From the NCBI GenBank assembly GCA_015059865.1, contig SUZP01000006.1:1-64000 (forward strand): DNA of 64,000 bases, written 5' to 3'. Shown here one piece after another: positions 1 through 64,000 of this stretch (position 1 is the stretch's first letter; the number at the start of each line of letters is the position of its first letter). The translations under genes and the position numbers were made by a program. The DNA is from Rikenellaceae bacterium. Its GTDB lineage: Bacteria; Bacteroidota; Bacteroidia; Bacteroidales; Rikenellaceae. The notes under the pieces were generated by a model. That model saw nothing but the letters and a program-made list of their open reading frames with translations. It was not told where the DNA came from and ran no database searches.

Positions 1-78
1 AAGGTAACGAATAGAATAACCTTCTTCGAGCATCCTCATATATTTGAGCAATGCTCCGTAATCGTGTTTTTTGTGCAT
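1..78 (-). CDS. 5' end of a CDS truncated by the window edge; possibly an IS transposase or HTH protein (MHKKHDYGALLKYMRMLEEGYSIRYL...)
   Basis: Reverse complement of 1-78 starts with ATG and stays open for 26 codons. The N-terminus resembles HTH/transposase OrfA starts; identity uncertain. Confidence 0.35.
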   Translation of the reverse strand, partial: MHKKHDYGALLKYMRMLEEGYSIRYL

Positions 79-85
79 AAAGAAA

Positions 86-116
86 CCCCAAAAGTTTTTT
101 GTCCAAACTTTTGGGG
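86..116 (-). terminator. Inverted repeat CCCCAAAAGTTT-N7-AAACTTTTGGGG, possible terminator or IS-end structure
   Basis: Perfect 12-bp stem read directly, downstream of the minus-strand peptidase gene. Confidence 0.45.
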
Positions 117-168
117 TCACTTCAAAAACTTGTTAGACACTCCCTTTCTGATAGATGTTTTACGCCTC

Positions 169-2718
169 CTAATAGAAATCTCCGAAATAGATTGCATTCA
201 TAAATATCTTATGTGTAGCAAACCAATAGGAACGGAAGTTCATATTGTCGGTGAAGTATATAACTCGACCTTCGCCTTGTTTGAATACCACAGTTCCCGG
301 GGCATTGCTATATCTGTTGAGGTTGTTGTTCGAGATGCAACCCGACAAGAGTGGCGATGGGGTGTAGCGCATAGGCTCGTATGCAAACTGGCTCTGCTCT
401 CGGTCTATAACGATATTGTTGCGCTTGAACACTGGAATCTCGGTCTGGTCATAGCCATAACCGATAGGTGAAGAGGTGTCGAGTGTCGAATTTACGATAA
501 TACCATAGTTCTTCTCGGCATTTCCACCGCCCTGTACCTTAGCAAGCTGCTTCAATGAGCCAAGCTTAGCATAACGAAGATTAGGGAAAGCTGAGCCCAC
601 AACGATAAGCGTTCCGCCGCGCTCTACCCATCCTCGCAAGATGTTATAAGACTTCGGCAAAATTGGCTCCTTGGTGGTACCCGATATTACGGTCAATACA
701 TTGTATTGGTCTAAGTTCTTAATCTTATGCAAGCGGTTGAAGTCAATACGCGTAGGTGTCAGGCCAAAACGACGGTCGAGCATAAACCATACCTCTCCAT
801 TGTTGTAGGCGTTAAATCCTTGACCAAGCACCATCGCAATCTTTGGAAGACGAACGGCGCGAAGTGAAGCCTTGTCGGAAGGGAGCTTCGTGAGAGCCTC
901 AACATCAACACCATTCACGCGAGCTGCTTCGGTAAGAATAGCACTAATCTCATCTGCGCTGGCCGACTGTCCTGCCAACGAAACCACTGCCGTTCCGCAG
1001 CCATACTTCTTCTTGTTGTGAGTAAACGGCTTCTGTGCTACGCTAACCTTTACCCCCTTCTGCAAGAGAGCCGTCAAGAGGTTGTGTGAATAGAATTCGC
1101 GCGCCTCGAAGAGGTAGCCCACAGGTGCTTCGCTCTTCTTAACCTCGCCAGCGATAAATTGTGGCTCAGCCTTCGCTCCAAGCAGACCATCGACGCTCGA
1201 CAATGCGCTATTCTGCAAATTGTATGCGTGCTTGAATGACCAAGTTGTTACATCGTAGAAGGTTACATCGTGATACTCGAACTTGTCATCCCAAAGTGAA
1301 CGGAATTTGGTGTAGAATTTCTGGTTGAGAGGAATGATGTACGAATCCTCTGGCGAGTATGTAACGCCCTGCTTTGTAACAGGCTTAGCCAGATGATATA
1401 CATCTATCTCGTGCTCGCGCATATTGTCGATAAAGTGGTACGCCACAGCCTTGCCGCCTCGCGCACGGAATATGTAGCCTTTGACAGGGTCGTTGGCTGC
1501 ATCTTTTGCACTCTGCTTGAAGAAGTATCGCTGGTATTCGAGCAACTCCTCGCGCATCTGGTAGGCTGCCAAGACTGTTGTGATACCTACAAACGACTGG
1601 TTGCGTATAGTCATTGGCAGGTCGAGCAAACCTCCGCGCCAATGCTTCACATAGCTACCCGAACGCACCTGCTCGATAAGGATGCCGACTGAGCCTTGTA
1701 CATCGCCATAAGCAGAGTTTTTTCCCAAGTAGAAGTCATCATACTTAACACCGCTGTAACATGGCTGTCCGATGCTTTTGAGGATTGCAGCGGTATATTT
1801 ACCAATCTTTGCGGTCAGCTCCTGATTGCGCTGTGGAATAAGTGGATAGTTACGACGAGGGTCGCCCGGGCTATAAAAGAGTCCTTTGGTGCCACCTTGT
1901 TCGTGGTGGTCGTTGATAACATTTGGCATCCAATCGAGATACATACGCACTCCATTCTTACCCTCAGGGTGCTGACACATCAACATATCGCGATTGGCAT
2001 CGTGCCAATAGTGGTTGTGATAGCTGATTGGCCACGCCTCGTGGAACTCGCGCGAGTTTGCATCGGGGGTTTGGTTACCACTATTGGAGTTGTTGAGCCA
2101 AGTTGCATAGCGGTTCAAACCATCGGGCGACATACCGGGGGTAAGAACAAGTATAACCTTGTCGAGCATTTCGAGAACACTCTTATCCTGTGATGCTGCA
2201 AAGAGATAGGCCACCGCCAACGAAGCGTTTACACCCGAAGGCTCGCGACCGTGTATGGTGCTGGCGAGGTTTACGACTACGGGCATCTCGGCAATATTTA
2301 ACTTGTCGGAGTTATTGATGTCGCTCAACAAGAGGTGTTGCTGACGCAACTCTTCGAGTCGTTGTTGGTTGGCAGGCGAAGTGATTATAACATTGATAAA
2401 ACGACGATTTTCGTAGGTCTTGCCATACTTGCGTATTGAGACACGGTCCGAAGCACGGTCGAGAGCATACATATAGTTCAAAACATCGTTGTAATCGACA
2501 GCCTGCTCACCAAGCTCAAATTCGAGGACTTGGTTTGGGCGAGGGATTTTCTCGTCGAATTTGCCTTCGAGAGCAATCTTACCTCCATTTTTAATGTCGG
2601 GTAACTCCTTTGGCAAGAAGTAATCGAATGGGTAGTCGTAGTGGACAAAGTTTGGCTGTGCCCAAACGACAGAAGAGAAGAGTAGCGCAAATGCTGCTAC
2701 AAGAAAAAATCGTTTCAT
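169..2718 (-). CDS. Secreted M14-family zinc carboxypeptidase-like protein
   Basis: 849 aa ORF with signal peptide (MKRFFLVAAFALLFSSVVWAQ); STIHGREPSGVNA and NDHHEQGG motifs typical of M14 peptidases. Confidence 0.8.
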   Translation of the reverse strand: MKRFFLVAAFALLFSSVVWAQPNFVHYDYPFDYFLPKELPDIKNGGKIALEGKFDEKIPRPNQVLEFELGEQAVDYNDVLNYMYALDRASDRVSIRKYGKTYENRRFINVIITSPANQQRLEELRQQHLLLSDINNSDKLNIAEMPVVVNLASTIHGREPSGVNASLAVAYLFAASQDKSVLEMLDKVILVLTPGMSPDGLNRYATWLNNSNSGNQTPDANSREFHEAWPISYHNHYWHDANRDMLMCQHPEGKNGVRMYLDWMPNVINDHHEQGGTKGLFYSPGDPRRNYPLIPQRNQELTAKIGKYTAAILKSIGQPCYSGVKYDDFYLGKNSAYGDVQGSVGILIEQVRSGSYVKHWRGGLLDLPMTIRNQSFVGITTVLAAYQMREELLEYQRYFFKQSAKDAANDPVKGYIFRARGGKAVAYHFIDNMREHEIDVYHLAKPVTKQGVTYSPEDSYIIPLNQKFYTKFRSLWDDKFEYHDVTFYDVTTWSFKHAYNLQNSALSSVDGLLGAKAEPQFIAGEVKKSEAPVGYLFEAREFYSHNLLTALLQKGVKVSVAQKPFTHNKKKYGCGTAVVSLAGQSASADEISAILTEAARVNGVDVEALTKLPSDKASLRAVRLPKIAMVLGQGFNAYNNGEVWFMLDRRFGLTPTRIDFNRLHKIKNLDQYNVLTVISGTTKEPILPKSYNILRGWVERGGTLIVVGSAFPNLRYAKLGSLKQLAKVQGGGNAEKNYGIIVNSTLDTSSPIGYGYDQTEIPVFKRNNIVIDREQSQFAYEPMRYTPSPLLSGCISNNNLNRYSNAPGTVVFKQGEGRVIYFTDNMNFRSYWFATHKIFMNAIYFGDFY

Positions 2719-2913
2719 AATTCTGTAATTTTGGTTAGTTTAGTTGTGTCTTGTGTCTATTGTCGAGCAAAGCTAATAATAAAAATGTAAAATACAAAAT
2801 ACAGAATGCAAAATGCAGAACCGACGCTGCGGAGCGAGAGCAGAGGGTGCTAGCACACTATGCCGAGCCGCGAGGAGGAAAAGCCCTCGAAGAGGGGTTA
2901 ATGCAAAATTGAA

Positions 2914-2944
2914 ATTCTCAATTCTCAATTCTCAATTCTCAATT
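2914..2944. repeat. Heptamer array (CTCAATT)n
   Basis: ATTCTCAATTCTCAATTCTCAATTCTCAATTT, period 7. Confidence 0.9.
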
Positions 2945-3080
2945 TAGACGAGAGATGAGAGAAAAAATAACTGTATGAATAAAAAACAGTGCCTGTTTAT
3001 TTGATGAGAGGTGTTGTTTTTCTGCAAGATTAGAGCGAAAATCAACTTTTAACCCTTAAAATTAAACTTTTAACTCTTTT

Positions 3081-3114
3081 TTTGTGCCTATCTTAAAAAA
3101 TATTGCTATCTTTA
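3081..3114 (+). promoter_or_regulatory. Bacteroidetes-type promoter upstream of mutA (-33 TTTG, -7 TATCTTTA)
   Basis: TTTG at 3081 and TATCTTTA at 3107-3114, 26 bp between starts; AT-rich context. Confidence 0.5.
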
Positions 3115-3206
3115 CACGATTTTATACGAGGAGAGTGTAAATTGTATTTAAGTAACATATTTTTTATTAAGGAATATATTTTTACCCTAAACTAAATTCT
3201 AAAATT

Positions 3207-5042
3207 ATGGCAACAAACAATCGTGAAAAGTTATTCGCCGAGTTCCCACCGGTTTCGACCGAGGCATGGGAGGCTGCGATAACTGCCGACCTCAAAGGTG
3301 CCGATTACGAGCGTAAGTTGGTATGGCGTACAAACGAGGGTTTCAACCTTCGCCCATACTACCGCGCCGAAAACCTTGAAGGTCTTGAAACTTTGGGTGC
3401 TCAGGCTGGTGAGTTCCCTTACTTGCGTGGTGTAAGCACTGACAACACTTGGCTTACTCACCAAACTATCAAAGTGGTTTGCCCTAAGGAGGCTAACGCT
3501 ACTGCTCTTGCAATGCTCAATTCGGGTGTTGATTCGCTCGGTTTCTGCTTCTGCGAGGCTGAGGTTGAGCCTACCGCTGAGAGCATCGATGCTCTCTTGG
3601 CTGGTATCGTGCTCCCTGCTGTTGATGTTACCGTTTGCGGTAAGTATGCAGCAAAGGCTGGCGAGTTGATTTTGGCTAAGGCTGAGAAGGAGGGTGTAGC
3701 AAAGGCTGACCTTCGTCTTAACATCGCTTTGGACCCACTCGTTAAGGGTATGAGCGTGAATGGTGCTTGCTGCGACTGCGAGGCTTTGGTTTCGCTCGTT
3801 AAGGCGACTCAGGAGTACAAGAAGGTGCGCGTAATCACCGTATCGGGACACTACTTCTCTGACGCTGGCTCGACCATCGTTGAGGAGTTGGCATTCTCGT
3901 TGGCTGCTGCTCACGACTATCTCGTATGGTTGATGGAGGAGGGTTGCACCGTTGATGAGGTGGCTCGCAAGATTCGCTTCTCGTTCGCTGTTACTTCGAA
4001 CTACTTTATGGAGATGGCTAAGTTCCGCGCTGCTCGTCTTTTGTGGGCGAATATCGTGAAGAAGTATGAGCCTGCATGCAACTGCTCTTGCAAGTTGTAC
4101 GCTCACGCTCGCACTTCGGCTTGGAACCAGACCGCATACGACCCTTATGTAAATATGTTGCGTGGTACTACCGAGGCTATGTCGGCTGCTATTGCAGGTG
4201 TTCACTCATTGGAGGTTCTTCCGTTCGACCACTCGTACGCAGAGCCATCGGAGTTCTCGTATCGTATCGCTCGTAACGAGTCGCTCCTCTTGAAGCACGA
4301 GTCGCACTTCGACCAGGTTATCGACCCTGCCGGAGGTTCGTACTACATCGAGAACTTGACCAACTGCATCGCTAACGAGGCGTGGAAACTCTTCCTCGAA
4401 GTTGAGGAGAAGGGCGGTTACGAGGAGGCTCTCAAAGCGGGCTTCATCGTAGAGCGCGTGAAGGCTTCGGCTGCTGCAAAGGATAAGGCTGTGGCTACTC
4501 GCCGTCAGATTTTGCTCGGTGCAAACCAGTATCCTAACTTCACCGAGGTTGCTGACGCTGCCGTTACCGCAGAGGCTGTAACCCGCGTAGAGAATGAGAA
4601 TGTAATCACCCCATATCGTGGTGCTATGGCATTCGAGTCGATGCGTTTGGGCGTAGACCGCAGCGGTAAGGAGCCTAAGGCATTTATGCTCACTTGTGGC
4701 AACTTGGCTATGGCTCGCGCTCGTGCACAGTTCTCTTGTAACTTCTTCGCTTGCGCAGGTATTCGCGTTATCGACAACAACTTCTTCAAGTCGGTTGAGG
4801 AGGGTGTTGAGGCAGCACTCGCATCGAAGGCTGAAATCGTAGTCGTTTGTGCTTCTGACGATGACTACGCAGAGGTAGCTCCAAAGGTTAAGGAGTTGCT
4901 CGGCGGCAAGGCTATCCTTGTAGTTGCCGGCGCACCTGCTTGCACCGAGGAGTTGCAGTCGAAGGGTATTAACAACTTTATCAGCGTCAAGAGCAATGTC
5001 CTCGAAACTTTGAAGGGCTACTTGGCACAGATGGGTATCTAA
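3207..5042 (+). CDS. mutA: Methylmalonyl-CoA mutase small subunit
   Basis: 611 aa ORF upstream of the large subunit; MCM beta-type sequence (DPAGGSYYIE, FSYRIARNESLLLKHESH). Confidence 0.93.
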   Translation: MATNNREKLFAEFPPVSTEAWEAAITADLKGADYERKLVWRTNEGFNLRPYYRAENLEGLETLGAQAGEFPYLRGVSTDNTWLTHQTIKVVCPKEANATALAMLNSGVDSLGFCFCEAEVEPTAESIDALLAGIVLPAVDVTVCGKYAAKAGELILAKAEKEGVAKADLRLNIALDPLVKGMSVNGACCDCEALVSLVKATQEYKKVRVITVSGHYFSDAGSTIVEELAFSLAAAHDYLVWLMEEGCTVDEVARKIRFSFAVTSNYFMEMAKFRAARLLWANIVKKYEPACNCSCKLYAHARTSAWNQTAYDPYVNMLRGTTEAMSAAIAGVHSLEVLPFDHSYAEPSEFSYRIARNESLLLKHESHFDQVIDPAGGSYYIENLTNCIANEAWKLFLEVEEKGGYEEALKAGFIVERVKASAAAKDKAVATRRQILLGANQYPNFTEVADAAVTAEAVTRVENENVITPYRGAMAFESMRLGVDRSGKEPKAFMLTCGNLAMARARAQFSCNFFACAGIRVIDNNFFKSVEEGVEAALASKAEIVVVCASDDDYAEVAPKVKELLGGKAILVVAGAPACTEELQSKGINNFISVKSNVLETLKGYLAQMGI

Positions 5043-5061
5043 TCAGTAGGAGGAACAAACT

Positions 5062-7182
5062 ATGAGAGCAAAATTTGCAGAATTGAAATATGCAGGCGGC
5101 GCAGCTGCTTGCAACGCTGAGGCTAAGGAGCCTTGGCTCACTGCCGAGCAGATACCCGTAAAGGATAACTATACAGCGGCAGATTTGGAGGGTATGGAGC
5201 ACCTGAACTATGCAGCAGGTCTTGCACCATTCTTGCGTGGTCCTTACTCTACTATGTATGTAATGCGTCCTTGGACAATTCGTCAGTATGCAGGTTTCTC
5301 GACTGCCGAGGAGTCTAACGCATTCTATCGTCGTAACCTCGCAGCAGGTCAGAAGGGACTTTCGGTTGCATTCGACCTCGCTACTCACCGTGGTTACGAT
5401 GCAGACCACCCTCGCGTAGTAGGTGATGTTGGTAAGGCAGGTGTATCTATCTGCTCGGTTGAGGATATGAAGGTGTTGTTCAACGGTATTCCACTCGACA
5501 AGATGTCGGTGTCGATGACAATGAACGGTGCTGTACTTCCAGTCCTCGCATTCTACATCGTTACAGGTTTGGAGCAGGGTTGCACACTCGACCAGTTGGC
5601 AGGTACTATCCAGAACGATATCTTGAAGGAGTTTATGGTGCGTAATACCTATATCTATCCTCCAAAGTTCTCGATGAAGATTATCGCTGACATCTTCGAG
5701 TACACCTCGAAGAATATGCCTAAGTTCAACTCGATTTCGATTTCGGGTTACCATATGCAGGAGGCAGGTGCTACCGCTGATATCGAGTTGGCATACACCT
5801 TGGCAGACGGTTTGGAGTACTTGCGTGCAGGTATCAACGCTGGTATGTCGATTGACGCCTTCGCACCTCGTTTGTCGTTCTTCTGGGCTATCGGTATGAA
5901 CCACTTTATGGAGATTGCCAAGATGCGTGCAGCTCGTATGTTGTGGGCTAAGATTGTTAAGCAGTTCGAGCCTAAGAATCCTAAGTCGCTCGCATTGCGT
6001 ACCCACTCGCAGACTTCGGGTTGGTCGCTCACCGAGCAGGACCCATTCAACAATGTTGGTCGTACAGCTATCGAGGCTATGGGTGCAGCACTCGGTCATA
6101 CCCAGTCGCTCCACACCAACGCTCTCGACGAGGCTATTGCACTTCCAACCGACTTCTCGGCTCGTATTGCTCGTAACACCCAGATTTACATTCAGGAGGA
6201 GACCAATGTTTGCCGTACAGTAGACCCTTGGGCTGGTTCGTACTATGTTGAGAGCCTCACCAATGAGATTGCACACAAGGCGTGGGCACTCATCGAGGAG
6301 GTTGAGTCGCTTGGCGGTATGGCTAAGGCTATCGAGACTGGTGTGCCTAAGATGCGTATCGAGGAGGCAGCAGCTCGTACTCAGGCTCGTATCGACTCGG
6401 GCGAGCAGAAGATTATCGGTTTGAACGAGTACCGCCTTGCTAAGGAGGCTCCAATCGATATCCTCGCTGTGGATAACACCGCAGTTCGCGAGAGCCAGAT
6501 TAAGCGCCTTAACGAGTTGAAGGCTAACCGTGACCAGGCAGCCGTAGATAAGGCTTTGGCAGCTATCACCGAGTGCGTGAAGACAGGCAAGGGCAACTTG
6601 CTCGAACTCGCAGTTGAGGCTGCAAAGGTACGCGCTACACTCGGTGAGATTTCGTATGCTTGCGAGGTTGAGGTAGGTCGCTACTCGGCTGTTATTCGTT
6701 CAATTTCAGGAGTTTATAGTTCGGCTATGAAGAAAGATGTTAATTTCGAGAAGGCAAAGCAGATGTGCGCAGACTTCGCAAAGAAGGAGGGTCGTCAGCC
6801 TCGTATTATGATTGCAAAGCTTGGTCAAGACGGTCACGACCGTGGTGCTAAGGTTGTAGCAACAGGTTATGCCGATATCGGCTTCGATGTGGATATGGGA
6901 CCTTTGTTCCAAACTCCTGCCGAGGCTGCAAAGCAGGCTGTGGAGAACGATGTTCACGCAGTGGGTGTATCGTCGCTTGCAGCAGGTCACCTTACTCTCG
7001 TTCCGCAGATTATCGAGGAGCTTGCTAAACTCGGTCGTGAGGATATCATCGTAGTAGTGGGTGGCGTTATCCCTGCACAGGATTATGACCAGCTCTACAA
7101 GGATGGTGCAGCAGCTATCTTCGGTCCTGGTACCAAGATTCCTGATGCAGCAATCAAGCTCTTGGAGATTCTTTCTGAATAA
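5062..7182 (+). CDS. mutB: Methylmalonyl-CoA mutase large subunit with C-terminal B12-binding domain
   Basis: 706 aa; [30 protein letters not shown] and [15 protein letters not shown] (DxHxxG B12 motif). Confidence 0.97.
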
Positions 7183-7202
7183 GAAAAATCATTTGAATAA
7201 GT

Positions 7203-7234
7203 GGAAGGTGGTAGAAATACCGCCTTCCTTTTTT
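7203..7234 (+). terminator. Rho-independent terminator of mutAB
   Basis: GGAAGGTGGTA-GAAA-TACCGCCTTCC followed by TTTTTT. Confidence 0.85.
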
Positions 7235-7271
7235 GTGTTAGGGAAAAACTAATGGCAATGTCTAAAAGTAA

Positions 7272-7310
7272 AGACCTTCGGGTGTACGACTTGTACTCTC
7301 CCGAAGGTCT
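7272..7310 (-). terminator. Terminator hairpin of the OPT transporter gene
   Basis: AGACCTTCGGG / CCCGAAGGTCT inverted repeat followed on the minus strand by a T-rich run. Confidence 0.7.
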
Positions 7311-7344
7311 CTCTTTTGTTATTAATTATCAATTTGATAGGCCT

Positions 7345-9282
7345 CTACTCCTCTCGTTTTGCCTTCAAAGTGTGTACGGTGAAGTATATAGCCAATGCGA
7401 TATACATCGCCAATGCCAACCACTCGGCTGCGCTCGATGCTGCCCACTCGGTCATATAGAGGTCTACGCCCACAAACTTCAAAACGGCTGCCACAACGCC
7501 CATCAACGCGCCACCTGCGATAAAGCCCGATGCGAGGAGTGTACCACGGTCGAAACGAGCCTTGTTCAACGCCTCGTCTTTCGAGCGATTAGATACAAAC
7601 CAAGCGATAGCACCACCCGCTACAAGCGGAGCATTCAGCGACATAGGGATAAACATACCGAGCGAGAATGCCAATGCCGGAACACCAATCCAATTCAATA
7701 CGAGTGCCAATACTGCACCTGCAAAGTAGAGTATCCACGGTGTCTCGCCACCCTCCATCAACGGCTTGATTACGGCTGCCATAGCGTTTGCCTGCGGAGC
7801 AGTCAGAGCGTTCTCGCCCACGAAGCCGTAGGTCTTGTTCAGAATTATCATCACACCCGCAACGGTTGCTGCCGAGACGAATGTGCCGAGGAACTTCCAC
7901 TTCTCCTGTGTGCGTGGGGTAGTGCCAAGCCAATAGCCGATTTTGAGGTCGGTAATGAAACCTCCTGCCATCGACAATGCGGTGCAGACTACACCTCCGA
8001 TAATCAACGCTGCGGTCATTCCCTTCTCGCCCTCCAAACCGATAGAAACGAGCACCAATGACGAGAGAATCAATGTCATCAGCGTCATTCCCGATACGGG
8101 GTTTGTGCCCACGATAGCGATTGCATTTGCGGCTACCGTAGTGAACAAGAATGCGATAACAAATACAATCAGCAAGGCGATAATGGTGTGGAACCAATTA
8201 CCCAAAACTCCAAATTGGAAGAATACTACGGTTGCCACAAGTACGGCGATAATCACCGAGAGGATAACCTTCATCGAGATATCGCGTTGTGTGCGCTCAA
8301 CTGCGCCCTCCGACTTCTTGCCACCCAACTCCTTGAATGCCAAGCCTACCGCCTGCTTGATAATGCCTGCCTGCTTGATGATACCTATCAAACCTGCCAT
8401 TGCGATACCACCAATGCCGATAGGGCGACCATACGCTTGGAACAACTCCATCGCACTCATCGAAGCCGCCTCTGCCGATGCGTAGCCCACAAGTGGCACA
8501 ATCACAAACCATACAAGGCACGAGCCTGCGGTGATGATTACGGCATACTTCAAGCCGATGATATAGCCCAAACCGAGCAGGGTTGCTCCCGTATTCATCG
8601 AGAACTCCACCTTGAACTTATCCGCTACGGCAACACCCCAAGCGGTCATCTTGGTCGAGATATTCTCCGCCCAAGCACCGAACGATGAAACGGCGAAGTC
8701 GTACAATCCGCCCAATACGCCAGCGATAGCGAGCAACTTGGTCTGCTTGCCGCCCTTCTCGCCCGAAACGAGTACCTCGGTAGTTGCGGTAGCCTCAGGG
8801 AATGGGTACTTGCCGTGCATATCCTTAACGAAGTATTTGCGGAATGGCACAAGCAGCACGATACCGAGCACACCACCCAACAACGAGGAGAGGAACACCT
8901 GATAGAACTGCGCCTCCAAGCCGAGGATGTAGAGTGCAGGGAGCGTGAAGATAGCACCCGCAACAATTACACCCGAAGATGCGCCAATCGACTGAATAAT
9001 AACATTCTCGCCCAGCATACTGCGATTTTTGCCACGCAACGAGCCAAATCCTGCCGCCAAAATTGCGATAGGGATTGCAGCCTCGAATACCTGACCAACC
9101 TTCAAGCCGAGGAAGGCTGCCGCTGCCGAGAAGATAATAGCCATAATAACGCCCATAGTTACCGAGTATGGCGTAGCCTCGGCTGGGGTACTCTGAGCCG
9201 ACATTATCGGCTGATACTCCTCACCTGCCTTCAATTCACGATAGGCGTTTTCGGGGAGTGAAATCTGTTTTTTGTTCTCCAT
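7345..9282 (-). CDS. OPT-family oligopeptide transporter
   Basis: 645 aa multi-spanning protein; YRELKAGEEYQPIM...TPYSVTMGVIMAIIFSAAAAFLGLKVGQVFEAAIP is typical of the OPT family. Confidence 0.9.
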   Translation of the reverse strand: MENKKQISLPENAYRELKAGEEYQPIMSAQSTPAEATPYSVTMGVIMAIIFSAAAAFLGLKVGQVFEAAIPIAILAAGFGSLRGKNRSMLGENVIIQSIGASSGVIVAGAIFTLPALYILGLEAQFYQVFLSSLLGGVLGIVLLVPFRKYFVKDMHGKYPFPEATATTEVLVSGEKGGKQTKLLAIAGVLGGLYDFAVSSFGAWAENISTKMTAWGVAVADKFKVEFSMNTGATLLGLGYIIGLKYAVIITAGSCLVWFVIVPLVGYASAEAASMSAMELFQAYGRPIGIGGIAMAGLIGIIKQAGIIKQAVGLAFKELGGKKSEGAVERTQRDISMKVILSVIIAVLVATVVFFQFGVLGNWFHTIIALLIVFVIAFLFTTVAANAIAIVGTNPVSGMTLMTLILSSLVLVSIGLEGEKGMTAALIIGGVVCTALSMAGGFITDLKIGYWLGTTPRTQEKWKFLGTFVSAATVAGVMIILNKTYGFVGENALTAPQANAMAAVIKPLMEGGETPWILYFAGAVLALVLNWIGVPALAFSLGMFIPMSLNAPLVAGGAIAWFVSNRSKDEALNKARFDRGTLLASGFIAGGALMGVVAAVLKFVGVDLYMTEWAASSAAEWLALAMYIALAIYFTVHTLKAKREE

Positions 9283-9393
9283 AAGTTATTTTTTTTGTTA
9301 TTTGAACTATTTAAGTTGTCAAGGCGCAGGGTTATAAGGAGTTTAAGGAATTTAAGGAGGCGCTGAAAAAATTAAAAATTAAAATAAATACCT

Positions 9394-9429
9394 TTAATTA
9401 TCAATTGTCAATTCGTCAATTGTCAATTT
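9394..9429. repeat. Heptamer array (CAATTGT)n with composite flank
   Basis: TTAATTATCAATTGTCAATTCGTCAATTGTCAATTT. Confidence 0.85.
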
Positions 9430-9430
9430 G

Positions 9431-10681
9431 TTAGAGCGATTGTACCAATTGCTCTAACCTTATCCCTCGCGAGCCTTTCAGTAATATAAGGCTATCGCTT
9501 ATCGGGTTGTTTTCGAGTGCCAACAACGCATCTGCGGTCGTAGGGTAGAGTGCGTAGTCGGCTTGCAACTCCTCGCCAACTGCGGCAAACGCCTTTGCAA
9601 ACTCTCCGCCCACCAATATTATGCGCTCCGCTATGGTGTCTGCCTTGCTGAGAATGGTGCGGTGTGCCTCCTCACTCCACTCGCCAAGTTCGAGCATATC
9701 GCCCAAAATCAAAACTTTGTTCTCCGCCTCCATCGTGGCGATATTGTCCAACGCTACCTCCATACTCGAAGGGTTGGCGTTGTAGCAATCCACCACTAAG
9801 CGGTTACGCTCGGTCTTGACCGCCTGTGAACGGTTGTTGTCGGGCGTGAACGATAGTATAGCCTCGGCAATGCGCTCGTCTGCAACCTCGAAGTAGCGAC
9901 CTACCTCCACCGCAGCAGCAATATTGTAGCGGTTGTAATCGCCCGTAAGGTTACTTCTAAAACCCTCGCCAATCGAGCGCGAGTAGTACTCTACTGCCAA
10001 ATCTTCGCGCGCTGCTGCCATCTCGCACAACACCTTGTCCTCCTGCGGTACAAAGGCACGACCGCCATTTTCGTTTAGGAAGTCGAACAGTTCGCCCTTG
10101 CCCTTGCGGATACCCTCCACACCTCCGAAACCTTCGAGGTGCGAAAGTCCGATATTTGTTAAAATGCCATAGTTTGGCTCGGCTATCGAGCAGAGCAGAG
10201 CAATCTCGCCCTGCGCACTCGCTCCCATCTCCACTACGCCAAACTCCGTGTCGGCAGTCATCGAGAGTAGCGTCAAAGGTACGCCGATATGGTTGTTGAG
10301 GTTGCCTCGTGTTGTCGAGACCTTGAACCTCTCCGCCAAGACGCGAGATACCAACTCTTTTGTAGTTGTCTTGCCGTTGCTGCCCGCAATGGCGACTATT
10401 GGAATAGCCAAACGGCGGCGATGCTCCTGCGCCAACGCTTGCAGAGCTTTCAGCGTGTCATCTACCAATAACAGTCGCTCGGCGTATTGAGGGTTGTTAT
10501 TGAAAATATCCTCGCGGTCAATAACGGCAGCCGAAGCACCCTGCTCCAACGCCTGCATAGCGTAGTCGTTACCATCGAACGATGCCCCGTGCAGTGCAAA
10601 AAAGAGCGCACCGACCTCAATCTTTCGAGAGTCGGTAGTCACGCCCGTAGAGTCTGCGAAAAAATTATATAATTTTTTCAA
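9431..10681 (-). CDS. murF: UDP-N-acetylmuramoyl-tripeptide--D-alanyl-D-alanine ligase
   Basis: 416 aa Mur ligase: AIAGSNGKTTTKELVSRVL, DCYNANPSSMEVALD, LGDMLELGEWSEEAH. Confidence 0.93.
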   Translation of the reverse strand: MKKLYNFFADSTGVTTDSRKIEVGALFFALHGASFDGNDYAMQALEQGASAAVIDREDIFNNNPQYAERLLLVDDTLKALQALAQEHRRRLAIPIVAIAGSNGKTTTKELVSRVLAERFKVSTTRGNLNNHIGVPLTLLSMTADTEFGVVEMGASAQGEIALLCSIAEPNYGILTNIGLSHLEGFGGVEGIRKGKGELFDFLNENGGRAFVPQEDKVLCEMAAAREDLAVEYYSRSIGEGFRSNLTGDYNRYNIAAAVEVGRYFEVADERIAEAILSFTPDNNRSQAVKTERNRLVVDCYNANPSSMEVALDNIATMEAENKVLILGDMLELGEWSEEAHRTILSKADTIAERIILVGGEFAKAFAAVGEELQADYALYPTTADALLALENNPISDSLILLKGSRGIRLEQLVQSL

Positions 10682-10759
10682 ATTAAAAATTAAAAATTAA
10701 AAATTAAAAATCGACAATTCACTACTCGCTACTCACTACTCACTACTCACTACTCACTA
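10681..10759. repeat. Adjacent heptamer arrays (ATTAAAA)n and (CACTACT)n
   Basis: AATTAAAAATTAAAAATTAAAAATTAAAAA then CACTACTCGCTACTCACTACTCACTACTCACTACTCACTA. Confidence 0.9.
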
Positions 10760-11836
10760 TATATGCTTCTCTCCCGTGTTGTACTTCACCTCGTCGATAT
10801 ACTTCTTGATGTTCTGCTCCTCGGCACGAGGACAGATAAGGAGTACATCCTCGGTATCGACCACGATATAGTCGCGCAAGCCGTTGATTACAGCCACCTT
10901 ACCCTTTGGTAGCGAAACTATCGAAGAGCGTGTATTGTAGGTGTAACATCCCTCCTGAGGTCGGACATTGGCATACTTGTCTTTGCGCGAAAGTTGGTAC
11001 AACGAGCCCCAAGTGCCGACATCGCTCCAACCGAAGTCGCCACAACGAACATATACATTATCCGCCTTCTCCATTACGCCGTAGTCGATGGATATGGCAC
11101 GACACTGTGAGAATACCTGCTCTATCGCCTTTGCCTCCTCTGCGGTGCCGAATTTGTCGGCTATCTCCTCGAAGAGTGCGTAGTGCTCGGGCAGATGCTT
11201 TGCCACAGCATCGATGATATCCCGAACTTTCCATACGAAGATGCCCGAATTCCAGAAGAACTCGCCCGACTGCACAAAGACCTGAGCCAACTCCAAATTT
11301 GGCTTCTCGGTGAAGCATTTTACGCGCGAGATGGTGCTGTTGTCGCTCTTTTGAATATATCCATAACCAGTCTCTGGGCGCGAAGGTGTGATGCCGATTG
11401 TCATCAAGCCGTTGTGCTCCGATGCAAAGTCGATAGTGTCGTGGATGATAGATTGAAACTCCGTCTCGTTGAGAATAAGGTGGTCGGATGGGGTAACAAT
11501 CATCATAGCATCAGGATTTACCTTGCGCAGATGATAGGCAGCGTAGCAGATGCAGGGCGCAGTGTTGCGACCGATAGGCTCGCACAATACCTGCTCGGCA
11601 CCAATCTCAGGAATATGCTCCAACACCAAATCTTTATAGCGAGCGTTGGTCACTACGAGAAAATTCTCGGTAGGTACAATGTGCGCAAAACGCTCGTAGG
11701 TCATTCGCAGAAAAGATTTGCCCGTATCGCAGATATCGAGAAACTGCTTAGGCTTACTTTTACGGCTTGCCGGCCAAAAGCGAGTGCCTATACCGCCAGC
11801 CATAATCACGCAGTAGAGAGGCTTTTTGTTGTTCAT
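10757..11836 (-). CDS. manC: Mannose-1-phosphate guanylyltransferase
   Basis: 359 aa nucleotidyltransferase: CVIMAGGIGTRFWPASRKSKPKQFLD, TPSDHLI, FTEKP, WNSGIFVW. Confidence 0.88.
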   Translation of the reverse strand: MNNKKPLYCVIMAGGIGTRFWPASRKSKPKQFLDICDTGKSFLRMTYERFAHIVPTENFLVVTNARYKDLVLEHIPEIGAEQVLCEPIGRNTAPCICYAAYHLRKVNPDAMMIVTPSDHLILNETEFQSIIHDTIDFASEHNGLMTIGITPSRPETGYGYIQKSDNSTISRVKCFTEKPNLELAQVFVQSGEFFWNSGIFVWKVRDIIDAVAKHLPEHYALFEEIADKFGTAEEAKAIEQVFSQCRAISIDYGVMEKADNVYVRCGDFGWSDVGTWGSLYQLSRKDKYANVRPQEGCYTYNTRSSIVSLPKGKVAVINGLRDYIVVDTEDVLLICPRAEEQNIKKYIDEVKYNTGEKHI

Positions 11837-11922
11837 AAAGCGACTATTCTAATTTTATGTTACAAATATACAAAATAAAACGGAAATTTTTGATTTTTAA
11901 CTCAAAGAACAAACTTTTTTCT

Positions 11923-11930
11923 TATCTTTG
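11923..11930 (+). promoter_or_regulatory. Bacteroidetes -7 element TATCTTTG immediately upstream of the B12 riboswitch
   Basis: Exact TAnnTTTG match, placing the predicted start near 11936. Confidence 0.55.
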
Positions 11931-11933
11931 CAC

Positions 11934-12192
11934 TGTCAGAGGTTCCGGTGCAGAGCTACGCTCGCACGGATTAAAACGGAATTCGGTGCAAATCCGAAAC
12001 AGTACCTGCTGCTGTAAGTTCCTGCCCCAGAGGGCGTAAGGGTTGTGTTGGGAAGTGCAACATTGCGCAAATAGGGGGTAAAAAGGCACTCTTTGCCACT
12101 GGTCTTTTTTAGGGATTGGGAAGGCGCCTTGCGGAACAAGTCAGAAGACCTACCTCGGCGTTTTTGTTTAACAATCCGCAGGCAATCGGATT
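11934..12192 (+). ncRNA. Cobalamin (adenosylcobalamin-type) riboswitch with putative expression platform
   Basis: GGTGCAAATCCGAAACAGTACCTGCTGCTGTAA, GCCACTG, GGGAAGGCGCC and the B12-box-like AAGTCAGAAGACCTACC; AATCCG/CGGATT hairpin at 12173-12192 before the ORF. Confidence 0.92.
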
Positions 12193-12208
12193 ATAAAACT
12201 TACATTTT

Positions 12209-13102
12209 ATGTCCAAAATATTTAAGTTTGCACTTGTTGCAACCCTATTGGTAGTAGGTGGTTGCGCATCATTGGAAGATGGCGATGGAGGTGGCGGTAA
12301 AGAACCCGCGCCCAAAGAGTTGGAGTATGAGGTGGTGGAGTTTCTCCCTGCACCCGGACAGTTTGTGAATGAGGGATATGCAGCGACCACTATGGAGGAG
12401 GCTTGCGCCTATGCTGAGGAGCGACTCAAAAATGGTTACTTTGTGTCGTTAGGAGGCTTTGGCGGATATATCATTGTAAAATTCAAAACTCCAATCATAA
12501 ATTCGGAGGGAGGTTACGACTTCGGAATCTACGGAAACTCGTTTAGTGGCAGTTCAGAGCCCGGTATTGTTTGGGTGTCGCAAGATGCAAACAAAAATGG
12601 TGTGGCAGATGACGAATGGCAGGAGTTGTATGGCTCGGAGAGCCTCTTAAAGAGTAATGCTTTGCGGAATTACTCGATAACCTATTCACGCACAGACAAT
12701 GAAACTGAGATTGCGTGGTGCGATAACAAGGGCGAAAGTGGCACTATCAAGCGTAATTCGGCACATCGTCAAGACTATTTTCCTGCGTGGGTAACAGAGA
12801 AAGAATACACCCTTTCGGGAACGCTGCTGCCCGACAATAGCGAGTGGAGCGAGAAGAATCAGGAGTGGGTGTTGCACGCCTTCGAGTGGGGTTATGCCGA
12901 TAATTTTAGTGCGATAGACCTTGCTGAGGACCGAGCAAATCGTTTTCGTATCAGCGATGCTTGCTTAACATCGGGCGAGAGGGCTAACCTTCCACAAATC
13001 GACTTCGTGAAGGTGCAGTCCGCAACAAATGCAATTCATTCGGCCATTGGCGAGGTCTCGACTGAGGTGTGTGGTTTTCTATCCTATAATAGCGCGAAAT
13101 AA
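12209..13102 (+). CDS. Putative surface lipoprotein of the B12 acquisition operon
   Basis: 297 aa, lipobox VVGGC; directly downstream of the riboswitch and coupled to a BtuG-like gene (TAATG overlap at 13100). Confidence 0.7.
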   Translation: MSKIFKFALVATLLVVGGCASLEDGDGGGGKEPAPKELEYEVVEFLPAPGQFVNEGYAATTMEEACAYAEERLKNGYFVSLGGFGGYIIVKFKTPIINSEGGYDFGIYGNSFSGSSEPGIVWVSQDANKNGVADDEWQELYGSESLLKSNALRNYSITYSRTDNETEIAWCDNKGESGTIKRNSAHRQDYFPAWVTEKEYTLSGTLLPDNSEWSEKNQEWVLHAFEWGYADNFSAIDLAEDRANRFRISDACLTSGERANLPQIDFVKVQSATNAIHSAIGEVSTEVCGFLSYNSAK

Positions 13103-14196
13103 TGCGTTGCCTACGCCACATAACAATCGTTCTTGCGCTGTTGCTCGCCTCGTGTATGAGGTGGGAGTATGGCGAGCAGGAGCAGTTTAGCGTGCTTGAC
13201 GATGGCGTATTTATCACCAACGAGGGTAATTTTACATACGGCGGAGCGACGCTCTCGTTCTATAATCCCAACACAAAACATCTTGAAAATGAGCTCTTTT
13301 ATCGTGCCAATGCGATGAAGCTGGGCGATGTGGCGCAGTCGATGGTTGTGCGCAACGGCATCGGTTGGGTGGTGGTGAATAATTCGCATGTTGTATTTGC
13401 CATTGACACAGAAACTTTCCGTGAGGTGGGGCGTATAACCGACTTACCTTCACCGCGTTATATCGTATTTGCATCTGACGAAAAGGCCTATATATCGCAG
13501 ATTGACAGCGACCGCATAATCGTAGTAAATCCCAAAACATTCAAGATTACAGGCGAGATTGTCTGCCCGATGACAACCGAATATCGCACCGGCTCAACCG
13601 AGCAGATGGTGCTATTGGGCGACTACCTCTATGTCGCTTGTTGGTCGTACCAAAAACGCATTTTAAAGATAGATACTCGTGTCGATAAGGTGGTGGATTA
13701 TAGGGATATAGGCTTGCAACCAAAGTCGATTGTGACGGACAAAAACGGCAAATTGTGGGTTGTCAGCGATGGCGGCTACGAGGGAAATGCAATAGGTTAC
13801 GAGTCGGCAAAACTATATCGCATAAATCCCGAAAATTTGGAGGTGGAGCGAGTGTTTGAACTCGGTCTGAATAGTTCGGGCGATGCTACGCGCACAGCTT
13901 CGCGTCTGAAAATCAACGACAATGGCGATATGCTCTATTGGATTGATGGGGGAGTGTGGCGAATGGCTATTGATGCTGCGGAGCTGCCCACAGAGCCATT
14001 TATCAAACCTATTGAGGGTGTAAATCGCTCGTTGTACTATGCGTTGGGCGTTGCTCCCGATACGGAGGAGGTCTATGTGGGCGATGCACTCGACTATCAG
14101 CAACGCTCGATTATATATAGGTATTCGCGCGATGGCGAGTTGTTGGACTCGTTTACTACGGGCGTTATTGCAGGCGATTTTTGTTGGAAAAAGTGA
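13102..14196 (+). CDS. BtuG-like beta-propeller surface lipoprotein (cobalamin binding)
   Basis: 364 aa, lipobox LLASC; GVFITNEGNFTYGGATLSFYNP and YVTN/YncE-like repeats; between the riboswitch and a TonB receptor. Confidence 0.75.
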   Translation: MRCLRHITIVLALLLASCMRWEYGEQEQFSVLDDGVFITNEGNFTYGGATLSFYNPNTKHLENELFYRANAMKLGDVAQSMVVRNGIGWVVVNNSHVVFAIDTETFREVGRITDLPSPRYIVFASDEKAYISQIDSDRIIVVNPKTFKITGEIVCPMTTEYRTGSTEQMVLLGDYLYVACWSYQKRILKIDTRVDKVVDYRDIGLQPKSIVTDKNGKLWVVSDGGYEGNAIGYESAKLYRINPENLEVERVFELGLNSSGDATRTASRLKINDNGDMLYWIDGGVWRMAIDAAELPTEPFIKPIEGVNRSLYYALGVAPDTEEVYVGDALDYQQRSIIYRYSRDGELLDSFTTGVIAGDFCWKK

Positions 14197-16199
14197 TGCG
14201 CAAGGGGATTTTAATATTGTTGTTGCTTCTTGTTTCTCTGACTGCTTGGGCAGAGGAGCGAGATTGGTTGCGCGATGGTTTGAATATCCCCGATGTAACC
14301 GTTACGGCGCGCCGACCGATGCGCGATATAGGTGTAGACCAGACAAAAATAGACTCGGCAATGCTGCACCAAAATATCTCGCTCTCGATGGCGGATATTC
14401 TCTCGTTCAACTCCTCGATTTTTGTTAAAAATAGCGGTCGTGCAACCCTTTCGACCGTATCGTTTCGAGGCACTTCGCCATCGCATACACAGGTGATGTG
14501 GAATGGTCTGCGCATAAATTCGCCAATGCTCGGAATGACCGACTTCTCGATGATACCATCGTTTCTGGTCGATAAGGCAACGCTCCTGCACGGCTCCTCT
14601 TCGGTTACAGAGTCGGGTGGCGGCTTGGGCGGTGCGGTAAAACTCGCCACCGAGCCAACTGCGGAGGAGGGCTTCGGCTTACACTTTGTGCAGGGCGTAG
14701 GCTCATTCTGGACCTTTGACGATTTTCTGCGTCTGACCTACGGCAAGGGGCGTTGGCACTCCTCGACACGAGTGGTCTTTTCGACCTCGAAAAACAACTA
14801 TCGCTACCGCAACTACGACAAGAAAGAGAATATCTACGATGCAGAGAATAATATCATTGGTCAGTACTATCCCGTAGAGCGTAACCGCAATGCTGCCTTT
14901 CGTGATACGCATCTCTTGCAAGAGTTGTATTACAAGACAAAAAGTGGCGACCGCTTGTCGTTAAATGCGTGGTATACAAACTCCTATCGCGAGTTGCCAC
15001 TGCTGACTACCGACTACGGCTCATCGCCCGAATACGAGAACTATCAGCGCGAAAATTCGTTTCGTGGTGTTGTGGGCTACGACCATATTCGCCGTAATTG
15101 GCGCGTGGGGGCAAAGGCGGGATATATCTATACTTGGCTCGGCTACGACTACTCCTACAACAAGGTTGCTACGACCTGTTCGCGCAGTCGTATAAATACG
15201 ATTTACGCCTCGGTGTCGGGCAACTACTCCTTCGAGGAGGCGAAGGTTTTGCTGTCGGGCGATATTACCCTGCACGAAAACTTTGTGCGTTCATCGGATG
15301 GTGCGGTGGGGTATAGTGCCGACCGTGCCGAACTCTCGGCTGTGGTGTCGGCTCGTTGGCAACCGATTGAGAGATTGGGTGTTGCGGCGACACTGCGCGA
15401 AGAGATGTATGGGCAAGAGTGGACTCTGCCAATACCCGTTGTGGCGGTCGAAGGTGTTGTGTCGAAAAAGGGTAATATAATGCTCCGTGCCTCCGCTTCG
15501 CGTAACCATCGCGCGCCATCGCTCAACGATTTATACTTCCGACCGGGTGGTAACCCCAACCTCCGCGGCGAAACGGGTTGGAGTTACGATGCAGGCATTT
15601 CGAGTGAGGTAGGGCGCACGGATATATACAAATTGAAGGTGTCGGCTTCGTGGTTTGAGTCGTGGATTGACGATTGGATTTTGTGGCTGCCGACAAACAA
15701 GGGCTTCTTCTCACCTCGCAATGTCAAAAAAGTACACTCCTACGGCGTGGAGGCACAAGCCTCATTGTGGGTGCGCTTGGCGAAGGATTGGCGATTGGAG
15801 TTGAACGGCTCGGTGGCGTGGACTCCTTCGGTAAATGTAGGTGCGCCAATCTCGGCAGGCGACAACTCGATAGGCAAGCAACTGCCCTATGTGCCACGCT
15901 TCTCGTCTTCGGTTACGGGGCGATTGTCGTTCCGTTCGTGGTCGTTGTTGTATAAGTGGTGCCATTATAGCGAGCGATTTACAATGTCGAGCAACGATAT
16001 AGCCTTGACGGGCAAACTGCCGCCATACTTTATGAATAATATCGAGTTGGAGAAGCAATTCTCGTTCCGCTGGGCAGAGCTCTCGCTCAAAGGCTCGATA
16101 AATAACCTATTCAACGAGGAGTATATATCTGTGCTGTCGCATCCGATGCCGGGTATCAATTTTGAGATTTTTGTCGGCATACGCCCGAAGTGGAGATAG
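14196..16199 (+). CDS. btuB: TonB-dependent outer-membrane receptor, BtuB-like
   Basis: Plug motif (NSSIFVKNSGRATLSTVSFRGTSPSHTQVMWNGLRINSPMLG) and C-terminal barrel; TGATG overlap with the previous gene; ORF track start 14181 is probably 15 bp too early. Confidence 0.85.
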   Translation: MRKGILILLLLLVSLTAWAEERDWLRDGLNIPDVTVTARRPMRDIGVDQTKIDSAMLHQNISLSMADILSFNSSIFVKNSGRATLSTVSFRGTSPSHTQVMWNGLRINSPMLGMTDFSMIPSFLVDKATLLHGSSSVTESGGGLGGAVKLATEPTAEEGFGLHFVQGVGSFWTFDDFLRLTYGKGRWHSSTRVVFSTSKNNYRYRNYDKKENIYDAENNIIGQYYPVERNRNAAFRDTHLLQELYYKTKSGDRLSLNAWYTNSYRELPLLTTDYGSSPEYENYQRENSFRGVVGYDHIRRNWRVGAKAGYIYTWLGYDYSYNKVATTCSRSRINTIYASVSGNYSFEEAKVLLSGDITLHENFVRSSDGAVGYSADRAELSAVVSARWQPIERLGVAATLREEMYGQEWTLPIPVVAVEGVVSKKGNIMLRASASRNHRAPSLNDLYFRPGGNPNLRGETGWSYDAGISSEVGRTDIYKLKVSASWFESWIDDWILWLPTNKGFFSPRNVKKVHSYGVEAQASLWVRLAKDWRLELNGSVAWTPSVNVGAPISAGDNSIGKQLPYVPRFSSSVTGRLSFRSWSLLYKWCHYSERFTMSSNDIALTGKLPPYFMNNIELEKQFSFRWAELSLKGSINNLFNEEYISVLSHPMPGINFEIFVGIRPKWR

Positions 16200-16292
16200 T
16201 ACTCCTGTCAATCGGGAAATATTTTGATGTTTACAAAACTTTTCATAATTTTGTAATTGATTTAAACTAACTTAATTCAATTAAAAAATACT

Positions 16293-18749
16293 ATGAAAAA
16301 AATCGTTATTCTACTATTAGCAACCTTTGCTGTGGTTGGGCTCTCCGCACAGAATATCACAGAGGATGCAAAACGCCGCGCTGCGGAGCTGGTGTCGAAG
16401 ATGACTCTCGAAGAGAAACTTGATTACATCGGCGGTTACAATAAATTTTATATTCGTGGAATATCACGCTTAGGTATCCCTGAAATTCGTATGGCTGACG
16501 GCCCACAGGGCGTGCGTAACAATACCAAGAGTACAATGTACGCTTCGGGAGTTGCCGCAGCTGCTACATGGAGTCGCGATGCTGTCTACAATATGGGTGT
16601 TGGTCTTGGTCAGGATTGTCGCGCTCGTGGAGTGCATATTTTGCTCGGTCCAGGTGCAAATATCTATCGTTCGCCTCTCTGTGGTCGCAACTTCGAGTAT
16701 TTCGGCGAAGACCCATATTTGGCTTCACAAACCGCAGTACAATATATCAGTGGACTACAAAGTCAGGGCGTTATGGCTTGTATAAAGCACTTTGCTGCAA
16801 ATAATCAAGAATGGAATCGTCACCATGTATCTTCGGATGTGGATGAGCGTACCCTGCACGAGATATATCTCCCTGCATTTCGTGCAGCGGTTGAGGAGGC
16901 TGGCGTAGGAGCAATTATGGCATCCTATAATATGATTAATAATGTGCATGCAACCGAACATAAGTACCTTAATATCGAAGTGCTACGCAATATGTGGGGC
17001 TTTGAGGGTATCTTGATGTCGGATTGGGCTGCAACCTACTCGGCAGTAAATGCAGCAAATGGAGGTCTTGACCTCGAAATGCCAAGTGGCGTATTAATGA
17101 ATAGACAGAACCTGATGCAGCCTATTGCTGATGGAGTGGTGGATGTTCGTACAATCGACCTCAAAGTGCAGCATATTCTCCAAACACTTATCTCGTTTGG
17201 CTTCTTCGACCGCCCACAGAAGGATGAGAATATTAGCGAGCATAACCCATTCTCGGAGCAGGCTTCGTTGGATTTGGCTCGCAATAGTATTGTGATGCTC
17301 AAAAATGATAATATCCTGCCATTGAAGAGTGGTAAGGTGGCTGTTGCAGGTGTTCACACCAAGCGCATCCCTACGGGTGGTGGTAGTGGCTTTGTGCACA
17401 CATTCAAAAATCTATCCGTAGAGGAGGGTTTGGCCGAGGTTAAGGAGTTCGAGACAATAACCACAAACGATATTATCTTCAACTCGTTAAAAGATATGTT
17501 CTTCACTTCGCGCGACCTCTCGACTCCGGGCTTGAATATGGATTTCTTCAACAATAAAGAGTTGTCTGGCGAGCCTGTATATAGCCGCGTTGCCGAGAAG
17601 ATTAACCACAAATGGAAGGGTTCGCCAAAGAAGGATGTAGTTGATAGTGATAAATTCTCAATTCGTTGGAGTGGAGTATTTTACAGCAAGAATGATGAGA
17701 AGATTGAGTTTACACTCGCAGGCGATGATGGCTATCGTATGTTTATCAATGGCGAGGAGGTTATAAACGATTGGCGCGAACACTCGCTCACACGAAGGAA
17801 GTATATCTTCGAGGCGAAGGCTAAGCGCAAGTATGATATCCGCATCGAGTATTTCGACGATATTAGAGATGCGACTATTTCGTTGCGTATGTTGGACAAG
17901 GCCTATGTCGAGAAAAATGCTAAGGCGTTTAAATCGGCAGATGCAGTAGTTGTATGCGCAGGTTTCGACTCGCGTAATGAACGAGAGGGTAGGGATAGAA
18001 CTTTCGAGATGCCGTACGAGCAGAGCAAGATGATAAACGACATCGCAGCAATCAATCCGAATGTTATCGTGGTGGTGAATGCTGGCGGTGGTGTCGAGAT
18101 GGAGAGCTGGATGAATAGCGCAAAGGCGATACTTATGGCTTGGTACCCCGGTCAGATGGGAGGTCAAGCTGTTGCTGAGATTATCTCAGGCAAGCTCTCG
18201 CCAAGCGGACACCTGCCAATATCTATTGAGCGCAAATTGGAGGATAACCCAACTTATGGAAACTACTACCACAACCTCGAAAGAAAGGTTCGCAAGAATC
18301 CATATAAGCGTGTAACCTACAAGGAGGGCGTGTTCCTCGGCTATCGTGGCTACGACCGCAAGGAGGTGAAACCTCTCTTCCCATTCGGCTTCGGTTTGAG
18401 CTATGGCGAGTTCAAGTATGACAACTTCAAGGTGTCGGCCGCTGCTGATGGCTACCTCGTGGAGTTCGATGTTAAGAATGTTGGCAAGATGGATGCTGCC
18501 GAGGTTGCTCAGGTCTATGTCGGCTACAACGACAAGAGTGTGCCACATCCTATCAAGGAGTTGAAGGGCTTTGATAAGGTTACAATCAAGAGTGGTGCTA
18601 CCCACCATTTTGCAATCAATCTACCTTACAAGAACTTAACCTACTACGATATTATATCGCGTAATATGGTCGATGCTTCGCAGGATGTAACTATCTATGT
18701 AGGCTCTTCGGCTGAGGCTATTCACTTCAAGCAGCAGGCAACTCGATAG
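16293..18749 (+). CDS. Glycoside hydrolase family 3 beta-glucosidase-type enzyme with PA14 insertion
   Basis: 818 aa; IRMADGPQGVRN, IKHFAANNQEWNRH, GILMSDWAATYS; PA14-like IRWSGVFYSKNDEKIEFTLAGDDGYRMFINGEEVI. Confidence 0.9.
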   Translation: MKKIVILLLATFAVVGLSAQNITEDAKRRAAELVSKMTLEEKLDYIGGYNKFYIRGISRLGIPEIRMADGPQGVRNNTKSTMYASGVAAAATWSRDAVYNMGVGLGQDCRARGVHILLGPGANIYRSPLCGRNFEYFGEDPYLASQTAVQYISGLQSQGVMACIKHFAANNQEWNRHHVSSDVDERTLHEIYLPAFRAAVEEAGVGAIMASYNMINNVHATEHKYLNIEVLRNMWGFEGILMSDWAATYSAVNAANGGLDLEMPSGVLMNRQNLMQPIADGVVDVRTIDLKVQHILQTLISFGFFDRPQKDENISEHNPFSEQASLDLARNSIVMLKNDNILPLKSGKVAVAGVHTKRIPTGGGSGFVHTFKNLSVEEGLAEVKEFETITTNDIIFNSLKDMFFTSRDLSTPGLNMDFFNNKELSGEPVYSRVAEKINHKWKGSPKKDVVDSDKFSIRWSGVFYSKNDEKIEFTLAGDDGYRMFINGEEVINDWREHSLTRRKYIFEAKAKRKYDIRIEYFDDIRDATISLRMLDKAYVEKNAKAFKSADAVVVCAGFDSRNEREGRDRTFEMPYEQSKMINDIAAINPNVIVVVNAGGGVEMESWMNSAKAILMAWYPGQMGGQAVAEIISGKLSPSGHLPISIERKLEDNPTYGNYYHNLERKVRKNPYKRVTYKEGVFLGYRGYDRKEVKPLFPFGFGLSYGEFKYDNFKVSAAADGYLVEFDVKNVGKMDAAEVAQVYVGYNDKSVPHPIKELKGFDKVTIKSGATHHFAINLPYKNLTYYDIISRNMVDASQDVTIYVGSSAEAIHFKQQATR

Positions 18750-18770
18750 AGCGTAAACCAGTGTGGTATA

Positions 18771-19274
18771 ATGCGTAACGATGTGAGTGTCAGCGAGAAG
18801 CAAAAAGTGTTATTTGTCTGCCTCGGAAATATCTGCCGTTCGCCTATGGCGGAGGAGATTTTTCGACAGAAGGTCTTTGCAAGGGGATTGGCAGAGCAGT
18901 TCGAGATAGATTCCGCAGGCACCTATTCGGGACACGCAGGCGAGTTGGCAGACCCCCGTATGCGCGAGGCGGCACATTGCAGAGGTTACTGCCTTACCCA
19001 TCGCTCACGCCCATTTCGAGTATCGGATTTCGACGACTTCGACCGCATTATCGTGATGGATGACAGCAACTACGAGCGTGTCTGTCGTCTTGCCCCGACG
19101 CGAGAGGATATCGACAAGGTCTATCGTATGCGCGACTACTTTACGACCTTTCGCCGTAGTTACGACTATGTGCCCGACCCATACTACGAAGGTCGCGAGG
19201 GTTTCTACCTCGTAATCGAGATGCTCGAAGAGGCGTGCGAGGAGTTGCTCAACGAGATGATAGGTAGAGGTTGA
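18771..19274 (+). CDS. Low-molecular-weight protein tyrosine phosphatase
   Basis: VLFVCLGNICRSPMAEEIF (CxNxCRS) and C-terminal VPDPYYEG (DPYY). Confidence 0.93.
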   Translation: MRNDVSVSEKQKVLFVCLGNICRSPMAEEIFRQKVFARGLAEQFEIDSAGTYSGHAGELADPRMREAAHCRGYCLTHRSRPFRVSDFDDFDRIIVMDDSNYERVCRLAPTREDIDKVYRMRDYFTTFRRSYDYVPDPYYEGREGFYLVIEMLEEACEELLNEMIGRG

Positions 19275-19295
19275 TAGGTTGTCTGTTAAACAGTA

Positions 19296-19420
19296 AGAAG
19301 CTGTCTAACAAGGTGATTTCTGCGTTATACTCGTGTTCGAAATCCTCACATACGCCAAGTATGCTGCGGTTTCTCACACTTCGCAAGCCTTGAAATCCCT
19401 CTTGTTATACAACTTCGAGC
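19296..19420. repeat. Imperfect-palindromic intergenic repeat related to 28380-28580
   Basis: CTCACATAcGC...TATGCTGCGgTTTC matches CTCACATAgGC...TATGCTGCGcTTTC at 28428-28452. Confidence 0.4.
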
Positions 19421-19425
19421 AAAAT

Positions 19426-19458
19426 GGGCGTGTCTAACAAGTTTTGTTAGACACGCCC
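19426..19458. terminator. Bidirectional terminator hairpin between convergent genes
   Basis: Perfect 15-bp stem GGGCGTGTCTAACAA-GTT-TTGTTAGACACGCCC. Confidence 0.75.
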
Positions 19459-19479
19459 TTGTCGTTTAATAAGTTGTGG

Positions 19480-20781
19480 TTAAAATAGTTGTATCAAGAG
19501 TAATCCCACGCTGAGCGAAACGACCGTAGTGATAAGTCCCGGCATCATAAATGAGTGGTTGAGTATCCACTTGCCGATATGCGTAGTGCCCGTGCGGTCG
19601 AAGTTGATGGCTGCAATCAAAGTAGGGTAGTTCGGAATGAAGAAGTAGCCATTCACAGCAGGGAAGAGGGCTATCATCATCATTGGCGAGATGCCGAGTG
19701 CGATGCCGAGAGGGGCGATAGCGCGAATGGTTGCCGCCTGACTATACAGCAAAATCGACATCACGAAGAGTGCCACGCCAAAGAGCCAAGGCATCTGTGT
19801 TACGATACCCTCTATCGAAGCCTTCAACTCTGCGATATTGCCGTTGATAAAGGTGTCGCCCATCCACGCAATACCGAAGATTGCAATTACAGCCTGCATA
19901 CCTGCCGAGAAGATGCTACCCTTTGCTGCATCGATACCCTTGGTGCGGGTGAGCAAAAGGATGAGCGCAGCGGCTGTAAGCATCAACATCTCAATAAGTA
20001 GTGGCATTCCGAGAGTCTCGCCATTGAATGAAGGTCGGAGCGAAGGAATAGAACCAAAAAGGACAATCAGCAGGGTGGTGATAAGGAAGATTGCTACCGA
20101 CAGACGAGCCTTCGAGAGGTTTTTTACATCGTTCAACTTGGTCTGCTGTGCATCGTTGAACATACCACTTTCGAGTCGCTTGATATACTCAGGGTCATTG
20201 ACCAGCTCCTTACCTACACGCATCGAGTAGAATGCACCAGCCAAGATACCGATAATGGTCGAAGGGATGCATATCTTCAAGATGTCGAAGAGGTCAATGC
20301 CGAAGCCTGTGAGCATACCCAGCAACGCAACAGTAGCCGCCGATATCGGACTTGCGGTAATACCTTGCTGTGAGGCTATTACGGCGATGCCAAGAGGGCG
20401 TTCAGGGCGAATTTTTGTCTCCAAAGCTACCTCCGAAATGACAGGAAGCAGCGAGTAGGCAACATGTCCCGTACCCGCGAGAAATGTGAAGGTGTAGGTT
20501 ACCAGCGGTGCAAGAATGGTGATGTGTGCAGGGTTGCGGCGAAGGATGCGCTCGGCAAGCTTGACCATATAGTCAAGACCTCCGGCAGCCTGCATACACG
20601 ATGCTGCCGAGATTACGGCTGCAATCATCAGCATTACATCAATGGGTGGTGTGGTTGGCTGCAAGTCGAAGGCAAAGGTCAAAATTGCAAGGCCTAAGCC
20701 ACCCATAACTCCGAGTCCGATACCTCCGAGCTTGGCGCCAACGATAATGGCCACCAGTACAAATAAGAATTGAATAAGCAT
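19480..20781 (-). CDS. Anaerobic C4-dicarboxylate transporter, DcuA/DcuB family
   Basis: 433 aa; AGTGHVAYSLLPVISEVALETKIRPERPLGIAVIASQQGITASPISAATV is characteristic of Dcu. Confidence 0.92.
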   Translation of the reverse strand: MLIQFLFVLVAIIVGAKLGGIGLGVMGGLGLAILTFAFDLQPTTPPIDVMLMIAAVISAASCMQAAGGLDYMVKLAERILRRNPAHITILAPLVTYTFTFLAGTGHVAYSLLPVISEVALETKIRPERPLGIAVIASQQGITASPISAATVALLGMLTGFGIDLFDILKICIPSTIIGILAGAFYSMRVGKELVNDPEYIKRLESGMFNDAQQTKLNDVKNLSKARLSVAIFLITTLLIVLFGSIPSLRPSFNGETLGMPLLIEMLMLTAAALILLLTRTKGIDAAKGSIFSAGMQAVIAIFGIAWMGDTFINGNIAELKASIEGIVTQMPWLFGVALFVMSILLYSQAATIRAIAPLGIALGISPMMMIALFPAVNGYFFIPNYPTLIAAINFDRTGTTHIGKWILNHSFMMPGLITTVVSLSVGLLLIQLF

Positions 20782-20796
20782 AATTTTTTATATTTT

Positions 20797-21546
20797 TTAA
20801 TTGTGATGTTCAAGTACAGTATGTGGAATATGCCCGTGCGAAATTATCTGAATTGGGCAGTGGTAATTCTCTAATTGTTCGGCAGTTATGATATTCGAGT
20901 CGTGGCGATGTACGGTGCGATTTACACAGACAATGCTCTTCACAACGCTCGTTATAGTGCCCAAGTCGTGCGACACCATAACTATTGCCATACGCTCGTT
21001 CAGACGATGGAGCAGGGTGTATAGCTCATTCTCGAATTTATTATCGACAAAGTTAGTCGGCTCGTCGAGGATAAGCAGTTTGGGTTCCAAAATCACTGCT
21101 CGGCAGAGCAAGGCGCGTTGCATCTGTCCGCCCGAAATCTCGCTTATCTGTCTATCGGCAATATCTGCAACTCCCGCCATATCAAGTAGTTCCATAGCTC
21201 GCTTACGGTCGGCTGAGGTGTAGCGTTTCAGCATACCCTTCTCCGCCTGCAAACCCGACATCACAACCTCTACAACCGATATGGGGAACGAACGGTCGAA
21301 CTCTGCTTGCTGCGGAAGATAGCCAATAAGTCGGTGTCCGCGCTCGGAGAGAGTAGGGGAGTATGCGACCTCTCCACTGTGAGGTATAGTACCCAAAATA
21401 GCCTTTACAAGGGTGGTTTTACCACCTCCGTTAGGGCCTATAACTCCCAGAAAATCATCGGGGTAGATATCAAGCGATACATTTTCGAGCGCAGTTGTTT
21501 CGTCATACTGCACCGTTACATCTTTCAGCTGTACTATCGCCTCCAT
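20797..21546 (-). CDS. znuC: Metal (Zn/Mn-type) ABC transporter ATP-binding protein
   Basis: Walker A GPNGGGKTTLVKAIL, signature EISGGQMQRALLCRA, Walker B LLILDEP; next to ZnuA-like SBP. Confidence 0.85.
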   Translation of the reverse strand: MEAIVQLKDVTVQYDETTALENVSLDIYPDDFLGVIGPNGGGKTTLVKAILGTIPHSGEVAYSPTLSERGHRLIGYLPQQAEFDRSFPISVVEVVMSGLQAEKGMLKRYTSADRKRAMELLDMAGVADIADRQISEISGGQMQRALLCRAVILEPKLLILDEPTNFVDNKFENELYTLLHRLNERMAIVMVSHDLGTITSVVKSIVCVNRTVHRHDSNIITAEQLENYHCPIQIISHGHIPHTVLEHHN

Positions 21547-21548
21547 CT

Positions 21549-22481
21549 CTACTCGGTTATAAGGGTTACGATATGACGAATATTGCTGAAAATATCTTCG
21601 TCTAACGGATTAATTTCCACCGCAGTAGCGTTGATGTCTTTGCAGATGACCTCCACCGATGATGCAGGAAATTCCGATTGGTAGAAGATATGCTTTACCC
21701 CCTCTTTGCGAGCCTGCTCGATGATGCGAGCGAGGTGTTTTGCACTCGGCTCCTTGCCTTCGTGCTCCACTGCCACCTGCGTAAGTCCGTAGTCGCGAGC
21801 GAGATAGGTGAGTGCAGGGTGATAGATGAAGATGGTTGTGCGAGGTGATTGACGACACATCTCGGCAACCTCCTCGTCGAGTTCTAACAACTTAATACAT
21901 AGGGTAGTATAGCACTCTTCGTACTTTGTCGAATCGGGCATCTCGCGAGCGATGGCGTGATATGTATTCTCAGCCATCTTGCTGAGAGCCTTTGGCGAAC
22001 ACCACACATGTGGGTCGATGCCGTGCGCGTGGTGGTGTGAGTTGTGGTTGTGGTCGTGGTCGTGGTCGTGGTCGTGTGAGCAATCGTGGTTGCAAGTAGT
22101 TGAGTTTGCGTTGTGAGCGTGCGAGCAGCTGCCAGCAATCAACTCTATACCTTGTGAGAGGTTGATAATCTGCTCGTTACGAGCAATACGATGTAGCAGT
22201 GCCTGCTCAAATTCGAGCAATCCAGTGCCAAAGACAAAGCGTGCAGTCTCAACCTCGCGCAGCTGCTTGGGTGTGGGCTCGAAGGTTTCTGGCGAAGCGC
22301 CTTGTGGAACGAGTACCGAGACCTCGAAGTCATCGCCTAAAATGCTCTCAACCAATGGTTTAAGCGGTGCAATCGAGACAACAGCACGATTTTCGACAAC
22401 AACTTTTCGCTCAGCACAACCCATAAATAGTAGTGTTGTGATAAGCAGCAGGAAAATATATGATAATTTTGTTCGTTTCAT
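21549..22481 (-). CDS. znuA: Metal ABC transporter substrate-binding lipoprotein, ZnuA-like, with His-rich loop
   Basis: Lipobox LFMGC; His/Asp-rich loop HDHDHDHDHNHNSHHHAHG, HGIDPHVWCSPK. Confidence 0.88.
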   Translation of the reverse strand: MKRTKLSYIFLLLITTLLFMGCAERKVVVENRAVVSIAPLKPLVESILGDDFEVSVLVPQGASPETFEPTPKQLREVETARFVFGTGLLEFEQALLHRIARNEQIINLSQGIELIAGSCSHAHNANSTTCNHDCSHDHDHDHDHNHNSHHHAHGIDPHVWCSPKALSKMAENTYHAIAREMPDSTKYEECYTTLCIKLLELDEEVAEMCRQSPRTTIFIYHPALTYLARDYGLTQVAVEHEGKEPSAKHLARIIEQARKEGVKHIFYQSEFPASSVEVICKDINATAVEINPLDEDIFSNIRHIVTLITE

Positions 22482-22633
22482 ATAATGTAACTATTCGCTA
22501 CAAATAAAATTTAACATAATATACATATTACACACAAAGGTATGTAGGGCGTCAAAGAGGGTGGTTGGCCATAGATTGCGCCAAATTTTGACGACCATCA
22601 TCGCTTTAATCTGCCGTACTTTGTTTCGCCCCA

Positions 22634-22641
22634 CAAAGATA
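22634..22641 (-). promoter_or_regulatory. Minus-strand -7 element TATCTTTG upstream of znuA
   Basis: CAAAGATA on plus strand; implies a ~145-nt znuA 5' UTR. Confidence 0.4.
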
Positions 22642-22872
22642 GAAATAAATTTGTAGAGATTTCCACAATTTTTTCTTTTTTATCTCTATTTGAAAAAGAT
22701 TTATTCTACCGATATTTTTCGGTTTATTCGTTGTCTATCAGCAAGTTAAATATCTTTTTTGTGGAAAATTAACGCTCTGAGAATCGCTTATTTAAATTTT
22801 CGTGAGGGGTTGGGCGTAAATTTTAGCCCAAAAAAGAGCAAAATGGCTCTATATATAAATAAGGTATCAAAA

Positions 22873-22901
22873 AATATAGGGTAGTCCGACTACCCTATAT
22901 T
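22873..22901. terminator. Terminator hairpin downstream of the XRE gene
   Basis: AATATAGGGTAG-TCCGA-CTACCCTATATT flanked by A and T runs. Confidence 0.8.
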
Positions 22902-22932
22902 TTTTTGTCTACCTGACGCACTACGGTCATTG

Positions 22933-23352
22933 CTATCTCTTTGGTCGCAACTCCTCGAAGGTCTGGTCGCGATAGACGATAATAATCTTCTCAATATCGG
23001 AACGCCCAAGTTGAGCAGTCGAGAGTGTTGGTACATCGGGTGCAATGTTTGAATTGTCGCTTTTACTCGCAGCTCCTTCCGATAAATCAAAGAGAGTTCC
23101 CGAACTCGCTACCTGACTCTCCGATGTCGAAATTGGAATATTTGCATTGCGCATCTCCTCGGCATCGCCGAGCAGCCAGTAGGGATTTATTTGAGGAAAG
23201 CGATTGACAATTTTGCACAACAACTCAAAGCTCGGTTTGTTGCGACCACTCAAAATATGAGATATTGCAGCCGGCTTCACTTCGAGAATTTCTGCGAGCC
23301 TACTTGCTGTCAAATTCTCATTCTGCATCAAAATACGCAATTTTTCGTTCAT
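22933..23352 (-). CDS. XRE-family helix-turn-helix regulator
   Basis: 139 aa; N-terminal HTH_3 (MNEKLRILMQNENLTASRLAEILEVKPAAISHILSGRNKPSFELLCKIVNRFP). Confidence 0.88.
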   Translation of the reverse strand: MNEKLRILMQNENLTASRLAEILEVKPAAISHILSGRNKPSFELLCKIVNRFPQINPYWLLGDAEEMRNANIPISTSESQVASSGTLFDLSEGAASKSDNSNIAPDVPTLSTAQLGRSDIEKIIIVYRDQTFEELRPKR

Positions 23353-23364
23353 CTTCGTAAGTTT

Positions 23365-23832
23365 TTACAAAGGTAATAAAAGTTTACAATATAAACAAAC
23401 TAAATCTTACATTTGTAAAATGTTAATAAGTGTTAATAACTGTTACATTTGTTAATATGCCAATAACGGTTAAAACTCTAAATCTAATTTATATTATATT
23501 CTACTTTATATAAACACTTATAAAATGCTGATTATTAAATACTAAAACATTGTTTAATATATGCATAATCGGCGTTTGTGTTTAAATACGAGTATAGATG
23601 GTATTTTGCTTATAATTTAGGTTATATAAATATTGTAAATGATTGATATTTAGTAAATTAATTTTAATAGTTCAATATGTGAATACTATTAAAATAGCTC
23701 TATTTGCTGAGGAAAAACGGGTGTTATTACGATTTACAAATGTTACTCAATATTAGATATTAACACACTGTTTATATTACAAATGTTAATTATTTGGTGT
23801 TGGTTGTTCGGTTTATTACTTTACAAATGTAA
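23365..23832. promoter_or_regulatory. Operator-like array of TTACA-N2-TGTAA dyads upstream of the XRE gene
   Basis: Copies at 23365 (TTACAAAGGTAA), 23407 (TTACATTTGTAA), 23443 (TTACATTTGTTAA), 23734 (TTACAAATGTTA), 23777 (TTACAAATGTTAA), 23821 (TTACAAATGTAA). Confidence 0.5.
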
Positions 23833-24016
23833 ATAACGAGGCGCGAATTGGTTAAATTTATCGACTTTTGAAGATATTTCGGGAAATCAATCACACTACC
23901 CTGCTCCATTCGTGAAAATTTGGCTATATTATGTTAAATATATCTATGAAAAATGCAGGAAATACACTATGTATTATCCTGCATTTTAGATAGTTACAGA
24001 GTTATTAACAACTACC

Positions 24017-24403
24017 CTACTCTCTCAGTGCTGATGCTATTTCTGAAAACTCTTCTGGGGTTAAAACGAGCTTCTCGCGGCTGAAATCAACATCTTTTTC
24101 GCTGTTCATAGGAATAAGATGGATGTGTGCATGAGGTACTTCAAGCCCCAAAACCACCGTTGCAACCCTCTTGCAGCCGCTAAATGCCTTGATTTTTTGT
24201 GCAACTTGCTTGGCAAAGAGTATCATACCCTGCAATGTGTCATCGTCGAGGTCGTAGAGATAGTCCACTTCCTGCTTTGGAATAACGAGTGTATGCCCCT
24301 TTGCAAGTGGGCTGATGTCAAGAAATGCGTAGTAGCGGTCATCCTCTGCTACCTTGTAGCTCGGAATTTCGCCTGCTACTATTCGTGAAAAAACTGTTGC
24401 CAT
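24017..24403 (-). CDS. HIT-family (histidine triad) hydrolase
   Basis: 128 aa; GLEVPHAHIHLIPM HIT motif, MATVFSRIVAGEIPSYKV start. Confidence 0.94.
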   Translation of the reverse strand: MATVFSRIVAGEIPSYKVAEDDRYYAFLDISPLAKGHTLVIPKQEVDYLYDLDDDTLQGMILFAKQVAQKIKAFSGCKRVATVVLGLEVPHAHIHLIPMNSEKDVDFSREKLVLTPEEFSEIASALRE

Positions 24404-24618
24404 AGTCTATATTAATTTAATGTGAAATATACGAAGCTATCTACTATTTTATTAGATAAGTCCCCTACCCTGCTATCTCTCTCTATTCAAGTTTCGCTGT
24501 TCGAATGTTGCGACTTTTCGAGGAGTTGATACCCTGTGAAGTCTATTATAAAATGTTTGATTTGTCGCATTTTCTCAAAGACACAGCGATAGTATGCCTA
24601 AAATAACTTTCAGCTATT

Positions 24619-26820
24619 TTACACATTCTCTCTATTTTCGATGCGTCTGACGCTCTCCATGCCCTTAATTTGGCGGAACTTGTCCATTAGAGCGTATAGA
24701 GAGTCGGCATCTTGTACATAGAGGCTCACCTTTCCCTCGAAAATACCATCGTGGCTACTCAGGTTAATCTCGCGCATATTGATACTGAAATCGTCTGAAA
24801 CTATGTGTGCGATGTCAGACAACATTCCCATACGGTCAATTCCGCGTAGCTCAATGGTCGAAAGATAGGCCGTAGCTTTGTGCTGTGACCACCTAATCTT
24901 ATCTTTTATGATATTCTTGCCATACTGAGATGCAAGGCGATTGAGCTCATCGCAAGTAGCCTTATGAACGACGATTTTGTCGGTTACAGGGTCGCGAAAT
25001 CCCACAACATTATCTCCCGGAAGAGGGTTGCAGCAAGTGGCAATAGCAAAGCTGTCGTCGGGTGTTCCCTCTTGTTTGCTATCCTCTATATCTTCATCTT
25101 CGTCTTTGCGTAATTGCCAGAATTTCAGTAGCTTGCTGCTCGATGATGACTTCAATATCTTCTCGATATTGTCGAGCGATATGATGCCTGCGCCAATGTG
25201 ACTGTAAAATTCGTCTTTGTATCTGCAACCATAGGCCTGCATCGCCTTGCGCAGTACGCGACCACTCATCGTTACATCAAACTCGGCTAACTTGCTTTCG
25301 AACAATGCAATACCATTTTCGATGTTGTTTTGCTGTTCGCGTTTAAGGAAGGCTGTAATCTTCTGCTTGGCCTTTGTTGTAGTCACCACATCGAGCCATT
25401 CGGCCTTAGGCTTGGCATTGTCTGCCGTGATAATTTCAATCTGGTCGCCCCACTTCAAAGACTTGGTTACAGCCTCGATTTTATGGTTTATTTTGGCTCC
25501 TATGGCGTGGTCACCAATCTTGGTGTGAATGTCGTAGGCAAAGTCGAGTGCAGTGGCTCCGTATGGTAGCTGTCGCTGCTCGCCCTTTGGCGTAAATACC
25601 GTAATCTCAGAGGTGTAGAGCGACAATTTGAAGTTGTCGAGAAACTCTACGGCACTCTCAGTTGGACTATTCAGCGCATCTCTAACCTTTTTGAGCCAAG
25701 TGTCGAAGGCATCATCGTTCTGCGATAGTGTCGCCTTCTTGTATTTCCAATGGGCAGCAAAGCCTCGCTCGGCAATCTCCTCCATACGCTGGGTACGGAT
25801 TTGCACCTCCACCCAGTGTCCATCAGGCCCCATAACTGTCGAGTGTAGAGCCTCGTAACCATTCGCCTTTGGCATTGATATCCAATCGCGCAAACGGTCC
25901 TGCTTAGGGGCGTAAATATCTGTGATATTGGAGTATATCTGCCAACACTGTGTCTTTTCGGATGGAAATGGCAGTGTCTGGAATACGATACGAATGGCAA
26001 ACAGGTCGTAAATCTCCTCGAAAGGTATCTGCTTGCGCTGCATCTTTGTCCATATCGAATAGATGCTCTTTACGCGCCCTGAGATTTCGTATTTGATGTT
26101 GTTGCGGTCTAATACCTCGATTATGGGTTTACAGAAGCGGTCTATATACTCTTGTCGTTTCTCGGCACTCTGCGCCAACAACCCACTAATCTTCTCGTAC
26201 TCCTCCGGGAAACGGTACTTCATACAGAGGTCCTCCAACTCGGTCTTTATCGGGTATAATCCGAGTCGATATGCCAATGGAGCAAAGAGGTATATTGTTT
26301 CGCCTGTAATTTTAATCTGTTTATTTAGAGGCATATACTGCAATGTGCGCATATTGTGCAGGCGGTCTGCAATCTTGATAAGGATTACACGCACATCGTC
26401 AGAAAGGGTGAGCAGTACCTTACGGAAATACTCTGCCTGCTCCGAGGTGTCAGCGTTGAATACGCCCGATATTTTGGTCAAGCCATCGACCATCGAGGCA
26501 ATCTTGGGGCCGAATATATGCTCCATATCCTCGACCGTATAGTCGGTATCCTCTACAACATCGTGCAGTAGGGCTGCTACCACCGACTTTACCCCCAAGC
26601 CAATCTCGTCAATTACGATTTGTGCTACGGCTATCGGGTGTAGAAGATAGGGCTCGCCCGAACGGCGACGCACACCCGAATGAGCCTCTTTTGCAAGAAA
26701 ATAGGCGCGCTTGATGAAGTCCCAGTCATCCTCGCCCTTGCATATCTTCTTGCACGATTCAAGCAGCCTTTCGTAGGCCTTGTTAATTACCTTTTCGTCG
26801 TCGATTGTATAATTGCCCAT
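24619..26820 (-). CDS. RelA/SpoT-family (p)ppGpp synthetase/hydrolase
   Basis: 733 aa; HD domain (ALLHDVVEDTDYT), synthetase (ISMPKANGYEALHSTVMG), TGS and ACT domains. Confidence 0.95.
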   Translation of the reverse strand: MGNYTIDDEKVINKAYERLLESCKKICKGEDDWDFIKRAYFLAKEAHSGVRRRSGEPYLLHPIAVAQIVIDEIGLGVKSVVAALLHDVVEDTDYTVEDMEHIFGPKIASMVDGLTKISGVFNADTSEQAEYFRKVLLTLSDDVRVILIKIADRLHNMRTLQYMPLNKQIKITGETIYLFAPLAYRLGLYPIKTELEDLCMKYRFPEEYEKISGLLAQSAEKRQEYIDRFCKPIIEVLDRNNIKYEISGRVKSIYSIWTKMQRKQIPFEEIYDLFAIRIVFQTLPFPSEKTQCWQIYSNITDIYAPKQDRLRDWISMPKANGYEALHSTVMGPDGHWVEVQIRTQRMEEIAERGFAAHWKYKKATLSQNDDAFDTWLKKVRDALNSPTESAVEFLDNFKLSLYTSEITVFTPKGEQRQLPYGATALDFAYDIHTKIGDHAIGAKINHKIEAVTKSLKWGDQIEIITADNAKPKAEWLDVVTTTKAKQKITAFLKREQQNNIENGIALFESKLAEFDVTMSGRVLRKAMQAYGCRYKDEFYSHIGAGIISLDNIEKILKSSSSSKLLKFWQLRKDEDEDIEDSKQEGTPDDSFAIATCCNPLPGDNVVGFRDPVTDKIVVHKATCDELNRLASQYGKNIIKDKIRWSQHKATAYLSTIELRGIDRMGMLSDIAHIVSDDFSINMREINLSSHDGIFEGKVSLYVQDADSLYALMDKFRQIKGMESVRRIENRENV

Positions 26821-26918
26821 AACCTATATACCTCTAAAAACCAATATTGAGAGCAGTACCGCCCGCGTTTACGGGTACGGTACTTAGCTCTCGTTTCAAA
26901 GGCTTGTAAAAGCCTCTG

Positions 26919-27923
26919 TTACTTTGTCATAGCCTCGCGTAGCTTAGCTTCGATTTCGTCGCACAAAGCTTTGTCCGAAGTCAATAACTCCTTCACAGCA
27001 TCGCGACCTTGGCCAATCTTCTTCTCGCCATACGAGAACCACGAGCCAGCCTTCTTGATAATCTCGTAATCTACTGCTAAGTCAAGAATCTCGCCAATCT
27101 TCGAGATGCCCTCGCCGAACATAATGTCGAACTCTGCCTTCTTGAATGGAGGTGCCACCTTATTCTTCACAACCTTTACACGGGTGCGTGTTCCGAGTTG
27201 CTCCTCGCCATCTTTGATAACCGAGGTGCGGCGAATGTCGATACGCACGCTGGCGTAGAACTTCAACGCATTACCACCGGTTGTAGTCTCAGGATTACCA
27301 TATACCACACCAATCTTATCACGCAACTGGTTGATAAAGATGCAGACGGTCTTGGTCTTTGCGATGCTTGCGGTCAATTTACGCAACGCCTGCGACATCA
27401 ATCGTGCCTGCAAACCCATCTTCGAGTCGCCCATCTCGCCCTCGATTTCAGCCTTTGGAGTAAGAGCTGCCACCGAGTCGATGACGATAATGTCGATTGC
27501 GCTCGAACGAATCAACGAGTCGGCAATTTCGAGTGCCTGCTCGCCATTGTCGGGTTGCGATACGAGAAGATTTTCAACATCGACACCCAACTTCTGTGCG
27601 TAGAAGCTGTCGAAAGCGTGCTCTGCATCGATAAATGCAGCGATACCGCCAGCCTTCTGCGCCTCGGCAATAGCGTGGATTGCGAGGGTTGTCTTACCTG
27701 ACGACTCAGGACCAAAAATCTCGATTACACGACCTTTTGGGTAGCCACCCACGCCGAGTGCAACATCGAGAGTGATTGAGCCTGTCGGGATAACCGGCAC
27801 ATTCTCAATATTTTCGCTCGACATCTGCATAATCGCGCCCTTGCCAAAATCCTTCTCGATTTTAGCCATTACCGCCTTCAAGACCTTCATCTTCTCGGCA
27901 TTCTGTGTTGTTACTTCGCTCAT
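26919..27923 (-). CDS. recA: Recombinase RecA
   Basis: 334 aa; [23 protein letters not shown] and [28 protein letters not shown]. Confidence 0.98.
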
Positions 27924-28049
27924 AGTATATTGTGTTTTAATTATTATTTCTCTCTAATCTCTTTTTCCGAAGGAAAAACTTTTTCCAAAGTTAAGAATTT
28001 TTTTTGAAAAAATAGTACTCGTCTAATCAACTTTTTTCTTTTTTCTCTT

Positions 28050-28083
28050 TAATTCTCAATTCTTAATTCTCAATTCTCAATTT
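28050..28083. repeat. Heptamer array (CTCAATT)n
   Basis: TTAATTCTCAATTCTTAATTCTCAATTCTCAATT. Confidence 0.85.
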
Positions 28084-28090
28084 TGGCGGT

Positions 28091-28300
28091 TTAATCCCAA
28101 AGTAAACTGCCAATAATCTGCTCGTTGAACTCCTCTTCGGTGTTGTTGAGTCGCTTCATACACTGCGGACAACGAATTGCTGTCTCTGTTTCGATGTGGC
28201 AAAAGCCATCTTCGCAGTCAAATCCCATAAATCCCAAGCCGGTCAAGTGCATAAACTCCGTTCCGCAATGCTTGCATCTGATAGTGTGTCCTGTTCCCAT
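28091..28300 (-). CDS. Small zinc-ribbon-like hypothetical protein
   Basis: 69 aa; two CxxC pairs (CKHCGTEF, CPQCMKRL). Confidence 0.65.
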   Translation of the reverse strand: MGTGHTIRCKHCGTEFMHLTGLGFMGFDCEDGFCHIETETAIRCPQCMKRLNNTEEEFNEQIIGSLLWD

Positions 28301-28394
28301 AATAGTATAATTTTAAGGTTTTACATTTACTTTCACGATGCAAAGGTATGGGGTGTTTTTGACAACTCTTGTCAAAATTGAAAAAATAATTGGT

Positions 28395-28578
28395 AAATTT
28401 TTCACAAATCTTCGGATAGTGAAATGCTCACATAGGCTTACTATGCTGCGCTTTCACTCCCTCGCTTTGCACAAAATTTCCTCAATTCTTTTCAATTTTG
28501 AGTTGCGTATGGTGAGCGATATCGTAAATTTTGCCAAATTTTTCACAAATCTTCGGATAGCGAAATGCTCACATAGGC
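28395..28578. repeat. Two 43-bp near-identical direct repeats in an imperfect-palindromic intergenic element
   Basis: AAATTTTTCACAAATCTTCGGATAG(T/C)GAAATGCTCACATAGGC at 28395-28437 and 28536-28578. Confidence 0.85.
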
Positions 28579-28652
28579 CGTGCAACTAAACTGGGGGTTA
28601 CTGGGGATTACTGGGGGCGCACCTGCGGTGCTTTACTGGGGAGCGCAGCGAT

Positions 28653-28689
28653 TTAATTGACGAATTGACAATTGACAATTGACAATTAA
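28653..28689. repeat. Heptamer array (ATTGACA)n in composite element
   Basis: TTAATTGACGAATTGACAATTGACAATTGACAATTAA. Confidence 0.9.
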
Positions 28690-28884
28690 TGTATTCTTTG
28701 TTTTATATACTCCTCCCCTGAATTAGCGGCGCAGAAAGTAATTCTGCATTTTTAATTTTTAATTTTGCATTTTGCATTTTGAATTTTGCATTTCTCTTGT
28801 CCTCTAATATAGTATCCTCTCAACAAAATAGAGGCTAACCCCTGCGGATTAGCCCCCATTTCTATTTATTAGTATCCTTTTCGG

Positions 28885-30123
28885 TTACTCAGCGAACGAG
28901 TGAATTACCACACCCGAACGCAATTTTGGCTCAAACCAAGTGGTCTTTGGTGGCATAATATTGCCCGTATCAGCGATGTTGATAAGCTGACGCATCGAAA
29001 CTGGATAGAGAGCGAAGGCAACCTTCATCTCGCCCGAATCAACGCGCTTCTGCAACTCGCCCAAACCACGAATACCACCTACGAAGTCGATACGCTTCGA
29101 AGTGCGCAAGTCGGCGATACCGAGCAACTTATCGAGTACGAGGTTAGACAAAATCGTAACATCGAGAACACCGATAGGGTCTGCATCGTTGTAGCGACCT
29201 TCCTTTGCAGTGAAGCTGTACCACTCGCCTCCGAGATACATCGAGAAGTTGTGCAATGCGTTTGGCTTGTAAATCTCCTTACCAACCTTCTCCACAACGA
29301 AATCCTCCTCCAAAGCTGCAAGGAACTCAGCCTCGCTCAATCCGTTCAAATCCTTAACTACGCGGTTGTAGTCGATGATACGGAGATGCGACTCAGGGAA
29401 GGTAACAGCCAAGAAGTAGCAGTACTCCTCCTCGCCGGTGTGGTTTGGATTTTTGCTCTGACACTCTGCACCTACGCGAGCAGCAGCTGCTGTACGGTGG
29501 TGGCCATCAGCTACATAGAGTGCTGGAACGGTTGCGAAGACCGAAGTGATTTGCTCGTTATACTTGGTAGGAACAACCCACATTGTATGGCCAAAACCAT
29601 CCTCTGCGACGAAGTCGTAGTCAGGCTCTGCCTTTGTAACCTCGGCAACGATAGCGTCAATCTCGGCGCGGTCTGGATATGCGAAGAATACAGGCTCGAT
29701 ATTAGCCTTCTGGTTGCGGACATGCTTCATACGGTCCTCCTCCTTGTCGGTGCGGGTAAGCTCGTGCTTCTTGATAGCACCTGAGAGGTAATCCTCGAAG
29801 TGGCAGCACATTACAAGGCCATACTGAGTGCGGCCATCCATAGTCTGAGCATAGATGTAGTAGTGCTCCTCGCCATCCTGCTGCAACCAGCCCTTCTCTT
29901 GCCACTTTGCAAAGTTCTCGACAGCCTTGTCGTAGACCTCCTGTGAATGCTCGTCAGCGATAGGCTCGAAATCAATCTCAGGTTTGATGATGTGGAGCAG
30001 AGAACGCTCTGTTGCCTCTGCCTTAGCCTCAACAGAGTTGAGTACATCGTATGGGCGAGAAGCTACCTCCTGCGCCAACTCCTTTGGTGGGCGAATACCC
30101 TTGAAAGGTTTAATGCGTACCAT
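28885..30123 (-). CDS. DUF1015 family protein
   Basis: 412 aa; IKPFKGIRPPKELAQEVASRPYDVLNSVEA and YVADGHHRTAAA; after serC-serA. Confidence 0.9.
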   Translation of the reverse strand: MVRIKPFKGIRPPKELAQEVASRPYDVLNSVEAKAEATERSLLHIIKPEIDFEPIADEHSQEVYDKAVENFAKWQEKGWLQQDGEEHYYIYAQTMDGRTQYGLVMCCHFEDYLSGAIKKHELTRTDKEEDRMKHVRNQKANIEPVFFAYPDRAEIDAIVAEVTKAEPDYDFVAEDGFGHTMWVVPTKYNEQITSVFATVPALYVADGHHRTAAAARVGAECQSKNPNHTGEEEYCYFLAVTFPESHLRIIDYNRVVKDLNGLSEAEFLAALEEDFVVEKVGKEIYKPNALHNFSMYLGGEWYSFTAKEGRYNDADPIGVLDVTILSNLVLDKLLGIADLRTSKRIDFVGGIRGLGELQKRVDSGEMKVAFALYPVSMRQLINIADTGNIMPPKTTWFEPKLRSGVVIHSFAE

Positions 30124-30127
30124 ACTT

Positions 30128-31051
30128 CTATTTATTTACTTGGAAACGGGTGTTTCCGTTTACAAAATAATCTACAATCTGTCGTGCAGCTGCAAGGCCT
30201 GCGTTGATATTTGCCTCGGCAGTCTCGGCACCCATCTTCTTCGGTGTTCCGAAGTAGCGCTTACCAAACTTCTCGGCATACTCCGCAGCGGCATCAGGAG
30301 CAACATCGGTGATATAGTGTAAATCCTCACGCTCCTCCATTGCCTTCGCCAAGCCAGCCTCGTCGATGACCTCCTTGCGGGCGGTATTTACGAGAGTAGC
30401 ACCCTTCGGCATCGACATTGCAAGGTCGTAACCGATTGAGCCTTTGGTCTGAGGTGTTGCAGGAATATGCAACGAGAGAAAATCTGCACGGCGATACAAC
30501 TCCTCCACCGAATCAACCTTCTCAACTCCATCAGCCTCGAATACGGCTGCGTCAGAGATAAATGGGTCGTAGGCGATAACATTCATACCGAGAGCCTTAC
30601 CCTTGCGACCTACCAACTTGCCGACATTTCCGTAGGCGTGAATTGCGAGGGTCTTGCCAATAAGCTCGTGACCTGTGCCCGGAGTGAGCTGATTGCGCGA
30701 CATATAGACCATAAAGCAGAGTGCCAACTCCGCCACTGCATTTGAGTTCTGTCCCGGAGTGTTCATAACAACGACACCGCGCTGCTTTGCCTCCTCACAA
30801 TCAACATTGTCGAAGCCAGCACCGGCACGAACAACGATTTTGAGGTTTTTAGCAGCCTCCAACACCTCCTTGGTAACCTTGTCGCTACGCACAATCATAG
30901 CGTCTACATCAGCCACCGCTGCGAGCAACTCGCCCTTATCCGTGTATTTTTCGAGCAGTACGACCTCATAATTTGCCGCCTGCAAAATCTCTTTAATGCC
31001 ATCTACTGCCTTCTTAGCAAATGGCTTTTCGGTTGCAATAAGAACTTTCAT
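30128..31051 (-). CDS. serA: D-3-phosphoglycerate dehydrogenase
   Basis: NAD-dependent 2-hydroxyacid dehydrogenase (VRAGAGFDNVDCEEAKQRGVVVMNTPGQNSNAVAELAL); start MKVLIATEKPF at 31051 preferred over ORF-track 31126. Confidence 0.9.
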   Translation of the reverse strand: MKVLIATEKPFAKKAVDGIKEILQAANYEVVLLEKYTDKGELLAAVADVDAMIVRSDKVTKEVLEAAKNLKIVVRAGAGFDNVDCEEAKQRGVVVMNTPGQNSNAVAELALCFMVYMSRNQLTPGTGHELIGKTLAIHAYGNVGKLVGRKGKALGMNVIAYDPFISDAAVFEADGVEKVDSVEELYRRADFLSLHIPATPQTKGSIGYDLAMSMPKGATLVNTARKEVIDEAGLAKAMEEREDLHYITDVAPDAAAEYAEKFGKRYFGTPKKMGAETAEANINAGLAAARQIVDYFVNGNTRFQVNK

Positions 31052-31129
31052 ACCTTTTAATAATGATGTGAAATATATTACTTTTTCCTCTTTTTTCTCG
31101 TAAGTATATGGAACTATTGTAGCCATATA

Positions 31130-32206
31130 TTATTTGTTAGCTTTGAGAGCCTCAAACTCCTGCATACAAGCCACGAGAGCCTCGACAGACTCCTTTGGCA
31201 ATGCGTTGTAGCACGATGCACGGAAACCACCTACAAGACGGTGTCCCTTGATGCCGACCATACCGCGCTCCTTAGCAAACTCGAAGAACTCAGGTGCCAA
31301 ATCCTCGTTACCCTCGCTCATTACGAAGCAGATGTTCATCAACGAACGGTCCTCCTTAGCTGTTGTAGGGCGGAACAACGAGTTGCGGTCAATCTCATTG
31401 TAGAGCAACTCTGCCTTCTCTACATTGCGACGATACATCTCCTCTACACCACCGATAGACTTCAACCACTTCAAAGTCTCCTTCATCACGAAGATAGGGA
31501 ATACAGGAGGAGTGTTGTACATCGAATTGTTATCAACATGGGTGTTCACATTCATCATCGATGGAAGAGGGCGAACAACCTTTTCGAGCATATCCTTGCG
31601 GATGATTACGAAGGTTACACCGGCAGGTGCAAGATTCTTCTGAGCACCACCATAGATTACTGCATACTTCGATACATCCACTGGGCGGCTCAAAATGTCA
31701 GACGACATATCTGCGATTAATGGCACAGGTGAATCGATGTCGGTCTTCATCTCGGTACCATAGATGGTGTTGTTGGTACATACATAGAGGTAGTCCAAAT
31801 CGGTAGGGATTTCGTAGCCCTTTGGTACATACGAGAAGTTTTTATCCTCGCTCGATGCAACAACCTCAACCTCGCCATAGAGCTTAGCCTCCTTGATAGC
31901 CTTCTTTGTCCAAACGCCAGTGTTTACATAACCAGCCTTCTTGCCGAGGAAGTTAGCAGGAATGTGGAAGAACTGAGTCGAAGCACCACCACCTACGAAG
32001 AAAATCTCGTAGTTCTCAGGGATGTTGAGCAACTCGCGGAAAAGCGACTTGGTCTCCTCCATTACTGCATCGAACTCCTTGCTACGGTGCGAGTACGAAA
32101 GTATCGAAATACCTGTACCATCAAAGTCAAAGATTGCCTTTGCTGCATTTTCGAGGGCTACCTCAGGAAGTACCGAGGGACCTGCACTAAAATTGTGTTT
32201 TTTCAT
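31130..32206 (-). CDS. serC: Phosphoserine aminotransferase
   Basis: [25 protein letters not shown] and [22 protein letters not shown]. Confidence 0.96.
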
Positions 32207-32308
32207 AGTGTTTAGTTTTTTAGTTGATTAAAAAAAGTTTAAAAAATGTAAAAAAAGTGTTACTTGTTAAATTAAAATATAATTTGTGTATACAACAATT
32301 GGTTGTTC

Positions 32309-33280
32309 TTACTCTTTCAATCTAAAATGCTCTTCGTTGTTTAAGTTCATTCCAAGTAGTAGGTCGCGTACAGCCATGCGCCTCTTGCCTGCCACCTGCA
32401 ACTCTTCGATGGCGACTACCCCATCTCGACACGCAACCTTTATGTAGGTCTTGTTGTCGGTAAAGATTGTACCCACCTCTGCCGAATGACTCTTCTCCTC
32501 GAAGCGAGCCTTGTAAATCTTCACTGACAGCTCCTCCTCGCCACGCTGCAAGATACTCCACGCAGCAGGATAGGGTGATAATCCGCGCACGAAATTGACA
32601 ATCTGTGCACCATTTGCACTCCAATCGACCTCGCACATATCTTTAAAAATCTTTGGCGCAGGGCGAAGATTTGCATCCTCTTGCGGTTGTGCCACTGGGT
32701 TGATATCGCCCGAAGCAATCTTCTCGACACTCTCCACTACAAGTTCTGCTCCCATTGTCATCAGACGGTCGTACAACTCGCCAACACACTCCTCGTCGCC
32801 TATTGGTGTGCGTTGTTGGCCAATTATAGCTCCCTTGTCAATCTCGTGGTTGAGCAGAAAAGTTGTGTTGCCACTCTCCTTGTCGCCATTGATAATAGCC
32901 CAATTTATAGGTGCCGCACCACGATATTCAGGTAGTAGCGAGGCGTGCAGATTGAATGTACCGAAGCGAGGCATAGCCCAAACCACCTCAGGTAACATTC
33001 TAAACGCGATTACGATACCCAAATCGGGCTGCAATGCTCGCAGGGCATCCAAAAAAGCCTCGTCGCGCAACCTCTCCGGTTGGAGAATGGTCTGTATGCC
33101 CAACTCCTTGGCAGCACGCTTGACATCGCTCTCCTGCAAGCGCATACCGCGACCTGCGGGTTTGTCGGGCATTGTTACTACGCCGACAACATTGTAGCCA
33201 CCCTCGACCAATGCCCTCAATGATGGCACTGCAAACTCAGGAGTACCCATAAATACTATGCGAATATCTTTTGCGTTCAC
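32309..33280 (-). CDS. fmt: Methionyl-tRNA formyltransferase
   Basis: IRIVFMGTPEFAVPSLRALVEGGYNVVGVVTMPDKPAGRG and NLHASLLPEYRGAAPINWAIINGDKESG. Confidence 0.97.
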   Translation of the reverse strand: MNAKDIRIVFMGTPEFAVPSLRALVEGGYNVVGVVTMPDKPAGRGMRLQESDVKRAAKELGIQTILQPERLRDEAFLDALRALQPDLGIVIAFRMLPEVVWAMPRFGTFNLHASLLPEYRGAAPINWAIINGDKESGNTTFLLNHEIDKGAIIGQQRTPIGDEECVGELYDRLMTMGAELVVESVEKIASGDINPVAQPQEDANLRPAPKIFKDMCEVDWSANGAQIVNFVRGLSPYPAAWSILQRGEEELSVKIYKARFEEKSHSAEVGTIFTDNKTYIKVACRDGVVAIEELQVAGKRRMAVRDLLLGMNLNNEEHFRLKE

Positions 33281-33288
33281 GACTTCTA

Positions 33289-33391
33289 AAATTAAGAATT
33301 AAGAATTAAGAATTGAGAATTAAGAATTATTTTTTCATTTTGAATTTTGCATTTCTCTCGTCTCTCGTCTCTCGTCTCTCGTCTCTCGTCT
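33289..33391. repeat. Heptamer arrays (GAATTAA)n and (CTCTCGT)n, the latter inside the lptF/G 3' end
   Basis: AATTAAGAATTAAGAATTAAGAATTGAGAATTAAGAATT; TCTCTCGTCTCTCGTCTCTCGTCTCTCGTCTCTCGTC. Confidence 0.9.
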
Positions 33392-34870
33392 ATTTTTAAT
33401 CCGCGTCTGCCACTTCTCAGGTAGCTTTGCAATAAATTTGTCGCGGTAGTGCTTATAGCGACCAATATACCAATCTATATCGAGCAGAGCCGAGTCGTTG
33501 TTCGCCTTGTTCGAGAGGTATATCGCCAATGGTGTGAGTATAATTGCCGAAATCCACATACCAAGGAGCGAACTCCAAGTGCCCTCTTTGGCGAATTTTT
33601 CGCCTGAAATAGAGATGATGTAGTAGATGACGAAGAATATTACCGAAATAACTATTGGCATTCCCAAACCTCCCTTGCGGATAATCGCTCCGAGAGGTGC
33701 TCCGATAAGGAAGAATATCAAAATAGAGATTGGCAAAGTCAATTTACGATGCCACTCATTCTTGCTACGGTAGAGTTGGTTAAGTGCCTCCTTTGAGGTG
33801 GTTTCATCGAACGAGAAGGCATTACGCGAGCTACGAGCTGCACGCAGGGCACTCTCGTATATGCGATTTTTGGTGCGAGTGTTTAGTTTTGGTACCGAGT
33901 CGAGCAGCAGTGCGCCAAAGGTTTTGCGCGAACGGTCAATCTCGATTGTGTCGGGAGGTGCTACTCCGTCGGGGTCGCGCTCGAAAATCTGATCACGCAA
34001 CAGCGGGTTGTAGGCTGTGGCGGTGAGGTTGTTTACCAACAAGTCGAGCGAGTCGATATTGTGCTGCAAGTCGTTGATATCCATAGTCTGGCTATTGTTG
34101 CCAAACAGGTTTTCGTCGCTACGCTGGAAGTCAAATCCCGACATCGGAATCTTGCCATCTTGACGCTTGAACTTATGATGACGCAGTGAACTCTTGGTAT
34201 ACCACTGGTAGTTGCGCGTCTGCTCGTAGGTCTCGCCATTGAAGAGAGTTACAAGAAGATAGCGCTTATCATCCGATAGGCGGATATATCCCGAATCGGC
34301 TATCGTTGTCGTCATATCGCCACTGCGCGAGCGATTGTCGTAGATAAGCACACCTGTCAGCAACTTTGTCTTTGGGTCTTGCTTCTCTACGCGGATGCTC
34401 ATATCGTCAATGCCATTGAAGAAGAGGCCATCTTGAAATTCGAGAGCTTCGTTCTGTTGTTTTATGTCATAGAGCGTTGCAAACATCTTCTTGTTTGCCC
34501 ACGGCACAAGGTCGTTCACGATGAAGAATGAACCGAACGAGATGATGCCGATAACCCAAAAGAGTGGCTTCATAATCTGCATAAGCGACATACCGGCCGA
34601 CTTCATTGCCAACAGCTCGAAGTTCTCGCCAAGGTTACCCATTGTCATAATCGTTGCCAACAAAATAGCCAATGGCAAACCCATTGGAATCATATTGATT
34701 GTGGCATACATAATGAGTTCGAGGATAACCGTAGGCTCCAAACCCTTGCCTACTAACTCATCGATATAACGCCATACGAAGTTCATCATCAAGATAAAAA
34801 TAATGATGAAGAAGGTCAGCACAAGCGGACCAAGGTATGACTTTAAGACGAGTTGGTGTATCTTCTTCAT
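33335..34870 (-). CDS. LptF/LptG-family permease
   Basis: 511 aa, YjgP/YjgQ-like membrane protein (MKKIHQLVLKSYLGPLVLTFFIIIFILMMNFVWRY); C-tail RRETRDERRETRE encoded by a heptamer repeat. Confidence 0.9.
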   Translation of the reverse strand: MKKIHQLVLKSYLGPLVLTFFIIIFILMMNFVWRYIDELVGKGLEPTVILELIMYATINMIPMGLPLAILLATIMTMGNLGENFELLAMKSAGMSLMQIMKPLFWVIGIISFGSFFIVNDLVPWANKKMFATLYDIKQQNEALEFQDGLFFNGIDDMSIRVEKQDPKTKLLTGVLIYDNRSRSGDMTTTIADSGYIRLSDDKRYLLVTLFNGETYEQTRNYQWYTKSSLRHHKFKRQDGKIPMSGFDFQRSDENLFGNNSQTMDINDLQHNIDSLDLLVNNLTATAYNPLLRDQIFERDPDGVAPPDTIEIDRSRKTFGALLLDSVPKLNTRTKNRIYESALRAARSSRNAFSFDETTSKEALNQLYRSKNEWHRKLTLPISILIFFLIGAPLGAIIRKGGLGMPIVISVIFFVIYYIISISGEKFAKEGTWSSLLGMWISAIILTPLAIYLSNKANNDSALLDIDWYIGRYKHYRDKFIAKLPEKWQTRIKNRRETRDERRETREMQNSK

Positions 34871-34878
34871 TCTCGTTT

Positions 34879-35730
34879 TTAGGCCTTTGCTCTCTCTTTT
34901 CTTGTTTGAGTTAGCCGTTTATTCCACAAAGATAACAATTTTATTGTTAAAATTGCAATAGTTAGCACAAATATTATTGCAGGTCCTGATGGCACTTCGG
35001 CGTGGTAGCTCAATGCAATGCCCGTAACTCCGCCAATTACAGCCACTACCGTCGCAATTGGGATAATCTTTTTGTAATCTTTGGAGAGGATATTTGCTGT
35101 TATTACCGGCATTGTCAAGAGCGAAATTAGCAGTACAATACCCATTGTGCGTATCGAGAGCACGATTGTTATAGCGGTTACGACAGCCATCGTGTAGTGG
35201 ATAAATTTTACGGGTACACCTGAAGCCTCGGCAAAGTTGCGGTCGAAGGCTGCGAACATTATAGGGCGGTGCCACAAAATTGCCCCTACGATAAGCAGAG
35301 CCGAGAGTATTGCCAAGGCGATAATGTCGCCCTCGGTTACGGTTATAATGCTTCCGAAGAGGAAATTTGCCATATCGCCAGAGGTGTAGCCGGGGCGCAG
35401 AGCGATAAAGAATGCACCGATAGCCATACCTATACCCCACACCATTCCGATAGCCGAGTCGGGGCGAATCTTCGAGCGAGAGTTGCTCCACTCGATGCCG
35501 AGAGCCGAGAGAACTGCAAAAACGGTCGCTCCGAAAATCGGATTTGCGCCAAAGTAGAATGCGATGCCCAAACCTCCGAACGAGGCGTGAGTGATGCCGC
35601 CGCAGAGAAAAACCATTCTTCGTGCTACGATGTATGTGCCTATGATACCGCAGGTTATGCCCGACAATACGCAGGCGATAAGAGCATTCGATAGGTAGCT
35701 GTATTGGAGTATGTCGGAGATAAAATTCAT
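34879..35730 (-). CDS. znuB: Metal ABC transporter permease, ZnuB-like
   Basis: 283 aa membrane protein; GIIGTYIVARRMVFLCGGITHASFGGLGIAFYFG typical of ABC-3 permeases. Confidence 0.85.
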   Translation of the reverse strand: MNFISDILQYSYLSNALIACVLSGITCGIIGTYIVARRMVFLCGGITHASFGGLGIAFYFGANPIFGATVFAVLSALGIEWSNSRSKIRPDSAIGMVWGIGMAIGAFFIALRPGYTSGDMANFLFGSIITVTEGDIIALAILSALLIVGAILWHRPIMFAAFDRNFAEASGVPVKFIHYTMAVVTAITIVLSIRTMGIVLLISLLTMPVITANILSKDYKKIIPIATVVAVIGGVTGIALSYHAEVPSGPAIIFVLTIAILTIKLLSLWNKRLTQTRKERAKA

Positions 35731-35801
35731 TACATTGATTAAAAATCAATGCAAAAGTACACTTTTTTATGAAATTTCAATTGGTAATTTCAATATTTTT
35801 A

Positions 35802-35809
35802 TATATTTG
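35802..35809 (+). promoter_or_regulatory. -7 element TATATTTG upstream of the racemase-like gene
   Basis: TAnnTTTG match 49 bp before the ATG. Confidence 0.45.
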
Positions 35810-35857
35810 TGGGAAAATTTAGACAATTACTTTTACTAACTTTAAACCGAACTATTT

Positions 35858-37345
35858 ATGAAAAAAATACTTTGGTTGTTTCCAGTGATCGCGTTGCTCT
35901 CTTCGTGTTGTGGCAATGCTCTCAAAAGTAAGCCTGTTTTGACTCCTATTATGAAGAAGGCTTTGAACGACAAAGACTCTAAATTCTATGCCGATTTTGC
36001 ATCGTTCCCTAAACAGCAAAGCGAACTTCCTATTGGTGTATTTGACTCAGGTACAGGAGGTTTGACTGTTTTGGAGGTTTTGCTCAATACGGATATGGTA
36101 AATAATGTATCGGGAGAGGCGAAGCCTGATGGTGTTCTCGATTTTGCGAATGAGGACTTTATCTATCTTGCCGACAGAGCGAATATGCCATACGGAAACT
36201 ACTCTGCCGAGAGTAAGCAGGACTACCTCCGCGAGCTTGTGATGAAGGATGCGCTCTTCCTCTTGGGCAATAAGTATTGGACATCGTCGATGGAGACTCT
36301 TGCGTCGGGCGAGAAGATGCCTTGTAAGATTTTAGTTATTGCGTGCAACACTGCAACCGCCTGGGGACTTGACGATATCTCGACATTGTTGTCGGAGAGT
36401 GGTACGGGTGTTAAGGTTGTAGGCGTAATCAATGCTGGTGTAAATGCTTTGTACGATAAGATTGCGATGTCGGCCTCTACCGAGCCTTTGGCTGTGGGTG
36501 TGCTTGCAACCGTCGGAACAATCGCATCGAATGCATACGAAAGAACAATTGTTAAGATTGGCGAACAGATTGGCTATCAGGGCTCTATAAAGGTTGTAAA
36601 TCATCCTTGCGCGGGCTTTGCCGAGTCGGTTGACCAGGAGAAGGATTATGTTAATATCGCACTCAAAAAGCCACGCGATACATATAGAGGTCCAAAGCTG
36701 GGCGAGGGCGAAAATGATATCAAGGAGTCGTTGCTTGGCCTCTACAACTTCGACTATACAAAGGGTGCTGTTTTGTCGAAGAAGTCGAATGGCAAGTACA
36801 CTCAGTTCCAACTTAATTCGGCTGCTAACTATGCGAGATTTCATCTGGTTACATTGTTGGAGAAGCATAAGGCAAGTGGCGCACAAGTGCCATTGAAGTA
36901 TATCATCTTAGGTTGTACACACTATCCATTCCTACTTAATACGCTTACCGAGGCTATCGAGGAGTTGCGTAATTATAAGGATAGCGAGGGTAAGTTGGTC
37001 TATGAGGGGTTGATAGCTTCTGATTTGGAATTTATTGATCCTGCGGTATTTACTGCGTTGGAGTGCTATCGTACATTGCGCGAGACGGGAAAACTATCAT
37101 CGGATACTACCGAAGGTAAATTCGAGGGCTATATCTCTGTCCCTGCACAAGGGCTGCCAGTCGGAAGCTTGGATAGCGATGGCAATCTGACTTACGACTT
37201 CAAGTATGGTCGCGTTGAGGGTACGGAGGATGTTACTACTGTTGTTGTGCCATTCTCGAAGAGCAATATCGACGAGCCTACATTGAGTCGAATTGAGAGT
37301 ATGTTGCCGTTGTCGTACGGCAAGATGATGCAGGTTATGCAGTAA
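35858..37345 (+). CDS. Lipoprotein glutamate/aspartate racemase-like protein
   Basis: 495 aa; lipobox LLSSC, then MurI-like FDSGTGGLTVLEVL, YLADRANMPYGNYS, ACNTATAWG and GCTHYPFL. Confidence 0.8.
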   Translation: MKKILWLFPVIALLSSCCGNALKSKPVLTPIMKKALNDKDSKFYADFASFPKQQSELPIGVFDSGTGGLTVLEVLLNTDMVNNVSGEAKPDGVLDFANEDFIYLADRANMPYGNYSAESKQDYLRELVMKDALFLLGNKYWTSSMETLASGEKMPCKILVIACNTATAWGLDDISTLLSESGTGVKVVGVINAGVNALYDKIAMSASTEPLAVGVLATVGTIASNAYERTIVKIGEQIGYQGSIKVVNHPCAGFAESVDQEKDYVNIALKKPRDTYRGPKLGEGENDIKESLLGLYNFDYTKGAVLSKKSNGKYTQFQLNSAANYARFHLVTLLEKHKASGAQVPLKYIILGCTHYPFLLNTLTEAIEELRNYKDSEGKLVYEGLIASDLEFIDPAVFTALECYRTLRETGKLSSDTTEGKFEGYISVPAQGLPVGSLDSDGNLTYDFKYGRVEGTEDVTTVVVPFSKSNIDEPTLSRIESMLPLSYGKMMQVMQ

Positions 37346-37376
37346 AATATCCTTTATAACTATTTCTGTGCCGACT

Positions 37377-38666
37377 ATGCGTAAGGTTAATTTTCATACA
37401 CTTGGTTGTAAACTCAACTTCTCGGAGAGTTCGACCTTGGCACGCCAATTCGAGGCGGGCGGATTTGTCCGTGTCGGCACAAACGAAGATGCCGATATTT
37501 CGATTATAAACTCCTGCTCCGTAACGGCGCAGGCGGATAAAAAATGTCGCAATTTAATCAGAAAAATTCATCGCCGAAATCCCGATACAATCATTGCGGT
37601 TACGGGCTGCTATGCACAGTTGAAACCCTACGAGATTGCCGAAATTGAGGGCGTTGATATCGTGCTGTGTAACAACGATAAAGGCGAAACATATCGACAA
37701 GTACTTCAACTCACCGAGCGAGGTAAAACGAAGGTCTTTTCGTGCGAAACAGACGAGATAACCTCCTTCTTTTCCGCCTTCTCTTCGGGTGACCGCACAC
37801 GCGCCTTTTTGAAGGTTCAAGATGGGTGCGACTACTGCTGCTCCTACTGCACAATTCACAACGCTCGCGGAGCAAGCCGAAACACCCCGATTGCCGAGGC
37901 GGTAAAGCAAGCGGAGGAGATTGCTCGCGGCGGTCAAAAAGAGATTGTAATTACGGGTGTCAATACGGGCGATTTTGGTCGCACTACGAGCGAGAGTTTT
38001 CTCGATTTATTGAGGGCTTTGAACGATGTTGAAGGCATCGAAAGATACCGTATTTCCTCCATCGAACCAAATCTCCTAACTGACGAGATAATAGAGTTTT
38101 GCACCTCGTCACCTAAATTTCAACATCACTTCCATATTCCCATTCAGTGTGGCTCGAACAAGGTGCTTGGTTTGATGCGCCGCCGCTATACTGTGGAGAA
38201 GTTCGAGGAGCGCATCAATGCTGTGCGTCGAGCGATGCCCGATGCCTTTATCGGCATAGATGTTATTACCGGTTTTCCGGGCGAGGGCGAGGCGGAATTT
38301 GAGGAGTGCTACAACTTCCTCGCAAAGATAAACCCTTCGTTCCTGCACATCTTCCCATTCTCCGAGCGAGAAAATACCCCTGCGGTCAATTTTCCCGACA
38401 AGGTGTCGCCCGAAGTTTCGATGGCGCGTGCAAAGCGTTTGGAGGAGTTGAGCAGTCGTTGCCACTATGACTTTGCGAAGCGGTATTTGGGCACTACGGC
38501 AGAGGTGCTTTTCGAGAGTACGATGCGTGGCGGAATGATGACGGGATTTACAAGTAACTACCTGAAAGTCAAAGTGCCGTACAACAAAAAGTACATCAAC
38601 CAAATTGTAAAAGTCCGCCTCTTGGATATCGAGTCGAATGGCGATATTTTGGGAAGAATTATCTAA
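37377..38666 (+). CDS. mtaB: tRNA (N6-threonylcarbamoyladenosine 2-methylthio)transferase
   Basis: MRKVNFHTLGCKLNFSES, radical-SAM CDYCCSYCTIHNARG, C-terminal TRAM-like segment. Confidence 0.93.
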   Translation: MRKVNFHTLGCKLNFSESSTLARQFEAGGFVRVGTNEDADISIINSCSVTAQADKKCRNLIRKIHRRNPDTIIAVTGCYAQLKPYEIAEIEGVDIVLCNNDKGETYRQVLQLTERGKTKVFSCETDEITSFFSAFSSGDRTRAFLKVQDGCDYCCSYCTIHNARGASRNTPIAEAVKQAEEIARGGQKEIVITGVNTGDFGRTTSESFLDLLRALNDVEGIERYRISSIEPNLLTDEIIEFCTSSPKFQHHFHIPIQCGSNKVLGLMRRRYTVEKFEERINAVRRAMPDAFIGIDVITGFPGEGEAEFEECYNFLAKINPSFLHIFPFSERENTPAVNFPDKVSPEVSMARAKRLEELSSRCHYDFAKRYLGTTAEVLFESTMRGGMMTGFTSNYLKVKVPYNKKYINQIVKVRLLDIESNGDILGRII

Positions 38667-38703
38667 AAATCCTTAAAAACATAGTTTTTACAGTTAAAAT
38701 TGT

Positions 38704-38711
38704 TATCTTTG
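38704..38711 (+). promoter_or_regulatory. -7 element TATCTTTG upstream of the 4HB-type sensor gene
   Basis: Exact TAnnTTTG match 36 bp before the likely ATG at 38748. Confidence 0.5.
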
Positions 38712-38747
38712 CAAGTTAAAACAAGGATAACAATTTTTTCTGCATAT

Positions 38748-39557
38748 ATGAAAGGTATTGGAAAGAGGACTACGATTGCATTTTTGAGTATAGTTGCACT
38801 ACTGTCGGTGTCGGGCGTTATCTCGCTCTTCGAGTTGAGTAATTTGAGTTATGATACCGATGCGATACTCTCGGCAAATACACGCGATATTGGTGTTGCA
38901 CGCGACCTTTTGCGTTCGGCACACGACCATAGTCGCGCAATGATAGATGTTGTGGTATTCGACAACGAGTCTGCGCGAGAGTCGTGCAATAAGGCGTTGT
39001 CGGAGCTCGATTCGCACATCGCCTTGTTGCGAGATAAAGCCTCCGCTGTGGTGCAGGGCAGTCTCGATACACTCTCGATTTATAGCGGCGAGTTGCGTCA
39101 TTTGGCCGATAGTTATAGCTCGACCGAGAGGGTTGTTATCGACTCTCTAACGGTGGAGTTGCGCAAAATTGATGGCCGTAAGTGGTATAAGGAGAGGTAT
39201 CAACCTGCACACAATCGCCTTGTTGAGCAGGTGGAGAGATATATCACTTTGTCGCATAGTGAGTTGGCTCCTCGTGCAGCGCAACTCTCGAAGAATGCCT
39301 ATCGCTCGGTGGCTCCGGTGTTGATTTCGTTGCTGGTGATGATTGCCATAGTGTTGATGTTCTACTACTTTGTCTACATCTATATGGTAAAACCTGTGCT
39401 TCTTATCAATCGCTCGTTGTCGGATTATCTATCGTTTAAGCTGCCATATAAACCTAAGGCGAATATGGTCGATGAGATTAAGGAGCTGAACGATAATATC
39501 GAAAACCTGATAAATATCTCGAAGTCGAACAAAAAGCAGGGCGGAGATGCGATTTAG
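38748..39557 (+). CDS. Membrane protein with MCP four-helix-bundle-like periplasmic domain and HAMP-like segment, no output domain
   Basis: TM-periplasmic helical-TM layout; ends shortly after a HAMP-like segment. ORF-track start 38700 overlaps the promoter. Confidence 0.65.
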   Translation: MKGIGKRTTIAFLSIVALLSVSGVISLFELSNLSYDTDAILSANTRDIGVARDLLRSAHDHSRAMIDVVVFDNESARESCNKALSELDSHIALLRDKASAVVQGSLDTLSIYSGELRHLADSYSSTERVVIDSLTVELRKIDGRKWYKERYQPAHNRLVEQVERYITLSHSELAPRAAQLSKNAYRSVAPVLISLLVMIAIVLMFYYFVYIYMVKPVLLINRSLSDYLSFKLPYKPKANMVDEIKELNDNIENLINISKSNKKQGGDAI

Positions 39558-40989
39558 TGTAATTTTAAGATATATTGGTGCGGTGATGCTCTGCCTCTCT
39601 GCCTTTATGGCGGTGTCGGCAGGTATCTCGCTCGTGTCGAACGATACGGGTTTTTATCCGTTATTGTTATCGGCATTGCTGACGCTGTTGCTCGGTGGCT
39701 TCCCGATGATATTTGTGCCGAAGGCGGACAATATAACCAACAAGGAGGGCTTTATGATTGTGGTAGGCTCGTGGGTATTGTCGTGCGTGGTGGGAATGTT
39801 TCCATATCTGATTTGGGGTGGAGAGTTCTCGTTAGTAAATGCTTGGTTTGAAAGCGTTTCGGGCTTTACGACTACGGGAGCATCGATTTTGACCAATATA
39901 GAGGCTCTGCCACAAGGTCTGCTCTTCTGGCGTTCGGCGACCTGTTGGATTGGCGGTGCAGGAGTGGTGATGTTTGCCCTGTTGATTTTGCCATCGCTCG
40001 GAACAAATAAAATGGCGTTGTCGAGTATCGAGTTGTCCTCGTTGGCAAAGGATAACTATCGCTATCGTACGCAGATGGTTGTGCGTATTTTGCTTGCCGT
40101 GTATATCGGTTTGACAGTGGTAACGACCCTGCTATTGAAAGTTTCGGGCATGCGATGGTTTGATGCGCTCAATCACGCTATGTCGGCGTGTGCTACGGGT
40201 GGATTTTCGACCAAAAATGCAAGTATCGGCTTCTATGATAGTCCGCTGATTGAGTGGACATTGATTGTGGCGATGTTCCTTTCGAGTCTGCACTTCGGAC
40301 TTATCTTCTCGACCTTCACACGCAAGGCAAACAATATCTTCCGTTCGGAGGTTGTGCGCGTCTATGTCGGGATTATCGTGGCAGCAACGCTCTGTATAGG
40401 AGCAAGTCTATATTTTGCGGATATCTACCCTAATATTCTCACTTCGTTGCGACAGTCGGTATTTCAGGTTGTATCGCTCATTACGACAACGGGTTTCGCA
40501 ACGGCAAATACCAACCTTTGGACTCCGTTTGCGATTGTTATCTTGATAATTCTCTCGATTATTTGCGGTTGCGCAGGCTCGACTGCGGGAGGTATTAAGG
40601 TCGATAGAGTTCTGCTCTATGGCAAGGTGTTGAAGGCTCGTCTGCGAGGACAGCAGCACCCTAACGCCATTATCCGCATCCGTCTTGACGGCATTGTGCA
40701 GGAGGAGCGACAGGTAAATGCTGTAACTCTCTTCCTTACAACATATTTCGTGCTGATTTTGGTGGCGACACTTACAAGTACGCTCTTTGGATTGGACTTG
40801 CTTACGGCATTTTCATCTTCGGTGACGTTTATTGGCAATGTAGGACCGGGATTTGGTGAGGCTGGCTCGTACGACAACTACGCTATGATGCCATCGTTGC
40901 TGAAAATTCAAGGCTCGATATTGATGCTTATGGGGCGTCTTGAAATATTCGGATTTATACAATTCCTCTTTATCAGAATGTGGCGATGA
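39547..40989 (+). CDS. trkH: TrkH-family potassium uptake protein
   Basis: 480 aa; SVSGFTTTGASIL, HAMSACATGGFSTKN, LITTTGFATAN, SIICGCAGSTAGGIK. Confidence 0.95.
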   Translation: MRFSVILRYIGAVMLCLSAFMAVSAGISLVSNDTGFYPLLLSALLTLLLGGFPMIFVPKADNITNKEGFMIVVGSWVLSCVVGMFPYLIWGGEFSLVNAWFESVSGFTTTGASILTNIEALPQGLLFWRSATCWIGGAGVVMFALLILPSLGTNKMALSSIELSSLAKDNYRYRTQMVVRILLAVYIGLTVVTTLLLKVSGMRWFDALNHAMSACATGGFSTKNASIGFYDSPLIEWTLIVAMFLSSLHFGLIFSTFTRKANNIFRSEVVRVYVGIIVAATLCIGASLYFADIYPNILTSLRQSVFQVVSLITTTGFATANTNLWTPFAIVILIILSIICGCAGSTAGGIKVDRVLLYGKVLKARLRGQQHPNAIIRIRLDGIVQEERQVNAVTLFLTTYFVLILVATLTSTLFGLDLLTAFSSSVTFIGNVGPGFGEAGSYDNYAMMPSLLKIQGSILMLMGRLEIFGFIQFLFIRMWR

Positions 40990-42482
40990 AACGAATGATT
41001 ATATCCATTATCGCATTGGCGAGTGTGGCGGCATCGCAGGCGCAGGGTGTTAAGGAGCTTGAACGCGCTGGCTTTGTGCGCGATTCGGTGGCGGAGGTGT
41101 TGGCGGAACATCGTGCCAACTACTCAAAGAACGAGTCGATGCGCGAACAACTTGCGCCGACAATACTCTCGTTGGAGAGGGAGGTTGTGCGCTTGCAGGC
41201 GGAGTACGATAGGCTATTGAAAATTATCTCTCAGCAAGATGTGCAGAGCGCGCTAACGGCGTATAGTAAGGCCGCTAAGGAGCAGGCAACGGATAAGAGA
41301 GAGCAGACTATTGTTGAGGAGAGGGTTACCTATACTCCCGACAATGCGCGAATGAGGCGCGATTTGGTGAAGAATGACTACTTCGCTGAGCGATTGTCTG
41401 CTGCCGATTATAAAACTCTGTGCGATGCTCAACAGCGCGAGAAGTTGGTTAAGGAGATGGTGTCGAAGTTGCACTCGGCGTATGGCGAACTGCTTGCCCT
41501 GCAACGACGCTATATGGAGGTACCGACACGCGCAGAGGCGGATAGCGTAGCACAGCTATTTGCAGCCAAGCGTGGTAGTATGGCGGGGCTTGACGAGGAG
41601 ATAACTTCGTTGTGGTCGTCGCTCTACTACAACAAGATGTACACCTACGACCTATTGATGGAGCGAGGTGGCAACAACGCGATGCTCGACCTCTCGGCTG
41701 CTGTTACGGCACGCGCTGAGCGCGAGATAAACGACAATAGCGACCTCTACGAGTCGAATGCGTTGGTGGCTTTCTATGCCCGCAAAAGAGCTCTTACTGA
41801 GTACGAGTTGCAGTTGGCTACAAATCTTTCGCTTACCTCCTCGCGTGACTCGTTGAAGGTGGTGCAAGCGGAGCTAAAAAATAGAGATTATCGCCTGTCG
41901 AAGTTGTCGTTGCAACGCCGTAGCTTTATTAAGTATGAAGATATCGAGGTTAAGACACCAACCATCTATAATGCGAACAATCCTGTGCCTAAGACCAAGA
42001 TTTACGACTATGGCACAGTCTATCGTATTCGTATAGGATTGTTCTCCAAGCGACCAAACATCTCGGCTCTGCGTGGCGTGATGCCATTGTCATATACCGA
42101 TGCCTACAATAATGGTTTATACGCCTACTTTGTGGGTGGTTTCCGTACTGAGCAGGAGGCGAAGGAGGGCGTTGCTCGTCTGAAAAAATTGGGATTTAAG
42201 GAGCCTATTATTGCTGTGTGGGTGGATGGGGAGTACTACCCTACACTCGAAGATATGCGCCGTTCCGAGAGTCAATACAATGTGGAGATTTCGGGCGTGC
42301 CGACATTGACCGAGGAGATGAAGACGAAGATACTCTCCCACAAGGCGGACTGCACCATTTCGCGTATAGGCTCAGCCTTTGTGGTGGGGACATTCGAGAG
42401 TAAGTCTGTGGCTGCGGCAGTTGTAGCGGAGTTGAAGGCATTGAACGCCGATGTGGAGGCGGTCGTAAAAATTAGACAATGA
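40986..42482 (+). CDS. SPOR-domain protein with coiled-coil
   Basis: Signal peptide; C-terminal YRIRIGLFSKRPNISALRGVMPL...GLYAYFVGGFRTEQEAKEGVARLKKLGF; ATGA overlap with trkH. Confidence 0.75.
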   Translation: MKRMIISIIALASVAASQAQGVKELERAGFVRDSVAEVLAEHRANYSKNESMREQLAPTILSLEREVVRLQAEYDRLLKIISQQDVQSALTAYSKAAKEQATDKREQTIVEERVTYTPDNARMRRDLVKNDYFAERLSAADYKTLCDAQQREKLVKEMVSKLHSAYGELLALQRRYMEVPTRAEADSVAQLFAAKRGSMAGLDEEITSLWSSLYYNKMYTYDLLMERGGNNAMLDLSAAVTARAEREINDNSDLYESNALVAFYARKRALTEYELQLATNLSLTSSRDSLKVVQAELKNRDYRLSKLSLQRRSFIKYEDIEVKTPTIYNANNPVPKTKIYDYGTVYRIRIGLFSKRPNISALRGVMPLSYTDAYNNGLYAYFVGGFRTEQEAKEGVARLKKLGFKEPIIAVWVDGEYYPTLEDMRRSESQYNVEISGVPTLTEEMKTKILSHKADCTISRIGSAFVVGTFESKSVAAAVVAELKALNADVEAVVKIRQ

Positions 42483-43087
42483 TGCTTAAAAATATAGTTT
42501 TTGACCTTGCAGGAGTGGTTGTAGCGCGTAATTCGCAACGCTTTCCTGCACATTTGGAGGAGTTTTTCTCGTTTGCGTTTGCTACGCCCGAAGGGGGTGT
42601 GCCGAAGTTTTGGGAGGACCACGACCGCGGCATATTGTCAATAGAGGATACGGCAGATGCTGTGGCCAAGTATCGTGGTTGCGACCTCGAAACAGCCAAG
42701 GCGCGTATGCTGCTCGCTGTGGAGTTTCAGGAGCAGGTCGAGCCTACGGTGCGACTTATTGAGGAGCTGACAGAGCGAGGTTATCGCTTGATTGTATTGT
42801 CGAATATGTCGCCCGAATATATCGAGTTTTTGCGCAAGATGCCAGTATTTAGGCTCTTGACAGAACAGATTATATCGTGCGAGGTGGGGTTGGTAAAGCC
42901 CGAACGCGAGATTTATGAGTTGTTGCTATCGCGTTACAGCTTAAACCCTACCGAAACAATCTTCGTAGATGACCGTAGGGAGAATGTCGAAGCGGCGGCA
43001 GCGGTGGGTATAAAACCATTCCACTTCGACAGAACAAATCCCGAAAAGGCGTGCGATGAGTTGCGAAGAGTGATTTATAATGAATAA
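42479..43087 (+). CDS. HAD-superfamily hydrolase
   Basis: 202 aa; NIVFDLAGVVV, LIVLSNMSPEY, KPEREIYELLL, IFVDDRRENVEAA. Confidence 0.88.
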   Translation: MMLKNIVFDLAGVVVARNSQRFPAHLEEFFSFAFATPEGGVPKFWEDHDRGILSIEDTADAVAKYRGCDLETAKARMLLAVEFQEQVEPTVRLIEELTERGYRLIVLSNMSPEYIEFLRKMPVFRLLTEQIISCEVGLVKPEREIYELLLSRYSLNPTETIFVDDRRENVEAAAAVGIKPFHFDRTNPEKACDELRRVIYNE

Positions 43088-43117
43088 AAAGCCAATGGCT
43101 AATAGCTAAATTTATAG

Positions 43118-44401
43118 ATGGAAGAGAATCTCGAATTGGAGTTGTCGCATCCGCGCTACGATGTAGTTGTGATTGGTGGCGGTGCGGCAGGATTGATGGC
43201 GGCAGGTACGGCTGCGCGTGTGGGTAACAAAGTGCTTCTGCTCGAAAAGATGGAGAAGCCGGCGCGTAAGGTGCGTATTACGGGCAAGGGCCGTTGTAAT
43301 TTGACAAACGCTCGCCCTGCGGAGGAGTTTGCCGAAAATGTGCGCACAAATGGCGAGTGGCTTAATGTTGCGATGTCGGAGTTTAATAACCGTGCCACGA
43401 TGCGCTTCTTCGAGCGTATGGGCGTGAAACTCGTTACCGAGCGTGGTGAGCGTGTATTCCCTGCAAGTGGCAAGGCGGCTGATATAGCCAATGCGTTGGA
43501 GTTTTATTGTCGCGATTATGAGGTCGATATCCAGTGCAATAGTCGCGTAACGGAGATACTTGTTGCAGGGGGCAAGGTCTATGGTGTGAAGTATATGAAC
43601 AAACGAGGCTTCGAGCGTAAGATAGAGGTCGAAAATGTGATTATCGCTACGGGTGGAGTATCCTACCCTGCCACAGGCTCTACGGGCGATGGCTACACCT
43701 TTGCTGACCGTACGGGGCACGCCATCGAGTCGGTGCGACCTTCGCTTACACCGCTTGTATCGAACCACCCGCAGATTGAGTATATAAAGAGCGTTTGGCT
43801 CAAAAATATCAACGCCCGATTGTTTGTCGGTGGCGAGATGGTGCGCGAGGAGTTTGGTGAGATGTCATTCTCGGATAGAGGTTTGGAGGGTGCTGTAATT
43901 CTCCGTTTGAGCCGCGATGCCGTAGATGGTCTGCTCGAAGAGAAGAGTGTCAAAATAGAACTCGACCTTAAACCTGCCCTCACAGAGGATATTTTGCGTG
44001 AGCGCATCAAGCGCGAGGTGGCGGAGATGCGCCCCGAAGATTTCTTCGCGGAGTTGGTGCGCCGCTTGGTGCCAAAACCGCTTGTGGTGCCTATCTGCAA
44101 GGAGTTGGATGTCCACTCGCGACTCTATATCTCGAAGGTGTCGGACAAGGAGTTCGAGCGACTTATCAAGGTGTTGAAAGGGTGGTCGTTCCCTATTTCG
44201 GACTATGCGCCATTTGAGTATGCCGTAGTAACGGCAGGTGGCGTAAGCTGCTCGGATGTGAACGAATATACGATGGAGTCGCTGAAAATCAAGGGTATGT
44301 ACTTTGCCGGCGAGGTGCTCGATGTAGATGCCAATACAGGAGGTTACAACCTCCAAATCGCATTCTCGACAGGACACTTGGCAGGATTGCTCAAAAAATA
44401 G
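43118..44401 (+). CDS. NAD(P)/FAD-dependent oxidoreductase, HI0933/YhiN family
   Basis: DVVVIGGGAAGLMAAGTAARVGNKVLLLEKMEKPARKVRITGKGRCNLTN. Confidence 0.92.
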   Translation: MEENLELELSHPRYDVVVIGGGAAGLMAAGTAARVGNKVLLLEKMEKPARKVRITGKGRCNLTNARPAEEFAENVRTNGEWLNVAMSEFNNRATMRFFERMGVKLVTERGERVFPASGKAADIANALEFYCRDYEVDIQCNSRVTEILVAGGKVYGVKYMNKRGFERKIEVENVIIATGGVSYPATGSTGDGYTFADRTGHAIESVRPSLTPLVSNHPQIEYIKSVWLKNINARLFVGGEMVREEFGEMSFSDRGLEGAVILRLSRDAVDGLLEEKSVKIELDLKPALTEDILRERIKREVAEMRPEDFFAELVRRLVPKPLVVPICKELDVHSRLYISKVSDKEFERLIKVLKGWSFPISDYAPFEYAVVTAGGVSCSDVNEYTMESLKIKGMYFAGEVLDVDANTGGYNLQIAFSTGHLAGLLKK

Positions 44402-44412
44402 GAGGAGCGAAT

Positions 44413-44916
44413 ATGAAGATTAGCGGTAGAAGTGTCGGTCGCAGATTGCAGCTGCTCGGTAATAAACTTTCGCGTGCCAAGTATTATCACGGCTACGGAG
44501 TTCACTCTCCGTTTGTCTACGGCTTGGTGCGTAAGGCGTTTATGGCGAAGAAGTTGGTTGAAGGCTCTGGCAATGAACTCTACAACGCACTGCGCGAAAA
44601 GGGCGTAGCCGAAAAGCGAGCACGACAATTGCATAATACCTTGCACTATATCGAGGGTAAGAGCTACTCGCTAAATGAGGTTGAGGGCGAAATGTCGATA
44701 CTTCTTGCCGACTACCCCACTACGCAGTTGCGCGAAGCGTACGAGCAGGCGAAGGCTAAGGGTGTAACACTTGTCATCGGTCAGCCCTATCTCAACCGCG
44801 AACGACAGCTCACTGTGCGTGCTTTGATTGACGAGCATCGCTCGACGACGGTTGATAATCGTGCTTATATCCTATTTTTTAACAATAGATTACCGAAACA
44901 ACACTATCGCTTATGA
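44413..44916 (+). CDS. Hypothetical protein with HGYGVHSPFVYGLV N-terminus
   Basis: 167 aa; ATGA overlap with the adenosyltransferase; no intact SAM-binding motif seen. Confidence 0.55.
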   Translation: MKISGRSVGRRLQLLGNKLSRAKYYHGYGVHSPFVYGLVRKAFMAKKLVEGSGNELYNALREKGVAEKRARQLHNTLHYIEGKSYSLNEVEGEMSILLADYPTTQLREAYEQAKAKGVTLVIGQPYLNRERQLTVRALIDEHRSTTVDNRAYILFFNNRLPKQHYRL

Positions 44917-45464
44917 AACTATACACGAAAGGTGGAGATAAGGGGCGCACATCGCTGATTGGAGGCGAACGCGTGCGCAAAACAGATGTAAGAGTTGAAG
45001 CGTATGGCACAGCCGATGAGTTGCAGGCAAATATCGCCTACTTGGCCGATAAGATGTCGCACGAAGAGTCTTTGACTACCTATGTTGAGGATTGTCGCTG
45101 GATATGCTCGAAGTTGATGACCGTATGCTCGTCGTTGGCAATAGGCTCGAATTGTGAGTATGAGATACCAAAGATTTCCGATGATGACATAGCTCACTTG
45201 GAAGGGCGTATCGATATATTGCAGTCGGAGTTGAAGCCTGTGGAGTATTTTACAATACCGGGAGGTTGCGAGTTGGCGTCGCTCTGTCATATCTGCCGTA
45301 CCGTGTGCCGAAGAGCCGAGCGTCGTGCTATTGAAGCGGCCGAGAATTACGAGATAGACCACTCGGTGTTGGTGCTATTAAATCGCCTCTCGGATTACCT
45401 CTATGCACTATGCCGTACCATTACGGAACGCCTTGATGCAGAGGAGGTTTTGTGGCGACCATAA
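44913..45464 (+). CDS. Cob(I)alamin adenosyltransferase, PduO type
   Basis: MKLYTKGGDKGRTSLIGGERVRKTDVRVEAYGTADELQANI and CRTVCRRAERRA. Confidence 0.95.
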   Translation: MKLYTKGGDKGRTSLIGGERVRKTDVRVEAYGTADELQANIAYLADKMSHEESLTTYVEDCRWICSKLMTVCSSLAIGSNCEYEIPKISDDDIAHLEGRIDILQSELKPVEYFTIPGGCELASLCHICRTVCRRAERRAIEAAENYEIDHSVLVLLNRLSDYLYALCRTITERLDAEEVLWRP

Positions 45465-45562
45465 AATTGTGCGAATAAATATTTGTATATTAGAAATTTT
45501 TTATACATTTGCATTCGCTAATATAGAAAATTGAAAATATTAACAACTAAAAAGATAGAACT

Positions 45563-45784
45563 ATGTATTGGACACTTGAACTTGCATCGAAATTGGAGGA
45601 TGCACCATGGCCAGCAACCAAAGAGGAGCTTATCGACTATGCAACTCGTTCTGGCGCACCACTCGAAGTAATTGAAAATCTCCAAGAGATAGAGGATGAT
45701 GGCGAGGCCTACGAGAGTATGGAGGAGATTTGGCCAGATTACCCTTCGAAGGAGGATTTCTTCTTCAACGAAGAAGAATATTAA
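45563..45784 (+). CDS. DUF2795-like small acidic protein
   Basis: 73 aa; MYWTLELASKLEDAPWPATKEELIDYATRSGAPLEVIENLQEIEDDGEAYESMEEIWPD. Confidence 0.75.
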   Translation: MYWTLELASKLEDAPWPATKEELIDYATRSGAPLEVIENLQEIEDDGEAYESMEEIWPDYPSKEDFFFNEEEY

Positions 45785-45830
45785 AAAAAGCCGCATAGAA
45801 CGCAAATTTCTGCGTTAGACTGCAAAAAAA

Positions 45831-45858
45831 TATAGCCGACTACATTTGCTCGGCTATA
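45831..45858. terminator. Bidirectional terminator
   Basis: TATAGCCGA-N10-TCGGCTATA flanked by A7 and T-rich runs, between convergent genes. Confidence 0.8.
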
Positions 45859-45879
45859 TCTATTTTTTTCGCAGTATGT

Positions 45880-47343
45880 TTACTCCTTCTGCACTGGGTC
45901 GCAGGTAAGACCAATGCCCAACTTCTTGAATATCTTGTGGTCTACCTCACTCAACATAACGGTTGAATGAACTTGGCAACCCTCTAACTTCGGAAGTTGG
46001 TCGAGGGCCTTTTTGCAATTATCATCTGTGATGCTCAACATCGACAGTGCAACCAACACCTCGTCGGTGTGGAGTCTCGGGTTACCTCCGTGCAGCAATC
46101 CAACCTTCGTCTTTTGGATTGGCTTAATCATCTGCTTAGGTATCAGCTTTATATCGTGTGGAATACCAGCCAAGTACTTTGCGGCATTGAGTAGTAGTGC
46201 TGCACTTGGTCCCAACAAGTCGCTTGTGCCTGCGGTGATAATCGTGCCATCCTGCAACTCTATTGCTGAACAAGGCACACCCTCGTGCTCCTTGCGTTCG
46301 TTGGCTGCAACGGTGGTCTTACGCTCGGCAGTGGTAATCTTTGCCTGCTTCATAATAAGCGAGAGCTTGTTTACCTCGTTCTCGTTGTTGCCCTTCTGTG
46401 CAAGGTTGCAAAGTGCATAATAGTAGCGACGGATAACCTCATCGCGAGCCGCTGCGCAACATACCTCTTCGTCGCTAAAACAGAAGCCTATCATATTGAC
46501 ACCCATATCGGTAGGCGATTTGTAAGGGCTTTCGCCATATATCGCCTCGAAGAGTGTATTCAGTACCGGGAAAATCTCGATATCGCGATTGTAGCTCGAT
46601 GCCACCTTTCCGTAGGCTTCGAGGTGGAATGGGTCAATCATATTGATATCATTCAAATCTGCCGTTGCAGCCTCGTAAGCGATATTTACGGGGTGTTTCA
46701 GTGGTAAGTTCCACACTGGGAAGGTCTCGAACTTGGCATATCCCGCCTTTAAGCCACGCTTGTTTTCGTGGTAGAGCTGGCTCAAACATACAGCCATCTT
46801 GCCACTACCGGGTCCCGGAGCTGTTACAAATACGAGAGGTCGCGAAGTCTCGACATAGTCGTTCTTGCCAAATCCCTTGTCAGAGTCGATTAATGCCACA
46901 TTGTTTGGGTAGCCATCGATAGTATAGTGGTAGTAAACCTTTATGTTTTGACGCTCCAATCGCTTGCGGTAGGCGTCGGCACTTGCCTGTCCGTTGTAGT
47001 GGGTAACGACTACTCCACTCACGCAGAGTCCAAACTTCTCGAACACACCTTTTAGGCGTAAGACATCCTCGTCGTAGGTGATGCCCAAGTCGCCTCGCAT
47101 CTTGTTTTTTTCGATATCCAAGGCGCTGATTACCAAAATCATCTCCGCCTCGTCTTTCAATTGCAGGAGCATCTGCAATTTGCTGTCGGGCTGAAAACCG
47201 GGCAGCACACGGCTGGCGTGGTGGTCGTCAAAGAGCTTGCCACCAAACTCCAAGTACAATTTGTCGCCAAACTGCGCAATACGCTTTTTAATCTGCTCCG
47301 ATTGTATTTTGAGATATTTCTCGTTGTCGAACCCTATTTTCAT
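45880..47343 (-). CDS. DUF1846 family protein
   Basis: 487 aa; MKIGFDNEKYLKIQSEQIKKRIAQFGDKLYLEFGGKLFDDHHASRVLPGFQPDSK. Confidence 0.92.
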   Translation of the reverse strand: MKIGFDNEKYLKIQSEQIKKRIAQFGDKLYLEFGGKLFDDHHASRVLPGFQPDSKLQMLLQLKDEAEMILVISALDIEKNKMRGDLGITYDEDVLRLKGVFEKFGLCVSGVVVTHYNGQASADAYRKRLERQNIKVYYHYTIDGYPNNVALIDSDKGFGKNDYVETSRPLVFVTAPGPGSGKMAVCLSQLYHENKRGLKAGYAKFETFPVWNLPLKHPVNIAYEAATADLNDINMIDPFHLEAYGKVASSYNRDIEIFPVLNTLFEAIYGESPYKSPTDMGVNMIGFCFSDEEVCCAAARDEVIRRYYYALCNLAQKGNNENEVNKLSLIMKQAKITTAERKTTVAANERKEHEGVPCSAIELQDGTIITAGTSDLLGPSAALLLNAAKYLAGIPHDIKLIPKQMIKPIQKTKVGLLHGGNPRLHTDEVLVALSMLSITDDNCKKALDQLPKLEGCQVHSTVMLSEVDHKIFKKLGIGLTCDPVQKE

Positions 47344-47360
47344 AATATCTCTATCTATTT

Positions 47361-48146
47361 TTATTTTTTGGGAACATCCTCCTGCTCTTCGAGAGCCTGT
47401 TTGAGTGCTGAGTTGAGCTTCTGTGGGTCAATCTTCGACTTCACCTTGCCGCCCTTGACAATCGAGATGTTGCCCGTCTCCTCCGACACCACCAACACCA
47501 CAGCATCGGTCATCTCGCTGACGCCGATAGCTGCGCGGTGGCGAGTGCCATAGCTCTTTGGTACATTGCTCTGCGTAACGGGCAAGATGCACTTAGCTGC
47601 AACGATGCGGTTGTTATCTACTACCACTGCGCCATCGTGTAGTGGTGCATTCTTGAAGAAGATGTTTTTGATAAGCGACATCGTGATATTGGCATCGAGA
47701 GCGATACCGCCCTCAATAATAAATTGTAGGTCGTCTTTGCGGCGAAAAACTATCAGCGCACCCACCTTCTCCTCGCTCATATCCATACAAGCCGATACGA
47801 TTGGCGAGGTGTTGGTGCTGCTGTGTTTGCGATTTAGCGAGAAGAAACGAGTGAGAAAGTCCAACTCTTTCTGTCGCATACCGAGAGTAAAGAGGAAACG
47901 ACGCAATTCGGGCTGAAAGATTACGAGCAGGGCGATAACTCCCACGCTGATAATCTGTCCGAGTATGGTCGATAGAAGCTCCATATTGAGAGCTTTGACT
48001 ATCACCCAACTGAAATAGACCATCACGATACCGACCATAATGTATGGTGCATTCGTGCCCTTCATCGCCTTGTAGACGATGAATAACAATCCTGCAACAA
48101 GCAGAATATCAAGCAGGTCTATAAAAGTAAACGGAATAAATCCCAT
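47361..48146 (-). CDS. cdaA: Diadenylate cyclase (CdaA type)
   Basis: 261 aa; TM N-terminus, DAC domain with LHDGAVVVDNNRIVAAKCILPVT and GTRHRAAIGVSE. Confidence 0.95.
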   Translation of the reverse strand: MGFIPFTFIDLLDILLVAGLLFIVYKAMKGTNAPYIMVGIVMVYFSWVIVKALNMELLSTILGQIISVGVIALLVIFQPELRRFLFTLGMRQKELDFLTRFFSLNRKHSSTNTSPIVSACMDMSEEKVGALIVFRRKDDLQFIIEGGIALDANITMSLIKNIFFKNAPLHDGAVVVDNNRIVAAKCILPVTQSNVPKSYGTRHRAAIGVSEMTDAVVLVVSEETGNISIVKGGKVKSKIDPQKLNSALKQALEEQEDVPKK

Positions 48147-48196
48147 AACTAACTACCCTCTTTTAATGTGTTGTTGTCTTGCTCTCGGCGAGTCGA

Positions 48197-48781
48197 TTAT
48201 CTCTTTTTGCTCTCCTCCTTCTCGGTCTTGTAGAGTTCGTTTACCTTGGCGAGAACCTTCTCGGTGAGATTGAGCGACTCGTCAGCATCGAGAAGTGCCG
48301 TAGCAGCGACAATCATCTTGTACTTCTTATCGGCGTTAATATCCTGAATAGCACGCATAAGGAGGTCGTTCATACGATTTTGGAAAACTATGCTCTCCTC
48401 CTCCAACTCCTTGCCCTCCTTCTGGGCTGCGGTCTGCATCGAAGCGGCACGCTTCTGCAACTCCTGCTCCTTCTCCTGAGCGCTGCGAGTGGTAATCAAT
48501 CCCTTCTGATACTTCTCTGCGAGCTGGTTAATCTCGTTTTGGAGGCTCTGCTCCTTCTTAGCCCACTTCTGCTGTGTCTTCTCGGTCTTGTCGCGAAGTG
48601 CGATGCCCTCTGTCTTGAAGATGTCGCTCTCGGCCATTACATAGTCTACATTGACAAATGCCAAATCGCCCTCAGCGACAACCTCTGTTGTGCTTTTCTC
48701 GGCAGTTTCTGTGTTTTGCTTGTTCTCCTTGCAGCCTACGATAGCCAAGAAGGCGAGTGCTGCGATAAAAATTCTCTTCAT
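48197..48781 (-). CDS. OmpH/Skp-family lipoprotein
   Basis: 194 aa; lipobox AIVGC; coiled-coil OmpH-like with AFVNVDYVMAESDIF. Confidence 0.8.
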   Translation of the reverse strand: MKRIFIAALAFLAIVGCKENKQNTETAEKSTTEVVAEGDLAFVNVDYVMAESDIFKTEGIALRDKTEKTQQKWAKKEQSLQNEINQLAEKYQKGLITTRSAQEKEQELQKRAASMQTAAQKEGKELEEESIVFQNRMNDLLMRAIQDINADKKYKMIVAATALLDADESLNLTEKVLAKVNELYKTEKEESKKR

Positions 48782-48912
48782 AGTTGTATTTGTATTTTAC
48801 GGTTTATCACTATATCGCGCAAAGATAATAATTTTCTATGAAAATTACATATATAACCTGCAAAAAAAGATGACAGCCATGAAATTGTCATCTTTTGAAG
48901 CGATGATTGGCA

Positions 48913-49306
48913 AGTCCCCCTCACAGGAGGGGGATTTAGGGGGGTGGGTAACACGCAGTACTCTCCGCAAAAAAAGAATACAACCGAAGCAGTCTTTCTT
49001 TGCGGAAAAATAGAAGTCCCCCTCACAGGAGGGGGATTTAGGGGGTGGGTAACACGCAGTACTCTCCGCAAAGAAAAAAGACAACCGAAGTTGTCTTTCT
49101 TTGCGGAAAAATAGAAGTCCCCCTCACAGGAGGGGGATTTAGGGGGGAGGGTAACACGCAGTACTCTCCGCAAAAAAAGAATACAACCGAAGTTGTCTTT
49201 CTTTGCGGAAAAATAGAAGTCCCCCTCACAGGAGGGGGATTTAGGGGGTGGGTAACACGCAGTACTCTCCGCAAAGAAAAAAGACAACCGAAGTTGTCTT
49301 TCTTTG
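48913..49306. repeat. Four-unit ~102-bp tandem repeat, each unit with a terminator-like hairpin and a copy complementary to the tRNA-Ser 3' end
   Basis: Unit starts (AGTCCCCCTCACAGGAGGGGGATTTAGGGGG) at 48913, 49015, 49116, 49218; each also has GCAGTACTCTCCGCAAA and a GACAACCGAAGTTGTC-like hairpin. Confidence 0.92.
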
Positions 49307-49393
49307 CGGAGAGTACTGGATTCGAACCAGTGGATACCTTACGATATCGGCAGTTTAGCAAACTGCTGGTTTCAGCCACTCACCCAACTCTCC
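49307..49393 (-). tRNA. tRNA-Ser(GCU)
   Basis: Reverse complement GGAGAGTTGGGTGAGTGGCTGAAACCAGCAGTTTGCTAAACTGCCGATATCGTAAGGTATCCACTGGTTCGAATCCAGTACTCTCCG; long variable arm, anticodon loop TTGCTAA. Confidence 0.93.
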
Positions 49394-49523
49394 GTAGTGC
49401 TGTAACCCTGAAAAGGTGTGCAAAGGTAACTCTTTTCCGCAATAAAACAAAATTATTTTGATAAAATTTGATAATCTCCGTTACGATGTCCTTTTTTTGT
49501 GAGATGATGCCTGTTTTGGTACA

Positions 49524-49973
49524 CTATCTTGCCATATTAAGGAACAATAGCATCGCAATGGGAATATATCCCTCCACGTGGAATAGCAACTTTTTAGGAT
49601 CGACCGTTTTGCCTCGGTAATAGTACCCATCTTTCATTACTCCTATTATTGCGTTCGGATCTACTTTGCTACCGAAGTAGGCGTATGTGCCGTCAAAAAT
49701 GGCTATTGGCTCTTCGGTGTCCGATTCATTGAAGATTTCACGACCATTGAAGGTCATCATCAAAACCTCCTCTCCTTTGGAGTTCAATTGATATATCTTG
49801 CCATTGTCGTAACACATTGTCGCCTTCCAGTTGCCCGACTCCTTATCTTCCAAATATAACTTCTTGCCGTCGTACTTATAGATCAATTTATCGTTGTTAT
49901 TGTAAACCTTTCCCTGCGCCAATGCAAAAAATGGAGCGAGTATAGAGATGAATAATAATAATGACTTTTTCAT
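49524..49973 (-). CDS. Secreted hypothetical protein
   Basis: 149 aa with signal peptide MKKSLLLFISILAPFFALAQ; repeated short beta-like segments. Confidence 0.6.
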   Translation of the reverse strand: MKKSLLLFISILAPFFALAQGKVYNNNDKLIYKYDGKKLYLEDKESGNWKATMCYDNGKIYQLNSKGEEVLMMTFNGREIFNESDTEEPIAIFDGTYAYFGSKVDPNAIIGVMKDGYYYRGKTVDPKKLLFHVEGYIPIAMLLFLNMAR

Positions 49974-50039
49974 AGTGTATGAATTTTAGAGTTCGACTTA
50001 TGCAAATATAAGGAAAATATCGGATATATACAAAAAAAA

Positions 50040-50516
50040 TTATCCTCTAAATGTAAAGTATCGTCCTGCAAGGAAACTATATACGGCACAGACAGCCGTA
50101 GTAAGTATTTTTGATGGCGTAGCCCATACCCCACAAACCTCGACAAACAGCTTCATACAGCCGTAGTTCAGCAATATTGAGCCGACTACGGTCAAGGCAT
50201 ACTTGGCGAGTTGCGGTAGCGAAGATATTTCGGTAACGCGAAAGGCGACATTGCGATTGAGCCAAAACCCCGTAAAGAAGGTTATCGGAAAGACTACACA
50301 CAACGCTGCAATATGGGGTGACATAACCACTATGCCGAGGTCAATAAACCTCTCGCAAACGATATAGTGGTAGATTATGTAATACCACACGGCATCAAGT
50401 AATGCGGTAATTCCTCCACACGCCAAATAGCGAAAAACCTGCTGCGAGAATACTCTGCGCAGAGGTTTTATGTAGAATAGGTCTATTGCCTTGGTTATGG
50501 CTTCGGATAGTCGCAT
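50040..50516 (-). CDS. GtrA-family membrane protein
   Basis: 158 aa; FRYLACGGITALLDAVWYYIIYH, FWLNRNVAFR, RYFTFRG. Confidence 0.85.
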   Translation of the reverse strand: MRLSEAITKAIDLFYIKPLRRVFSQQVFRYLACGGITALLDAVWYYIIYHYIVCERFIDLGIVVMSPHIAALCVVFPITFFTGFWLNRNVAFRVTEISSLPQLAKYALTVVGSILLNYGCMKLFVEVCGVWATPSKILTTAVCAVYSFLAGRYFTFRG

Positions 50517-50561
50517 CTCTCGTCTCTCGTTTCTCGTCTCTCGTCTCTCGTCTCTCGTCTA
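50516..50561. repeat. Heptamer array (CTCTCGT)n
   Basis: TCTCTCGTCTCTCGTTTCTCGTCTCTCGTCTCTCGTCTCTCGTC. Confidence 0.9.
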
Positions 50562-51461
50562 TTTCTTGGTATATACCCACACGCTCTTGCAACTCTTATG
50601 TTCAGCCCTCCAAGCCGAGACTTTGCGACCACACTCCGAGCGCGAAGCGACCTCGCAAAGGGCTACCATATAGCGACCATCGTAGTCGTATATATTCGCA
50701 CTCTCAATCTCAGGTATGCGTGTAGCAAGCCAATTTAGAGCGTCTTCGGCATTTTTCAACTCGTTATATACGCCCCAAACAGCGTAACTGCTACCCTTTT
50801 GCATAGGCAAAATTGTTGCTCCTTCGGCTGCTGGCGTGGCGATAGGCTTAGCAACTACCTCCTGCGCAGGCTCAGCCACCTGCTCAACAACCTCTACAAC
50901 GGGCTCAGTGGATTGAGAAGTCTGCCCTGCAACGCTCTCGAAAGCCTCCGCGGCAGGTGCGATACTCTTCTTGGCGAAGAGATTGTCGAGAGTTCCGTTT
51001 GTGTAGAGAACATACCCCGCAATGCCGAGTGCAAAGCCCATACACAACCCTGCTATTATATATATAAGGTAGTTTGTGCGTGGATTTACCTTTACCGTAC
51101 CACGCCCCTTTGGATTTGCCATATCTTCAAATGTTTTGTCGGTCGTTATCTTGCCACCTTCAATGGTGCAAAGACCGTTAATTATTAAAATATTATTGCG
51201 CAGTGATTGTGCAAGCCACTCGGCATAGATATCCGAAGCTCGCTCCGCCGTTACGCCCGTTATATGTGAAATATATGCCGTAATACTCTCGCCTCGCTCC
51301 TCTTTGGTGAGTCGCAGTTCGCGATATGGGCGTTGCAACTCTCTCTTTGATAGCAACTTTGCCGAATGGCGATATAAAATCAGCGTACCCACCTCCGGCA
51401 GATATACCTCGCCCTCATCGAGTAGCGTATTGGCTATGAGATTATCGACCTGCTGCTTCAT
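50559..51461 (-). CDS. HU-like / SPOR-domain membrane protein
   Basis: 300 aa; N-terminal HU-like fold region, single TM, C-terminal SPOR-like SSYAVWGVYNELKNAEDALNWLATRIPEIESANIYDYDGRYMVALCEVASRSE. Confidence 0.75.
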   Translation of the reverse strand: MKQQVDNLIANTLLDEGEVYLPEVGTLILYRHSAKLLSKRELQRPYRELRLTKEERGESITAYISHITGVTAERASDIYAEWLAQSLRNNILIINGLCTIEGGKITTDKTFEDMANPKGRGTVKVNPRTNYLIYIIAGLCMGFALGIAGYVLYTNGTLDNLFAKKSIAPAAEAFESVAGQTSQSTEPVVEVVEQVAEPAQEVVAKPIATPAAEGATILPMQKGSSYAVWGVYNELKNAEDALNWLATRIPEIESANIYDYDGRYMVALCEVASRSECGRKVSAWRAEHKSCKSVWVYTKK

Positions 51462-52351
51462 TACTTCTTGTAGTGGCGTTTGTTCTTTGGCTGCTTAACC
51501 TTCGGAGCCGTATCGACTGCTGGCGCACTGACAGATGCACTCTTATTATTAAAATACCAGCTCCATACCATAAAGCATACGCCTATAAGGATAAACGGTA
51601 TCGAGAGCCACTGCCCCATATTGAGTGTCATACCCTGCTCGAAGGCTACTTGGTCAATCTTTATAAACTCGATGAAGAATCGAGGTGTGAAGATACCTAC
51701 AAGGGCTGCGCCAAAGATAAAGCCCTCGCGTTTTTCGACCTTCGTGTAGCGATACAATGCAAACAAAATGGCAAAGCAGGCGAGGTAGCACAACGCCTCG
51801 TAGAGCTGCGTTGCGTGGCGAGCTGGCACCATCTCCTCAGGCCAATTCGGATATAGGCGCATAAACTTGAAGCCCCAAGGCACAGTTGTTTTGTTGCCGA
51901 TAATCTCCGAGTTGAAGAGATTTCCGAAGCGAATCATCGCGCCACTCAAAGGCGCAATAATGCCGAGTCGGTCGGCTGTCCACATCACCGAAACCTTGCT
52001 TTTGCGCGATGAGAGCCAGATGCCCAAAAGGATGCCGATTGTTGCTCCGTGACTCGCAAGACCGCCATCTCGAATACCCGTGATAATCTTCCACGGCTCG
52101 CGCAGATACTCCATCGGCTCGTAGAAGAGGCAGTGTCCAAGTCGCGCACCTATGATTGTTCCGAGTGCGATATAGAGAAATGCCGTATCCGACACCTCTT
52201 CGGGCTTGCCCTCACGCTTGCAGAAGTAGGAGAATAACCAACCTCCGAACAAGAGTGCCGCAACCCAAGTCAGCGAGTACCAGCGAATTTCAAAACCGAA
52301 GATATTTACAAGTGTGGGATTAAAGTCCCAAACGACAGCCAACAACTCCAT
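51461..52351 (-). CDS. lgt: Prolipoprotein diacylglyceryl transferase
   Basis: 296 aa; RWYSLTWVAALLFGGWLFSYF, GARLGHCLFYEP, GLASHGATIGI, RFGNLFNSEIIG. Confidence 0.95.
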   Translation of the reverse strand: MELLAVVWDFNPTLVNIFGFEIRWYSLTWVAALLFGGWLFSYFCKREGKPEEVSDTAFLYIALGTIIGARLGHCLFYEPMEYLREPWKIITGIRDGGLASHGATIGILLGIWLSSRKSKVSVMWTADRLGIIAPLSGAMIRFGNLFNSEIIGNKTTVPWGFKFMRLYPNWPEEMVPARHATQLYEALCYLACFAILFALYRYTKVEKREGFIFGAALVGIFTPRFFIEFIKIDQVAFEQGMTLNMGQWLSIPFILIGVCFMVWSWYFNNKSASVSAPAVDTAPKVKQPKNKRHYKK

Positions 52352-52357
52352 AACCTA

Positions 52358-53431
52358 CTATAATTCAACCTTTTTCAAAGTAAATGTAAATGTCGAGCCT
52401 ACGCCCAACTCGCTACGCACAGATACGCGCTCGCCGTGTCCTTCGATAATGTGCTTAACAATAGCCAAGCCAAGACCTGTGCCACCCTGCTCGCGCGAAC
52501 GACCTGTGTCGGTGCGGTAGAAACGCTCAAATACGCGCGGAGCATCGCCCTTGGCGATACCGATACCGTTATCCTCCACCTCAATTAAAATCTTGTCGAG
52601 CATATCGCGGAAGTCGAGCTTCACCATTCCGCCCTCCTTGCCGTAATGAATGGCGTTGGTGATAAGGTTTTCGAGCACCTGACCGATGTAGAACTTATCC
52701 GCCGACACCCAGAAGCGAGATGGCAGGTTGTTTGCAAACTTTACCGTAATGGTGATACTCTTCTTTGCCGCCTCCATCTCGCACTGCTCGGCAATCTCCT
52801 TTGCGAGCGCCACGATATCGAAGGTTTCGGACTTCATCATCTCCATATCGTTTTCGAGCGAGGAGATGGTGTCGAGGTCGCGAATAATGTTTATCATACG
52901 ATTTACGCTCTTCTCGGCACGCTCCAAGTACTTGCGGTTGATAATCTCGTCATCGATGCCACCATCGAGCAGTGTTGAGATATAGCCCTGAATATTGAAA
53001 ATCGGGGTTTTCAACTCATGAGCGACATTGCCGAGGTACTGCTTGCGGAACTTCTCCACATCTTTCAAGCGGGCAATCTCCTTGTCGTTATCCTCTGCCC
53101 ACGAAGAGAGCTCCTGCGAGATATTCTCCACGCGCTTGTCCTTCAACTCATCGAGTACATCGGCGGTGTGAACATCGCGCGAAAATACGGTCGAATATAT
53201 CGGGCGAAGCTTGTAAGCCACATACTTTGTCATCACCCAAAGCGCAAAAAGCGACACGCCTACAAATGTTCCGAGCGTGGCAACAATCACCACCCACCAC
53301 AACGATTTCAGGTCGAGTGTAGTCAAAGTTACGACCAATGCACACACACCTGCTACTGCGCCAATCAGCCACGAGCCCGCCTCTTTTGTCTTAATTCTCA
53401 ACATATTATAAAGTTTTATTGTTTTATGCAT
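52358..53431 (-). CDS. Sensor histidine kinase, no adjacent response regulator
   Basis: H-box LGNVAHELKTPIFNIQGYI; VEDNGIGIAKGDAPRVFERFYRTDTGRSREQGGTGLGLAIVKHI. Alternative start 53404. Confidence 0.9.
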   Translation of the reverse strand: MHKTIKLYNMLRIKTKEAGSWLIGAVAGVCALVVTLTTLDLKSLWWVVIVATLGTFVGVSLFALWVMTKYVAYKLRPIYSTVFSRDVHTADVLDELKDKRVENISQELSSWAEDNDKEIARLKDVEKFRKQYLGNVAHELKTPIFNIQGYISTLLDGGIDDEIINRKYLERAEKSVNRMINIIRDLDTISSLENDMEMMKSETFDIVALAKEIAEQCEMEAAKKSITITVKFANNLPSRFWVSADKFYIGQVLENLITNAIHYGKEGGMVKLDFRDMLDKILIEVEDNGIGIAKGDAPRVFERFYRTDTGRSREQGGTGLGLAIVKHIIEGHGERVSVRSELGVGSTFTFTLKKVEL

Positions 53432-53496
53432 TGCTTATATTTATGCAAATATAAGAAAAAAAGTTGAGAGTTGAGGTCTTTTAGAAAAAAAATACC

Positions 53497-53530
53497 TTAA
53501 TTGTCAATTATCAATTGTCAATTGTCAATT
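53497..53530. repeat. Heptamer array (CAATTGT)n
   Basis: TTAATTGTCAATTATCAATTGTCAATTGTCAATT. Confidence 0.88.
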
Positions 53531-53537
53531 ATTTTGC

Positions 53538-53545
53538 TATCTTTG
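53538..53545 (+). promoter_or_regulatory. -7 element TATCTTTG upstream of tRNA-Arg
   Basis: Exact TAnnTTTG match 11 bp before the tRNA. Confidence 0.55.
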
Positions 53546-53556
53546 CAAAATAGTTT

Positions 53557-53628
53557 GGCTCCGTAGTTCAATGGATAGAATTTAAGATTCCGGTTCTTAC
53601 GATAGCGGTTCGAATCCGCTCGGAGTCA
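53557..53628 (+). tRNA. tRNA-Arg(CCG)
   Basis: GGCTCCGTAGTTCAATGGATAGAATTTAAGATTCCGGTTCTTACGATAGCGGTTCGAATCCGCTCGGAGTCA; stem TAAGA/TCTTA, loop TTCCGGT. Confidence 0.92.
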
Positions 53629-53644
53629 CAAGAGCCGAAGGCTC

Positions 53645-53727
53645 AATTGAGAATTAAGAATTGAGAATTGAGAATTAAGAATTATAAAAGGCTAATAGCT
53701 AATAGCTAAAAGCTAACAGCTAATAAT
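53645..53727. repeat. Heptamer arrays (GAATTAA/GAATTGA)n and (GCTAATA)n
   Basis: Two different 7-bp arrays in tandem between tRNA-Arg and ruvB. Confidence 0.88.
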
Positions 53728-54726
53728 ATGGATAGAAGAATAGAGAGCGATAGCGAGTTCGAGGGTAGAATACGCCCGCAGGAGTTGGAGCAATTTTCAG
53801 GTCAGGAGAAGATTGTCGAGAACTTGCGCGTCTTTATCAAGGCGGCACTGATGCGTGGCGACTCGCTCGACCACACCTTGTTACACGGTCCTCCGGGACT
53901 TGGTAAGACCACCTTGGCGAACATTATAGCCAACGAGATGGGTGCGCAGTTGAAGGTGACTTCGGGCCCCGTACTCGACAAACCGGGCGACCTCGCAGGT
54001 CTTTTGACAAACCTTTCGGCAGGCGATGTGCTCTTTATTGACGAGATTCACCGCCTCTCCCCTATTGTCGAGGAGTATCTCTACTCGGCAATGGAGGATT
54101 TCAAGATTGATATCGTCTTGGACAAAGGACCGTCAGCGCGTTCTATTCAGATTGAACTTGCGCCATTTACCCTTATCGGAGCAACCACCCGAAGCGGTCT
54201 TTTGACCTCGCCTTTGCGTGCCCGATTTGGTATTCAGTGCCACTTGGAGTACTACGATTCGAAGGTGTTGAGCCGCATTGTGAAGCGTTCTGCTTCGATT
54301 TTGGGCGTGTCGATTGACGATGACGCTGCTCTCGAAATTGCACTGCGTTCGCGCGGTACGCCGCGTATTGTAAACTCGTTGTTGCGTCGTGTGCGCGACT
54401 TTGCGATGGTTAAGGGCGAGGGCTGCATCGACTTGGAGATTACGAGAATGGCATTGGAGGCTCTCAATATCGACTCACGAGGTTTGGATATGATGGATAA
54501 CAAGATTCTCTCGACCATCATTGCCAAGTTCAACGGTGGTCCTGTCGGCTTGAATACCATCGCTACGGCAGTGAGCGAAGATGCAGGAACTATCGAGGAG
54601 GTCTACGAGCCGTTCCTGATTAAGGAGGGCTTCTTAAAGCGTACTCCGCGAGGTCGTGAGGCTACGGAGTTGGCATACAAACATTTGGGCTTGACACAGC
54701 CCGAACGCGAAGGGGAACTATTTTAA
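53728..54726 (+). CDS. ruvB: Holliday junction helicase RuvB
   Basis: [66 protein letters not shown]. Confidence 0.98.
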
Positions 54727-54735
54727 AGTATAGAG

Positions 54736-55788
54736 ATGAAGATGGTTGTTACAATTATTGGCGCAGGAATGATGGGCTCGGCTTTGGCGTTCCCTGCTGC
54801 CGAGAATGGACACGAAGTGCGTTTGGTGGGCTCGCCACTTGACGATGATATTATAGATGCCTGCACTGCTACGGGGCGACATCCTAAGTTTGAGCGCGAC
54901 TTTCCAAAGGGCGTGAAGTACTACAAGGTTGGCGACTGGCGCAAGGCGGTCGAGGGTTGCGACTTTGTGATAGGCGGTGTCTCTTCGTTTGGCGTGGATT
55001 GGTTTGGCGATGAGATTTTGGCCAATCTCAACCCCTCAATACCTGTGTTGTCGGTTACAAAGGGTTTAATAAATCTCGAAGATGGAACTTTGATATCTTA
55101 CCCCGATTATTGGCGTAAAAATCTGCTTGCCAAGGGCATAGACCGTCATATATGCGCTGTGGGTGGCTCTTGCACATCCTACGAGTTGGTATTCAAAGAC
55201 CATACGGCAGTAACCTATTGCGGTGCGAAGAGTGCCGACTTAAAGTTGATAAAGGAGGCGATGTCTGCCCCATATTATCATATCTCGCTCACGAATGATG
55301 TTATCGGCTTGGAGAGTGCTGTGGCGTTGAAAAATGCCTATGCTTTGGCGGTGGCAATGACCATTGGCTTGGTCTATCGCAACCACGGCAAAGATGCAGG
55401 TTTGCACTACAACTCGCAATCTTCGGTCTTTGGGCAGGCGGCTCGCGAGATGGCTCGATTTATAGCGATACAGGGCGGAACGCAGGAGTCGTTGAATGTC
55501 GGTATTGCCGACCTCTATGTTACAATCTATGGTGGTCGCACACGCAAGGTGGGTATCCTGCTCGGCGAGGGCAAGAGCTGCAAGGAGGCTCTCGAAATAC
55601 TCGCTGGCGAGACGCTCGAATCGTTGGTTGTGGTGCGTCGTGTTGCAAAGGCGATATATCGCAAGGCTGAGCTTGGCGAGGTGTCGCTCTCGGATTTTCC
55701 GCTGCTGTGCCACGCAAACGAGGTGATAGAAAACGGCAAAGATGCCGAACTGCCTTGGGAGTCGTTTACTTATGATTATACGGAGTAG
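54736..55788 (+). CDS. gpsA: NAD(P)-dependent glycerol-3-phosphate dehydrogenase, copy 1
   Basis: 350 aa; VTIIGAGMMGSALAFPAAENGHEVRLVG, LSVTKGLIN, LKNAYALAVAMTIGL. Confidence 0.75.
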   Translation: MKMVVTIIGAGMMGSALAFPAAENGHEVRLVGSPLDDDIIDACTATGRHPKFERDFPKGVKYYKVGDWRKAVEGCDFVIGGVSSFGVDWFGDEILANLNPSIPVLSVTKGLINLEDGTLISYPDYWRKNLLAKGIDRHICAVGGSCTSYELVFKDHTAVTYCGAKSADLKLIKEAMSAPYYHISLTNDVIGLESAVALKNAYALAVAMTIGLVYRNHGKDAGLHYNSQSSVFGQAAREMARFIAIQGGTQESLNVGIADLYVTIYGGRTRKVGILLGEGKSCKEALEILAGETLESLVVVRRVAKAIYRKAELGEVSLSDFPLLCHANEVIENGKDAELPWESFTYDYTE

Positions 55789-55793
55789 GTATT

Positions 55794-55934
55794 GTGAAAT
55801 TAAAGGGTTTAATATTCGATATGGATGGTACGCTGGTGGATAATTTGGCGTACCACTTTTTGGCATTTGATGAGTATGCCAAGCGTAAGGGCCCGAACGA
55901 GAAGGAGAGTTATTTTAATCAATATAATATTTAG
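55794..55934 (+). pseudogene. 5' fragment of the downstream HAD phosphatase gene
   Basis: VKLKGLIFDMDGTLVDNLAYHFLAFDEYAKRKG then PNEKESYFNQYNI*; 72-nt core differs from 57046ff at two positions. Confidence 0.85.
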
Positions 55935-55959
55935 TACTAAATTAAAAATTAAAAAAGCT

Positions 55960-57012
55960 ATGGCAAAGGTTGTTGCTATTATTGGATCGGGAATGATGGG
56001 CTCGGCTCTTGCTTTCCCAGCAGCAGAGAATGGTCACGAGGTGCGCTTGGTAGGCTCGCCACTTGACAATGAGATTATTGATGCGTGTATCGCTACAAAC
56101 CGTCATCCAAAGTTTGATCGCGACTTCCCAGAAGGCGTTAAGTATTACAAGGTTTGCGACTGGAAGAAGGCTGTTGAGGGTTGCGACTTCGTAATCGGTG
56201 GCGTTTCGTCGTTCGGTGTGGATTGGTTTGGCGAGGAGATTTTGGCAAACCTCGACCCAACAATCCCTGTACTTTCGGTAACAAAGGGTTTGATTAACCT
56301 CGAAGATGGTACTCTTATCTCGTACCCAGACTATTGGCGTAAGAACTTGCTTGCAAAGGGCATCGACCGTCATGTTTGCGCAGTAGGTGGTCCTTGTACC
56401 TCTTACGAGTTGGTATATCACGACCAGACTCAGGTTGCTTTCTGCGGTGCTAATACTGCCGAGTTGAAGATGATGAAGGAGGCAATGAGCACTTCGTACT
56501 ACCATGTATCAATCACCAACGATGTTATCGGCTTGGAGAGCGCAGTAGCATTGAAGAACGCTTACGCTTTGACCGTTGCAATGACCGTTGGTTTGGTAAA
56601 TCGTCATCACGGAGCAGACGCAGGTTTGCACTACAACTCACAGGCAGGTGCTTTCTATCAGGCTACTCGTGAGATGACCAAGTTGATGGCTCTTCAAAAT
56701 GGTTCGCAGGACGCTCTCTGCATCGGTATTGGCGACCTCTATGTAACAGTTTATGGTGGTCGTACCCGTATGATTGGTGTATTGCTCGGCGAGGGTAAGA
56801 CATACGAGGAGGCTATGGATATCTTGGCTGGTGTAACTTTGGAGTCGTTGGTTGTATCTCGTCGCGTTGCTAAGGCTATCTACCGCAAGGCTGAACTCGG
56901 CTTGGTATCGTTGGAGGACTTCCCTATGATGTGCCATGCAAACGATGTAATCGAGAATGGCAAGGACGCTGAGTTGCCTTGGGAGGCGTTTACATTCGAC
57001 CATACAAAATAG
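55960..57012 (+). CDS. gpsA: NAD(P)-dependent glycerol-3-phosphate dehydrogenase, copy 2
   Basis: MAKVVAIIGSGMMGSALAFPAAENGHEVRLVG; strongly similar to copy 1. ORF-track start 55825 is out-of-frame read-through of the HAD remnant. Confidence 0.75.
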   Translation: MAKVVAIIGSGMMGSALAFPAAENGHEVRLVGSPLDNEIIDACIATNRHPKFDRDFPEGVKYYKVCDWKKAVEGCDFVIGGVSSFGVDWFGEEILANLDPTIPVLSVTKGLINLEDGTLISYPDYWRKNLLAKGIDRHVCAVGGPCTSYELVYHDQTQVAFCGANTAELKMMKEAMSTSYYHVSITNDVIGLESAVALKNAYALTVAMTVGLVNRHHGADAGLHYNSQAGAFYQATREMTKLMALQNGSQDALCIGIGDLYVTVYGGRTRMIGVLLGEGKTYEEAMDILAGVTLESLVVSRRVAKAIYRKAELGLVSLEDFPMMCHANDVIENGKDAELPWEAFTFDHTK

Positions 57013-57018
57013 TTGAAA

Positions 57019-57684
57019 ATGACACAGTTGAAAGGACTTGTGTTTGATATGGACGGTACGCTGGTGGATAATTTGGCGTACCACTTTTTGGCTTTTGATG
57101 AGTATGCCAAGCGTAAGGGCTTTACGCTGTCGGAGCCTTTGTCGTTGAAGCACAACGGAATGCATAGCGACGAGATATTTAAAATATTGGTAGGCGAATC
57201 TATCGTTGCCGAGTATGGTGCCGAGCGATTATGTCGAGAGAAGGAGGCGGTCTATCGCGAGATATATCGCCCGAATGTTAAACCTGTTGCCGGCATTGTA
57301 GAACTCCTTCAAAAAGCCAAGCAGGCGGGTTTGAGGTGCGCTATCGGCTCGGCAGGATGCCGCGAGAATGTTGAGTTTATAGTCGAAGCATTGGGCATCG
57401 AAGATTGCATAGATGTCTCAATTAGCGGTAGCGATGTTACACACGGAAAGCCTCACCCCGAAATTTTCTCAAAAGCGGTTGAGAGATTGGGGCTAAACCC
57501 TGATGAGTGTATCGTATTTGAGGATGCGATAAACGGCATCATTTCGGGCATTGCAGCAGGTTGCAAGTGCGTTGGCATCACCACTACGGCTTCGGCTGAG
57601 GAGCTGACAAAGGCGGGTGCGATGGTCTGTGCTGCCGACTTTACCGCGCTGACAATTGACGATATGAAGCAACTTGTGAAGTAA
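57019..57684 (+). CDS. HAD-family phosphatase / beta-phosphoglucomutase-like
   Basis: GLVFDMDGTLVDNLAYHFLAFDEYAKRKG, AIGSAGCRENVEF, HGKPHPEIFSKA, VFEDAINGIISGIAAG. Confidence 0.9.
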   Translation: MTQLKGLVFDMDGTLVDNLAYHFLAFDEYAKRKGFTLSEPLSLKHNGMHSDEIFKILVGESIVAEYGAERLCREKEAVYREIYRPNVKPVAGIVELLQKAKQAGLRCAIGSAGCRENVEFIVEALGIEDCIDVSISGSDVTHGKPHPEIFSKAVERLGLNPDECIVFEDAINGIISGIAAGCKCVGITTTASAEELTKAGAMVCAADFTALTIDDMKQLVK

Positions 57685-57693
57685 AGCTAGCGA

Positions 57694-57730
57694 TTTAATT
57701 GACAATTGACAATTGACAATTGACAATTAA
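57694..57730. repeat. Heptamer array (ATTGACA)n in composite element
   Basis: TTTAATTGACAATTGACAATTGACAATTGACAATTAA. Confidence 0.9.
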
Positions 57731-57792
57731 AGGTATTCTTTATGCTTAATATAAAGAGTAAGAGAGGGTTTGCGCCCTCTCTTATTTTGTGT

Positions 57793-59151
57793 TTAGAAGC
57801 TATACTTCGCCAAGATATTGATGCGGTTGGAGTGCGCCTTTGCGCCATCCATATTCTTGCGACTGCCGTAGAGATATTCGGCTGCAAGAACGAAACGAGG
57901 TGTCAAGTTCCAGAACACATTTCCGAAGATGTATTGCCCCTGCTTGTACATATCGTCGCTATATACGCCATTCTTTTTACGCACCGTAACAGCCGAGTAA
58001 CCTCCCGAAACAAAGAGGTTTGGCAAGATGTTTATCTGCGCTGCCGCCTGCCAACCAAACATCGGTGTTGTCTGTACGCGAGTTGGGTCGTCAGGGCGTG
58101 GCGTGAAGTCGAGTCCTGTGCCCATCAAGTCGTTGATGTAGCGCGAGATACCCTCGCCGTAGATGCCATTCATAAACAACTCCAAGTATTTGGTAATGTG
58201 GATGTTACCACTGAACTGTACGCCCCAGCCAAAGAGGTCATCTTCGCCATTGCGAGCATTGTTGTAGAGGTACATATCGCGGAATACTGCCGATGCGCGG
58301 ATATGGCTATCGCGGTTTTTGCCCCACGAATATTGGAAGTAGACGGGAAAGTCGGGCACACGCTGCGGTATTGCCGACAAGGTCTCGCCGTATGTTCCCG
58401 ATACGCTCGGCATCTCGGCTGCTGCTCCAACCTTCAAGTGGTCTTTGAGGAAGGAGTACTCGTAGCGAATCATCGTTGCGAAGCGGAAGTTGTAGGCGTT
58501 AGGGCCTTGGAAGTCGATGGTTGTAGGTGCAGCGGTAAGGTCGCAGAAGGTCGATACATCGCGACCAATGGTCAAACCGAGCATCTGCACATAACCCGAA
58601 CGGATACGCGGAGTATAACTACCTGCAAGACCTCCTCGGAAGTCCAAGTCCATAAATATATGTACCTGACCGAGCCTCTTGGTGTTGGCAATACCGCGAA
58701 GGAAGATGCGCGAGGTGGTGGCATCCATTCGTATCTCCTGCTTGTCGGCAGGGGTGAGTGTCATAGGAACATCGTATGGCACCATATCTATATTATTTAC
58801 GGTGCGGTCAAACGAGTAGGCGGCACGCAGAGCTATATCTCCACCAATGGCGAAGGAGAAGGTGTTGCGCTTGTCGGCAAAGATAGCCGAAGGCATCTGC
58901 ACCTGCTGTGTACCCTCACGAGTGGCGCTTTTGTGGTCGGCGATAGCGCCCTTTACGGCGGCATTCTTCATCAACACATCCTGCTGATTGCAGCCTTGTG
59001 GTGAGCAGGTTATGGTATCACGCTCGCTTACCGAGATGATATAGACCGTAGGCTCGGCTCCGCCGTGATGATATCGCTGTACGCGATGGTTTTGCGCTGT
59101 GGCGGTAAGCGTTGCCGCCATAGCTCCGATAATGAGTAAAAACTTTTTCAT
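57793..59151 (-). CDS. Outer-membrane porin-like protein (DcaP-like)
   Basis: 452 aa; signal peptide MKKFLLIIGAMAATLTATAQ, beta-barrel pattern ending in KYSF. Confidence 0.6.
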   Translation of the reverse strand: MKKFLLIIGAMAATLTATAQNHRVQRYHHGGAEPTVYIISVSERDTITCSPQGCNQQDVLMKNAAVKGAIADHKSATREGTQQVQMPSAIFADKRNTFSFAIGGDIALRAAYSFDRTVNNIDMVPYDVPMTLTPADKQEIRMDATTSRIFLRGIANTKRLGQVHIFMDLDFRGGLAGSYTPRIRSGYVQMLGLTIGRDVSTFCDLTAAPTTIDFQGPNAYNFRFATMIRYEYSFLKDHLKVGAAAEMPSVSGTYGETLSAIPQRVPDFPVYFQYSWGKNRDSHIRASAVFRDMYLYNNARNGEDDLFGWGVQFSGNIHITKYLELFMNGIYGEGISRYINDLMGTGLDFTPRPDDPTRVQTTPMFGWQAAAQINILPNLFVSGGYSAVTVRKKNGVYSDDMYKQGQYIFGNVFWNLTPRFVLAAEYLYGSRKNMDGAKAHSNRINILAKYSF

Positions 59152-59200
59152 ACCATTTTTGTTTTAAGTTACGCACTCTACGGGTGCAAACCTTGTGCCA

Positions 59201-59959
59201 CTACACCATCTCCTCCTCGCGCTCGACCTCTTTTTCGAGGTTATCGCGCCATCGCAACGAGGCGTGCGAGCCGTCGCAGTAGGGCTTGTTTGCCGACTCG
59301 CCGCAGCGACAAAGTACTGTGCGGTTGCGTATCTCGTAGGGTGTTCCATCCTCGCGCGCTATGCGTATGCCTCCGCGCACCCACAACCCACCACTTACGC
59401 GAAGGGCATCATCCTCGATAAGCCCAAGGCTCGGCTCGTAGTGTCGCTCGAATGGGAGGTCGGAGCCATTGCCCCATATCATCAGTCGCCCACTCGGACA
59501 CATCGACGCTTGGCGTATGGCCTGTCGGCGCGAGGTGTCGTCGAATGAGGTCTCGGTGGCAGCCCATACTCCCCCACCTGCATCGCAAAATCGCGCAAAG
59601 ACACAGTATTGAGGGTTGTCGGTGAGCGTAAGCTCGTCGCCTGAGGTTATCTCGACATCGTCTAACAACGCTTCGGGGCGCGCCGTAAGTTTTGATTTCC
59701 ACTTGTGCGAGTGGTGTGTGCCGTCGCAGTAGGGCTTGTTCTTCGATGCTCCACAACGACAGAGCGATGTGGGCTCCTGCTCGGTTGTGAAGTGCTTGCC
59801 CTCCTCGAATGCCCAACTCTCGCCCAACTCGTTGGGTACGATATGCTGTGTCGCGAGTGGTGGCTGCCCATAGACCAAGTAAGGACCTCTCTCTGCAATG
59901 ATAATTTTGTACTCAGGAGCCGCAGGCCTGCTTCCCGTTTCGATTTTTTGCTTTGCCAT
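59201..59959 (-). CDS. CDGSH iron-sulfur protein with two CDGSH motifs
   Basis: CRCGASKNKPYCDGTH and CRCGESANKPYCDGSH, with intervening Cys-rich CVFARFC...MCPSGRL. Confidence 0.9.
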   Translation of the reverse strand: MAKQKIETGSRPAAPEYKIIIAERGPYLVYGQPPLATQHIVPNELGESWAFEEGKHFTTEQEPTSLCRCGASKNKPYCDGTHHSHKWKSKLTARPEALLDDVEITSGDELTLTDNPQYCVFARFCDAGGGVWAATETSFDDTSRRQAIRQASMCPSGRLMIWGNGSDLPFERHYEPSLGLIEDDALRVSGGLWVRGGIRIAREDGTPYEIRNRTVLCRCGESANKPYCDGSHASLRWRDNLEKEVEREEEMV

Positions 59960-60048
59960 AGTAATAAATAGTATTGTTTTTCGTTCATTTGTAGGGCAAT
60001 AATTGTTCCTAAACGAGGATTATAGATTTGTAATTGCCAACTTTTTTG

Positions 60049-60056
60049 TATATTTG
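60049..60056 (+). promoter_or_regulatory. -7 element TATATTTG
   Basis: TAnnTTTG match 23 bp before the ATG at 60079. Confidence 0.5.
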
Positions 60057-60078
60057 CAGATTGAAAGATTTACTGAAT

Positions 60079-61557
60079 ATGAGAAGCGTGAAATTTATGG
60101 TTGTGGCGGTGCTGTCGATTGTGGCACTTGCCGCTTGTGATAAGGAGGAAAAAGCGTCGCTTACGCTGAATAAAACGGCTCTCTATTTCTCCTCGTGGGA
60201 GGACTCGGCGCAGGTTGTATCCTATGTGGAGCAAGATGCGGAGTATGTTGCCGTAGGCTCGATTACGGAGGGTTGGGATGCAACAGTAGACCCCGTTGCT
60301 CGCAGAATTATCGTTATGCCTGTGGGTACAACCGAGGAGGGAAAGAGTAACGACGACCTCGCAAAGGAGGGCTATATGGTTGTGAATGCGCTGAGTAGGG
60401 ATAATTTGGCTACAAGCTGCTATGTATATCTCTATATCTGCGAGACCGAGTCGCTCGACACCGAGGGGCGCGCAAACTGCTATGTCGTGACAAAACCTAC
60501 CGCGAACTATACATTCGATGTGATGCATCGCCCTGATGGCGAGCCTCTCGCAACAAAGAGCGTTAAACTGCTGTGGCAGAGCAATAAAGATGTGGTGAAG
60601 AATGTGGATTTCGTGGATGGCAGAGCGATGTTCTACATCGAGAGCAGCGCGAATGATGCTACACTTCTGACCGATACAAACGCTGTGATTGGTGCGTGCA
60701 ACGATGCAGGAGAGGTCATTTGGAGCTGGCACTTGTGGATTGTGAACGAAAACCCTCTTGCCGAGGTCGATACATACGCCAATGGCAAGACCTTTATGCG
60801 GAAAAATCTTGGTGCCTTTATCAATGCAAACGGCTCGCCTGAGGAGCAGAAGATATTGGACTCGTATGGTCTATACTACCAGTGGGGGCGCAAAGACCCA
60901 TTCATCCGCCCCTACTACTACGACGCTGCGGGTGCCGAGAGCGAAACTCTATACTACGAGAAAGATGGATATATCACCGAGAACTTTGTGGCTCGCACAG
61001 CCGATAGTGGCACCTTGGACTACTCCATCAAAAACCCTTTGCACTATATCTATAATGCGGAGAGTAGCGAGTATAACGGCGATAGCGGAGCAGGTGTAGG
61101 CGATTGGCTTGTGGCGGCAGACAATGCTTTGTGGAGCGACACCGACAAGAGCCTCTACGACCCTTGTCCATACGGTTGGAGAGTGCCTACGGCAGAGGAT
61201 TTGTCGGTGCTTGACTTGTCGTATGCGGAGGATAATACCAAACTCGAAGTTGCTCGTAAGCAGTTTGGCTGGCATCTGTCGGATGGTAATAATGACTACT
61301 TCTACTCGGCTTGTGGTCGTCGTCGCTACACAGATGGAAAGGTCGAGAATATAAACTATAAGGATGGCGCATACCCTTCGCAGCCACAACCTTGGGAGGG
61401 GCACTACTGGACATCTACAACTGCGGCCGACGGAGGTGCGGTGAGTCTCTACTTCGACTTGACCACCGAGCGAACAAAGACGATAAATAAATTCGTTAAG
61501 AACAAGTCGCGTTTCAGAGCCAACGGAATGCAGGTGAGATGCGTGAAGGTTGTCTGA
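60079..61557 (+). CDS. FISUMP-type surface lipoprotein
   Basis: Lipobox ALAAC; FMRKNLGAF..., YYQWGRKDPF, DPCPYGWRVPTAEDL, GRRRYTDGKV, YWTST, GMQVRCVK. Confidence 0.8.
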   Translation: MRSVKFMVVAVLSIVALAACDKEEKASLTLNKTALYFSSWEDSAQVVSYVEQDAEYVAVGSITEGWDATVDPVARRIIVMPVGTTEEGKSNDDLAKEGYMVVNALSRDNLATSCYVYLYICETESLDTEGRANCYVVTKPTANYTFDVMHRPDGEPLATKSVKLLWQSNKDVVKNVDFVDGRAMFYIESSANDATLLTDTNAVIGACNDAGEVIWSWHLWIVNENPLAEVDTYANGKTFMRKNLGAFINANGSPEEQKILDSYGLYYQWGRKDPFIRPYYYDAAGAESETLYYEKDGYITENFVARTADSGTLDYSIKNPLHYIYNAESSEYNGDSGAGVGDWLVAADNALWSDTDKSLYDPCPYGWRVPTAEDLSVLDLSYAEDNTKLEVARKQFGWHLSDGNNDYFYSACGRRRYTDGKVENINYKDGAYPSQPQPWEGHYWTSTTAADGGAVSLYFDLTTERTKTINKFVKNKSRFRANGMQVRCVKVV

Positions 61558-61558
61558 C

Positions 61559-61740
61559 CAGACGAGAGACGAGAGACGAGAGACGAAAGACGAGAGACGA
61601 AAGACGAGAGACGAGAGAAATGCAAAATGGCTTTCTGCGCTCCCTAATATAAAACAAAAAATACCTTTAATTATCAATTGTCAATTAAATCGTTTGCGCT
61701 GTTTGCGCGCGCAAAAGTGCAAAAGCGCAAAAGCGCAAAC
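61559..61740. repeat. Heptamer array (GAGACGA)n, reverse composite element and octamer array (GCAAAAGC)n
   Basis: GACGAGAGACGAGAGACGAGAGACGAAAGACGAG...; TACCTTTAATTATCAATTGTCAATTAAATCG; GTGCAAAAGCGCAAAAGCGCAAA. Confidence 0.88.
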
Positions 61741-61745
61741 TCCCG

Positions 61746-62909
61746 TTACGGTAGGCTCAGCACGCCTCTATCACTCACAATCTTGCCTACGCCCAAGGCT
61801 CGGCTGATGCGTGATTGAGCAGCCGTATAACTCATTCCCAACTCCTCCATCTTACTCACCAACACAGCTCGCTCGATGCCGTTAGGATAGTAGGTCTGCA
61901 TAATACTTACGCAGTCGTTGCTGCTGCCAACGCCTTCACTCGGCAACTCGCACTCTACGGGCAAGCCCTCCTCGTCGATAGCGAAGGCAAAGGAGTCGAA
62001 CTCCTCGTTACGGCAGAACTGCGGCTCCACCACCGAGCAGTCGCCCACCCTATGTACAAAGATAACCGTCTCGGCCTTGCGCTGCAATGTCGAGCCTATA
62101 TGTCCACGCGCCTTGTCGCTGTTGGGGTTGGTGTGCAATACGCAGAGTATATGACAATTAAACTCTGTCGATAGCGCCATCAACCGCCCTACAATGCGGT
62201 CGCTCTCCTCGATGTCGTTGGTGTTGTGCATAAGGTCACTTATACCATCCACCACAACTAAGTGAGGGCGATATAGCTCTATTGCCATATAGAGCAACTC
62301 GGCTCTCTCCTTAGGCTCTATCTCGCGCAAAGTGAGCGAGTGAAACATTCCGTTATTACTCCTATCGCTCCATCCGGCAAGGCGATGTATGCGCTCCACC
62401 ACCTTGCGAGCGTGCAGTTCCGACTGCTCGGTATCTACCCATAGCACCTTAGCCAAGCGTGGTGTAATACCGAAGTCACCCTTCTCGGCCAACAATCCCC
62501 CAACAAGGGCGCTACATAGAAAGGTCTTTTTACTCTTGGCTGCGCCTACCACAGCCGAGATGTTACCCAACGAGGCCACTATCTTACCCTTATGTTCAAT
62601 TATTGGTCTAATGATAGGTGCAGGCTTTGTGAGGTCTACGAGGTGCGGAGCTACAAACTCGCGCAGCTCAGCACGGCGCATCTCCTGCTCGGCAAGGTAC
62701 TCGCTGCGCCTTTCGTATGGCGCAAAGGCCTCTGCAAGGATGCGGTCAGCCTCTGCAATCTCCTCGTCAGTAGGCATTTCATACTCTTCGGCCTCCTTCA
62801 ATAACGAGGCAAACATAGTACTCTTCTTCTGCGGCTCCTTATGCCCTGCATCGCCTTGCGACACAGCAGCAGCAATGGAGCCATTTGTGGTTACAAATGG
62901 TTCTGTCAT
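61746..62909 (-). CDS. RepA/RecA-like AAA ATPase of mobile-element type with C-terminal wHTH
   Basis: 387 aa; Walker A-like VVGAAKSKKTFL, LVVVDGISDLM, ILCVLHTNPNSDKARGHIGSTLQRKAE. Confidence 0.75.
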   Translation of the reverse strand: MTEPFVTTNGSIAAAVSQGDAGHKEPQKKSTMFASLLKEAEEYEMPTDEEIAEADRILAEAFAPYERRSEYLAEQEMRRAELREFVAPHLVDLTKPAPIIRPIIEHKGKIVASLGNISAVVGAAKSKKTFLCSALVGGLLAEKGDFGITPRLAKVLWVDTEQSELHARKVVERIHRLAGWSDRSNNGMFHSLTLREIEPKERAELLYMAIELYRPHLVVVDGISDLMHNTNDIEESDRIVGRLMALSTEFNCHILCVLHTNPNSDKARGHIGSTLQRKAETVIFVHRVGDCSVVEPQFCRNEEFDSFAFAIDEEGLPVECELPSEGVGSSNDCVSIMQTYYPNGIERAVLVSKMEELGMSYTAAQSRISRALGVGKIVSDRGVLSLP

Positions 62910-63020
62910 ATTGATAAAATTTAATTGATGTTTATTGTATCAGAAGTCTATTGCTCAATGGCACTGCAAATATACAACAAGAGATACCCCCTTGTCAAGT
63001 CTTTTGGTAACTTTTTTTCG

Positions 63021-63393
63021 AGGTTTTTGCGTTTTTGCGTTTTTGCGCGCGCAAACAGCGCAAATCGCGCAGCGATTTAATTGACAATTGACGAATTGAC
63101 AATGGACAATTAAAGGTATTCTTTGTTTTATAAACTCCCACCCTCGTCACGGCGCAACAAAACTGGGGTTTACTGGGGACACACCTGCGGTGTTTTACTG
63201 GGGACGCACCTGCGGTGCTTTACTGGGGAGCGCGGAGAGCGATTGCGCCGCAGGCCTAAATAAAAATACCATTAATTGTCAATTCGTCAATTCGTCAATT
63301 GTCAATTTGAAAACTCTCGTCTCTCGTCTCTCGTCTGAACTCCTCTCGCTGAATTTAATTTTTAATTTTTAATTTTGCATTTTGCATTTTGAA
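63021..63393. repeat. Mosaic of short tandem repeats and CTGGGG/CACCTGCGGTG units
   Basis: (GTTTTTGC)n, (ATTGACA)n, GCACCTGCGGTG(C/T)TTTACTGGGG units, (CTCTCGT)n, (GCATTTT)n in <400 bp. Confidence 0.88.
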
Positions 63394-63396
63394 TTA

Positions 63397-63404
63397 TATC
63401 TTTG
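63397..63404 (+). promoter_or_regulatory. -7 element TATCTTTG 8 nt upstream of the asnA ATG
   Basis: Exact TAnnTTTG match. Confidence 0.5.
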
Positions 63405-63412
63405 CATTGACT

Positions 63413-64000
63413 ATGAGCAAACTTATTATACCCACAGATTACAAGGCTGCACTGACGCTGCAACAGACCGAAATAGCCATCAAGGTTATCAAGGACTTCT
63501 TCCTTGCAAGCCTCTCTACCGAGCTGCGACTGCGCCGTGTTACTGCGCCGCTGTTTGTGCTTAAAGGGCTCGGAATGAACGACGAGCTGAGTGGCACGGA
63601 GCATCCCGTAACATTTCCAATCAAGGATATGGAGGGTGCCGAGGCGGAGGTGGTGCACTCCTTGGCAAAGTGGAAGCGCGTGACGCTTGCCGACTACGAG
63701 GTGAAGAGTGGCTACGGCATCATTACCGATATGAACGCCATTCGCGCAGACGAGGAGTTGGATAACCTGCACTCGCTCTATGTAGACCAGTGGGATTGGG
63801 AGCGCGTGATGGATAGCAGTCAGCGCACGGTCGAGTATCTGAAAAGCACTGTACGACAGATATATAACGCCATACTTCGCACCGAGTACCACATCTGCGA
63901 GACCTATCCGCAGATAGAGTCCTTCTTGCCCGAAGAGGTGACCTTCATACACGCCGAGGAGCTGCTGCAACGCTATCCCGACCTCTCGCCTAAGGAGCGC
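63413..64000 (+). CDS. asnA: Aspartate--ammonia ligase, truncated at window edge
   Basis: Open for 196 codons from ATG: MSKLIIPTDYKAALTLQQTEIAIKVIKDFFLASLSTELRLRRVTAPLFVLKGLGMNDELSGTEHPV. Missing from ORF track because no stop is in the window. Confidence 0.95.
   Translation, partial: MSKLIIPTDYKAALTLQQTEIAIKVIKDFFLASLSTELRLRRVTAPLFVLKGLGMNDELSGTEHPVTFPIKDMEGAEAEVVHSLAKWKRVTLADYEVKSGYGIITDMNAIRADEELDNLHSLYVDQWDWERVMDSSQRTVEYLKSTVRQIYNAILRTEYHICETYPQIESFLPEEVTFIHAEELLQRYPDLSPKER

Follow-up and report, generated by a model that had tools for sequence, protein, structure and literature searches.

The window, i.e. the whole stretch of 64,000 nucleotides that was analysed (positions 1 to 64,000 of contig SUZP01000006.1 of a Rikenellaceae assembly), contains on its forward strand a gene that had been predicted to encode an exported lipoprotein version of glutamate racemase. 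It lies between two genes which we take, from family knowledge, to encode a ZnuB-like permease and an MtaB-like methylthiotransferase. The following features were located:

34879..35730, minus strand: ZnuB-like permease gene, left flank of the insertion site; it adjoins mtaB in 10 congeners without the lipoprotein gene
35858..37345, plus strand: lipoprotein homologue of glutamate racemase, 495 aa, ATG start (PF01177, TIGR00067, hhalign to MurI)
35858..35908, plus strand: lipoprotein signal peptide and lipobox LSS-C17; same architecture in 92/92 family members
36041..36061, plus strand: FDSGTGG, residues 62-68, with D63 and S64 as equivalents of MurI Asp10 and Ser11 (59/59 intact members)
36089..36154, plus strand: insert, residues 78-99, D79..N83..D91-G..D95-F..E99, kept in 15/15 Cys-less members
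36338..36355, plus strand: IACNTA, residues 161-166, with catalytic C163 (sequence, hhalign, family alignment)
36632..36634, plus strand: D259, at the position of the invariant active-site Glu of MurI; Asp in 59/59 intact members
36644..36811, plus strand: second insert, separating the two halves of MurI, residues 263-318 (YRGP, YNFD); a gap against MurI
36911..36928, plus strand: GCTHYP, residues 352-357, with catalytic C353 and H355 (sequence, hhalign, family alignment)
37145..37342, plus strand: C-terminal extension, residues 430-495 (KYGR, VPFS), without counterpart in MurI (hhalign; R452 conservation)
37377..38666, plus strand: MtaB-like methylthiotransferase gene, right flank of the insertion site (synteny with congeners)

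The protein starts with MKKILWLFPVIALLSSCC, a typical lipoprotein signal composed of a basic n-region (MKK), a hydrophobic h-region (ILWLFPVIA) and the lipobox cysteine (LLSSC). The signal MKKILWLFPVIALLSS is followed by CC, which places the lipobox at L14-S15-S16-C17. Relatives were gathered by profile and protein searches, and in all 92 collected family members a hydrophobic segment at the N-terminus precedes a cysteine, with a strict lipobox in 84. The window gene is under purifying selection, with a dN/dS of 0.079 against its closest relative (L033, JAFZEY010000036.1, from a record labelled Alistipes sp. RGIG7705, water-buffalo rectum; by sequence match this is the same contig as G297:C206 and was counted once). 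Because of this value and of the N-terminus common to all members, reading frame and signal are not chance, and the lipoprotein signal originally proposed was thus borne out. The acidic surface-export signal after the cysteine is absent in the window protein (CCGNALKSK), and two acidic residues at this site were found in just 16 of the 92 members, so that the periplasmic face is likelier than the surface. On sequence grounds, the signal is predicted to be processed and the protein to be oriented towards the periplasm. Upstream, TATATTTG at 35802-35809, 48 nt before the start codon, matches the Bacteroidetes -7 element, the consensus of which is TAnnTTTG. A search of the locus against Rfam gave no match.

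With PF01177 the window protein scored 32 bits, just above the cut-off of 31, and with the glutamate-racemase profile TIGR00067 87 bits, under the curated NCBIfam cut-off of 146.65. Profile alignment to canonical MurIs by hhalign gave a probability of 100 and an E value of 5.6e-46; the motifs FDSGTGG, PYG (residues 111-113), ACNTA and GCTHYP matched MurI column by column and both cysteines fell on the catalytic columns. The claim of intact MurI motifs, including both catalytic-cysteine positions, therefore held. Profile matches to glutamate racemases in the PDB were obtained at E 8.6e-26. An AlphaFold model built from ten sequences had a mean pLDDT of 62 (mostly 75-90 in the core, low confidence in the second insert; an earlier model from three sequences had 45). 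When this ten-sequence model was searched with Foldseek, glutamate racemases (RacE/MurI) ranked first among PDB entries (E about 3e-15, target TM 0.75-0.79). All matches of the window protein belonged to the Asp/Glu racemase superfamily, none showing the PLP-dependent alanine-racemase fold, and glutamate racemases were the nearest in both sequence and fold, far ahead of aspartate racemases.

Both cysteines are kept in 59 of 74 full-length sequences. In all 59 of these intact members, the equivalents of MurI D10, S11, D36, P41, Y42, G43, C74, N75, T76, T121, C185, T186 and H187 are invariant, and that of T118 is retained in 58; the numbering, and the catalytic and contact roles of these residues, are what we take to be family knowledge. 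The sole departures among the residues checked were one T218A and a uniform change from Glu to Asp: in 59/59, Asp259 occupies the position behind the CP..V motif at which Glu is invariant in MurI, and at which the MurI of the window genome itself has Glu148. The window protein is accordingly classed, by sequence, as a putative member of the PLP-independent two-cysteine glutamate racemase superfamily with a complete active site and predicted activity. It shares with MurI/RacE (TIGR00067, PF01177; PDB 1zuw, 2gzm, 3out) the core fold, the DSG, PYG, CNT and GCTH motifs, the two catalytic cysteines, the histidine and the substrate-contact residues, and PLP-free chemistry would be expected. It differs from these enzymes in its lipoprotein signal, its length (about 495 aa against about 250-290), its two inserts, its C-terminal extension, the Asp in place of the active-site Glu, its score below the NCBIfam cut-off and its coexistence with a normal MurI. 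The unusual size noted in the original prediction was confirmed and is accounted for by an N-terminal linker, the two inserts and the C-terminal extension around a complete MurI core (residues 56-412).

The usual task of glutamate racemase is to supply D-glutamate for cell-wall synthesis from within the cytoplasm, and the enzyme is regarded as a drug target. A separate canonical MurI, the presence of which had been raised as a point to check, was found on contig C55 of the window genome; it comprises 251 aa, and the lipoprotein is therefore an addition to MurI. A role of the lipoprotein as MurI replacement was considered and rejected, given this gene and the glutamate-racemase matches in 93 of 100 genomes of another Bacteroidales family (f9), of which 89 were above the cut-off and a few weak ones were the lipoprotein itself. 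Full-length relatives of the window protein, in counts that include degenerate members, were present in 63 of the 100 f9 genomes; the window's taxonomic family had them in 2 of 268 genomes, the order in about 10 of 393 and the phylum in 8 of 396. Together these relatives form an apparently undescribed Bacteroidota-wide family. The lipoprotein was not found in viral contigs, and phages and plasmids yielded partial MurI matches only, none covering 80% of the query.

Among the 268 genomes, a lipoprotein gene between znuB and mtaB was found only in the window genome and in one other (G297). In ten congeneric genomes the run lptFG-znuB-mtaB-next-trk leaves no space for a gene between znuB and mtaB, and in the family tree the two copies are placed inside f9, beside members of genus g230 (SH-aLRT 92-99). 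The empty site and the nesting within f9 point to a lateral insertion in the window lineage, to be read with caution as both carrier genomes are MAGs; the donor was apparently another Bacteroidales family. In the window (35731-37376) the lipoprotein gene occupies what in the ten congeners (L151-L160) is an empty gap of about 100 bp, and no obvious mobile element could be observed there, as in a clean insertion. A chimeric assembly was rejected as the cause, since the gene lies between the same flanks in the genomes of two species and the site is empty in 10 congeners.

Genes for degradation and uptake adjoin the lipoprotein gene in related genomes, their names being approximate as they derive from best NCBIfam matches that are all under the curated cut-offs. 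In distant relatives it lies beside an AmpG-like MFS permease and a BadF kinase closest to MurNAc/GlcNAc kinase. Other neighbours include a GH3-beta-lactamase fusion closest to NagZ and PBP4B, an L-Ala-D/L-Glu (dipeptide) epimerase-like enzyme, a C69-like dipeptidase (by eye), a GltP-like symporter and an oligopeptide-symporter-like gene. An amidohydrolase closest to D-aminoacylase/N-acyl-D-glutamate deacylase was found in six genomes and has an N-terminal signal-like segment (by eye); the nearest solved relatives of this enzyme, which is a neighbour and not a homologue of the lipoprotein, are PDB 1m7j and 3gip. The order serine hydrolase, lipoprotein, deacylase was found in three genera. The neighbour classes were fixed before a new set of 11 loci, along with 9 control windows, was fetched from such genomes: salvage classes appeared in 9 of the 11 loci and in 0 of the 9 controls (Fisher p = 3e-4). 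As most of the new loci come from a genus or family already represented in the discovery set, the result is better seen as conserved synteny than as 11 independent events. Muropeptide salvage operons of Bacteroidota combine AmpG with MurT/MurK/MurQ, as in Tannerella (PMC7670621), and AmpG-like and MurK-like genes likewise adjoin the lipoprotein gene in one genome family; compared with the Tannerella operon the lipoprotein would be an additional component, the word 'racemase' being absent from PMC7670621.

These neighbourhoods are the reason for a salvage reading, and we consider it on balance probable that the window protein is an exported, lipid-anchored, PLP-free glutamate racemase that faces the periplasm and salvages D-Glu to L-Glu. 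C163 and C353 would form the acid/base pair that racemises glutamate. D-Glu would be set free outside the cytoplasm from muropeptides or N-acyl-D-glutamate, the lipoprotein would turn it into L-Glu in the periplasm, and the L-Glu would then be imported, e.g. by a GltP-type symporter; two SDF-family dicarboxylate/amino-acid symporters are encoded in the window genome (Pfam). We infer catalytic activity, substrate and net direction for the window protein, and its laterally acquired copy would presumably keep the salvage role. Of the functions beyond cell-wall synthesis that had been anticipated, salvage thus gained support from related genomes, while nothing was found that pointed to signalling or host interaction.

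Several observations stand against this interpretation. No salvage-class neighbours were found around the window gene, and they are rare (2 of 53) at the f9 locus marked by what we take to be a purM-like gene upstream and rnd/rlmI-like genes downstream, where most Bacteroidales copies lie. The uniform Asp at the active-site Glu position and the score below the NCBIfam cut-off also count against it, as does the persistence of a syntenic branch without the cysteines. An oxidising compartment is an unusual place for two free thiols, which is a further point against a periplasmic racemase; anaerobic life would favour their survival there.

The Cys-less branch comprises 15 of the 74 full-length members, in which most of the pocket and at least one of the two cysteines are gone. 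Intact and degenerate copies share the purM/rnd locus, which indicates that part of the family became a retained pseudoenzyme, and since the branch persists, that part would act without catalysis. D79, N83, D91, D95, E99 and R452 are retained in 15/15 Cys-less members, in which the C-terminal KYGR region is likewise fixed; R452 is also kept in 59/59 intact ones, and the motif of insert 78-99 is partly missing in some intact members. The Cys-less branch suggests a separate function for the inserts and the C-terminus. With its pattern D-x3-N-x7-D-G-x2-D-F-x2-E, the insert is similar to a calcium-binding loop, and it was found in active and Cys-less members; that it binds metal is speculative. 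By parsimony on the family tree a single change suffices for the cysteine loss and repeated independent losses are not demonstrable, in a count made unsafe by long branches and from which the shortest degenerate copies were excluded. In genus g246 the purM/rnd locus holds a degenerate copy, while an intact one lies at another site, behind enolase-like and PHP-like genes, as if the active gene had been relocated (L085 4358-5716 and L109 4179-5474 in G693, and likewise in G709, G723, G735 and G747).

The protein might instead be a lipoprotein that binds D-Glu, muropeptides or a partner protein or has a structural role, with the insert and C-terminal region as its functional portions and with catalysis vestigial or secondary. 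The Cys-less branch, which keeps the lipoprotein signal together with the six residues named above, and the degenerate copy at the old locus in g246 are in its favour, but we regard it as unlikely, because a vestigial site would not be expected to keep its checked catalytic and contact residues in 59/59 intact members (one T218A apart), and because of the low dN/dS. About equally improbable is a racemase or epimerase whose substrate is not free glutamate but a derivative (Asp, N-acyl or gamma-glutamyl Glu, or a dipeptide). The Glu-to-Asp exchange, the inserts around the core and a gamma-glutamyltranspeptidase-like neighbour in one genome (by eye) are consistent with such a substrate, whereas the other glutamate-contact positions checked are unchanged and the closeness to glutamate rather than aspartate racemases speaks against it.

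More doubtful still is a periplasmic enzyme that converts L-Glu to D-Glu in the service of peptidoglycan editing or release. Racemases run both ways, and exported racemases that make D-amino acids exist: BsrV is an exported periplasmic broad-spectrum racemase (PMC7890096) which, as proposed for the lipoprotein, faces the cell wall. It is, however, a PLP-dependent alanine-racemase homologue of broad specificity and unrelated catalytic design, so that only the mode would be common to both, and the neighbours of the lipoprotein gene (deacylase, epimerase, AmpG, NagZ-like, GltP-like) are degradative or for uptake, not synthetic. That the protein is a normal cytoplasmic paralogue of MurI whose hydrophobic start is spurious, as the homology to MurI might suggest, is very improbable, given a lipoprotein signal in 92/92 members down to about 25-40% identity and the short MurI of the window genome.

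Extended to the whole family, the salvage reading becomes more tentative: lipid-anchored PLP-free racemases may provide a D-Glu salvage step throughout Bacteroidota, sometimes with an exported N-acyl-D-Glu deacylase, while one branch would be a catalytically dead envelope protein with a second function in its inserts. Exported racemases (BsrV, PMC7890096) and Bacteroidota salvage operons (PMC7670621) are already known; a literature search, with subscription journals mostly outside its scope, revealed no periplasmic, secreted or lipoprotein two-cysteine glutamate racemase. If true, the exported form would add a missing extracytoplasmic step to peptidoglycan salvage in gut and environmental Bacteroidota, would explain a possible PLP-free recovery of D-Glu in the periplasm and would offer, at a single syntenic locus, a natural series that begins with an active enzyme and ends with a pseudoenzyme.

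Further variation was observed in single genomes. G126 (L113), which is 99% complete, gave no canonical MurI match and has a lipoprotein homologue without both cysteines; its D-Glu may come from a D-amino-acid transaminase, or MurI may be missing through an assembly gap. In G007 (L119 4967-5962) a large in-frame deletion takes out the first catalytic cysteine of an intact-type relative, and in G1228 (L190 5364-6988) the relative is split into two overlapping frames, showing that the family is decaying outside f9 too.
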